Source: a virus
Strand: one strand, 5' to 3'
DNA length: 39,554 bases
Virus record (IMG/VR): IMGVR_UViG_3300010413_000082
Location: 1-39,554 of that record
Shown here: positions 1-39,554 of the stretch, piece after piece
Position numbering within the stretch: the first letter of the stretch is position 1
Layout of the letters: every line of letters begins with the position of its first letter
Translations under genes and position numbers: made by a program
The notes under the pieces: generated by a model
Told to the model about the DNA's origin: nothing
The model's input: only the letters and a program-made list of their open reading frames with translations
The model's database searches: none

Positions 1-143
1 CCGTTATCCCCGGGGGTAGCAACTGACATACCCCCCCGTAATCAGTACGTTCTGCCGCTACTGTAAGTCTACACCCTGGGGGCTCGCACCCCCACGTTGA
101 ATGATTCCGGGCACCTACCTATGTGTCACCGGGTACCCCCCTT

Positions 144-264
144 CGATAGCTACTCGATAGGGGGTCGATAGCTGCTCGATAGCTCCGATACGGGTCAGAC
201 CAGTTGCATGGGTCTCCAATGACCCATGCTCCGATAGCTCGTCAATAGCCCCGCGATAGCCTGA
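144..264. repeat. 11-bp phased CGATAG iteron-like array with central hairpin
   Basis: Units begin at 144, 155, 166 and 177 (CGATAGCTACT, CGATAGGGGGT, CGATAGCTGCT, CGATAGCTCCG) and again at 232, 243 and 254 (CGATAGCTCGT, CAATAGCCCCG, CGATAGCCTGA). Within each group the step is exactly 11 bp. Between the groups lies a perfect inverted repeat, GCATGGGTC (206-214) and GACCCATGC (221-229), with a 6-nt loop. Direct repeats one helical turn apart flanking a hairpin suggest cooperative protein binding on one DNA face, as in iteron replication origins or partition sites. The function is inferred from arrangement only. Confidence 0.8.
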
Positions 265-373
265 ATTGTCGTTTTTCCGGACAGTGTCGGCTCGGGCCCC
301 CAAGCCAAACACCATTGCTTACGCATACTTGCATCAACCTGTCCTGTTCCAGGTCATCCGCTAATGCCCTGTT

Positions 374-403
374 TTGTATCCATCTCAGTGATTTTCGTAT
401 CCT
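374..403 (+). promoter_or_regulatory. Weak sigma70-like promoter candidate
   Basis: TTGTAT at 374-379 and TATCCT at 398-403 are separated by 18 bp, which would place a start site near 410, upstream of the small rightward gene cluster at 437. Both boxes are imperfect and no other support was found. Confidence 0.25.
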
Positions 404-436
404 ACGACTGGCACGCGGCATGCACTACCACCAGAC

Positions 437-619
437 ATGACCAACACACAGAAACTTGAAGCCCTCCACACCCTGTACACCAAGGAACTCGGACGCCTCT
501 GGGCCGACCTCGCCGAAGCTGAGGAGCTTGGTGACACCAGAGATGCCACTCTCATCAGGCAGCAGATCCACGCTACCGAGCTTAACCTATATGTGACTGA
601 AACCCAACTCTCCTACTAA
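437..619 (+). CDS. Small helical hypothetical protein
   Basis: A 60-residue, charged, probably all-helical protein (heptad-like LEALHTLYTKELGRLWADLAEAEE near the N-terminus, abbreviated reading). It is the first gene of the small rightward cluster. No clear Shine-Dalgarno sequence precedes the ATG, so the start is less certain than for its neighbours. No family was recognised. It could be a small early host-interaction protein like those often encoded near phage genome ends, but nothing in the sequence proves that. Confidence 0.5.
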   Translation: MTNTQKLEALHTLYTKELGRLWADLAEAEELGDTRDATLIRQQIHATELNLYVTETQLSY

Positions 620-641
620 GACCAAACCGAGGAGCAAGACA

Positions 642-938
642 ATGACGCAGACGCAGACCACAATTGACCTCCCGACCGCTAGGCATCGCGCGGCGCGCGG
701 CATGGCATACATCGGCGCTAAGGCCGCGGAACAGGACTGGGTGGCCGGCGGCCTGGCCGATGAGCCCGAATGGGACATGCCAGGCATCCGCAATCTAGCC
801 GCCGAATATGATATCGATTACAGCGGCGATTGGGAAGCCGCAGAGGAGTTCCGCGCTGGCTATCGAGAGCAGGCAGCAAAGCTGCGCGCACTGGACGCTG
901 AGGAGTATCGCGACGAGCATGAAGGGAGCGACCAATGA
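642..938 (+). CDS. Hypothetical acidic protein
   Basis: A 98-residue acidic protein. The start is well supported by GAGGAG eight bases before the ATG, in an initiation context identical to that of the gene starting at 18970. The N-terminal half is rich in small residues (RAARGMAYIGAKAAEQDW) and the C-terminal half is acidic and helical, with many Glu, Arg and Asp residues. No signal peptide, membrane segment or known motif is visible. The stop overlaps the start of the next micro-gene by ATGA, indicating translational coupling. Confidence 0.6.
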   Translation: MTQTQTTIDLPTARHRAARGMAYIGAKAAEQDWVAGGLADEPEWDMPGIRNLAAEYDIDYSGDWEAAEEFRAGYREQAAKLRALDAEEYRDEHEGSDQ

Positions 939-1018
939 CCATACGCCTATCAATCCGCGGCAACGCCCAAGATGCTCTATGCGCCTGCCATGCGCGTGAT
1001 AAGGGAGGTGCAGCATGA
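935..1018 (+). CDS. 27-residue micro-protein
   Basis: A 28-codon frame (protein begins MTIRLSIRGN and ends RDKGGAA) locked between its neighbours by ATGA overlaps at both ends (935-938 and 1015-1018). A GGGAG ribosome-binding site lies about seven bases upstream. It contains a CxC pair (LCACH) but is too short to assign to a family. The double 4-bp overlap and ribosome-binding site are the support. It might instead be a coupling leader that delivers ribosomes to the next gene. Confidence 0.5.
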   Translation: MTIRLSIRGNAQDALCACHARDKGGAA

Positions 1019-1221
1019 CTCCCTACCACCTCGATCGCCTCGAAGCCCTACTCGATGACCTCGAGCATGTCCAGGAGACTCTCTTTTTCGCACTGTGTCG
1101 ATGCGGCGATGACCCTAAACAAAGTGCACGCGCCATCTACCATAGCGGCATGCATATCCACCGCATCGCACGCTGTGTTGCTGCAATCGCCAGACAGACA
1201 ACCACGACGCACAAGGAGTAA
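1015..1221 (+). CDS. Small helical hypothetical protein
   Basis: A 68-residue protein beginning MTPYHLDRLEALLDDLEHV. It is predicted helical, with two Cys near the middle (LCRCG) and several His residues (YHSGMHIHRIARC), which could bind a metal, though no standard zinc-finger spacing is present. The start has GGGAGG upstream and overlaps the preceding micro-gene. The stop is four bases before the next start. No family was recognised. Confidence 0.55.
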   Translation: MTPYHLDRLEALLDDLEHVQETLFFALCRCGDDPKQSARAIYHSGMHIHRIARCVAAIARQTTTTHKE

Positions 1222-1225
1222 GACA

Positions 1226-1372
1226 ATGGGATCCAAGCCCCGTAAAAAACCACTGCCGCGCACTCTAGAGTCTCGCGTCATCTTCGACGGGTTCGCCGAT
1301 GCATTCGCACTGGAGCGAGCGTTGCGCAAACACATTCAAGAACAACTCGCGCTCGACAACAAAAAACGATGA
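1226..1372 (+). CDS. Small basic hypothetical protein
   Basis: A 48-residue protein with a basic N-terminus (MGSKPRKKPLPRT) and a helical C-terminus (LERALRKHIQEQLAL). The ATG is preceded by AAGGAG with good spacing, in the recurring AAGACAATG initiation context. It is the last rightward gene of the cluster and ends one base before the stop of the convergent HNH gene, so the two transcripts meet tail to tail. A nucleic-acid-binding role is possible from its charge but is not shown. Confidence 0.55.
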   Translation: MGSKPRKKPLPRTLESRVIFDGFADAFALERALRKHIQEQLALDNKKR

Positions 1373-1373
1373 C

Positions 1374-1802
1374 TCATCCCCCACCCCTTTTTTCTGGGGC
1401 AAGTCCACTACACACGAGGCACACATGGCCCCCTTCCGGGGTGCGCCTCCCGTTGAGCCAGAGGTCATGACCTCCCGCGCAAGATTTGCGCTTCACCCTT
1501 CGTCCCCAATACTTGCGCCGCTGGTTTTCCACCACGCTCACTGCTTCCAGGTGAGCAGGATTCACACAAAGAGTGCGGCGGCACAGATGGTCGAGCACCT
1601 TGCCCTCGGGAATCGCCCCTCGCTCTTGCTCCCACGTCCAGGTATATGCGCGACGTGGCCCGGTGGCCAACCACAGAACGCCATAACCCTTATCCTGCTT
1701 CCCTGTCCAGAGCCAACAGCCATAGAGATCATCGACTCTTATCGGCAATTGGGAATAGTCAACCGCACGCTTGGTGGGTGACAAGCTTTCTCTATCTCTC
1801 AT
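1374..1802 (-). CDS. HNH homing-type endonuclease
   Basis: A 142-residue protein with the layout of small phage HNH nucleases: an aromatic strand region (residues 23-60), then LDHLCRRTLCVNPAHLEAV at about 70-88, which holds the His/Asn/His metal-finger core and a zinc-binding Cys pair. It is followed by a C-terminal CAGGH...CLVC zinc-finger-like segment. Such enzymes nick or cut DNA and in phages act in homing or in packaging-linked cleavage. It is the distal gene of the leftward early operon, and its ATG overlaps the preceding stop (ATGA). It is far from the terminase, so a homing or selfish role is more likely than packaging. Confidence 0.85.
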   Translation of the reverse strand: MRDRESLSPTKRAVDYSQLPIRVDDLYGCWLWTGKQDKGYGVLWLATGPRRAYTWTWEQERGAIPEGKVLDHLCRRTLCVNPAHLEAVSVVENQRRKYWGRRVKRKSCAGGHDLWLNGRRTPEGGHVCLVCSGLAPEKRGGG

Positions 1803-2026
1803 GAGCCTGACTCGCTGTCAAGTCTACTGCACGAAAAATCTGTAGTGTGTGATACAGACTCACCTGGACTGGTTGTCGGCTTCGTCAAGAAGGCCACTTT
1901 CCGGCCTTGATTCATATTCAAAAACGCCCCCAGTGGTTGGCGCCACCCAACACCGTCCAGCCGCTCCTGGCTCACTACAGGCGCTCTCAGCGACACTCCA
2001 CGAAAAATCTCGGACGGGTCTCTCAC
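1799..2026 (-). CDS. Hypothetical protein, overlap-supported
   Basis: A 75-residue frame starting with GTG. It overlaps the upstream stop by GTGA (2023-2026) and the downstream HNH start by ATGA (1799-1802), so it exactly fills the gap between two recognised genes. Composition is Ser, Thr and Gly rich and no domain was recognised. The Shine-Dalgarno match is poor. Without this gene, 220 bases would be empty in an otherwise gapless operon. The repeat CACGAAAAATCT occurs near both ends (1830-1841 and 1999-2010). Confidence 0.45.
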   Translation of the reverse strand: MRDPSEIFRGVSLRAPVVSQERLDGVGWRQPLGAFLNMNQGRKVAFLTKPTTSPGESVSHTTDFSCSRLDSESGS

Positions 2027-2250
2027 GGCGGTCCACTCTTCGCTCTCCGCTCTTCCAACTCCTCCACGTCAGCGCGACGTATGACTATCCGACCGTCTGG
2101 CAATCGCATGGCAGGCAATTCTCCGCTCCGCACCAAAGCGCGAACGCGGTCATCCCCTAAACCGAGAAGCTCGGCCGCATGCCTCGGCGCCAAAAGCTCG
2201 TCAGAGCCTACCCCTATTACCTGACCACATGTTGGGCAACGTTGACTCAT
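2023..2250 (-). CDS. Zinc-ribbon/helix-turn-helix DNA-binding protein
   Basis: A 75-residue protein. The N-terminus carries CPTCG, half of a zinc ribbon, followed by a MerR/excisionase-type helix-turn-helix: LLAPRHAAELLGLGDDRV, then an ALVRSGELPAMRLPDGRIVI wing and RRADVEELEERR. Family members bind DNA as regulators or as recombination directionality factors. No integrase is visible here, so a regulatory role is more likely. The chosen ATG (2250) has GGAGAGGTGAG upstream and overlaps the previous stop. A longer in-frame upstream extension exists but is only a shadow of the preceding gene. Confidence 0.75.
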   Translation of the reverse strand: MSQRCPTCGQVIGVGSDELLAPRHAAELLGLGDDRVRALVRSGELPAMRLPDGRIVIRRADVEELEERRAKSGPP

Positions 2251-2636
2251 AGCCTCACCTCTCCTGCCATCGGATGGGCAGCTCGCTCTCTCAGCCGCCT
2301 GAGATACGTTCGCACGGTCGAGCGATGAATCTTGAACTCTCGCGCAACGTACCGCGTCGAGTGACCGGCCTCGTAGATCGCCAGGTAGACACGCATCTCC
2401 ATCTTGGGCACATCGTCGCGCAGCTTGTCGCCGTCTGGACGCATGTACGAGCAAAGGAGCTCGGCATCGTCACGCCTGGCTTCACGAGATGCAGGGCGCC
2501 AGAGGTAATTGCGATACTTCGCCAAATGCCTTGCGAACGCAGCGATCGATACTGGCCCGTACTCATGCCAGGTCCCATCAGCCAAACGCTCGCGCCACGG
2601 TGGGGCGAAAGTCAAACGCCAATCATCCTGGTTCAT
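2247..2636 (-). CDS. Helix-turn-helix protein
   Basis: A 129-residue protein with a basic middle (YRNYLWRPASREARRDD) and a C-terminal helix-turn-helix: MRVYLAIYEAGHSTRYVA, then REFKIHRSTVRTYLRRLRER. This resembles transposase-type or sigma-like helix-turn-helix domains, in which a short loop separates a support helix from the recognition helix. The start at 2636 is chosen for AGCGAGGTGAG upstream. A role in early gene regulation is inferred. It overlaps the next gene by four bases. Confidence 0.6.
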   Translation of the reverse strand: MNQDDWRLTFAPPWRERLADGTWHEYGPVSIAAFARHLAKYRNYLWRPASREARRDDAELLCSYMRPDGDKLRDDVPKMEMRVYLAIYEAGHSTRYVAREFKIHRSTVRTYLRRLRERAAHPMAGEVRL

Positions 2637-2646
2637 GCTCACCTCG

Positions 2647-2892
2647 CTAGAAAGGCAGGTCGTCATCCTCGAGCTGCTTGCGCTCTGTGCACGTGTCGAA
2701 GTGGCACTTGTATCGCTGGTGCTCGTCTGGCGTGTTGGGATAGACCTTGCCTGCGCGTGGCGGGCTCTGCTTTTCATCCACCCAAAAATCACCATGCTCG
2801 GTCACTTCGGCGTCAAGCGGCAACCACTTGTCATTGCGTGTCTTGGCAAAAACGATCTCCGCTCCGCACTTGTTGCACTTCGTCGTGTTCAC
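2647..2892 (-). CDS. Zinc-ribbon protein with SSB-like C-terminal tail
   Basis: An 81-residue protein from a GTG start at 2892, supported by GGAGG and a GTGA overlap with the previous gene. It carries a Cys pair near the N-terminus (KCNKCGAEI) and a second near the C-terminus (KCHFDTC), consistent with one zinc-binding unit. It ends EDDDLPF, closely matching the acidic DDDIPF tip by which bacterial single-strand binding protein recruits repair and replication partners. No SSB gene was recognised in the window. The function may be partner recruitment or mimicry; this is inference. Confidence 0.6.
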   Translation of the reverse strand: MNTTKCNKCGAEIVFAKTRNDKWLPLDAEVTEHGDFWVDEKQSPPRAGKVYPNTPDEHQRYKCHFDTCTERKQLEDDDLPF

Positions 2893-3065
2893 TTCTTCCT
2901 CCTCCGCTTGAGGTCCTTCTTCGTCGCTCCATCGCAAATCAGCGTGAGCTCCCCAGTATTCACGTTGACTCGAGTCACACGCCACCACGCACCACGAAAG
3001 GGAATCCTCTCGCCGATGGTGATTGGCACATAGCGCTCAGGATGAGTTTCAGGAGTGACGGTCAA
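2889..3065 (-). CDS. Small basic hypothetical protein
   Basis: A 58-residue protein from a TTG start at 3065 that overlaps the preceding stop (TTGA) and has GAGGGGAG upstream. Its own stop overlaps the following GTG start (GTGA). The sequence alternates strands (RYVPITIGERIPFRG, WWRVTRVNVNTGELTLI), suggesting a small beta-barrel or SH3-like fold, and ends in a Lys/Arg-rich tail (KKDLKRRRKK). That pattern suggests nucleic-acid binding. It fills what would otherwise be a 170-base hole in the operon. Confidence 0.6.
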   Translation of the reverse strand: MTVTPETHPERYVPITIGERIPFRGAWWRVTRVNVNTGELTLICDGATKKDLKRRRKK

Positions 3066-3694
3066 CGCGAGCTCCCCTCTGGCACATACATCGCGCCATC
3101 GTCTGCGGACGTACGCTTCTCCTCCTCTCGCAACGCATTCTCTTTCTCAGCTGCTACTGCTCGCCTGTAGGTCCCTGCTCGAACTTGAGCTGCAAGATGC
3201 TCGCGAATTTTGAAGGAAGATTCGATCCTACGAGGAAAGATTTTTCCATAGCAACTGCTACAGAGATCACCATACTTGGGCACATCTGCAAAGTACGAAT
3301 TACCAAGAGGCTCGCTACAGTTGTCACAACCGGTATCGCGCTTGCAATCAGTGTTCTCTGGGTGCACTGCCTTGCGCTGCGGCGGATTACAGGCTCCCCT
3401 GAAGAGTGCTTCGCGATCTCTGTCCGCAACAATGCCAAGCAACGCATAGCCAGCTACATCGCGCCAAGGCGACTCTCCACCAAGGTCTCTGCCGTTCTCT
3501 CCTCGCTGAGCAATGCGACTCAGCTTATCGAGCACACGCACCATGAGCAGCATATCGCGATAGCTGTGGGGCTTGACGCCTTCGGGGTAGAGCACTCGTA
3601 GAATCTCGCCGGACTTGTTCGCGCTGTCGCCGTACTGACGTTGCTTCTCATCGACGAGCACGCCGATCGATTGACCTAGAGTTTCGTAGTCCAC
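3062..3694 (-). CDS. MazG/DUF6378-like protein with C-terminal zinc-binding domain
   Basis: A 210-residue protein from a GTG start (GAGGAG upstream). The N-terminal 90 residues match the pattern of phage MazG-related proteins (DUF6378/DUF1599 type): EKQRQYG, then RDMLLMVRVLDKLSRI, then ESPWRDVAGYALL. Relatives are all-helical and some act on nucleotides; the activity of this one is unknown. The middle has CDNC...CSSC (residues about 130-165), a likely zinc knuckle. The C-terminus is a charged helix. It lies among DNA metabolism genes, which fits nucleotide-pool or DNA-modification roles. Confidence 0.55.
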   Translation of the reverse strand: MDYETLGQSIGVLVDEKQRQYGDSANKSGEILRVLYPEGVKPHSYRDMLLMVRVLDKLSRIAQRGENGRDLGGESPWRDVAGYALLGIVADRDREALFRGACNPPQRKAVHPENTDCKRDTGCDNCSEPLGNSYFADVPKYGDLCSSCYGKIFPRRIESSFKIREHLAAQVRAGTYRRAVAAEKENALREEEKRTSADDGAMYVPEGSSR

Positions 3695-3698
3695 TCGC

Positions 3699-3989
3699 TT
3701 ACTCCTCGACGCTCGTCTCGCGTTTGCACTTGAGATTCTCTTTAGCCAGCAGTGTGAAGTGAAACTTCTCGTCACCGTCTTCGTACGTGTACTGCTCGAG
3801 CTGGTGCTGCTTCATGCACTCTGCCACCTGCGCTTTAAGCTCGGGCTCACGCTGTTGCAACTCGATGCGCTTGTAAAGCGTTTCGACGTAGGGCTGCACG
3901 ACTTCGTCTAGCTCGTCAATCGTTGGTCTTTCTGCGCCTAGAATTTCTTGTTGTCGTTTTCGTGATGGTTTTCTCTTCGCTCTCGCCAT
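3699..3989 (-). CDS. Small basic/charged hypothetical protein
   Basis: A 96-residue protein with a very basic N-terminus (MARAKRKPSRKRQQE) and a helical, charged body. The start is supported by GAGGAG seven bases upstream, although it lies 74 bases inside the end of the RusA-like gene. The overlap is translated from a different frame, and both products have basic, low-complexity tails there. No family was recognised. Confidence 0.55.
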   Translation of the reverse strand: MARAKRKPSRKRQQEILGAERPTIDELDEVVQPYVETLYKRIELQQREPELKAQVAECMKQHQLEQYTYEDGDEKFHFTLLAKENLKCKRETSVEE

Positions 3990-4446
3990 TGGTTTCTCCT
4001 CTTTTCTCGACAGTGATATTCACGCCCGGCGCTATGCCCGTATGGGCGTATAGCTTTTCAGCAATCAACCTCGAGATCCGTGAGTCGTTATCGAACACGA
4101 CTCCCTCAAGCGCGTCGAGCGTACATCTCGCCAGCTTGTCAACGTCTGACTTTGTGCGCGGGTAATGGGGCGCGCTTGGTCGAAGCCCTCGCTTGCCATA
4201 GTGCGACTGTGGACGCGGAACGTAGAAGACAAGCTCAACCGCTAACGGGGCATCGACGAACATGGTCGCTCGTTCCATCGCTTGATACGCAAACGCGGTT
4301 ACGTTCGCCGACCACGGCTTTGTCCGCTTGTTGTCGTGCGTCGCTCGCGCCATGACGCTGCCGTCCTTGCGCTTGATAGCCCACGCCTTCATGCTTCCCT
4401 TGGGGGCTGGAGTGCCTGGAACGAAAAAGCTAATCGCATCACTCAC
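3916..4446 (-). CDS. rusA: RusA-like Holliday junction resolvase
   Basis: A 176-residue protein from a GTG start (GTGA overlap with the previous gene). The N-terminus has the FFVPGTPAPKGSMK pattern of RusA-family nucleases. The catalytic segment contains TKSDVDKLARCTLDAL and GVVFDNDSRI, with the acidic metal-binding residues at about 101, 103, 111 and 119-121. RusA enzymes act as dimers and cut four-way DNA junctions, which here would debranch recombination or replication intermediates before packaging. The last 25 residues are a Lys/Thr/Arg-rich tail overlapping the next gene. It pairs functionally with the Bet protein and nuclease of the opposite operon. Confidence 0.9.
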   Translation of the reverse strand: MSDAISFFVPGTPAPKGSMKAWAIKRKDGSVMARATHDNKRTKPWSANVTAFAYQAMERATMFVDAPLAVELVFYVPRPQSHYGKRGLRPSAPHYPRTKSDVDKLARCTLDALEGVVFDNDSRISRLIAEKLYAHTGIAPGVNITVEKRGETNGESEEKTITKTTTRNSRRRKTND

Positions 4447-4679
4447 GACTTGAGATCCCCCACGACTCCAGGCGACGCGATGACAATGCTCGACTCTGCC
4501 TTCTGCGCTCCGTCGGCAAGCATCCGCGACAATGCACGCGCTTCGTCAACGGCGAAACCGAGTTGCATCTTTGGCATTCCAGCGACAAGGAGCGTCAGCT
4601 GTACGATGCCGTCTGATCCCCTCACTTGCCAGCCTCCCGGTGAGGGCGTGTTGGGTGGGCGTGAGTTTCCGTTCGTCAT
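4443..4679 (-). CDS. Hypothetical protein
   Basis: A 78-residue protein with strand-like segments (IVQLTLLVAGMPKMQLGF) followed by a helix (VDEARALSRMLADGAQKAE). ATGA overlaps occur at both ends. There is no signal peptide, cysteine or recognisable motif. Its position between the helicase-side genes and the RusA-like gene suggests DNA metabolism, but only by association. Confidence 0.6.
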   Translation of the reverse strand: MTNGNSRPPNTPSPGGWQVRGSDGIVQLTLLVAGMPKMQLGFAVDEARALSRMLADGAQKAESSIVIASPGVVGDLKS

Positions 4680-4936
4680 GGTTTCACCTTCCCGCCACTC
4701 GGCGTTCCTGGTGGCAAAATTCCTCGCTGTGTCATCGCAGCATGAGCGGCAGCAGCAACAAGCGCGATGCTCGCGGCGAAGTCCTTGAGCTCCTCGGAAT
4801 CCATTGCGCGAACGATGGCAGCAGCGTCTTGTGCCATGTCACGAGCACACACTCGCCAGTAGAGATGGTTTTCTGCTTCGACGATGCGATCGCCAAATTC
4901 GTTTAGGCTAGTTGATTTCACAGAGCGCTCGGTCAT
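4676..4936 (-). CDS. Helical hypothetical protein
   Basis: An 86-residue, predicted all-helical protein with an Ala-rich second half (DFAASIALVAAAAHAAM). The start lies 29 bases inside the 3' end of the helicase gene, and the stop overlaps the next start. No family was recognised. Tight coupling to the helicase gene hints at a replication accessory role, which is not demonstrated. Confidence 0.55.
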   Translation of the reverse strand: MTERSVKSTSLNEFGDRIVEAENHLYWRVCARDMAQDAAAIVRAMDSEELKDFAASIALVAAAAHAAMTQRGILPPGTPSGGKVKP

Positions 4937-6179
4937 AGCTCAACCTCGTCACCTTTCCGGCAGGACCTTGGCTGTTCTTCGCAATGAGCACTTCGAGTCG
5001 CCCATCGCCCGCATCGTGGAGAAACAAACATAGCTTGGCGATGATTCCTATCGCATCGCTATGACGATAGTCGCTGAGGCGTGGTCGTCTGTCTTCGCGC
5101 TCGACCTCTTGCTTGATCTGCGAGAGCACAAGCAAGGCGATGTTCTGCTGTGCAGAGAATTCCATCAGGCGCAGCATGTTTTCTTCGATGGCTTCGTGCT
5201 TCTTGAAGCCACGTTGAGGCGATGGCATGTTCTGAATATAATCTATGGCCATCAACCTGAGGCCGGTCCTACGCTTCGCAATCAATGCGCGTCGGCAGAT
5301 GGTCTCAACGCGGCATCCGTGTGCGTGATCGACTGTGAGAAACTTTGGCCACGACTCAGGCACTCCTTGCCATCGCACCTGCTCTGCTACGTCGAGCTCG
5401 TACTGTGTCGCGCGATCGAGTGACACTCTTGCTTGTGCCGCCATGAGTCTTTGCGCAAATGCCTCGCGGCGATCTTCGTACGTGAAAATCGCCACGCCTT
5501 CTTCACGCCTCGCGATGTTAGTAGCGAGCGTTAGGAGGAACGTCGATTTACCTGCGCCTGGTCTTGCGCCAAGCGCCGAGGGTTTGCCAAGAGGGATGCC
5601 GCCTATCGTCGCATCGAGCGCCTTGATCCCTGTCGCTACAAAGTCGGTGATGCGATCTGTCCTACTCAGTAGCGCGCGACGCTTCTGCTCACGTATCGCA
5701 GAGACAAGCGACGTATCTTCCTCGTCTGGCAGTCGCTCGATATGCGCAGCCTTTGCGAGTAAGCTATCAAGCAACTCGTCACCCTCAACGCCACGACGAT
5801 GCTCTGCTGCGATCTCACCACCGAGCAGCAGAGTCTCGCGAGTGATTCGCTTCTGGCGCAAGATGTGGGCGTAGTGCTCGACGTGATGCGTTGACTCGAG
5901 CTGGCTCGTGAGCTCGGCGAGGTCGGCAAGGAATGCGTCGCCTCCAATGGCATCGAGCTTGCCTTGCGTGTGTAAGCGATCGCGCACAAGCAATTCATCA
6001 GCAGTCTGTCGCTCAGCATGTATCCTGCGAGCAGCTTGCCAAATATGGCGATAGCGAAGATCGGCAAAGTGTGAATCGTCGAGATCAAGCCAACCGAGAA
6101 TCTCTGGCTGACGAAAGCAACAAGCAAGAACAGTGCGCTCTGCCTCAGCGTTTGTGGCTATGTCAAAATCAGAAATCAT
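4908..6179 (-). CDS. dnaB: DnaB-like replicative helicase
   Basis: A 423-residue, full-length DnaB-family protein. An N-terminal helical domain (about 10-120, with EAERTVLACCF and HYAHILRQKRI) is followed by a RecA-fold ATPase. The Walker A motif GARPGAGKST is at 204-213, Walker B LMAIDYIQ at about 310-317, and the switch segment VLSQIKQEVEREDRRP at about 351-366. It should assemble as a hexamer and unwind DNA 5' to 3' at the phage fork. No primase domain is fused and no primase gene was found, so host DnaG is presumably recruited. The start lies just inside the end of the initiator-like gene, the usual loader/helicase pairing. Confidence 0.93.
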   Translation of the reverse strand: MISDFDIATNAEAERTVLACCFRQPEILGWLDLDDSHFADLRYRHIWQAARRIHAERQTADELLVRDRLHTQGKLDAIGGDAFLADLAELTSQLESTHHVEHYAHILRQKRITRETLLLGGEIAAEHRRGVEGDELLDSLLAKAAHIERLPDEEDTSLVSAIREQKRRALLSRTDRITDFVATGIKALDATIGGIPLGKPSALGARPGAGKSTFLLTLATNIARREEGVAIFTYEDRREAFAQRLMAAQARVSLDRATQYELDVAEQVRWQGVPESWPKFLTVDHAHGCRVETICRRALIAKRRTGLRLMAIDYIQNMPSPQRGFKKHEAIEENMLRLMEFSAQQNIALLVLSQIKQEVEREDRRPRLSDYRHSDAIGIIAKLCLFLHDAGDGRLEVLIAKNSQGPAGKVTRLSYDRALCEIN

Positions 6180-6978
6180 CGGTTACTTCCTCGGCGAATG
6201 TGTAACCCTCTTCCTCGGCGGTTTTTGGTGCGCCATCGGGGCGCGGTTGCTCTTCGTCCTCCCAGCGGCGGCCGTTCACGTAGGTCGAAAAGTAGGGGAG
6301 GAACTTTCGCTCTTCTGGTGGGGTTCCCTTCCACGCCTGTGCCAGTCCGACAAGCGTCTTGCGACACGCCTCGTAGTCCTCGACTGTGCGGATGGCTTTT
6401 TTGGCTGCCCTGATGCCGTTGGCTCTGTCCTGCTTGCGAGGGTAGAACTCGTATAGCTCTGTCAGCTGTGAAGGGCTGACAAGGGAGCGGTGAACACCGT
6501 TCTTTTTCTTTGCCGGGGAGGGGGTCCTCAGCGACAGCTGAGGAGGGGGTGCGTGAGGATCCCTTTCCTGGTCGTGGTCGTGGTCGTGGTCGTGGTCAGG
6601 CATGAGGATCTCTGGAACATTCGTGAGAGTCTCAGGAACTTTCCAGAATCCCTCGGAAGGCGCTGGAACTCTTGGCTTTCCCGGATGCTGAACCTTTTGA
6701 TGCTTATCCCAATTCACAATCTCGAAAAAAATCTGGTCACGAACCTCGTAGAATCGGATGAAGCCCATTCGAAGCAGCTCCTCAAGAGCTTCATGACCCT
6801 CTCTGTGGTGTGCCGGGAACACGCGTGAAACAATCAAATCCCTGTTGCCAACTCCTCTGCCATAGTCATCGGCGAGGAGGATCAGACCGATGGACATGGT
6901 GCGAGCGGCAGGCGATGCAAGCACCATTTTCTCATCCTCGATCCACTCAGGCTTGACGCTGCGAATTCTTCCTGCCAC
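6169..6978 (-). CDS. Replication initiator/helicase-loader-like protein
   Basis: A 269-residue protein from a GTG start at 6978 (AGGGGG upstream). The N-terminal 105 residues resemble the winged-helix domain of phage replication organisers: GRIRSVKPEWIEDEKM, then LILLADDYGRG, then IFFEIVNWDKHQKV. A linker holds a His-Asp dipeptide run encoded by a hexanucleotide repeat. The C-terminal part (about 165-250, LYEFYPRKQDRANG, then ACRKTLVGLAQAWK, then LPYFSTYVNGRRW) resembles domains that follow such initiators and contact helicase. It lies directly upstream of the DnaB-like gene, so loading that helicase is the likely role. It has no Walker motif. Confidence 0.75.
   Translation of the reverse strand: MAGRIRSVKPEWIEDEKMVLASPAARTMSIGLILLADDYGRGVGNRDLIVSRVFPAHHREGHEALEELLRMGFIRFYEVRDQIFFEIVNWDKHQKVQHPGKPRVPAPSEGFWKVPETLTNVPEILMPDHDHDHDHDQERDPHAPPPQLSLRTPSPAKKKNGVHRSLVSPSQLTELYEFYPRKQDRANGIRAAKKAIRTVEDYEACRKTLVGLAQAWKGTPPEERKFLPYFSTYVNGRRWEDEEQPRPDGAPKTAEEEGYTFAEEVTDDF
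6570..6597. repeat. Hexanucleotide microsatellite (GGTCGT)n
   Basis: Four full GGTCGT units plus a partial one on the plus strand encode an Asp-His alternating linker in the initiator-like protein on the minus strand. Six-base steps keep the frame, so copy-number change would only lengthen or shorten the linker. Confidence 0.85.
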
Positions 6979-7219
6979 GACGCTTACCCCCTGTTACGTC
7001 TTTGATTGAAGGCGTCGGCCCCCAGAATTGCGACATGGAAATCCCGCACGCGTGGCATATCTTAGCTAGGTGCGGGATGGTCACTCCACAGACTGCATGC
7101 TCGTAATGTCCAACAGCTTGCCGCGTTCTTCCTATGCGTCTGGCTAGCTCTGATTGTGTCATTCCTGAGCATGTTCGCCAGTAGGTAACTCGGCGGGCAA
7201 AATCTTCTAGAACGTTCAC
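6947..7219 (-). CDS. Cro/CI-like (XRE) transcriptional regulator
   Basis: A 90-residue protein with a classic XRE helix-turn-helix: RVTYWRTCSGMTQSELARRI, then GRTRQAVGHYEHAVCGVTIP, then LAKICHACGIS. The C-terminus is basic (GGKRRGRKNSQRQ). The GTG at 7219 is chosen because a good promoter (TTGACA, 17 bp, GATACT) puts the transcription start one base before it, so the message would be leaderless. A TTG at 7237 is in frame but lies inside the promoter spacer. It heads the leftward early operon and faces the Bet operon, the usual place for a phage repressor or Cro. No oligomerisation or cleavage domain is present, so Cro-like action is more likely than CI-like. Confidence 0.8.
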   Translation of the reverse strand: MNVLEDFARRVTYWRTCSGMTQSELARRIGRTRQAVGHYEHAVCGVTIPHLAKICHACGISMSQFWGPTPSIKDVTGGKRRGRKNSQRQA

Positions 7220-7226
7220 GGCGCGC

Positions 7227-7255
7227 AGTATCCACAAACGATATTACCCTGTCAA
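7227..7255 (-). promoter_or_regulatory. Leftward early promoter
   Basis: Reading leftward, TTGACA (7255-7250, perfect -35), a 17-bp spacer and GATACT (7232-7227, four of six matches to TATAAT). The predicted start site is about 7220, one base before the GTG of the regulator, implying a leaderless transcript. Confidence 0.7.
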
Positions 7256-7280
7256 GGAACATTAGCAAGAACTCTTGACA
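7250..7280. promoter_or_regulatory. Inverted repeat containing both -35 boxes (candidate operator)
   Basis: TGTCAAG (7250-7256) and CTTGACA (7274-7280) form a perfect 7-bp inverted repeat around 17 bp. The -35 elements of the two divergent promoters are its arms. A dimeric regulator bound here could silence both operons at once. Identity as an operator is inferred; the similarity may simply come from two copies of TTGACA. Confidence 0.45.
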
Positions 7281-7303
7281 TCACACCTCGCGTCTAGTAT
7301 CGC
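7275..7303 (+). promoter_or_regulatory. Rightward early promoter
   Basis: A perfect -35 TTGACA (7275-7280) is followed at 17 bp by TATCGC (7298-7303), or at a short 14-bp spacing by TAGTAT (7295-7300). Either choice puts the transcription start within about five bases of the ATG at 7312, and no ribosome-binding site is visible. The bet transcript therefore also looks leaderless or nearly so. Confidence 0.55.
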
Positions 7304-7311
7304 TAGCTACC

Positions 7312-8175
7312 ATGACGAACGACGAAGGACAAACCATCGCTATCCGATCCGCGTCTACTGCTCCTGCCTCTCAGTTTTCGCGTGCGCAAGTTGACCTCAT
7401 CAAAAGAACAATCTGCAAGGGTGCCACCGACGACGAGTTGCAGCTGTTCGTGTCTACCGCTGAGCGCTTGAAACTCGATCCCTTTGCTCGACAAATCTTC
7501 GCGGTCAAACGCTGGGACGCGACAGAGAAACGCGAGGTCATGTCGCTGCAAGTATCGATTGATGGTCTGCGCCTCGTCGCTGAGAGGACAGGGCAATATC
7601 AAGGACAGGTGGGGCCGCTCTGGTGTGGTATGGCCGCAGAGTGGCGCGACGTTTGGCTTGAAGATACTCCACCAGCGGCGGCAAAGGTGGGCGTTCTGCG
7701 CCGTGGCTGGCGTGAACCTTTATGGGCTGTGGCCAGGTGGGCAACCTATGTTCAAACGAAGAAAGACGGCTCGGTCACTCGCATGTGGCAAGACAAGCCA
7801 GACCTTATGATCTCAAAGGTCGCCGAGGCCCTTGCTCTTCGTAAGGCTTTCCCAATGGAACTCTCTGGCGCCTATGCACCAGAAGAGATGCCTGTGCACG
7901 GATCATCGCCAGCGATTTACTCCCCACCCCCTCAACTTGCAGCGCCCTCGGCCCGCGTTTCTTCGTCAGCTACTGCTGAGGCTGAGGGCGCTGCGGTTGT
8001 TTCCGATGAACCGTCACCTGGAGCGACCGCTTTCTTTGAACTCGAGGAAGCGATCAACACAGCAGGGGACAAAGCCTCGCTAAAGAAGCTACTGCCCAAG
8101 ATTAAAGAGCAACCGTCAGACGTGCAGGATCTACTAAGACCCATTTACACAGCGCGGAACAAGGAGCTGGCATAA
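7312..8175 (+). CDS. bet: Phage recombination protein Bet (Redbeta family)
   Basis: A 287-residue protein whose N-terminal 190 residues match the Redbeta/RecT single-strand annealing family: [20 protein letters not shown], then [17 protein letters not shown], then [20 protein letters not shown], and near the end of the core [20 protein letters not shown]. The last 100 residues are a Ser/Pro/Ala-rich linker and a helical tail, as is common for partner-binding tails. It would coat 3' single strands made by the nuclease at 8835 and anneal them. It is the first gene of the rightward early operon, directly after its promoter. Confidence 0.92.
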
Positions 8176-8838
8176 ATGGGAATGAAGGCAAGATCCGTGT
8201 TGGCCTGGCACTTTGTGTCGAGCAATAGACTACTGCGCTACGGCGATAATAGACTGATCGAAGCAGGCAAAACCTATGAGGCTCCACCCGGCAAGATCGA
8301 ACTCTGTAGCCACGGTATGCACGCGAGTGTGAGACCGTTGGATGCCTTAGAGTATGCTCCAGGCCCTATAATCTGCAGAGTGCGTCTCAGCGGTGAGATG
8401 ATCGAAGATCGTGACAAGATCGGAGCCCGTAGGCGGACGGTGCTTTGGATGGCCGATGCTACAGAAACACTGAGAGCGTTTGCTAGATGGTGTGCTCTGC
8501 AGGTGGTAGATCGTTGGAATGCTCCCGAGGTTGTGCAGCGGTGGCTAGAAACAGGTGACAAATCGTTGAGGAGCGCGGCGTATAGTGCGGCGTGTGCAGC
8601 GGATGCGGCGTATGCGGCGTGTGCGGCGTATGCGGCGTATGCGGCGTGCGCGGCGTGTGCGGCGTATAGTGCGGCGTATGCGACGTGTGCGGCGTATGCG
8701 GCGTATAGTGCGGCGTATGCGGCGTATAGTGCGGCGGATGCGGCGTATGCGGCGGATGCGGCGTATGCGGCGTTGGATGCGGCGAAGGATGCACAGAACA
8801 GACAGCTTACAGAAATGCTGATGGAGCTAGAACCATGA
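8176..8838 (+). CDS. DUF7666-like protein with alanine-rich triplet-repeat tail
   Basis: A 220-residue protein with AAGGAG upstream. The first 120 residues form a compact domain (SVLAWHFVSSNRLLRYGDNR, then ELCSHGMHASVRPLDALEYA, then CRVRLSGEMIEDRDKIGARR, then TVLWMADATETLRAFARWCA) that I associate with the uncharacterised DUF7666 group. Residues about 133-205 are a run of Ala-Ala-X triplets, where X is Tyr, Cys, Ser or Asp, presumably a long helix with a repeating aromatic stripe. It sits between bet and the nuclease gene, so it may serve recombination, but the function is unknown. Tail length could vary by slippage without changing the frame. Confidence 0.7.
   Translation: MGMKARSVLAWHFVSSNRLLRYGDNRLIEAGKTYEAPPGKIELCSHGMHASVRPLDALEYAPGPIICRVRLSGEMIEDRDKIGARRRTVLWMADATETLRAFARWCALQVVDRWNAPEVVQRWLETGDKSLRSAAYSAACAADAAYAACAAYAAYAACAACAAYSAAYATCAAYAAYSAAYAAYSAADAAYAADAAYAALDAAKDAQNRQLTEMLMELEP
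8573..8790. repeat. GCGGCGTAT-type codon-level repeat array
   Basis: About 218 bases are built almost entirely from 9-base units GCGGCG followed by TAT, TGT, GAT or TATAGT, encoding Ala-Ala-Tyr, Ala-Ala-Cys and Ala-Ala-Asp. The repeat keeps several other frames free of stops on both strands, which produces long spurious frames here. Confidence 0.9.
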
Positions 8839-10025
8839 TTACCGCAAGCCAACTCGATCGCGTGCTGCTGTGTCCTGCATCCTGTGTTCTACCTGGCGTC
8901 CATTCGACATCACCGGCCGCACGCAAGGGAACGATTAAGCACAAGTATCTCGAGCGTGCTGCACAGATAGGGAGCGACGCCGCTCTGCTTGAAATCGAAG
9001 ATGACGAAATGCGCGAGCTTTGCGCAGCGATTGATACCGATCGTTTGCCTGTTGGTCCTGAGTATGCGCAAGAAGTGGCGCTCGCCTACGACGTTGCTAC
9101 TGATAAAGGGCGCGAGGTGGCGCGAGGTGTTTCACGTGAAACAGCATATGTAGACGTATATGAACACGAGATCTGTGGGACTGCGGACGTCATAGGGATC
9201 GCGCCTGATCATGTTCTTGTCGTCGATTACAAGACTGGCTGGCGTGACGTGACACCACCAGCGCAAAATGCCCAACTCAAGTTTCTGGCACTCGCTGCGT
9301 GTTCTGCCTATGAGCGCGACGCAGCACGCGTCGAGATCGTCTATGTTCGTGAGCACGGTGGGGTGACGCGTCTAAGTGCGGACCTCGATGCGCTCGACTT
9401 GGACAATTTCGCGCTTGACCTATCTAATCTGCGCGCTCGTTTGGCGGAGGCGTGGAAGGCACGAGACGCAAACAAGCTGCCAGAGCTTTGCGAAGGTGAG
9501 CATTGCGAATACTGCCCAGCGTTCACCGCATGTCCTGCGAAGATGCGCCTTGCGCGGTACATGGTGAGCGAGTCTGCGGCAACTGAACCAGAGCTTGTCA
9601 ACGTAACTGTCGATACTCTGCGTGCAATCATCGACAAGGTGACGCTGGCCAAGCAGATCGTCAAACGTTGGGACTCGATGCTCTATGCATACGCTGCACA
9701 GCATGAGCCAATAGATCTCGGCGACGGTCGCATGTGGGGACAGTACACAAAACCAGGCAATGAGAAGCTTGATGGTGATATCGCTCACTCGATTATCGCC
9801 GGGCGCTATTCGCGAGACGTGGCAGACGCTGCGTGTACGTTTGCTACTAGCAAGACTGCCATCAGGAAAGCGCTCAAAGACACACTCACGAACGGCGAGA
9901 AGTTGGCGCCTAAAGAACGTGAGATCTATGATGCAATTCGCGAGGCAGGTGGGGCAACGCGGAAGGTCACAACGTCAATTGGTTTCTTTGAGAAAGCCAA
10001 GGCGCTTGAAGAACACAATCAATAA
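8835..10025 (+). CDS. Cas4/RecB-like PD-(D/E)XK exonuclease with Fe-S cysteines
   Basis: A 396-residue protein overlapping the previous stop by ATGA. The nuclease core shows GTIKH (His 36), GTADVIGI (Asp 118), VVDYKTG (Asp 131, Lys 133) and QLKFLALA (Gln 147), the RecB/Cas4 order of motifs. Cys 13 together with Cys 219, 224, 227 and 233 (CEGEHCEYC...C) matches the four-cysteine layout of the iron-sulphur cluster in AddB/Cas4-type nucleases (one of the five may be spare). This type of protein (DUF2800-like) is the usual partner of phage annealing proteins. It should resect double-strand ends to single strands for Bet. Confidence 0.88.
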   Translation: MITASQLDRVLLCPASCVLPGVHSTSPAARKGTIKHKYLERAAQIGSDAALLEIEDDEMRELCAAIDTDRLPVGPEYAQEVALAYDVATDKGREVARGVSRETAYVDVYEHEICGTADVIGIAPDHVLVVDYKTGWRDVTPPAQNAQLKFLALAACSAYERDAARVEIVYVREHGGVTRLSADLDALDLDNFALDLSNLRARLAEAWKARDANKLPELCEGEHCEYCPAFTACPAKMRLARYMVSESAATEPELVNVTVDTLRAIIDKVTLAKQIVKRWDSMLYAYAAQHEPIDLGDGRMWGQYTKPGNEKLDGDIAHSIIAGRYSRDVADAACTFATSKTAIRKALKDTLTNGEKLAPKEREIYDAIREAGGATRKVTTSIGFFEKAKALEEHNQ

Positions 10026-10149
10026 TGCTGATCTTCTTCGCGCTCTGCGCACGCCACCGCGCCCTCCGCATTATGGCTGGGCTGCGATCTGTTGTTTTGT
10101 TTCTGCGGCGCTCCTATGGGGTGTCATGGCGTGGATGGGAGCGTGTTGA
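10006..10149 (+). CDS. Possible small membrane protein
   Basis: A frame of about 47 residues ending at 10149 with one strong hydrophobic stretch near the C-terminus (WAAICCFVSAALLWGVMAWM) preceded by a basic, proline-containing segment. The stop overlaps the TTG of the next gene (TTGA). The start is uncertain: TTG at 10006 with AAGG upstream is the best option and lies inside the nuclease gene. An ATG at 10025 opens a different frame with 80 codons, but that frame runs deep into the sigma-like gene and is less likely. Confidence 0.35.
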   Translation: MKNTINNADLLRALRTPPRPPHYGWAAICCFVSAALLWGVMAWMGAC

Positions 10150-10949
10150 ATATCAAGCCATTCCGTCTCGACATGCGCGTACGAAACAATGTCCTTCTGC
10201 GCGCGATCGAAGCACTTGGGTTCCAGTCTGTCTACGCTTTCGCCAAGGCAACGGGACTGGCCTATGAATCTATTAACTGTTACGTGAGCTTGCGTAAGAG
10301 CCCGCTGCGCGTGGACACTAAATCTGTTACCTCCTGTGTGATCTGCGCGCGTCCGACCCACCCCAACTTGGTCGTCTGTCTCGAGCACCGGACGCAGAAT
10401 GATGCCATGATCGAAGAGCACAGCGGAGAGTTGCCATGGGTCTGGCGCAAGTTTCCTTTGCGCTTGGCCGACTTCTTGGGCGTAGATCCCGGCGACCTGT
10501 GGCCGGAGTGTCTTCGCCGTATCGCAAACGCTAAACGTGTTGCTGTCGAGATCGACGAAATGCAGGCGCAGCACCTATCGCAGATTGCAGCGATCGAGTG
10601 CAAGGAATTGAAAGAGGGGATACAGAAGCAGCTCTCGACGCTGTCAGACCGAGAGCAACGTGTAATTCGACAGCGCTTTGGCTTTGGCTGCGAACCCAAA
10701 ACCCTTCGAGAGATTGGGAAGTCAGAAGGTCTGACTGCCCAAAGCATTCAGCAGATCGAGGACATCGCACTGAGACGCCTTCGTCAGGGCGACGGTGGGA
10801 AGCGTTTGCGACAAATCGTAGAAGGCACTGAGGTTGAAGACCGCGAGAAGGCCAAGATCGCTCGGGATCGGGCTGCCGCCGAGCTCGAGGAGAAATCGCG
10901 ACAATGGCAAGAAAAGAATATCAGGGGCAGAAGCGATGACCCCCACTAA
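10146..10949 (+). CDS. Sigma-70 region 4-type DNA-binding protein
   Basis: A 267-residue protein from a TTG start at 10146 (GGGAG upstream, overlap with the previous stop). The N-terminus has an XRE-like helix-turn-helix (AIEALGFQSVYAFAKATGLA), interrupted by a small Cys-containing module (CVICARPTHPNLVVCLEH), then LADFLGVDPGDLWPE. The C-terminal half contains a sigma region 4: LSDREQRVIRQRFGF, then KTLREIGKSEGLTAQSIQQI, then EDIALRRLRQ. No region 2 was seen, so it is unlikely to melt promoters alone. It may redirect host polymerase to -35 elements, for example of late genes. A later internal start cannot be excluded. Confidence 0.72.
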   Translation: MNIKPFRLDMRVRNNVLLRAIEALGFQSVYAFAKATGLAYESINCYVSLRKSPLRVDTKSVTSCVICARPTHPNLVVCLEHRTQNDAMIEEHSGELPWVWRKFPLRLADFLGVDPGDLWPECLRRIANAKRVAVEIDEMQAQHLSQIAAIECKELKEGIQKQLSTLSDREQRVIRQRFGFGCEPKTLREIGKSEGLTAQSIQQIEDIALRRLRQGDGGKRLRQIVEGTEVEDREKAKIARDRAAAELEEKSRQWQEKNIRGRSDDPH

Positions 10950-11505
10950 ACGCTATCCCTGCATCCTCGCCGATCCCCCATGGGCATTCCGCAACGGTGG
11001 CACGCGCGCTGCGCCTCAGTACGAGGGAAAGCAGCGCAAAGCGTCACACTATCAAACGATGAAGCTCACGACTCTACTCGTCGAGGTTGCAGTCATGGTG
11101 CGCCAGCTTTCCGCCGATGACTGCTTCTTGTTTCTCTGGGCACCTAACTCGCTTGTCATCGATGGCACAGCTACAGCCGTTGCTCGTGCATGGGGGTTTG
11201 AGCCAAAGCAACTCATCCCCTGGATCAAGATGACGAAAGATGGTTTCCGGCCGGCGCTTGGTATGGGAAACTATTCGCGCGTTTGCTCGGAGATGATGGT
11301 GTTGGCCAGGCGTGGTCGGCCGAAGGTCTGCAATCGAGCAGTGCCTGGAGTTATCTTTGCGCCTCGCACGCGGCACTCGGCCAAACCGGACGAGAGCTAT
11401 GACCTGATCGAGCGATTGTGCAAGGGGCCGAGGATTGAGCTATTCGCGCGTCGCGAGATGCCAGGATGGAAAGCGTGGGGAGATCAGCTAGATGAGTCGC
11501 CGTAA
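10936..11505 (+). CDS. MT-A70-type N6-adenine DNA methyltransferase
   Basis: A 189-residue protein with the catalytic motif ADPPW at residues 12-16 and the MT-A70 C-terminal signature: HSAKPDESYDLIERL, then GPRIELFARREMPGWKAWGD. Members transfer a methyl group from S-adenosylmethionine to adenine N6. It is an orphan, with no restriction partner in the window, so protection against host restriction or marking of phage DNA is the likely purpose. The start is the ATG at 10936 with AGGGG upstream, 14 bases inside the previous gene; an upstream in-frame extension belongs to the sigma-like gene's region. Confidence 0.88.
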   Translation: MTPTKRYPCILADPPWAFRNGGTRAAPQYEGKQRKASHYQTMKLTTLLVEVAVMVRQLSADDCFLFLWAPNSLVIDGTATAVARAWGFEPKQLIPWIKMTKDGFRPALGMGNYSRVCSEMMVLARRGRPKVCNRAVPGVIFAPRTRHSAKPDESYDLIERLCKGPRIELFARREMPGWKAWGDQLDESP

Positions 11506-11818
11506 TGCATTACCGTTGGATATGACGCCAGAAGATTGGGCACGCGCCACCTTCGTCGCGGTATGTCAATCTCTTGGATATGAGCAACGTTCTGAGCTTA
11601 TGCGCGACGTCCTGTCAGTAGCGTTCCTGGCTGATGATTTATTGTGCGGTGGCAGCATCGATCTCATGGAGTGTTTTGAGATCGCTGATGGCGTATCTAA
11701 TCCAGAGGATTTCTCCGACGCGGTTCAACGCTATATTATCAGTGAGGTTGAGGAACTGCATAGCATCGCCTGCCAGCTAGAAGATGAATACGAAGAGGAC
11801 GATAATGAGGAGGAGTAG
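11492..11818 (+). CDS. Acidic hypothetical protein
   Basis: A 108-residue, strongly acidic protein ending in EDEYEEDDNEEE. The body looks helical (WARATFVAVCQSLGYEQR). GGGGAG precedes the ATG, which overlaps the methyltransferase gene by 14 bases. The acid tail could mimic DNA or bind a basic partner; many phage inhibitors look like this, but no family was recognised. Confidence 0.6.
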   Translation: MSRRNALPLDMTPEDWARATFVAVCQSLGYEQRSELMRDVLSVAFLADDLLCGGSIDLMECFEIADGVSNPEDFSDAVQRYIISEVEELHSIACQLEDEYEEDDNEEE

Positions 11819-11820
11819 GC

Positions 11821-12198
11821 ATGGGACGTTGGATTGGTAAAGGCATTGTGCCCGGCGCCGCAGAGCAGGTTGCTGCGCTGTTGATTAAGCTCGAGCAGAC
11901 CGAGGCAGAGCGCGACGCAAACTGGAAAGCCTACGAGGAAATGCGACACTCGTGGTTCATCGCCAACGAACGACGCATAGCGTGGAAGGACGTGGCGGAA
12001 GCGTGGGAGAGGCGTGCGACGCTAGCCTATGAGGCATTAAGAAAGATCGAGTGTACGAGTGAGTTTGCTTGTGCGACTGGCCCCATGCGTATTGCACGCG
12101 AAGCGATGCGTCAATTCATCGATACCAGGATCGACGCTAACGCTGTCTCTCGATCTGATTCAGAATCGCCCAACGATTCGCAGGACCAAGGCCACTGA
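11821..12198 (+). CDS. Helical hypothetical protein
   Basis: A 125-residue protein, mostly amphipathic helix (AALLIKLEQTEAERDANWKA, then WKDVAEAWERRATLAYEALR). The start is two bases after the previous stop, with AGGAGGAG upstream. Its last 62 bases overlap the convergent gene that ends at 12137, so its C-terminus (SDSESPNDSQDQGH) is low complexity and may be dispensable. It is the last gene of the rightward early operon. No family was recognised. Confidence 0.55.
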   Translation: MGRWIGKGIVPGAAEQVAALLIKLEQTEAERDANWKAYEEMRHSWFIANERRIAWKDVAEAWERRATLAYEALRKIECTSEFACATGPMRIAREAMRQFIDTRIDANAVSRSDSESPNDSQDQGH

Positions 12199-12481
12199 CG
12201 CGGCACAGGAACCCCTTGGAATCGTCGAGGCTAGCCTGGTGCTCTATTACCTGACGCACTGCCGTGGCGATGAGTAGCTCTGGGTCTGGATGCGTCATCT
12301 CCTTGTGCACCGCATGGAGTAGCGCCCACTCGTCAAGCTCGAGGTAGGGAACGCACTTTTCAAGTATCGCTAGATACCTCTCAGCGAAGGTGCGCGCTAC
12401 TGCGCTGGCCGGCTGTTCGTCTGTGGTGTAGAGGTCGATCTGAGCGGCAAGCGCCTTGCCCGGGTGATATTGGATCTTCAT
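12137..12481 (-). CDS. Hypothetical protein with its own promoter
   Basis: A 114-residue protein, predicted helical (ASAVARTFAERYLAILEKCV, then DEWALLHAVHKEM). AGGAGA precedes the ATG by eight bases. It is separated from the late operon by a terminator and has its own sigma70-like promoter with a double direct repeat over it, so it is expressed independently. It converges with the early rightward operon and overlaps its last gene by 62 bases, making antisense interference possible. Small, separately promoted, leftward genes in such positions are often regulators or host-interaction proteins. No DNA-binding motif was recognised. Confidence 0.6.
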   Translation of the reverse strand: MKIQYHPGKALAAQIDLYTTDEQPASAVARTFAERYLAILEKCVPYLELDEWALLHAVHKEMTHPDPELLIATAVRQVIEHQASLDDSKGFLCRVSGLGPANRWAILNQIERQR

Positions 12482-12508
12482 GGTCGGTAATCTCCTGGTT
12501 TGGTCTTT

Positions 12509-12544
12509 ATGTATCCAATATACGCGGGCATGTATCTAAAACAA
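12509..12544 (-). promoter_or_regulatory. Promoter with tandem ATGTATCYAA repeats
   Basis: Reading leftward, TTGTTT (12544-12539), a 16-bp spacer and TATATT (12522-12517, five of six matches to the -10 consensus). On the plus strand ATGTATCCAA (12509-12518) and ATGTATCTAA (12530-12539) are 21 bp apart, two helical turns, one over the -10 and one next to the -35. This looks like a pair of operator half-sites. Confidence 0.5.
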
Positions 12545-12570
12545 TAGGTCTTTGCTGACCCGCCCGCCTC

Positions 12571-12610
12571 GAAAACAAATGAGCCCCAAGGGCGTCAACC
12601 CAAGGGGCTC
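12571..12610 (-). terminator. Intrinsic terminator of the late operon
   Basis: GAGCCCC (12581-12587) pairs with GGGGCTC (12604-12610), with an inner GGG/CCC pair. In the leftward direction the stem is followed by ATTTGTTTTC. It lies 37 bases beyond the lysin stop, which fits termination of the long leftward late transcript. A second small stem (CCAGCG/CGCTGG) lies just before it. Confidence 0.75.
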
Positions 12611-12647
12611 GAACCAGCGTCCGGCGCTGGGGGGTCTGTGTGCGTTT

Positions 12648-13253
12648 CTACGGCCCCTGAGAGGGCCTATCTTCCTGAGTAGGAATCGGACTAGAGACGA
12701 CGGGCAGGCGCACAGCGCCCAGGACGCGCTCATGAGCAAGGTCTCTGCGCAATGTGCGGACCTTGGCGGGGAATGCCCCCACATTGCCTTCGATCGTTGT
12801 GACCACTCCGCTGGTACGCACAGTGTGTACCAGCGGAGTGTGTACCCCGCGTACAATCACGATGTGTCCCATCCAGAGCTCTTTGCCGCGATGGAGGCAA
12901 ACAATATCGCCGGGACGAAGCTTGTTCAGCGGGATGACCTTGCCGACTTTGGCAATCTGGCGGAAGAGCTTCTTTGCCCCGAATGTCCGTGGCTGGGGGA
13001 TGACACACCCCGCCCCGAGCTTTTCGCAGGCTTGCTCGATACACCAGCCCACGAATGCGGCGCACCAAGCGCCTGAGCTATCGACACCTCCGCGATAACG
13101 CGTGATCGCTTCGCCGCGATTGTCGCTCTCAGTTTCGCCTTCGCCTATCTCACCGCTTGCAATCTCCAGCACAGCTCGACTCAGCGCTCCCTGCTGGAGT
13201 TCGAATGCGCGCTGCCTGAATCTCAGCCAAGCCAGATAGATCTGTGTGAACAT
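12648..13253 (-). CDS. CHAP-like endolysin (cysteine peptidoglycan hydrolase)
   Basis: A 201-residue protein. SDNRGEAITRY and SSGAWCAAFVGWCIEQA (catalytic Cys at 64) followed by LRPGDIVCL and MGHIVIV (catalytic His at 130) are the order and motifs of CHAP/TIGR02594-type hydrolases, which cut peptide bonds in peptidoglycan. There is no signal peptide, so release would depend on the holin-like gene upstream. The C-terminal 50 residues are Arg/Pro rich. Codons 138-150 contain a perfect 14-bp hairpin. It is the last gene of the late operon, followed by a terminator. Confidence 0.82.
   Translation of the reverse strand: MFTQIYLAWLRFRQRAFELQQGALSRAVLEIASGEIGEGETESDNRGEAITRYRGGVDSSGAWCAAFVGWCIEQACEKLGAGCVIPQPRTFGAKKLFRQIAKVGKVIPLNKLRPGDIVCLHRGKELWMGHIVIVRGVHTPLVHTVRTSGVVTTIEGNVGAFPAKVRTLRRDLAHERVLGAVRLPVVSSPIPTQEDRPSQGP
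12804..12840. repeat. Long perfect hairpin inside the lysin gene
   Basis: CACTCCGCTGGTAC (12804-12817) and GTACCAGCGGAGTG (12827-12840) are perfect inverted copies. Three more pairs (one G-T) close the loop to CAG, giving a 17-bp stem with a 3-nt loop. It lies within the coding sequence just after the catalytic His codon. Confidence 0.9.
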
Positions 13254-13256
13254 CGG

Positions 13257-13520
13257 TCACTCATCATCAATGGTGATACGTTGTTTGATTCCTGGCTCAG
13301 TATCAATCTCGTCCTCATCGTCTCTATCCGAGCTGACACAGCCGGGCGGGAGATCACACTCGCACCATGGCTCCATCACGATTGACGCGCGGGCCTTCGA
13401 TGTGTTCTCAGGCATCTCAATCGAAAGACCTTTAAGACGGCCAGCTCCGAGTTGACGCGCACACCACTCGAGAAACTCGGCAGTAGCAATACGCGTTACA
13501 GTCGTTAGGGTTGTGCCCAT
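13257..13520 (-). CDS. Hypothetical protein
   Basis: An 87-residue protein with two Cys-containing patches (EWCAR and CECDLPPGC) and an acidic stretch (SSDRDDEDEIDTE). It overlaps the upstream gene by 16 bases. It lies in the lysis region between the holin-like genes and the lysin, but has no transmembrane segment or lipobox. No family was recognised. Confidence 0.55.
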   Translation of the reverse strand: MGTTLTTVTRIATAEFLEWCARQLGAGRLKGLSIEMPENTSKARASIVMEPWCECDLPPGCVSSDRDDEDEIDTEPGIKQRITIDDE

Positions 13521-13744
13521 CCGTCTAACCTAATCCAATCTTGCCAACTGCAATTATCGGCAGAACAGACCATCCGACCGACAATTGTTCCGTCTTCCTC
13601 GATCTCCTTGCCGCCGCGTGGCATGGGGCGGCAGCACCGTGGACAATAAACAATCGCGGTGCGCCACGACCTCCCGCCATGCTGATAGGCGACTTTGCGC
13701 CACGTGCCTGGCCGAGGGCTTACTGAATGTCGGAAGATTTGCAA
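13505..13744 (-). CDS. Small zinc-ribbon protein
   Basis: A 79-residue protein from a TTG start at 13744, chosen because GGAG lies eight bases upstream and no ATG is suitably placed. CPRCCRPMPRG and CSADNC form a likely treble-clef or zinc-ribbon site. A basic N-terminus (RHSVSPRPGTWRK) and an aromatic C-terminus (WQDWIRLDGW) surround it. Function unknown. It is one of several small cysteine-paired proteins in this genome. Confidence 0.55.
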   Translation of the reverse strand: MQIFRHSVSPRPGTWRKVAYQHGGRSWRTAIVYCPRCCRPMPRGGKEIEEDGTIVGRMVCSADNCSWQDWIRLDGWAQP

Positions 13745-13745
13745 C

Positions 13746-13928
13746 TCAGAATCTCCAGCGCAACCCAGCCAATGCTTGCCAGCCTAGCCCAACGCGCGCA
13801 CCCCAATCGTAACCCAAACGGGCATCGGCGAAGCCGGCTAGCGCAGAAGTCAATCGTGCCTCGAGTCCCACACCAGCACCAGCAGAACCAGAATCAGTAG
13901 TACCGGAACTGAATGCATACAGATCCAA
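13746..13928 (-). CDS. Small protein with beta-barrel-like C-terminus
   Basis: About 60 residues from a TTG at 13928. The frame is open further upstream to near 14015, so the start is uncertain and the true product may be longer. The second half alternates hydrophobic and polar residues (GLEARLTSALAGFADARLGY) and ends GWQALAGLRWRF, with a terminal Phe as in outer-membrane barrel proteins. No signal peptide is visible in this frame. It could be a fragment of a larger barrel, a decoy, or a non-membrane protein. Confidence 0.4.
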   Translation of the reverse strand: MDLYAFSSGTTDSGSAGAGVGLEARLTSALAGFADARLGYDWGARVGLGWQALAGLRWRF

Positions 13929-13996
13929 TCTGCCAGATCTGGGTGCAAGTGATTCAGCGCGATCGAGGCGCTCAAGTACAGTAACGCGGGTCGGCG

Positions 13997-14395
13997 TTAC
14001 TTTGACGGAGGGAGGCTACGCACTGCCGCCTCCGTCTTGTTGGCGATCCACTGCTCGATCGAATCAAGACCGAGAATACGCGCCAAGCGCTTCAGACCCT
14101 TGGTGCCGATATTCTCTTTAGCGATCTTCAGCGCAAGTTCCTTCGCTTCATCCCGTTCTTCTTGAGTAAGCTTGCCGTCTGCGTTCTTCGCTTTGATATC
14201 ATCCGCGTAGCTCTGAGCGACCTCCATCACCGCGCCTTTAATTTCCTCGTAGGCGCGAGACACAACACCTCTCGCCCAGTCGCTTTTGATCTTGTTCCAG
14301 AGGTACTTCGCCAGAAGTCCGCCTAATGCTACTAGCACCCAGGATAGCGCTTGCACACCATACTCTGCAAATGCCTTTGCTAGGAATTCACTCAT
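13997..14395 (-). CDS. Putative holin
   Basis: A 132-residue protein with one N-terminal transmembrane helix (ALSWVLVALGGLLAKYLW, about 16-33) and a long, charged, helical cytoplasmic part ending in a basic tail. This layout matches single-span phage holin or holin-like proteins, such as the LL-H group, and the position two or three genes before the lysin supports it. GGAG precedes the ATG. A spanin or anti-holin role is possible instead. Confidence 0.6.
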   Translation of the reverse strand: MSEFLAKAFAEYGVQALSWVLVALGGLLAKYLWNKIKSDWARGVVSRAYEEIKGAVMEVAQSYADDIKAKNADGKLTQEERDEAKELALKIAKENIGTKGLKRLARILGLDSIEQWIANKTEAAVRSLPPSK

Positions 14396-14813
14396 CTCGG
14401 TCTCCTCTCAACGCTCTTTCGAGTCGTGTTTGACTGTGTTCAATTCGCGTTTGCGATTCACGCACGCCTTCCACTACTGTGCGAATCTGTGCTTGTTCGA
14501 TTTTGATAGTACCTACATCTCCACGGACATCGTTGTATTCGTCACGATCAGGATACCGCGCAGCTTGCCAAATCAAAGTACCGACAAAGATGGCAACACC
14601 AGCCAGCGCTGCGAGTATCTTCCACGCTGGCATAGGTTTAGGTTTCAATGCGTCGATTTGTTCTCTTGCCTCATCGCGCACAGTGTTAATCGCCTCCCAT
14701 AGCTTATCGAACGTTGCTGCGCCACTGCGTAAACGCTCCTCAACCCGGCGCTCTAGATCTTGGACGCGCCAATGGAGATCGGGCGGCGATGTTGATTGGT
14801 GACTATCAGACAT
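14388..14813 (-). CDS. Membrane-anchored coiled-coil protein, holin or spanin candidate
   Basis: A 141-residue protein. A cytoplasmic coiled coil (VQDLERRVEERLRSGAATFD) is followed by a single membrane span (WKILAALAGVAIFVGTLIW, about 64-82) and a second coiled coil (IEQAQIRTVVEGVRESQTRI). This resembles phage inner-membrane proteins of lysis cassettes. It lies directly before the holin-like gene and overlaps it by eight bases. An i-spanin would need a partner o-spanin lipoprotein; none was recognised next to it. Confidence 0.55.
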   Translation of the reverse strand: MSDSHQSTSPPDLHWRVQDLERRVEERLRSGAATFDKLWEAINTVRDEAREQIDALKPKPMPAWKILAALAGVAIFVGTLIWQAARYPDRDEYNDVRGDVGTIKIEQAQIRTVVEGVRESQTRIEHSQTRLERALRGDRDE

Positions 14814-14815
14814 GA

Positions 14816-16156
14816 CTATGTAGTGGAATCGGTAAGCAGACCATACGCAGCGAGCGCAGTCAGAAGATTCGTCAGCGCCGCGTTCCCCCCTTTCGCCCCC
14901 GCAACTGTCTGCTTGGTAGTTGGTGCGGTTGTGAAGAACCCAAGATTTGTGCCGTTGTGATCGAAATCACCGCAGTTGTTGATGTGGTTGTTCTGCAGAT
15001 CTAGGGGATGACTAGCACCATACATGGTGATCGATCCGCAGTTGGCGATGTTTGTCGCTTGCATGTCGATACCTGTGCCCGAGCCATAAAATGCCAGACT
15101 GCCAACATTAGAGATTGCAGTATTCTGGACATCTATCCCCGACCCCGACGCATACATCGCAATCGAATTGACGTTGATGAGATTGTGGTTCTGCAGGTCT
15201 AGTGAATTCGCGCTAGCGCCGCCCGGCCCATGCAGGATCATCTCAAGTGTTTCACTGCCGGAATCCCCCATGTAGAATCTGAGTTCACTTGTGGGGGTTG
15301 TAGCGGTCACCTGCTGCCAGATCTGCGCGTGACACTCGACATTTGCCGCACCATTCCAGTAAGTGCCCGCCAGAGTTAACAGCGGTGCATGGCGTGTCGT
15401 TGTTCCGGCCGATGAATCGAGCGAGCGCAACAGCGTCGCTCCATCGTTGTAAACGCCGAACCTTGTAGTTGCATAATCATGCTCGACAAGTCTTAGTTGC
15501 AGATCTCCGTCGGCAGGTGCAACAATACCACCATCGATTTTTTGAATCGTTATCGCATTACAAACCTGCTCCTCGGCCAACAGACAACCAGCGAAATTAG
15601 GCTTGGTTGATTGTTCCCAGAGTCCCGTAAAGGGTACTGAGTTGGGAAGCCCGGAGGTTTGAATTGTACCAATGAAACCACGAGTACCATCAACGAAAGT
15701 TGCAGCCTCATATCCCACCGCATTCGTCCCACACAACACGCAGAAGAAGGCATCACCATGTCCGCAATGAATACACTTGATCCCACCACCGGCATCACCA
15801 TCAGTTTGATTATCCGAGATCTCCAAGTACATCCACCACGGATGAAGCCCATGTGTAGCCACCGGGTCCACGCGGCAGTAGCAGGCCGTGGACTCGTTAT
15901 TACCATCAAGGACGATCGGATACCAGCGCTGTGCATATCGCACAATCACGGTTTGCGCCGTGGCGGGAAACTCCAGGTTTTGGATCGTAGATGTTCCGAT
16001 CTCGCAGACAACATCACTGTCACTATTCGCAAACGTGACATCTGTGTTGACGTTCCACGTACCGTCCCCGGGACCGTTCCACGGATCCGGGATAGACGAT
16101 CCTACATTGGACGGGAAAAACCCACCGCCACTCGACATCATAGCGCTACCGCGCAC
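14816..16156 (-). CDS. Tail fibre/receptor-binding protein B with internal zinc ribbon
   Basis: A 446-residue protein from a GTG start. The N-terminus (FFPSNVGSSIPDPWNGPGDG) is shared with the 500-residue fibre upstream and probably docks to the tail. Residues 128-142 hold CIHC and CVLC, a compact zinc-ribbon-like knuckle unusual in a fibre. The C-terminal part has about 3.5 copies of a 22-23-residue repeat (IDMQATNIANCGSITMYG and relatives), which suggests a beta-helix or trimeric stem. The last 40 residues may be a trimerisation tip. Role: host recognition. Confidence 0.72.
   Translation of the reverse strand: MRGSAMMSSGGGFFPSNVGSSIPDPWNGPGDGTWNVNTDVTFANSDSDVVCEIGTSTIQNLEFPATAQTVIVRYAQRWYPIVLDGNNESTACYCRVDPVATHGLHPWWMYLEISDNQTDGDAGGGIKCIHCGHGDAFFCVLCGTNAVGYEAATFVDGTRGFIGTIQTSGLPNSVPFTGLWEQSTKPNFAGCLLAEEQVCNAITIQKIDGGIVAPADGDLQLRLVEHDYATTRFGVYNDGATLLRSLDSSAGTTTRHAPLLTLAGTYWNGAANVECHAQIWQQVTATTPTSELRFYMGDSGSETLEMILHGPGGASANSLDLQNHNLINVNSIAMYASGSGIDVQNTAISNVGSLAFYGSGTGIDMQATNIANCGSITMYGASHPLDLQNNHINNCGDFDHNGTNLGFFTTAPTTKQTVAGAKGGNAALTNLLTALAAYGLLTDSTT
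15731..15775 (-). other. Zinc-ribbon-like segment in fibre B
   Basis: Codons 128-142 encode two CxxC pairs separated by seven residues that include His and Asp, a spacing that could bind one zinc ion. The paralogous fibre has no counterpart. Confidence 0.6.
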
Positions 16157-16161
16157 AGTCT

Positions 16162-16518
16162 TCAGTCTGCCTTCCCGCGCTTAGGCGCGTTGATAACTGC
16201 CTCTTGAAACGCCAGACACCGCGTTGTGATCTGCGGCATAGCCTGCGCCTGAGGCATATTGATTGCCTTCTTGAGTGTCTCCCACGGCGCATCTTCGACG
16301 CCTACGACGTCGCCAGGGTTTGCATCCTTAAAAAGGTCATCCAGTTCCATGCGCGTTTTGTCCGCCCTGTATCCTGATCCCAGGGAGGGATCAGGCAACA
16401 CCACCGAGACCAAATAGCGGTAGAACGACCATGGCGAGGCGTCGCCGTCAATCGACATCGGCTTGCCGGTAACAGGATGCCGTATCTCGACCGGCTCGGG
16501 GATTGTGATATCTCTCAT
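16162..16518 (-). CDS. Hypothetical virion-associated or tail protein
   Basis: A 118-residue protein starting at 16518 (AAGGAG upstream; an upstream in-frame extension is poly-basic shadow). It contains TIPEPVEIRHPVTGKPMSID and SPWSFYRYLVSVVLPDP, then an amphipathic C-terminal half. The N-terminal part resembles small proteins found beside phage tail-fibre genes, but I cannot name a family. Its first 71 bases overlap the end of the metallopeptidase gene. Confidence 0.5.
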   Translation of the reverse strand: MRDITIPEPVEIRHPVTGKPMSIDGDASPWSFYRYLVSVVLPDPSLGSGYRADKTRMELDDLFKDANPGDVVGVEDAPWETLKKAINMPQAQAMPQITTRCLAFQEAVINAPKRGKAD

Positions 16519-17011
16519 GGGTTTTCTCCTTCGTTTCTGTCTGATTTTCTTCTTCATCTTGTTCGCCAGGGAACGCATCGCAACCTTCCAGCTCTCTGAG
16601 CTCTGCGTCTATACCATTTATCGCTGACCAGTAGGACTCGTCCCAGTGAGAGGGATCACCGCCCACCTGCTGCACAAAGCGGAAACAGTGACCCATCTCG
16701 TGAGCAAAAGCACTGTCGCCGATGCAACCGCGATCGGCGACATAGACCAGATCACACGCGAAGGTGATGCCGGCGTAGCAATCGCCGTTGTAAATAACGG
16801 CTGTTTTCGCCGTGTCTGGACAGTGCGTGGTAGACCAGGATACGCGTGCATCAATGTTCAGGATAGTTGGCGTCATGCCGTAGCTTTTGATTAACGTCTT
16901 GCGCAGGTACCGATCGGCGTCCTGCTGAAACGGCCGCATTGTTTGATCTGCATCGATGTACGGCCACTCATCGCAAGCTGCGACTGCCAACAAGAACAAC
17001 AGGACGCGCAT
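16448..17011 (-). CDS. Exported lipoprotein zinc metallopeptidase
   Basis: A 187-residue protein. A signal peptide MRVLLFLLAVAAC ends in a lipobox (VAAC, Cys 13). HEMGH (104-108) is a gluzincin/metzincin-type zinc site, with a possible third ligand at His 122 (SHWDESYW). Six further cysteines upstream and downstream suggest disulphides, as expected outside the cytoplasm. The C-terminal 40 residues are acidic, then basic, and overlap the next gene. It sits between two fibre genes, three bases after the first. It might act on surface proteins during infection or superinfection, or process fibres; this is inference. Confidence 0.7.
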   Translation of the reverse strand: MRVLLFLLAVAACDEWPYIDADQTMRPFQQDADRYLRKTLIKSYGMTPTILNIDARVSWSTTHCPDTAKTAVIYNGDCYAGITFACDLVYVADRGCIGDSAFAHEMGHCFRFVQQVGGDPSHWDESYWSAINGIDAELRELEGCDAFPGEQDEEENQTETKEKTHERYHNPRAGRDTASCYRQADVD

Positions 17012-17013
17012 TG

Positions 17014-18516
17014 CTACACCGACCACCCGGGGACCAGATACTCAGTGCCAGCCATATTGATCTTCATCCAGATCGCCTGAGCGGCTGCCGAAGGACCGTT
17101 GTTGCCGGTCTTGCCGAGTGTGCACGTATCCGTGGCGCCGTCATTGGCTACATTGGCGTCATACCGCAATGTCCCACTATCGATAAACAATGGATGAGCG
17201 GCAGTGATTGTAGTCGAGCCTGCGGCAACAGGTGGCCCAGCGATATAGAGCCCCGCTGCCACATCGATTGTCCCCGCGTCGCCATTGGTAACTGTAATGA
17301 CTCCCATGCGTATCCCAGCCACACCACATGCTGAGGTTACTTGCGTCGTGCCGGAAACCGTGGTTGTGTGTGCCGGGACATCAATGACACTGCTCGTGAG
17401 CGTGGCACTTTGGGGGCCAATCGTTACGGCGTTGCCAATGCGCAGAGCGGCGGGGTTGACGAATGTGGCATTTGTGGAGGCGCCGGGCGCACCCTCGATC
17501 CACACGGTGCATACGTCGGTCACAGTGCTGGCGCCGACAAAAGAGTAGTCGTGGCTATCTATCTTGATATCCCGTTGTGTGGCCAGAGCTCCGGTGGCCC
17601 ACTGATAGGCATAGGTGCCCGTGTCGAATTTCACGGACGGCACCTCCGTGGATGCCGTCATATTGGTACGCGTCGGCGTTTGTACCCACAGAATCGAATT
17701 CGTTGATCCCGTGTTCGCTCCGGTTAATACCCAACCATTACCACCCGTATAGCCGCAGCTCACTCCGTTAGCGGCGAAGGCTAGATTGGTGGTCGAGTAA
17801 ACATAAAGCCCACAGTTCTTCTGACTTTGAAATGAGATGCCTGGGGCGCCCACCGTACCATCAGCGCCGTGCAATGCACCGCCGAGCCTCGTGGTTCCTG
17901 CCACAACATGGAGCGCGTTGGCCTCGGTGAGAGTTGCGTTAGCACCGGCAACAGGCGGGCCGTCGATCGTCAGGGTGCTACAAAGATCCACCGTGCTTGC
18001 CGCCGCAAACGCAAGGGTGGGTGGGGAGATGCGCACAGTCCGATTATTGGTGATGCCACCTGTAGCCCATGTGATCGTACGTCCAGCATTGATGTGGAAA
18101 TCGCTAACCTCTGCTGTCGTGAGACACGCAGTGTGTGCGCCGCCTGTATAGACGAAGCCCGTAGGCGTGGCGCCGTCCACAACAGGCTGAATGATGGTGA
18201 GCCCTAGGTCATCAAGAAGCAGGAACTGCGCTGCCGAGATCGAACACGCAACCTGATTGGCTGCTGGGCGATACCAACCCGAAGTTGTGTCACCGCCAAG
18301 GACGATAGCTGGGAGCCCCTCGGTACCGTCACCAATGTACGCACGACGCCATGCAAGCGCAGACGTCCCAAGGTCATACGTGTCGTCAGTATTGGGCGCA
18401 ATATGACACCCCGGATTCCACGTTCCATCGGGCGCGCCCGACCATGGATCCGGAATCGCAGCGCCGATGTGCGCGGGGAAGAAGCTACCAGAGCCCATCA
18501 TTGCATTACCTGGCAT
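17014..18516 (-). CDS. Tail fibre/receptor-binding protein A
   Basis: A 500-residue protein with GGAGG upstream of the ATG. The N-terminal 35 residues (GSGSFFPAHIGAAIPDPWSG and following) match fibre B. The middle contains three copies of a module with the pattern STV(D/T)(L/V)C, then T(L/I)xIxGxPxAxxNAT, then a short AL and T-rich strand (around residues 150-210, 310-360 and 420-470 by eye), typical of beta-rich fibre repeats. It would bind the host receptor. The presence of two fibres sharing a docking peptide suggests alternative or heteromeric fibres. Confidence 0.7.
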   Translation of the reverse strand: MPGNAMMGSGSFFPAHIGAAIPDPWSGAPDGTWNPGCHIAPNTDDTYDLGTSALAWRRAYIGDGTEGLPAIVLGGDTTSGWYRPAANQVACSISAAQFLLLDDLGLTIIQPVVDGATPTGFVYTGGAHTACLTTAEVSDFHINAGRTITWATGGITNNRTVRISPPTLAFAAASTVDLCSTLTIDGPPVAGANATLTEANALHVVAGTTRLGGALHGADGTVGAPGISFQSQKNCGLYVYSTTNLAFAANGVSCGYTGGNGWVLTGANTGSTNSILWVQTPTRTNMTASTEVPSVKFDTGTYAYQWATGALATQRDIKIDSHDYSFVGASTVTDVCTVWIEGAPGASTNATFVNPAALRIGNAVTIGPQSATLTSSVIDVPAHTTTVSGTTQVTSACGVAGIRMGVITVTNGDAGTIDVAAGLYIAGPPVAAGSTTITAAHPLFIDSGTLRYDANVANDGATDTCTLGKTGNNGPSAAAQAIWMKINMAGTEYLVPGWSV

Positions 18517-18517
18517 T

Positions 18518-18970
18518 TTATCTGCCTCCGATCAACCAGGCTTCTCCGAGATAGCCTGTGCCACCCGAGGTGCCTTCCTGGAGATAGACCCGCTCGAATC
18601 CGCCCAGCCCATTGATGATCTGCGACAAGTGGATCTTGTCGGTAGCGATCTCTCCGAGCGCCACAGCGTTATTGAGCTTGCCGCGATCGCTATCTACGCC
18701 GGTAGTGGGTACCGAGCCGATGGGATACCAGTCACCATCATCGGCAATGCCGCCGCCATCGTGGATGCGGCTCCATCCCCAGAGACGAAGAAACGTCATC
18801 GTCGCTGTTTGCCCCGCGTTTACTGTCGCGCGATACACAAGCACCAATGGCTCGTAGATCGTGAATCCCTGGTTGGTATAGCCAGGGTTGGCGCCGAGTG
18901 CCAATGCCTTGCCTTCAGTCACAACAGTTGGCACCGCAGTTGCGAGTGTTCCCAGATTCAGAAATCCCAT
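18518..18970 (-). CDS. Putative virion structural protein
   Basis: A 150-residue, Gly-rich, probably all-beta protein (MGFLNLGTLATAVPTVVTEG, then YEPLVLVYRATVNAGQTATM). The start has GAGGAGCAAGACA upstream, 17 bases identical including the ATG to the context of the gene at 642. The place between ejection-like proteins and fibres suggests a tail or fibre-attachment role. No family was recognised. Confidence 0.55.
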   Translation of the reverse strand: MGFLNLGTLATAVPTVVTEGKALALGANPGYTNQGFTIYEPLVLVYRATVNAGQTATMTFLRLWGWSRIHDGGGIADDGDWYPIGSVPTTGVDSDRGKLNNAVALGEIATDKIHLSQIINGLGGFERVYLQEGTSGGTGYLGEAWLIGGR

Positions 18971-18985
18971 TGTCTTGCTCCTCGT

Positions 18986-21757
18986 TTAGCCAGCGTGTTC
19001 TTGAGCCGGCGTTGCGTCTGGCCGCCTTACGCTGCCAAATTGGGGTTGCGCCTTCGGTGCCTCAAATCCACCGCCCGGCTCAGCGGCGAACATGTCTTGT
19101 AGTCGTTTGAGTATTCGTGGATCGAGCGCCGGATCAACCGGAACACCCGTCAAGATCGATAACGATAGGCGTTGCTTGTAGTCGAGCTTTTTCCTCAGCG
19201 CGGGGAGTGTCTCAACGATTCGCTGCTGTACTTCGCTAAGTAAGTTTGGATAGACGCGTTGTAGTGCTTCCCCGTCTTCTGGGGTAATCGCTCCCGCCGC
19301 TGCTCTCTCGAGAACGCTCACAGGATCTTCGACAGCCGCCACCGCACGAGCGAACGAACGAATCTCCATTTTCGATGGGCGCCAATACTCTTGCATCACC
19401 GACGCCCCGGGGAGATCTGGCCGCTTACCTAGCTTACTCGCAAGGTACTCGATGCGCTCTGCTGCGTTCTGCTCCATCAGATACGCCAACCGAGGGGAAA
19501 CTGCCGCGATGGGCATGAGTGTTCGCCCCAGTTCCATCCGCGCCTCCGCTGTCATCTTCAGCGCACCGTTGACCGACCGAGTCTGTGCCCTGATTTCCCT
19601 CTCCCTGTCTCTGTATGCAGCAACGAGGCGCTCGCTCGAACTCCCTCGATAACGCCTCTTCTTTTCCTCTGTCGGCCCAAATGCAACGGCACTCAACACC
19701 TTGCTGGCTACCATCGGTGCTCGTGGCGCTGCCGCCGCTGTCACGCCAAGCAGTCTATCTACCGCGCCGGCCATCCGTGTTGCCGCTTCTTCGCCCGCCT
19801 TCGCAAGGCGACCTGACGCTAGCTTTCCTGCCCACCGGCCGAGCGCGCCAGCACCAACGAGAGCGAGTGGCATCGGTGCACCTATCGCAGTAGCAGCGCC
19901 AAGACCTGTGGTGAACGCTACATTCTGCGTCATCTGTGTCACCATATCTTGGCCTAGCGATGGCTTAGCCGCACTAAGCTGCAAATCAATGCGAGCCTGC
20001 AATGCCCTATTCTTCTCGAGCAGGCCAGGGAGCGCTTCCATCGCTTTCATGCCGCGCGTATCGCCCTCGACTCCAAGACGACTACCAATTATCTCCGCAC
20101 GCTGCTCGAGAGCGACAAGCTGTTGCTCCTGCGTCTGTAGGAGATCTTTGATCCGTCTCGGATTCTCGATGATCCCTGCGCGATTGCGCAGCTTCGCGAT
20201 CATCTCATCCCGCACCTTGCCGATAGCGACATTGACATCCTGGAGCTCTCTGGCCTGATCCATCTTCGCCCACGGCCCAGGACCCTCATTCTCAATTTTG
20301 AGCTTGTCTTTGGCGAACTGGCGCGTCTCGGACGCACGACGATACTCATCCGCCTGTACGCGCTTTGCCGCTTTGAGTTCCTCTGCGCTGGACAGTGCAA
20401 GACGAGATTTCTCTGTCTGCGCGTCCGCGAGTTTCTTTGTTGCATCGATCTTGGCTATTTGCGCTTCCTCGAGGCGGCGTTCTGCCAATGCTCGTTCCCG
20501 CTCAAGCCCGCGCATTGTTGAAGCTGTGGCTTTTCGCTTCTTGGCATCTTTAATTCTGGCTTCGATCCCCTGTACATCTTTTTTCGCACGTGCTGCTGCG
20601 TCGATTGCAGCCTTGTTCGCTTCGGTAGCATCAACTACAGCGCGTTGACTTTCGCGAATTTCTCGGTCTATACGATCTTGGACCGTTTTGAAATTGGCTT
20701 CCGCTGCTTCGTGCGTCTGCTTGAACTCCTTTTTGATCATCGCGCGACGCTTGTCTATCTCCCACTTCGGAAGCTCTCCGCCTGAAGGACTCGCCTTATG
20801 AGTGATCGCCTGGAGGTCTGCCTCTTCTGAGGCAACGCGCAGATCGGCTAAATCATCTGCGATCGTCGTTACTCCCTCCCTGCCTGGCGCCTGACTCTCG
20901 GCGCGTTGCAACATCCTAGACCTAGCTCGAGCGAGCGCTTTATCTGCCGCCGTACCCAGTGCCCCAACGAGCGAGCCAGCTCCAAAACCAAAAAGAGCGC
21001 GACTAGAAAGAACTGACGTAGCGCGCTCTGCGGTTACAGGATCATCTCCGAGATAAAGCTCTGTGCCCCCCTCTGCCGCACTGTAGATTGCTCCTTCTAC
21101 TCCACCAGCCAAAATGCGAGATTCCTGTGCAATCCGTCCAGATAGCTGAGCGACCTTGGCCGATGGCATCATACGAAGCGCCTTCGTAGCAACACCGACA
21201 TCTCTTTTGATAGTCCCGGCTACCCTGGCAAGACTCGCTGCCTCTCGTGCGGTGGCCGCCGTTCTAGCCACCCCTGCAGCTAGTTCCGCCCCAGATACTT
21301 CGGCGGTTGCTCCGCCTGTAAGAATCGCCGGAAGCAATGCCCCGCCCACCTCACCAAAAAGCGAGGTCCCGGGGTGCGCTTTACGAAGAGCAGCTATATT
21401 CTCCATGTTAGCGCCGAGCGTACCCAGGACCGGATCAAGCGCGCCTAGCGTAAGACCGCGACCAACTCCGAGCGCGCCGGCCTGGAGCGCCCCGGTAGCT
21501 CCCCCAAAGTCCTCCTCTGCACGACGTTCGAGAAATTTCTCCTCGTGGGTCGTCGGCTCAACTATGTTCTCGAATGGTCTTTCCGCCGCCTCGAGCCCTT
21601 GTTCTGGATCACGATAGACAGTGGTTTCGCCTACTACGTCTTGGGTGACGATATCGCCAACAGGACGAAAACCCCGTGCGCGAGCATTAGCGAATTCGTC
21701 CTCATAGAAAAACTCGCGCTCCCCCGCGTCATTTGCCCAAACAGTGCCTCTACCCAT
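18986..21757 (-). CDS. Large internal virion (ejection) protein
   Basis: A 923-residue protein from ATG 21757 (a TTG at 21760 is a second option). After a 70-residue N-terminal part it shows a hydrophobic, Gly/Ala-rich block (GALQAGALGVGRGLTLGALD, then VGGALLPAILTGGATA), then 400 residues of Lys/Glu/Ala-rich coiled coil, then a second hydrophobic block (FTTGLGAATAIGAPMPLALV), and a charged C-terminus. This order resembles podovirus internal proteins that enter the host envelope to form the DNA channel. Tape-measure is an alternative but is less likely without a tail-tube operon. Confidence 0.65.
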   Translation of the reverse strand: MGRGTVWANDAGEREFFYEDEFANARARGFRPVGDIVTQDVVGETTVYRDPEQGLEAAERPFENIVEPTTHEEKFLERRAEEDFGGATGALQAGALGVGRGLTLGALDPVLGTLGANMENIAALRKAHPGTSLFGEVGGALLPAILTGGATAEVSGAELAAGVARTAATAREAASLARVAGTIKRDVGVATKALRMMPSAKVAQLSGRIAQESRILAGGVEGAIYSAAEGGTELYLGDDPVTAERATSVLSSRALFGFGAGSLVGALGTAADKALARARSRMLQRAESQAPGREGVTTIADDLADLRVASEEADLQAITHKASPSGGELPKWEIDKRRAMIKKEFKQTHEAAEANFKTVQDRIDREIRESQRAVVDATEANKAAIDAAARAKKDVQGIEARIKDAKKRKATASTMRGLERERALAERRLEEAQIAKIDATKKLADAQTEKSRLALSSAEELKAAKRVQADEYRRASETRQFAKDKLKIENEGPGPWAKMDQARELQDVNVAIGKVRDEMIAKLRNRAGIIENPRRIKDLLQTQEQQLVALEQRAEIIGSRLGVEGDTRGMKAMEALPGLLEKNRALQARIDLQLSAAKPSLGQDMVTQMTQNVAFTTGLGAATAIGAPMPLALVGAGALGRWAGKLASGRLAKAGEEAATRMAGAVDRLLGVTAAAAPRAPMVASKVLSAVAFGPTEEKKRRYRGSSSERLVAAYRDREREIRAQTRSVNGALKMTAEARMELGRTLMPIAAVSPRLAYLMEQNAAERIEYLASKLGKRPDLPGASVMQEYWRPSKMEIRSFARAVAAVEDPVSVLERAAAGAITPEDGEALQRVYPNLLSEVQQRIVETLPALRKKLDYKQRLSLSILTGVPVDPALDPRILKRLQDMFAAEPGGGFEAPKAQPQFGSVRRPDATPAQEHAG

Positions 21758-24045
21758 CAATCATTTCCGATCATCGTGTAATCGCTTGTTGGCGCTGAAG
21801 GAACATTTTTTGTAGCTGCATCCAGCCGTTGCTGCTTCGCACGTTCCTTCTCACTCTCAGCTTCTTCCTTACTTCCTCGACTCAACAAGCCATTGAGATA
21901 ATCACGAGCATTTACTAGCCGCATCTTGCCGGGCTCTCCCCTATTTTTGCTCGGCTCCGTTATCACAATCTCATCATCAGGACCGTAAAGCGATCTAGCT
22001 TCTTCCACCTGTTTCCTGTGCTCGGGATGGGTAAGACCGCGTCGTCTTACAGTGTCTGTAAGCAATTTGAAGCTCTTCGCCTCATCGCCGATTATGTCGA
22101 ACCGCTCCACCCCCTGCGCTTCGTCCGCTACTCGTCGTGCGTGCGCCTTCTTGAGTTGCAAGAGCACATCGCTCGTGTCTACGCCCGGCTCACGCCAATC
22201 ATCACTATAAACCGGAGCATAAGGAATACGCATCCACGTACGCGGATCTATCGCGCCCGCTGCAACAAAGTTCTCATTCATCCGATCGATATAGTGCTTT
22301 CGTGATGCCTCGATAGAAGTCAGGATTCCTTCTTTATCTCTCGCGAAAAGTGATGGCGGTTTTCCGACGAGCTCTTTCAGAAACTTGATCTCGCCTGACT
22401 GTAAGGCCCCCATTTCCTCAGCGTCTTTCAGTAGCAACATGACGAGCTTGTTAGTGGTTTTCATCAGCGAACCATACTTACTCCTGTAGAGCATATTATC
22501 GAACTCGTGCCCATGCTCGTCCACCAAGCGGTGCATCTGGGACAAATGATCCACAAGGATATTCGTCGCCGGCACAGTCTTGGACAGTGCTGCTGCCTGT
22601 GCTGGAGTGTTAGCCAGAAACACTTGTGGTTTCTGGCCTTGCCTATGATGAAAGACAACCATTCTATTCCGATCCTCCTTGGGGATACCCAGCGCCTCCG
22701 CAAGACCCGTCACGACCTCAGGATCCCACTTATGGAGTTTCCCTGCTGTTGCAGCTGCCGCCGCCTTGCGCTGTTCCGCCTCGAACTTTGCCCGATCAAG
22801 TTGCAGACGAGCCCTCCATTCTGCATCTCCAGATCCCGCCTTTGCTGCTTCGATTTGCACCTTTGCGGTATCCAACGCTTCTTTGAGATTGGACTTTCGA
22901 TATTCCTCGCGTGTCTTTTCTAGCTCAGTTAGCACATCCCTGCGAACCTCTTCTGCGCGTATTGCCTTCGAAGACGCTGGATCAATACCTGCAACCTCCC
23001 TATCGATTTCGTTAAGTGCTGTTTGATAGTCGGCGGCGATTGCAGCCATTGTCGCCGTATAGTCACTGTACCCTGCACGACGCAGTTGACCAACGAGGCC
23101 AATCTCCTGACGCAGAGTTTCTCCTGCCCGCTCGTATTCTTCGCGCTGCGCTTGTACACGTTGATGGACAACCGCTGTTATCGTCTCGATCGCTTTATTC
23201 TTCCCGCCCGGATTGAGCCAGCCATCAAGCGCCGCCGCGATTACCGCAGCAATGCGCTCGCCAGTGGTGAGAGTGCCTGCATCGTTTTTCTTCTCACGAT
23301 GCTCGACTAGGCGGCGCTCAAGCTCGTCAGTTCGCTCTTGCGCTTTGCGCATTACCTCGTCCATGCGTTGGCGTGCGGCGACCTCTGCCTCGACCTTGTC
23401 TTGAGCCGCAACATCAGCGGGCCTCTTTCGAGCTGCCATTTGCTTCTCTGCTAGATCATTCTTTGCTGCCGCAAATTCGACCGCACTCATTTTGCTGTAG
23501 TCAGGGATCTCCGGTTGGTTCCAATCAGGGCCTGCCTTATCTTGGAGTGCCAGCATTCGTTGGCCCTCAGCAAACGGAATGGTCTCACCTCGCGCTACTC
23601 GCTCGCTTAGAGAATCGAGTTCAGCAAGCTCGGCATTCGACAGTACGCCCTGAACTCTCGGTGAGATCTCTGGAGGCTGTGCTGCGACCTCGGGTGCTGC
23701 AACGGCCGCAGGAGCGCCTTCCTGTAACTCTGGTGGCGCCGTGACGGCCGAGGGCTCCAGTTCGAGCGGCAAGGGCTCCTCGGCCGAAGCGGGCTCTGGT
23801 GGCGCCTGTGGCGCGCTAGGCGGGGCCTCGAGCTCTGGAGGCAGATACTCATCCCCTAGTCCTTCGGCCGTTGGGTCGAATTCCGACGCCATTGGCCAGT
23901 GCATATCGGCCGCTTTGGGCCCTGTCCACGCCGCATCTGGCCACGGGGGAAGCTCCACAGGTGCACCTGCTGACGCGTCTAGTGGGCTCTCGAATTGTGG
24001 CCCGAGGTAATCCCACTCATCTGGTGGCCAACCGTAATCACTCAT
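21757..24045 (-). CDS. Second internal virion-like coiled-coil protein
   Basis: A 762-residue protein. The first 130 residues are Pro/Glu/Ala-rich (EPASAEEPLPLELEPSAVTA), likely disordered. The middle is a long coiled coil (AARQRMDEVMRKAQERTDEL). The final 300 residues are mixed helical and contain RRGLTHPEHRKQVEEARSLY. It lies between the S74-domain protein and the 923-residue protein, with ATGA and TGATG overlaps, as in T7-type ejection clusters (gp14-gp15-gp16). The role in DNA ejection is inferred from order and composition. Confidence 0.6.
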   Translation of the reverse strand: MSDYGWPPDEWDYLGPQFESPLDASAGAPVELPPWPDAAWTGPKAADMHWPMASEFDPTAEGLGDEYLPPELEAPPSAPQAPPEPASAEEPLPLELEPSAVTAPPELQEGAPAAVAAPEVAAQPPEISPRVQGVLSNAELAELDSLSERVARGETIPFAEGQRMLALQDKAGPDWNQPEIPDYSKMSAVEFAAAKNDLAEKQMAARKRPADVAAQDKVEAEVAARQRMDEVMRKAQERTDELERRLVEHREKKNDAGTLTTGERIAAVIAAALDGWLNPGGKNKAIETITAVVHQRVQAQREEYERAGETLRQEIGLVGQLRRAGYSDYTATMAAIAADYQTALNEIDREVAGIDPASSKAIRAEEVRRDVLTELEKTREEYRKSNLKEALDTAKVQIEAAKAGSGDAEWRARLQLDRAKFEAEQRKAAAAATAGKLHKWDPEVVTGLAEALGIPKEDRNRMVVFHHRQGQKPQVFLANTPAQAAALSKTVPATNILVDHLSQMHRLVDEHGHEFDNMLYRSKYGSLMKTTNKLVMLLLKDAEEMGALQSGEIKFLKELVGKPPSLFARDKEGILTSIEASRKHYIDRMNENFVAAGAIDPRTWMRIPYAPVYSDDWREPGVDTSDVLLQLKKAHARRVADEAQGVERFDIIGDEAKSFKLLTDTVRRRGLTHPEHRKQVEEARSLYGPDDEIVITEPSKNRGEPGKMRLVNARDYLNGLLSRGSKEEAESEKERAKQQRLDAATKNVPSAPTSDYTMIGND

Positions 24046-25001
24046 TTCCTTTTGCCCTCGAGCTTGCTGATTCTCTGGTGCATCGACGCAGACGCAGCGG
24101 CCAGCGCCGTGGTCAACTTGCCGGCATCGATGACTTTGCCTTGCGGAGTGTTAATCACTGTACCCTTACCGAGTCGTGATTTCTCAAGATCCTGAGCCAT
24201 AATGCCGAACTGCTGGCCCTTGCCATCTTCAGGATTGCGATACTCAAAGCGATAGGCCTTGAGCGATTTGAGAAGCTCCTCTGGCTCAACCTCGCGCTTG
24301 ATTTTCGTCTTAGCGCGGCGATCGCTGCGAGGGTTGCGCCCTATAAGCCACCCCTGAGCAATACCCGAGCCCGCGCCAAGAATCTTATCAAAAGTCGATG
24401 GTTGTCCGGCGATTGCCCCAAATCGCCCCCCTCGTTGGGCTTCTACTGCACCATACCCCTGAATCGCATTTTGTCTACTTTCGAGCGCTCGTTGTAGTTC
24501 TTGTTGCCGCGCCTGTGTCTGCAATTGTCCGAGGAGCTGAGCTGCTTGATTCTGTTCTTGGAGACCTGCCAGCGCTTGTTGCCCTGAGAGGCCAGAGCCC
24601 ATACGGCCCATTTGCATCGCCGCATTACGTGCGGCCATCGCCGCATTACCTGGGCGGGCCCCTGCTGCCATCGACTGCTGTGCAGCGAGATTCTGCTGAA
24701 GGCCCTGACGAAGTTGCTCGGCCGAAACAGACCGCTCTCCGGTCGCCTGTTGGCGCAGCATGTCGAGCGTTTCATCGAGAGCTTGACCGCGCTTGAGATA
24801 ATCAATCTCACCACCACCAGCGAAACCACCCGCACGTCTGGCCTGGCCTCCGAGAAGATCGTTAGGATCTACGTCGCGAAACTCATTATCAACACCGCCG
24901 CCCTCACCGATCGCATCACCGAGCCTCTTTCTCAACTGACCCCCACCGCGACTGATGCCCCCAACGATTTTGTCTTCTACCCAACCGAGAGGATTGAACA
25001 T
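24042..25001 (-). CDS. S74-type auto-processing/chaperone domain protein
   Basis: A 319-residue protein. The N-terminal 220 residues are Gly/Gln-rich and helical (QQALAGLQEQNQAAQLLGQL), with a Gly-rich start. The C-terminus (226-319) matches the intramolecular-chaperone/peptidase S74 family: SDRRAKTKI, then LLKSLKAYRFEYRNPEDGKG, then QFGIMAQDLE. In fibres this domain trimerises and cleaves itself off at a Ser, here Ser 226. Here it is attached to a small protein in the ejection cluster, not to a fibre. It might mature like a fibre or guide assembly of a tail-hub component. Confidence 0.7.
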   Translation of the reverse strand: MFNPLGWVEDKIVGGISRGGGQLRKRLGDAIGEGGGVDNEFRDVDPNDLLGGQARRAGGFAGGGEIDYLKRGQALDETLDMLRQQATGERSVSAEQLRQGLQQNLAAQQSMAAGARPGNAAMAARNAAMQMGRMGSGLSGQQALAGLQEQNQAAQLLGQLQTQARQQELQRALESRQNAIQGYGAVEAQRGGRFGAIAGQPSTFDKILGAGSGIAQGWLIGRNPRSDRRAKTKIKREVEPEELLKSLKAYRFEYRNPEDGKGQQFGIMAQDLEKSRLGKGTVINTPQGKVIDAGKLTTALAAASASMHQRISKLEGKRK

Positions 25002-25003
25002 GT

Positions 25004-25465
25004 CTAGTAGCCTTCCGTTTCTTGCTGTGCCAAAAGTGCCTCGCGAAGTTGGCGCGCTCTTCGTGCCGCCAGAAGTCTCTCCCTATATTCCAGACGCGGA
25101 TCCCGAGCTTCGACAATCTGTGGCGGGAACTCCCAGCGCTCTCGAGGTCCTGCGCGCTCTTCTTGCCGTGCGCGACGCGCCGCCAAAAGCTGATTTCTAT
25201 ATTCTAGAAGACGCTGGTTTCGTTCCTCTTCGCGCGATCGGCGAGCTTCCAAGAGTCTATCTCTGTAATCTAGAAGCTGTTGCTCCCTCTCACCACGCGG
25301 TTTCGCTGAAGGCTCTGGCGTTGGCAGTGCAATCACTACAGACTTTCCTTCTGGCTTCGGTTGTGGTGCCTTTAACGCGATCATCAACATTCGAGGCCGA
25401 TCATCGTCATCGTCCTCTGTGCCTTCCATGGGGACTAACTGCAGATTGTCGAGAGTATTGCCCAT
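25004..25465 (-). CDS. Helical repeat protein with LLxARRxRQ motifs
   Basis: A 153-residue protein. After an acidic N-terminus (EGTEDDDDDRPRM) come three copies of a helix with the pattern YRxxLLxARRxRQ: LLDYRDRLLEARRSREEERN, LLEYRNQLLAARRARQEER and LEYRERLLAARRARQLREAL. They are highly charged and likely form an antiparallel or extended coiled coil. It lies between the nozzle-like and S74-domain proteins, so it may be an internal or tail-associated structural protein. No family was recognised. Confidence 0.55.
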   Translation of the reverse strand: MGNTLDNLQLVPMEGTEDDDDDRPRMLMIALKAPQPKPEGKSVVIALPTPEPSAKPRGEREQQLLDYRDRLLEARRSREEERNQRLLEYRNQLLAARRARQEERAGPRERWEFPPQIVEARDPRLEYRERLLAARRARQLREALLAQQETEGY

Positions 25466-25473
25466 CTCTTCTC

Positions 25474-28400
25474 CTATTGCTTCTGCGCCGGTGGCAACTC
25501 GTGGCCAAGTCCTGGCTCAATCGCGACCTCTAGCTCTAATCGTGTGAGCTTCAATCCCTCGCCTGCTTCCGCGCTCGCTAGACCAACAGCCCGAGAGGTG
25601 ATCCTAATCTTGAGCGCCTTCATCAGGTTAATCGATGGCGAATGACGGACAATCTCAGGCCCGCCCACAGTGGTCGGCGATACTGTCCACGTCTTCGTCT
25701 GAAACGCCGTGGCTGAGTCGTAGTCTCGGTAGAGATCGATTCTCAAATCGTGCGCCGAGCGATACTCGCCGAGAATCACAATATCGCCGAAGAGCTTCTC
25801 CGTGAGCGGATCGTTGAAATCAATCCACCCTGTCTCGACGATAAGACTGTGACCGCCACCTGCCGCTTGCGTGTCGTAGTAAACGCCAGCGCCGGTATCA
25901 GAAACGTAACAGTGCTTCCCTTGCCACACGCAGGCGTGCTCACCGACAATCGGCCACTCACTCCACTGCTTCGCCTCGTAGTCAAAAACCAACATGCGTG
26001 ATGTGGACATGCAGCGAATGTGATGATCGTCTTCTAGAACGTTGACAGCAACCCACGTATCGCCATCGTAATTAGAAACTTCTCCGCCGACATAACGCGG
26101 CACCCAATCACGACCGAGAAGATACCAGCCTTTCGAGCTGTGGAAGAATAGACCATCAGGAACTGCCGCAACGACATCAGCATTCTCGGCGCCAACGTCT
26201 GTTGAGATTAACCTTGCCGGGCCGTAGTTCTGACCCGCGCCTGTGTTGTCATAGCCGTCGCCGGCTAATGCCCAAATCGCGTGCTCACAAAAGACGATGA
26301 GAATCTCGTTGAGAAAGCCAAGTGCTGTGATATCGCCACCGCTGGGCGGGACGGAAATCGATAGCGCATCGTTGAACGATGGGAGCTCCTCGCTGTTTCG
26401 CAATTTGCTGTACCAAACAAGGTTGGGATCGTAAGAAATGCCGGCGAGAAACAGACGATCGCCAGATGCCAGAATTATCGTTGCTGCCGGTGGAGCGAGG
26501 CTTTCGAGTATCCCAGTGGCTTCCGGAAAAGGTTCTCGATCATCGGCACTAGAATCAACCAGAGAATCGATCCATGTCTGCGTCGCCGAAGTTGGACTGT
26601 TAACTAAATGACAGTTGTCACCGCTGGCAACATATGGATTTGGGTTTGTCGTCAAATAGCACGGCGCGCCTACGATCGGATCGACCAGGGTCCGCCATAC
26701 CTCAATGATGATATTACTTCGAGTGCCTTTCTTGAGGGTCGGAAACAAATTCCCGATCGTGAGCGTACACTCGCGACTCGCGCCAATCGTTACTTGAGTA
26801 GGGAGCACAGATGTAGACCGCTCCAACTCTCCGCGCGCATTGATCCACGCTGCCGAGACATACCAGGTGTAATCACCGGCAGCGAGGCTACCGGCTCCCG
26901 TGTCTGCGCCTGAGTAAAAATTCGGCCAGATATGAAATCCGAGCTCGACCGGATAACGCCCGTCGTACTGTAGAATCTGTGAACCTGTAATGAATAACGT
27001 CTCTCCAAGCTGCGCTGTCCGCCTGGCCTCGTCTGCATCAAATTCGACGGTCAACTCGCGCGGCGTTGCGTTATCGTATGACCACACCCCATCGATGGGA
27101 ATTCGCCTGCGTACTCCGACGATCATCGTGTAGATGTTTGTGTCAGGATTCTGAACGATTGGATAATAGCTTGCACTGTTGTTGAACCCCGCCGATGCAC
27201 CCGCTGATGCCTTGCCAATCACTTTACCTTGCCCACCGCGGGGCGCGCCCGACTCGGTGTCCAGCGTCGCCAGGAACAGCGTATTCTGCAATGCAATGTC
27301 GGGATCTAGCCCGCGGGTTGTGTCCGAGTCCTGCGCGAAGTCAAGCCACACGAAAATCTGACCATTATGGTCCCATGCGCTCGTCGCGGTAGCCATTTGA
27401 AACAAAAAGACCGCTGCCGTACCTGTACTGCCGCCAGTATCCACCCAGTTGTATCGGCAATACCACGTCTCATCGGTCGAATCTGGTGCCTCCGAATAGA
27501 AGACATAGCAGCGATATTCTCCAGAGTCCGCTGTTGATTTGAATGCCGCTGCTGCCTGCCAGATGTTATCCGCAGTCGCCTCGATGGAAATGCTGACATG
27601 CGCTGTGTCGCCCAAATCCGACGCGACGAGTATGTCGGCTTCGTACGCCACCGAGGTTGCATCATAACGAAATATCGCGATGTAATCGCCCGCGTCCGTC
27701 AGTGCGATTGTTGGCCCCGTCGCGCACTCGCGAACCTTCGTGCTACCGCTAAGCGCCAGTGCCTCGGTCACACTTACCACATAATAGCTCGTCACTGGGT
27801 TGAGGTTGCTGACCAAGACTGCGGACGTACTCGTGCGCTGAGTTACGTCATAACGCGGACTGGCGCCGGCCGCTGCCACTACGGTCGTTGCCGCCGCTGC
27901 GACATCCGTTGATAGCGTGCCCGGAGTGAGGGCGAGCCCCTTGATCGCCGTCCCCGTGCTGTCCCAATAGAACAGAAGAATCTTGTTCGTAAGCGCGATC
28001 AGCCTTGGGCGTCGTGCGTTGCTTAGCGCATACGGTGCTAACAGCTCATTGCCGGTCGTCTTATCATATGCCGCGACCTTGACTTCTTCTGTAGCAGATG
28101 AATATTCACTCCACACCACTACCACACAATCGCCTAGCTCGGCCCTACGGCAATCGTATTGCGAATAGTTCTCAGCGAAGATCGTTTTCTCTGTGACCGT
28201 CGTGGCGTGGTATTCGCCCTTGCTCACCCACTTTGCATCACTCTCCGACCATGAGTAAATCGTATCATCAGTAAACGCGATCAGCTCATCGCCGCGCGTC
28301 GTAATTCGCCTAATGCTCGATATCGTCCCCCCGCCGAGAATACTCGTCCCGAGCGCCGCGTATGGATAGCGCTTCTGAATTCCACCCGTCTCCCTCCACA

Positions 28401-28512
28401 TCGCATCTTTGCAAATAGCCAACGATGGTGGGCGCAGTGCACGCGGATCCATGCCCGTGTCTTGACCACCTGAAAGTGGAATGACGACCCTGGTTTTCTC
28501 TAGTTCTGCCAT
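25474..28512 (-). CDS. Tail nozzle-like (gp12/TTPB-type) structural protein
   Basis: A 1012-residue, beta-rich protein without signal or coiled coil. Many repeated strand patterns (ISSIRRITTRGDELIAFTDD, then RPRLIALTNKILLFYWDSTG) fit a propeller-like fold. The middle contains YSKLRNSEELPSFNDALSIS, and after it ALGFLNEILIVFCEHAIWAL, which I associate with podovirus tail-nozzle (gp12, stabilisation) proteins. It follows the connector-like gene in transcription order and would form the nozzle through which DNA exits. GGAG precedes the ATG. Exact family assignment needs a profile comparison. Confidence 0.6.
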   Translation of the reverse strand: MAELEKTRVVIPLSGGQDTGMDPRALRPPSLAICKDAMWRETGGIQKRYPYAALGTSILGGGTISSIRRITTRGDELIAFTDDTIYSWSESDAKWVSKGEYHATTVTEKTIFAENYSQYDCRRAELGDCVVVVWSEYSSATEEVKVAAYDKTTGNELLAPYALSNARRPRLIALTNKILLFYWDSTGTAIKGLALTPGTLSTDVAAAATTVVAAAGASPRYDVTQRTSTSAVLVSNLNPVTSYYVVSVTEALALSGSTKVRECATGPTIALTDAGDYIAIFRYDATSVAYEADILVASDLGDTAHVSISIEATADNIWQAAAAFKSTADSGEYRCYVFYSEAPDSTDETWYCRYNWVDTGGSTGTAAVFLFQMATATSAWDHNGQIFVWLDFAQDSDTTRGLDPDIALQNTLFLATLDTESGAPRGGQGKVIGKASAGASAGFNNSASYYPIVQNPDTNIYTMIVGVRRRIPIDGVWSYDNATPRELTVEFDADEARRTAQLGETLFITGSQILQYDGRYPVELGFHIWPNFYSGADTGAGSLAAGDYTWYVSAAWINARGELERSTSVLPTQVTIGASRECTLTIGNLFPTLKKGTRSNIIIEVWRTLVDPIVGAPCYLTTNPNPYVASGDNCHLVNSPTSATQTWIDSLVDSSADDREPFPEATGILESLAPPAATIILASGDRLFLAGISYDPNLVWYSKLRNSEELPSFNDALSISVPPSGGDITALGFLNEILIVFCEHAIWALAGDGYDNTGAGQNYGPARLISTDVGAENADVVAAVPDGLFFHSSKGWYLLGRDWVPRYVGGEVSNYDGDTWVAVNVLEDDHHIRCMSTSRMLVFDYEAKQWSEWPIVGEHACVWQGKHCYVSDTGAGVYYDTQAAGGGHSLIVETGWIDFNDPLTEKLFGDIVILGEYRSAHDLRIDLYRDYDSATAFQTKTWTVSPTTVGGPEIVRHSPSINLMKALKIRITSRAVGLASAEAGEGLKLTRLELEVAIEPGLGHELPPAQKQ

Positions 28513-28515
28513 TGT

Positions 28516-29055
28516 CTACTCCGGGCGATCGTAAGTGACCTCGTAATACCAAAGGCGGTCATTGGCGTGTCCCGACGTGAAATCTATGTATACGAACTGC
28601 TCTGCAGGAATCACCAAATCGATATTGCTCAGCGGTGCCCATTTGAATGATCCTGTGGTAGCCGTTACAGTCGTGGCGGCTACAGCGTACACGCTAGGTA
28701 CAGACAAATCGGCACGTTGCAGTGTGAAGGTAAGCGTGCCGCCGCCTCGCCAACACAACGCACGCACCTTGCGGATCCTATCGCCCTCCAGTAGGGGGAT
28801 CGGTGTGGACCATACACGTGCTGCTGCATCAGGTGTGATATAGGTGTAGGGCGTCGTAGTCCATGTGCCAGACTGAGCACTACCGGAAACACCCTGAATA
28901 ATGAGCTTCTTTTCACCATGCCGCAGATCGTTGAAATAGGCTTTCTTGTCCTGCCGATCTTGAAGCGCACGCATTGCTTGGTGCAACTCACGCGTATTCG
29001 CATCCTCGACGGCTGCGCCGGTCGGACGCAACATCGGCATCTTGACTCGGCTCAT
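28516..29055 (-). CDS. Putative structural protein between connector and nozzle
   Basis: A 179-residue protein. The N-terminal third is helical (NTRELHQAMRALQDRQDKKA), the rest beta-rich (GTWTTTPYTYITPDAAARVW, then RALCWRGGGTLTFTLQRADL). It may be a small adaptor or decoration protein. ATGA overlap with the connector-like gene implies co-translation. No family was recognised. Confidence 0.55.
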   Translation of the reverse strand: MSRVKMPMLRPTGAAVEDANTRELHQAMRALQDRQDKKAYFNDLRHGEKKLIIQGVSGSAQSGTWTTTPYTYITPDAAARVWSTPIPLLEGDRIRKVRALCWRGGGTLTFTLQRADLSVPSVYAVAATTVTATTGSFKWAPLSNIDLVIPAEQFVYIDFTSGHANDRLWYYEVTYDRPE

Positions 29056-30137
29056 GGCCTATTCCACCGCCAGTCACCAGCGTCGTACGCCCACGGCTCA
29101 TCATACTCATCATCGACGACTTGGTAACGCGACTCACCTGCGACGCGATTCTGTGCCCAATTAACAACGCGCGATCTGGCTCGCTCACGTTCTGCTAGAG
29201 CACCAGAGACATCTTGCCTTCGACTCTGCAGCGCTGTCACCGCAGCACCCCAAAGGAGGAAATTCTCACCGTCTGCCGTAACAACATCCACTTGGTAATT
29301 GTCGTTCTCATGCACCAAGTCCGGCGCTTGCGGCACGTAAATCATGTAGTAGACTTCCCCCGACGCTCCCGGTGGATATAGACGGATGTACTGACCCTCA
29401 AGGCTGAATGCTGCCGCATGGGCTCCAGTGTCGCCAGTCCAAAGATTGCGATGGGGATGCATGATCCAACGCAAACGACTTCTCTCACCCGTGGTCGAGT
29501 TGACGAGGTAATCCACTCCCAGCAGAGTGAGCATATCGACAGGGAGCGGATACGAGTCGCCTCCGCCGGTAAAGTCCGCGATCTTGAATCTGGTTGATGG
29601 CGTCGAAGCGTACGCAACAGATTCAGCCGTCTTCTGATTGCCTAGTCTGCCTGCGACGTCATTCGTCAACGTCAACGTACCATCACCATTATCTGTTGAC
29701 GTAATTCCGAACGCCGTCCCGTCCACATGGGTGGCTGCGTTAATTGCCGTGTGAAGTGTAGTAGCAACCTGAATCGCTGTCGTATCACCGGATACGTTGC
29801 ATGTGATGCGATCTGCAACGCTGATTCCTGTACCTGCAACGTCTATCTCAAAAACTAGCTTTCCGTAGCCGTCATGGAGCTCGAACGTTTCCGCGTCTAC
29901 TAGGTTCGCCTTTGCCGCCGCCGTTAGCGTCGCGGTGGCATATCCACTCGCGACACTTGTGAACTTGCGCTCTTGACGCCAATAAAGCGGATCAATATCA
30001 GCGACAATCCCATAGAGCTCTGCGTTGACCGATTGCAGGATGTTCTTCCATTCATCCGTATCGATCGAGTCGTTGTTCTCCATGTCGCACCGCTGCTTTG
30101 AGCGCAACACGAGATCGCCTAGCGTAAAGATCCGCAT
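29052..30137 (-). CDS. Head-tail connector/adaptor-like protein with inserted Ig-like domain
   Basis: A 361-residue protein from ATG 30137 (GGAG upstream). The first 45 residues (RIFTLGDLVLRSKQRCDMEN, then EWKNILQSVNAELYGIVADI) and the last 200 resemble podovirus adaptor (gp11-type) proteins. Between about residues 55 and 150 lies a domain with VFEIDVAGTGI, then VATTLHTAINAATHVDGTAF, then GTLTLTNDVAGRLGN, a module I know from phage tail and surface proteins. It would join the portal to the nozzle. The upstream TTG or ATG of the longer frame are shadow. Confidence 0.6.
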   Translation of the reverse strand: MRIFTLGDLVLRSKQRCDMENNDSIDTDEWKNILQSVNAELYGIVADIDPLYWRQERKFTSVASGYATATLTAAAKANLVDAETFELHDGYGKLVFEIDVAGTGISVADRITCNVSGDTTAIQVATTLHTAINAATHVDGTAFGITSTDNGDGTLTLTNDVAGRLGNQKTAESVAYASTPSTRFKIADFTGGGDSYPLPVDMLTLLGVDYLVNSTTGERSRLRWIMHPHRNLWTGDTGAHAAAFSLEGQYIRLYPPGASGEVYYMIYVPQAPDLVHENDNYQVDVVTADGENFLLWGAAVTALQSRRQDVSGALAERERARSRVVNWAQNRVAGESRYQVVDDEYDEPWAYDAGDWRWNRP

Positions 30138-30157
30138 AAGTTTCTCCAAAAGGGGGA

Positions 30158-30193
30158 GGGGGCGACCAGCCACACCACCGACCGATCGCCCCC
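30158..30193 (-). terminator. Hairpin between capsid and connector genes (attenuator?)
   Basis: GGGGGCGA (30158-30165) and TCGCCCCC (30186-30193) form a perfect 8-bp stem in the 65-base gap. In the leftward direction it is followed by TCCCCCTTTTGG. The T run is short, so partial termination that lowers tail expression relative to capsid is more likely than a full stop. Confidence 0.45.
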
Positions 30194-30202
30194 TGGGATG
30201 CG

Positions 30203-30577
30203 TTAGGTTAAGCTAACGCCCGACTGCGCGAAGTGCACGAAAAGCTCGAGGTACTCGTTTGCAGCAGGATCGTGGGCCGCGTCTGACGCATTGTAGAACC
30301 ACACATCAAGCGAGAACGCCGTCGTATTGTAGGTGTCATGAATAACGGTGTGACCTGCGATATTGGCCGGCGTCGCCGCACCAAGACCATAGGACATGCC
30401 TACGAACGTTCCGGGATTCTCACTCCACGTGATCGTGTATTCGCCTGTCGTGACATAGGCAACACTGATCCCCTTGCCGCACTCGACAGTAGGATCTAGC
30501 GCGCCAGTGCCAAGCAGGCGGATCGGGTGAACGATTAGCTCCCCGATTGTGCTTCGAACTAGGAATGCATCTAGCAT
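30203..30577 (-). CDS. Putative capsid decoration protein
   Basis: A 124-residue, beta-rich protein (SVAYVTTGEYTITWSENPGT). AAAGGAG lies upstream of the ATG. It follows the capsid genes directly and ends before a hairpin. Small beta proteins in this position commonly decorate or stabilise capsids. No family was recognised. Confidence 0.5.
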   Translation of the reverse strand: MLDAFLVRSTIGELIVHPIRLLGTGALDPTVECGKGISVAYVTTGEYTITWSENPGTFVGMSYGLGAATPANIAGHTVIHDTYNTTAFSLDVWFYNASDAAHDPAANEYLELFVHFAQSGVSLT

Positions 30578-30613
30578 GGTTAGCTCCTTTCGTTGAGGTT
30601 AGGAACTAGTCCG

Positions 30614-31357
30614 CTATCTTTCCCACCAAGCCAGCTCAAATTCGAACGCAGCCGCAACACTCTGGCTTGCCGCATTGATCTGGAACATCCAGGAATCGCC
30701 ACTGCCAAGAATGACCGGGCAGCATGGGATATACATCGCCGCCGGCGCAGTGCCGTTGATGATGGTACCTCCAGGCGCGCCTGCACCGTTCCCGCCGAAG
30801 TCGAAGTAGTAGATATCCCCGATCACCTTGATGACTACGCGGAGAACACCACCGCCGAGCAATCGCTGAGACGTTGCAGCCGGGCTCACGACTGCGCCAA
30901 CGTGCAACGTACAGCCGGAAGTCCCGCTGTCGTCTGCGTTTGGATTCACCGGAGTGATCGCGCTGCCACCCGACGTCCAGCGGTTGGCGTTGTCGATCTT
31001 GTGGACCCAGGAGGTATTCGTGCCGTTCGTTCCCGCCGCTGTCGGATACAGACGCAGATAGTCGAGATATACTCGTGTCCCCGCGCTCTCTGCCGTACCG
31101 TTGTACAGACAAATCAGGTTCTCAGTGTCGTCGTTGCCATCGGCAGCAGCGATACCAGCAACGCCGGTTCCCGGCGTGGGATTCGTCGCGATGAAGTACG
31201 TCCCCTCATCGGCAAAGGCATACTTGCCCTTTCCGAAAGGAGTTATTCCAACTTCTCCGTACCTCGACCCGCGAACTGCCCCCCAAGTTGCGTCTGTCAA
31301 TTTGCTAGGCTGATCTCGATGGATCTCGCTCCATATTCTTCGATCGTCAATTGCCAT
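30614..31357 (-). CDS. Putative capsid-associated structural protein
   Basis: A 247-residue, beta-rich, Gly/Thr/Ala-rich protein (MAIDDRRIWSEIHRDQPSKL, then YLDYLRLYPTAAGTNGTNTS) placed just after the major capsid gene. It could be a head-decoration or fibre-like capsid spike. Initiation uses the recurring AAGACAATG context but lacks a strong Shine-Dalgarno match. No known domain was recognised. Confidence 0.5.
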   Translation of the reverse strand: MAIDDRRIWSEIHRDQPSKLTDATWGAVRGSRYGEVGITPFGKGKYAFADEGTYFIATNPTPGTGVAGIAAADGNDDTENLICLYNGTAESAGTRVYLDYLRLYPTAAGTNGTNTSWVHKIDNANRWTSGGSAITPVNPNADDSGTSGCTLHVGAVVSPAATSQRLLGGGVLRVVIKVIGDIYYFDFGGNGAGAPGGTIINGTAPAAMYIPCCPVILGSGDSWMFQINAASQSVAAAFEFELAWWER

Positions 31358-31396
31358 TGTCTTGTCTTTCTAATCGCTATGCGATTGGTGAATCGG

Positions 31397-32602
31397 TTAG
31401 ATGGAAAACACGCCAGAACAGCCTGGACGCCTCGACCAGAAATTGGTCATCGAACGCGCACGGGCCTCAAGACCATCCGAAGATGCCTCACGCAAAGAAA
31501 CCAACGAATCGTCGCGGATCATGTGCACGACTGCATCAAGATACCCGTAGGCAACCGTGTCGAGCTTAGTAACTCGGCCACGGTTCGTCGGGCAATCCGG
31601 ATCAGAGATGCACCTGATCGTTCCGGCTGGGGTATAGACGTCGAACGACTCAAAGCCAATCGCTGCCTTAACTCCGCCTCCGTCATAGGTAACTTTTGCG
31701 TTGGTGCGTCGGCATACCTCGTGGAACTTCGTCGGATTTAGGAAACAGACATCCGGCGACTTCTTCGAGGTCGATCGACAATTTGTCGCGATCTTCCCAA
31801 TGTTCTCTTCGATCGGGGTGCTCGTGTCATCGATCCTGCATCCAGAAAGGAGGCGTGTGTGGGCCGAGCGATCCTGTCCACGCCAACTCTCGCCCGCGCT
31901 TGGAGCGGTGAGCGGGATCACATCTTCCCAGCCACCTACACACGCATCGTTGACGTCAGATTGCCTAAAAAGGTAATCATTATTAGCAAATGCAGTGATC
32001 GCGGCAGCGCTCGTCAGAGTGATGGTCCCCGCGTCTTCATCCACCTTAGTGACAGTCGTTGAACCGGTCCGAAGAGATGCGCCAGTGATCGTGTCGTCGG
32101 CAACCACGGTCATGCCTACGAAGAAGTTTCGGGCGTCGTCAGCCGCGGTCAGCGTGATCACATTCGTACTTGCGCTCGATCGGCGTCCTCTTACACCATC
32201 ACCGTTGCGATACAGATCGAAAGCGAGCGTATCGCCCAGCCCCTCAATGATCGCGTCGGTCTCAAGCGTTACCAGACTCATGATCGCGCCCTTGCCCTTT
32301 TTCCTCGCTTTAGCGAGGTCGGGACCTCCGAGCGTAATCACACCATACTTGAGCTTCTCCTGGACCGTGAACTGGAGTCCTTTCGAACTCGCTGCGTTGG
32401 TCTGCGCAGTCGAAAACACGGCGCCGATACCCTGAGGATTCCCGTAGCGTACGAAGTAGTTGAAGCTCTCGCCCCAATCCACTTCCTCTTTCGGGACCAT
32501 ACTGAACATGGGGTGATCTCTGAGCGCCTGATTCTCGACGCTCTTGTCGTCGTACACCTTCTTGTACACAAAGGCACAAGTTGTCGTTGTTGAAGCGGAC
32601 AC
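31397..32602 (-). CDS. Major capsid protein
   Basis: A 401-residue protein from a GTG with a perfect AAGGAGG six bases upstream, the strongest ribosome-binding site noticed. It follows scaffold directly. The sequence shows capsid-like features: an N-arm (VYKKVYDDKSVENQALRDHP), a long helix region (IMSLVTLETDAIIEGLGDTL), then a strand-rich insertion (about 143-220, TNVITLTAADDARNFFVGMT) and then KSPDVCFLNPTKFHEVCRRT. An HK97 fold is expected from the context. The insertion probably forms a surface or inter-subunit domain. Confidence 0.82.
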   Translation of the reverse strand: MSASTTTTCAFVYKKVYDDKSVENQALRDHPMFSMVPKEEVDWGESFNYFVRYGNPQGIGAVFSTAQTNAASSKGLQFTVQEKLKYGVITLGGPDLAKARKKGKGAIMSLVTLETDAIIEGLGDTLAFDLYRNGDGVRGRRSSASTNVITLTAADDARNFFVGMTVVADDTITGASLRTGSTTVTKVDEDAGTITLTSAAAITAFANNDYLFRQSDVNDACVGGWEDVIPLTAPSAGESWRGQDRSAHTRLLSGCRIDDTSTPIEENIGKIATNCRSTSKKSPDVCFLNPTKFHEVCRRTNAKVTYDGGGVKAAIGFESFDVYTPAGTIRCISDPDCPTNRGRVTKLDTVAYGYLDAVVHMIRDDSLVSLREASSDGLEARARSMTNFWSRRPGCSGVFSI

Positions 32603-32633
32603 AATGCCCTCCTTGAGAGCCCGCCCCTACGCA

Positions 32634-33758
32634 CTAATCAAGCGCGCCGTTTTCAAGATCCCTAAGCGTCTGCGCTCTGATCTCTTCTGGCGTTCGCGGC
32701 GTAGATCTGGGCTGAGTTGGTTTACCTAGATTACTGCTGAGTGCCGTCTTTTTCTCGTTGGCTTTTCCGGTTTTGTCTTTCGATTTTTTGCGCTTCACGA
32801 CAGTCGCCACGTCCACGCCTGCCTCTTCGAGGTCTTTGCGCCGTGACTCTTCGAGCGCTCGCGTCACTTCTTCGGGTTCTGGTACTTCGCCGGTCACCTC
32901 GATCAACTCCGCCGCGATGGCGCGAAGTCGATCGAGAGTTTTTGAGCGATTTGACTCGAACATACGCGCAACGATGGGTGTGTCTTCAGTAATCGCGGAC
33001 GCGACGGTATCGATGTACTCCGCCGCGTCTCGCTGTTGCTGCGCCATTACGCGTTCTTGCGCTCGCTCTTGCTTAATCTCCTGAAGCTCTTGTCGTAATG
33101 CCATGACTTCATCAGAGGTTTCAAGCGCACGCTGCTCGCGCGCCGCTAGCTCACCGAACTTGGGATCCTTAATCCCTTTGCTGAGGTAATAAAACTGTTT
33201 GCTCACGTCTTCATAACGACTCTCCGGAAGACCGAGCGCACGCATCACCGCAACAGGATTTGCACTCACACGATTCTCGAGCTCCATGAATCGTTGGGCT
33301 CTCTGTAACGCTGGCGTCCACTGTTGACGCTCACGATCGAGATCTTCACGAGCCCGCGCAAATTCCGCCCGCATAGCATCCCGCTCTTTGTCTAGTGCGC
33401 GACGACTCCTCTTCTCGGCGCGCTGGATCGCTGCTATGCGTTTCTTGAGTTCCGGATCATCTACCTCTTCGGTTTCTTCATCTTCATCTTCATCATCGGC
33501 TTCTGCTTCCTCTTCCTCTGAATCTTCCTCCTGCTCCTCTTCGTCACTAGCGTCATCTTTTCCCCCGGTCTCTGCTGGCTTTTCCTCTTCTTTAGCCGCT
33601 GGTCTTTCTTCGCTCTCCGTCCCCTCAAAATCCTCTGCCATGAGTTCTGCTATAACGTCTGCACGAAACTTCTCTTGTTCCCGATGAAAATCCGACTGAT
33701 CTGATGCTATCGCCTCTGTCTCTTGCGCCTCAGGCGCAGCTGTAGTCTCTGGTGGCAC
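32634..33758 (-). CDS. Scaffolding protein
   Basis: A 374-residue protein from a GTG (GGAGGAG upstream). It has an extremely acidic N-terminal third (an E/D run at about 68-100), then a long coiled coil (AEKRSRRALDKERDAMRAEF), then a basic C-terminus (KRKKSKDKTGKANEKKTALS), which is the part that typically binds the capsid protein. It lies between portal and capsid, as scaffolds do. It would template procapsid assembly and then leave. Confidence 0.78.
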   Translation of the reverse strand: MPPETTAAPEAQETEAIASDQSDFHREQEKFRADVIAELMAEDFEGTESEERPAAKEEEKPAETGGKDDASDEEEQEEDSEEEEAEADDEDEDEETEEVDDPELKKRIAAIQRAEKRSRRALDKERDAMRAEFARAREDLDRERQQWTPALQRAQRFMELENRVSANPVAVMRALGLPESRYEDVSKQFYYLSKGIKDPKFGELAAREQRALETSDEVMALRQELQEIKQERAQERVMAQQQRDAAEYIDTVASAITEDTPIVARMFESNRSKTLDRLRAIAAELIEVTGEVPEPEEVTRALEESRRKDLEEAGVDVATVVKRKKSKDKTGKANEKKTALSSNLGKPTQPRSTPRTPEEIRAQTLRDLENGALD

Positions 33759-33789
33759 TGTTCTCCTCCACGTCTAGGGTTTAGCTTCG

Positions 33790-35676
33790 TTACTTGGCGA
33801 TGAGATCCATCGCCTGAGGTGCAAACGCTGCTTGTGGCGCTGCCTGTGGAGCGCCTGTCGGTATCGCGCCGGGCAGGAGCTCCGGGGGGCCGGCTCCTGG
33901 TCCCGGCATCGCCTGATTCTCCATCGGCTGAGGTACTGGCGGTGCTTCAGCAAGTGATAGCATCCATGCCGCCTGCCTGATGGTTACCTGTAGGCTATCA
34001 AGAATCTCCTCGGGGGCACCATTCATCTCGGCGAGCTGGTACTCCTGGTTGTATCGCCATACAAGGAGCTTCAAGTTGTGGTAGGGCTCGGGGATGATAA
34101 CTTCGCCGTCAAGGCTCTCGTCGATCATCCGCTCAATATTTTCCAGGGCCGCCGTGAAGGTAGACCAGGTATGCTCGACATCTTCATGACCGGCAAGACG
34201 TCTGGCCTCATCGGCCGTGATGACTCCTGCCTGTGCCCAATCAAGGGCGAGCTGCTGTCTACCGGCTGGTGTTCTGGCCAAATTCGACGCAGCGTAGACC
34301 TGCAGGCGCGCGTCTTCGATATCTACATCACCCCACTCAAACTTCTTCCGCCCAAACCTCGAACGACGAAGCATCGCCGGTGCGTCATCACCAAGCTGCT
34401 TGCAGGCCCAAACGAGAAGCCACGCGATACGCAGTTTCGAATTCTCGAAACCCTTCTCAGGCAGCGCAAATCGCATCGAGCGCTGATCGCGATACTCCAT
34501 GAGCGCGCGACCAGAAACCAAACCGGGAGGCTTGCGAGACGTTGCGGCCATCCTGGAGAGTCCTGTTTCCTCGAAAGCGCTCTCAGTGACCTGCTCTCCG
34601 CGTCGGAGAAGCTCGGGGCTCACTGCCTGCGGAATCACGGTAGTTGGCGGTGGACCCTTGACAACAGCAATCGTCCCCACGCGGTTGATCGTTTTCACCG
34701 CGAGATTGGCGTCTGCCTGACCGACGTAGGTTACTGGCGCGCTATGATGGTCTAATTGCCGATCTGTCTGCCAGTTGATTTTGTTCTTGCGTCGCTGATG
34801 CCCGCTGATTCTCTCACCGAGCCCGATCCCGTAGTATTTACCCGGGCGCCTAGACCAGCGAAACTCTGCATAGGGGAAAAAATCTTCCGTCCACTCTTCA
34901 TCAATCAACACTGCGCCATCAATGCAGACAACATGGCGACCCGGCCGGTGATACTCCGTTCCCGAATTTCCCACTGCGAGACGATACGACTCCAACACAA
35001 CAAGCTCGTTACGAACCAGAGGGCGATAGCCCGCCCATCTGGACCATGAACCTCCACGGTCATCGCGTTGTGCTTGATCGATAGCATCGGAAGCGTCTGG
35101 ATATGCCGCGCGGAGTACATCACGATCGATGAAAGCCCGCTCGTGCATCTGCATCGGTCGGCCATTGCGTGTCTCCTGCTCATCAACAACGATGTCATCA
35201 GGCTGGACGAGTGCAACGCGTGGCGTCTTCTCTGCCCAGTCAACCCATACCTTGACAAGCGCTGTACCCTTTAACGCACCAACCTTGAACTGATCCCGAT
35301 GAATCTCGTCAACACCGAGTTTCTTGCAAAGCGCTTCAACGTAGAACTCGAGGTGTCTCGCACGTCGCTGTTCCGCCCAATCGGCGTCATCAGTCATGAA
35401 GCGGACACGAACATCAGTAGCGCTGATCTCAGCACAAACAGTGTCAACGTTCGACGCGATGAGATTCTCTGAAACAATGCCATCAGGACCACCCCAAGGC
35501 GATCCGCCCTTTGGCCAATAGGCTGACGCATCTACATCCGCATAGGGATCATAGAGAGAAGCAAGACGGATGAAGCGCTCAAAGATCTTCGACTGAACGC
35601 GCTCGACTTCACCGACGTACGCAAAGACCTCCTGCGCAACGCGGTCCTCATCTGCTTCCCACCAGTTTTCACTCAT
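33790..35676 (-). CDS. Portal protein
   Basis: A 628-residue protein directly after the terminase block. GGSPWGGPDGIVSENLIASN and RRKNKINWQTDRQLDHHSAP (about residue 310-330), then GLVSGRALMEYRDQRSMRFA, are the kind of wing and stem sequences seen in podovirus portals. The C-terminus is Pro/Ala/Gln rich. Twelve copies would form the DNA channel at one vertex. ATGA overlap with the small gene before it, AGGAG upstream. Confidence 0.8.
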   Translation of the reverse strand: MSENWWEADEDRVAQEVFAYVGEVERVQSKIFERFIRLASLYDPYADVDASAYWPKGGSPWGGPDGIVSENLIASNVDTVCAEISATDVRVRFMTDDADWAEQRRARHLEFYVEALCKKLGVDEIHRDQFKVGALKGTALVKVWVDWAEKTPRVALVQPDDIVVDEQETRNGRPMQMHERAFIDRDVLRAAYPDASDAIDQAQRDDRGGSWSRWAGYRPLVRNELVVLESYRLAVGNSGTEYHRPGRHVVCIDGAVLIDEEWTEDFFPYAEFRWSRRPGKYYGIGLGERISGHQRRKNKINWQTDRQLDHHSAPVTYVGQADANLAVKTINRVGTIAVVKGPPPTTVIPQAVSPELLRRGEQVTESAFEETGLSRMAATSRKPPGLVSGRALMEYRDQRSMRFALPEKGFENSKLRIAWLLVWACKQLGDDAPAMLRRSRFGRKKFEWGDVDIEDARLQVYAASNLARTPAGRQQLALDWAQAGVITADEARRLAGHEDVEHTWSTFTAALENIERMIDESLDGEVIIPEPYHNLKLLVWRYNQEYQLAEMNGAPEEILDSLQVTIRQAAWMLSLAEAPPVPQPMENQAMPGPGAGPPELLPGAIPTGAPQAAPQAAFAPQAMDLIAK

Positions 35677-35927
35677 TGCTCACTCCTGTCGGGGAAACCC
35701 GGAACACGTCCGCCTGGTCTCGCATAGGTCCAGGGATCGTCCAAGGGATCGAGTACATCTGAGTCTTCCGCCGAATCCCCAAGATCTATCTCTGGCACGT
35801 AAGGGGCGAATGCTACCTCCATCTCACCGACACGAAGGGACTTCACCCCCGCTTCACGCAAGCGCTGCGCATTACTCGCCAGGAGCTCTATCCATTCGGC
35901 TGGTCCTGTTGGCCTATCGTCTGCCAT
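35673..35927 (-). CDS. Small hypothetical protein between terminase and portal
   Basis: An 84-residue protein starting at ATG 35927 (a TTG three bases earlier is a second option). GGGGGTG lies upstream. A helical N-terminus (PAEWIELLASNAQRLREAGV) precedes an acidic, Pro-rich C-terminus. The position suggests a packaging or head-completion accessory role. No family was recognised. Confidence 0.55.
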   Translation of the reverse strand: MADDRPTGPAEWIELLASNAQRLREAGVKSLRVGEMEVAFAPYVPEIDLGDSAEDSDVLDPLDDPWTYARPGGRVPGFPDRSEQ

Positions 35928-35930
35928 CAA

Positions 35931-37517
35931 TCACCCCCAGAAATCGTCGTATTCATCAGTCTCGCCACCGAACCACAGATCAAATTCGCTACGTGGTTTT
36001 GGCTTCTCGAGTGCTTCTACGGCCTTGATAACTCGCTCCCTCGCTGTGAGCGCTGGCGGTCGTGGTTCGTCTTGAAAGAGATGCCTCATCTCGCGTCGTG
36101 CGTAGACAGCTGCATCTGCATGATCATTACGTGCGCTCTTGTCTTCCTTTAGGTTCCCATAGTCGTCAACGGCCCACTGAAGATCCTGAAGTTGCTCTTC
36201 AAGCGCCGAGTCTTTGAGGATCTTGATTTTGCCGTCGATAAGATCGCCGTTGAAGATCTCAATCCAATCGTGCTTGTTTTTCTTCTCCGCGGGAAGGATA
36301 CGAATCCCGTAGACGTTCTGGAGCTCATCGAGAATCGCGCCGCCTAGTCCAGCAGTATCAGCAACCATTCCATCCGGCCAACCGATTGCCCCAATCACAC
36401 CGCCATACTTGTCATGATCTAGCTCGGCGCCGATGAGCACCTTCGCGATCTCTCGAGGGTGCATCTCTCTGCGATCAAAACCGTAGACATGCAAGACCTT
36501 CTCGTAGGTCGGTGAGTAAGCGAAGATATCGAGCGCGAATGGATCTGAGTGCCCTAGATCCATTCCCACGACGTAATGCCAACTATGACCCTCTGGCAGG
36601 ACCGCGAATCCGTTTCGATCGCGCTCTGGATCCCAGCGGTTGTATTCGTTCCCGTCTTCGTCGTGAGGGCGATACTTGAAGATATTTTCCGAGTCGTCGG
36701 AGGCGTGCTCGCCAAGATACTCTCGGCGCCAAACCGGATGTTGATCCGACCATCCTTGCGCCTCTTTTTCGACTAGCGCTTCTTCCCACAGCCGGGCGAT
36801 AGCTGGTACGTAGACGGCTCCTTCTGCGAGTGTCCAATGGTGCGATGACCATTTCTTCCAGTCTCTGAATTCTGGCTTGTTGCGATCGGCGTACGGTCGA
36901 TTGAGGTCACCACCTCGCCGCGTCGCCTCGTAGAATAGGCCTCTCTGTGTCGGCGGAGGAGTGCCGCCGATAGCCAGCGACCCGCCAAAATCACCAAGCC
37001 GAGGGCCAATGACGCGAACTAGCAACGATTCGAGCAGCTGAGGCTTGTACTCCTGAGCCTCATCGACAACCACGTTGTGGTGTGGGATTCCTCTCAGTCT
37101 TCCGACAGCGCGCTTATCGTCTGCTCCTACGAGCCTCAGCGCTGCTTTGTTGCGCGGTAGATAAACGCGTAGTTTCGACTGCTGGAAAACCGCGCCGAGC
37201 CCTAGACGCTCGTTGATGCTCTGCAGAGGCTCCCAGAGGATCTCCTCTGCTTGAGGTCTCGATGGCGCTACATAAAGGCAGCGCGCTTTAGGAGTCGATA
37301 GAAGCGTACGCCAGAAACGCACCTCGAACGCTGTCGTCTTGCCCGCTCCACGAGGGCAAACTAACGACACGCGCCTAGCAGGATCGCATGCGCAATCGCG
37401 CTGCTTGGGGAATGCCGCCTGGGTAACCTTCCCAATGGCTTCTGGCCAGTCAGTGGTAGCCTTGGCCTGAACTGCTCTATATCGTGATGCTAGTAGCGCC
37501 CTTGCGAGCGCTGACAC
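35931..37517 (-). CDS. terL: Terminase large subunit (packaging ATPase/nuclease)
   Basis: A 528-residue protein from a GTG start. Walker A CPRGAGKTT (54-62), Walker B VVVDEAQ (149-155) and a coupling motif IGGTPP (about 183-188) form the motor. The RNase H-type nuclease begins at GMDLGHSDP (Asp 320), with the final acidic residues in NDHADAAVYA near 488. It pumps DNA through the portal and cuts the concatemer. The GAGGG site lies about eight bases upstream. Confidence 0.93.
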   Translation of the reverse strand: MSALARALLASRYRAVQAKATTDWPEAIGKVTQAAFPKQRDCACDPARRVSLVCPRGAGKTTAFEVRFWRTLLSTPKARCLYVAPSRPQAEEILWEPLQSINERLGLGAVFQQSKLRVYLPRNKAALRLVGADDKRAVGRLRGIPHHNVVVDEAQEYKPQLLESLLVRVIGPRLGDFGGSLAIGGTPPPTQRGLFYEATRRGGDLNRPYADRNKPEFRDWKKWSSHHWTLAEGAVYVPAIARLWEEALVEKEAQGWSDQHPVWRREYLGEHASDDSENIFKYRPHDEDGNEYNRWDPERDRNGFAVLPEGHSWHYVVGMDLGHSDPFALDIFAYSPTYEKVLHVYGFDRREMHPREIAKVLIGAELDHDKYGGVIGAIGWPDGMVADTAGLGGAILDELQNVYGIRILPAEKKNKHDWIEIFNGDLIDGKIKILKDSALEEQLQDLQWAVDDYGNLKEDKSARNDHADAAVYARREMRHLFQDEPRPPALTARERVIKAVEALEKPKPRSEFDLWFGGETDEYDDFWG

Positions 37518-37520
37518 GTG

Positions 37521-37877
37521 CTAGCCCTCTGCCATCTTGGTGTTGCGCTCTTTGAGCTTCTCTTTGAGCGACGATGCGTGCTGTTTGGGCGCCTGTTCCT
37601 CTACGTCCAGTTCGCAAAGCTGCCACAAGACATCATCATCTGCAACCGGCGTCCACGACATGACCTGATTTTCCGGGACATACGTCACACGCGGAACGGC
37701 ATCCTCGTAGTGGTAGTACTCGATGCGATGATGCTTGCACCACGGGAGATAATAGATCTTGAACTTACTCGGCCGGTTGTTCTCTCGACGCCTGATGCTT
37801 GTCGCTACCGAGAGCCCTTCTCCGTCTATCCCTGGGGGGTGAAACTTCAGAATGTCTACTGGAATCGGTCTTGGCAT
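37521..37877 (-). CDS. Hypothetical protein
   Basis: A 118-residue protein (GAGG upstream) with YYLPWCKHHRIEYYHYEDAV and VLWQLCELDVEEQ, and a basic C-terminal helix (SSLKEKLKERNTKMAEG). It lies between the acetyltransferase-like gene and the large terminase. This is a usual position for a packaging accessory, but no family was recognised. It overlaps the preceding gene by 113 bases. Confidence 0.55.
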   Translation of the reverse strand: MPRPIPVDILKFHPPGIDGEGLSVATSIRRRENNRPSKFKIYYLPWCKHHRIEYYHYEDAVPRVTYVPENQVMSWTPVADDDVLWQLCELDVEEQAPKQHASSLKEKLKERNTKMAEG

Positions 37878-38409
37878 TTTGGTCCTCGCTGCGTTCGGGG
37901 TTGTCCTTTGTGAATCTGGCGATCAATGGCTGCCAGCGTGCCTTGGGGATCTTCATGGAAAGTCTCGACACGACCGAGGTGCGGCATGTGTAGTGAAACT
38001 TCTCCAGAGGGTCAATCTCAGCAGCGCCAAAGAGGCGCCGCGCGATGCCTAGCGGTCGGCGATAATTCTGCTTCACGAAGACGTAATGAACGAGGGGGAT
38101 CGCCGTAGGCACTAGAGCGTCTTCATAGCGACCGCTCTCGCTCTTCGTCTTTGTAGGAAACAGATAATCGTGCTCAAAGCAAATCCAGCCATGAAGGTCG
38201 ATTCGCTTGTCGTCTTCGTTTGGGTTGTATGCCACAATCGTGCGACAGCCGGGTCTGCCGAGAATCTTCGCAACCTGTTTGACCATGACGTCGTGCCAGT
38301 CGTCCATATTGATGAGTCCCGCCGCGTGAGCACAGCGGTAGGACGCAACCCAGGACTCGATAACGAAGGTGCGATCGTCTGCCGTCGCGTCTCTGAATGC
38401 TAGGCTCAT
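37765..38409 (-). CDS. GNAT-like acyltransferase
   Basis: A 214-residue protein. The N-terminal SLAFRDATADDRTFVIESWV is typical of GNAT beginnings. The acetyl-CoA-binding motif A appears as YVFVKQNYRRPLGIARRL (109-126; Arg/Gln-x-x-Gly-x-Ala pattern). The last 70 residues are a charged, disordered tail that overlaps the next gene by 113 bases. GNAT-like proteins occur next to terminase genes in several podoviruses, but the substrate is unknown. ATGA overlap with the following zinc-ribbon gene. Confidence 0.65.
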   Translation of the reverse strand: MSLAFRDATADDRTFVIESWVASYRCAHAAGLINMDDWHDVMVKQVAKILGRPGCRTIVAYNPNEDDKRIDLHGWICFEHDYLFPTKTKSESGRYEDALVPTAIPLVHYVFVKQNYRRPLGIARRLFGAAEIDPLEKFHYTCRTSVVSRLSMKIPKARWQPLIARFTKDNPERSEDQNAKTDSSRHSEVSPPRDRRRRALGSDKHQASREQPAE

Positions 38410-38714
38410 ATATTTGCTGCGATCTGCCTTTGGCGTGCCTCAAAGTGGATCTTGCGTCTCTTCTTTTTCCACTCGCTACGCGACATGCCATCAGCCAGCG
38501 GTCTGGTGTCCATCCAATCTGGATTCGCTGGAGGCTCTCTCGGCCCCTGGCTCACCGACCAGTAGCAGGGTTTGATCTTCGGCGCCGAGATGCACTTGTC
38601 CGCCTCCGACCCGCAATATTCGCAGGCCTTAGTCTCTGGGAAAGGAGATTCCTCGAGAGACTCAAAGCGGAGTTTGCACTCGTCGCAGTAGTATTCCAGC
38701 ATACGTAAACTCAT
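38406..38714 (-). CDS. FmdB-like zinc-ribbon protein
   Basis: A 102-residue protein. MLEYYCDECKLRFESLEES and CEYCGSEA match the FmdB-type zinc-ribbon pattern (YxCxxCxxxFE...CxxCG). The C-terminal half is basic (SEWKKKRRKIHFEARQRQ). GGAGG lies four bases before the ATG. Small FmdB-like proteins are common in phages near terminase or portal genes; they probably bind nucleic acid or regulate. Confidence 0.7.
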   Translation of the reverse strand: MSLRMLEYYCDECKLRFESLEESPFPETKACEYCGSEADKCISAPKIKPCYWSVSQGPREPPANPDWMDTRPLADGMSRSEWKKKRRKIHFEARQRQIAANI

Positions 38715-38878
38715 GGCGCCTCCACAACATCCAGCGTCACGAGTCCTGTGTCGTCATCTACCGCCACCACCTTGAGCAACATCCCTACACGCGGCTCAAG
38801 GCCGTTCTCTGGCAAGCCAAACGCCGAGGGTGGAAGCTCCTCCGCAGGGGCGAATATTTCTGCGCTGGTCGCGTTCAT
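38711..38878 (-). CDS. 55-residue hypothetical protein
   Basis: A small gene held by ATGA overlaps at both ends. The protein contains EELPPSAFGLPENGLEPRVG and then MLLKVVAVDDDTGLVTLDVV, a beta-strand pair. It lies in the terminase-adjacent cluster of tiny genes. No family was recognised. Support is the overlaps and a short Lys/Gly-coding purine run upstream that could act as ribosome-binding sequence. Confidence 0.55.
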   Translation of the reverse strand: MNATSAEIFAPAEELPPSAFGLPENGLEPRVGMLLKVVAVDDDTGLVTLDVVEAP

Positions 38879-39033
38879 CTCTTGCCCTTCCCCTTGCTGC
38901 CTTTCCCTTTGCCTTTACCTTTTCCGCCGTGACATGGCATGGTTTTTTCTCCTTCGTTCGGATCTACACCTTCCGGCACACCGTACAGAATCTTGATGCC
39001 ACCAGGAATTCTTGCAATCCACCAATCAGTCAT
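38875..39033 (-). CDS. 52-residue protein with Lys-Gly tail, possible internal start
   Basis: Starts at ATG 39033 (ATGA overlap with the small-terminase-like gene). The N-terminal half is hydrophobic and acidic (MTDWWIARIPGGIKILYGVP) and the tail alternates Lys and Gly (GGKGKGKGKGSKGKGKR). A second ATG at 38940, with GGAG eight bases before it, is in frame and would yield a 21-residue basic peptide alone. The tail may bind DNA or RNA during packaging. No family was recognised. Confidence 0.55.
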   Translation of the reverse strand: MTDWWIARIPGGIKILYGVPEGVDPNEGEKTMPCHGGKGKGKGKGSKGKGKR

Positions 39034-39497
39034 CCGAGCACCGAATCCCCGCGGAGCTCCATCAACCTCTCAAGGAACTTCTCTCGCCTCGCCGGCTCGA
39101 TCTCCTCGAGGTAATCCAGGAGGACCTCATCCTCTTGCTCTGGCGTCAGGTTGAGGACTTGTTGCGCCACGTGCTTCTCGTTCTGGCGCATCTCACTGCT
39201 GAGCGTCGCCAGAGCCCGCGCCGCGTTGGCGGAGGAGTTCACCAAGGCTGGTGTAGCGCCCGGCGCAGTGACCCCACACTCACAGGTGTACCCCTGAGCG
39301 AAAGACGTCTCGCATGAGTTGAGAACCTGCTCCAAATGGCGCAGCTGACGGCCAAAGAGCTCCTCGGCGTCATCCCTGAGAGTTCTGGTGGGCTTGGAGC
39401 ACTTCTTTGTTCGCCTCCGTGCCTTAGTACCCATCCTTACTGTATTTTTCGGCCCCTTGGGAGCCCTCGCTGGCGCGAGATCCTGTCTTTTACGCAT
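39030..39497 (-). CDS. Small-terminase-like protein
   Basis: A 155-residue protein at the head of the late operon, in the usual place of a small terminase subunit. The N-terminus is basic (KARRRTKKCSKPTRTLRDDA), the middle has a Cys group (SCETSFAQGYTCECG), and the C-terminus is helical (TPEQEDEVLLDYLEEIEPAR). No DNA-binding fold was recognised, so assignment rests on position and on size. The ATG at 39497 lacks a good ribosome-binding site. A second ATG (39434) is preceded by AAGG with no spacing. Confidence 0.45.
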   Translation of the reverse strand: MRKRQDLAPARAPKGPKNTVRMGTKARRRTKKCSKPTRTLRDDAEELFGRQLRHLEQVLNSCETSFAQGYTCECGVTAPGATPALVNSSANAARALATLSSEMRQNEKHVAQQVLNLTPEQEDEVLLDYLEEIEPARREKFLERLMELRGDSVLG

Positions 39498-39554
39498 GAA
39501 TTTCGCCGATCTAGGGTAAAAGTGTAGGATTTTCCCACATGTTTGGCCGGTACC
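39498..39554. other. Right-end leader upstream of the late operon
   Basis: 57 non-coding bases before the late operon. No consensus sigma70 promoter was found, although a late promoter must lie here or beyond the window edge. A non-standard promoter used by a phage factor is possible. Confidence 0.4.

Follow-up and report, generated by a model that had tools for sequence, protein, structure and literature searches.

The left contig end of a virus record carries a genuine, non-random and phased array of seven CGATAG-like sites at 11-bp steps, a compact candidate cis-element in a phage for which the collections that we searched yielded no close relative. The most likely reading, which we favour only tentatively and at somewhat less than an even chance, is that the array is a terminal element for concatemer processing and packaging. 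The window, by which we mean the whole 39,554-bp stretch of DNA analysed, is classed as linear and has no end repeats. Within it, the array lies 144–264 bp from the left contig end and 180–290 bp ahead of the first gene that runs rightward (Table 1).

Table 1 Coordinates of the array and of the window features discussed with it
Feature	Position	Strand	Remarks
Left group, four exact CGATAG units	144, 155, 166, 177 (144–182)	+	11-bp steps
Right group, CGATAG, CAATAG, CGATAG	232, 243, 254 (232–259)	+	Register as in the left group
Extra CGATAC unit	186–191	+	Off the 11-bp register, 9 bp past the preceding unit
Perfect 9-bp inverted repeat with 6-nt loop, between the groups	206–214/221–229 (206–229)		GCATGGGTC-TCCAAT-GACCCATGC
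Non-coding left contig end holding the array	1–436		Small rightward genes begin at 437
Replication initiation protein	6169–6978	−	phrog_1408/16167/2149; rival candidate array binder
Degenerate TTCC(N)GAG repeat, inside the initiator gene	6607–6668	−	10/20/21-bp steps; position of the relatives' 11-bp repeat
Large terminase subunit (TerL)	35931–37517	−	phrog_2, E 1e-30; PF03237 above cut-off
Small-terminase candidate, gene nearest the right contig end	39030–39497	−	By position only

The seven units were found where an earlier, sequence-only reading had described them, as six exact copies of CGATAG and one CAATAG in two groups. Because the distance from the unit at 177 to the unit at 232 is 55 bp (5 × 11), both groups share a single 11-bp register, a link that was absent from that reading. 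The window has six exact in-phase CGATAG copies versus at most three in shuffled sequences (60 whole-window and 1,000 local dinucleotide shuffles), and the hexamer occurs 33 times in the whole window, compared with 19 ± 4 expected. The only phased repeats in the window that are stronger than the array are coding repeats at 8.58–8.78 kb; the 220-amino-acid protein encoded at 8176–8838 contains a long Ala/Tyr-rich repeat (CAAYAAYAA type), which is the source of strong coding repeats of 9 and 18 bp. A 66-amino-acid antisense open reading frame at 115–315 was judged not credible as a gene.

When the array units are aligned, the core TCGATAGC is kept and the spacers have diverged, suggesting that the units are individually selected, putative protein-binding sites rather than the outcome of a fresh tandem duplication. 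The same pattern is unlike a recent neutral tandem duplication. That the array is a neutral tandem repeat without function, or else a partition centromere, strikes us as very unlikely. One CGATAG-N5 array in IMG/VR (L010) does adjoin a ParA gene, but neither ParA nor ParB was matched among the window proteins scanned (a subset of the open reading frames).

The inverted repeat said to separate the two groups was likewise located, and its DNA fold has an energy of −10 kcal/mol (z = −3.8). A search of the array region found no intrinsic terminator or terminator-like site. There were no tRNA or Rfam matches in the window, and a reading of the array as an RNA or tRNA element was dropped. Helical geometry bears on a further claim, namely that all sites face the same side of the helix. 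On a helix of 10.5 bp per turn, successive 11-bp steps drift by about 17° per unit, so this is right only locally: it holds within each group of three to four sites but not across the whole array, the outermost units of which are 110 bp apart and would lie on nearly opposite faces. Wrapping of the DNA, or untwisting to about 11 bp per turn, would avoid this mismatch.

Across IMG/VR, three CGATAG units at 11-bp steps occur at 28 loci, and at 10-bp steps at 8 loci. A control (permuted) hexamer, CGTAAG, formed triple arrays with 11-bp steps at 14 loci. One helical turn per unit is thus a common design, contrary to the initial impression that it is unusual, and the CGATAG hexamer itself is not clearly special; as the control yields half as many arrays, we dropped hexamer identity as evidence.

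Some of the CGATAG-N5 arrays (L012, L017, L023 and L026) lie inside a phage replication initiator/helicase-loader gene, in antisense orientation. Other arrays are located upstream of a terminase cluster (L001, L006 and L008) or downstream of TerL (L021 and L025). With the three patterns pooled and in records with a TerL match, 16 out of 33 arrays were within 2 kb of TerL (8.5 expected, P = 0.001). This excess disappears when the limit is set at 1 kb, short contigs dilute it, and it is evident in the two CGATAG patterns, whereas the control hexamer on its own does not show it clearly (3 out of 10 versus 2.2 expected). Of 27 non-coding arrays of the three patterns in records no shorter than 15 kb, 8 were no more than 1 kb away from a contig end, compared with 1.9 expected, although this excess is confounded because repeats break assemblies and hence sit at contig ends. 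These data suggest that phased arrays recur in two settings, in initiator genes, with steps of 8 and 11 bp, and near terminase genes or genome ends, with steps of 10–13 bp. If the pattern holds, it would help to locate both the origins and the packaging sites of uncultivated phages. As a separate observation, the in-gene arrays of L012, L017 and L026 encode the motif IDxLSxxYR just ahead of a low-complexity linker, because 11-bp steps pass through all three frames.

The first of these settings raises the alternative that the array is a replication origin. Because homologous initiators carry 11-bp-step repeats, the array is a plausible target of the window initiator: its units would be 11-bp iterons displaced to the genome end, with melting at the AT-richer stretch at about 345–404. 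We consider this a serious rival, though less likely than the packaging reading. The repeats in homologous initiator genes number six in L031, four each in Bernal13, BIB9 and PSonyx, and three in Fyn8, those of PSonyx being at a different place in the gene; the CGATAG-N5 arrays inside initiator genes point the same way, and the lowest-GC 60-bp stretch of positions 1–500, at 345, ranks among the lowest 1% in the window. However, the arrays of the relatives stay in the initiator gene, whereas that of the window is 5.9 kb away from it. The window initiator gene is itself devoid of CGATAG-like sites and has, at the homologous place, its own degenerate phased repeat of another motif (codon-shuffle P of about 0.016 over the gene). 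This repeat adjoins a stretch whose GC content is among the lowest in the window and is a candidate for an alternative, in-gene origin. GC skew, an inflection of which had been suggested as an origin marker, tracks gene direction and shows no turn at the array. The origin put forward by the sequence-only reading is thus supported by the step size of the repeats in homologous initiator genes but not by their location or by the repeat in the window initiator gene.

Further arrays were seen among phages with related initiators. In the actinophages Bernal13 (L076), BIB9 (L084), Beakin (L082), AbbyDaisy (L083), BigBern1 (L074) and WilliamBoone (L081), the initiator gene contains a second array with 8-bp steps, mostly of the GGAACA type and at gene nucleotides 410–450, which in some cases adjoins an 11-bp-step array. 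The IMG/VR relatives of the initiator (L030 and L031) have little else in common with the window; at its left contig end (7–877), L030 carries a 12-bp tandem array of CGCCAC units in more than 50 copies.

The array might instead be a multi-site operator, with a phage regulator binding the seven sites cooperatively and controlling the rightward early genes from 437, which we regard as another serious rival, though an unlikely one. An operator would fit this location, the one long non-coding stretch ahead of the rightward genes, and the phage encodes both a sigma-70 region 4 protein and an XRE protein (6947–7237). Single XRE operators, however, tend to be palindromic and to lie close to the gene of their regulator, and the one near-match to an array site at the xre promoter is at chance level, which leaves an XRE operator unsupported. 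Moreover, positions 1–700 contain only one promoter-like site, which is weak and on the minus strand. The sigma-70 region 4 domain forms the C terminus of a 285-amino-acid protein (10092–10949), a possible phage transcription switch, and an MT-A70 methylase reading frame (10834–11505) overlaps the 3′ end of this gene.

For the reading of the array as a terminal packaging element, the arrangement of the window's genes is of interest. From the right end of the window, the genes for head and packaging read leftward, with 2,037 bp between the start of TerL and the contig end; those for replication and recombination (RusA, DnaB helicase, initiator, RecT and exonuclease) are at 3.9–10 kb. No integrase was matched among the window proteins scanned, a subset of the open reading frames. 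The product of the small-terminase candidate gene had no family match in profile searches, and its single-sequence model (pLDDT of 59) was too poor for a small-terminase fold search. The best Pfam match of the portal, SU10_portal, was below the cut-off. Neither TerL nor the small-terminase candidate had close relatives in IMG/VR, and searching INPHARED with both of these proteins, the portal and the tail protein returned only weak partial TerL matches.

The packaging signal that the sequence-only reading had listed among its options is supported by the position of the array, together with the arrays at the ends of T7, SP6 and gh-1, the association with terminase genes and contig ends across IMG/VR, and an SU10-like layout. 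The linear record without end repeats and the lack of a small-terminase family match for the candidate count against it, and our preference stays tentative. Under the packaging reading, the contig ends would be the physical genome ends or close to them. The array would be a strip of protein-binding sites in the terminal region, similar to the T7 short-repeat array beside the left terminal repeat, and would help to recognize or process the junction between genomes in concatemers while DNA is packaged. A small-terminase-type oligomer may bind successive sites cooperatively and bend or wrap the DNA, and the hairpin may mark or assist cleavage. A combined scheme, in which 11-bp iterons of the initiator type relocated from their gene to the genome end and a single phased array acts in replication initiation as well as in terminase docking, is highly improbable in our estimation. 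If true, it would couple replication to concatemer processing, and the 11 slots of 11 bp, 7 of which are filled, would be a wrap path round one oligomeric ring.

Several known systems invite comparison. The array shares exact 11-bp steps with the lambda O-like in-gene iterons (phrog_1408, 2149, 16167 and 1701 families) of several relatives of the window initiator, but the iterons of this initiator family sit after the N-terminal domain, whereas the array is outside any gene. The cos and pac sites recognized by small terminase, such as that of PaP3, are near terminase genes and are bound by an oligomeric terminase subunit, as the sites of the array would be. In the PaP3 model, two HTHs contact a single site of about 20 bp (PMC7672466), in contrast to the seven short sites of the array. 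When read in the opposite direction, the layout is also SU10-like: a few small genes separate TerL from one end by about 2 kb, and inward-running genes at the other end come after several hundred non-coding base pairs. SU10 has 193-bp terminal repeats (PMC4281155), and neither of its ends has a phased array by similar criteria. Because its small genes have no homology to those of the window, this comparison is an argument from layout only.

The closest likeness is to phages of the T7 type. The T7 terminal repeat is 160 bp long (PMC4925675). Near the left genome end of T7, CCTAAAG units at 13-bp steps form two groups, at 175–239 and 267–332, a split into two groups that is also seen in the window. 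The two groups sit just inside the 160-bp terminal repeat, and the T7 short-repeat array has a role in concatemer processing or packaging. SP6 and gh-1 have 12-bp arrays at 260–308 and 245–365, respectively; by similar criteria, no phased array was found at the left ends of T3, phiKMV, LUZ24 and Syn5. As in T7, SP6 and gh-1, the window array consists of short conserved units at a fixed step, is non-coding and lies in the first few hundred bases, before the early genes. It differs from them in its 11-bp step (compared with 12–13 bp), its motif, the hairpin between its groups and in that its ends are known as contig ends only. On this comparison, the array would be a further example of an already known kind of element, and it most resembles the arrays beside T7-type genome ends.
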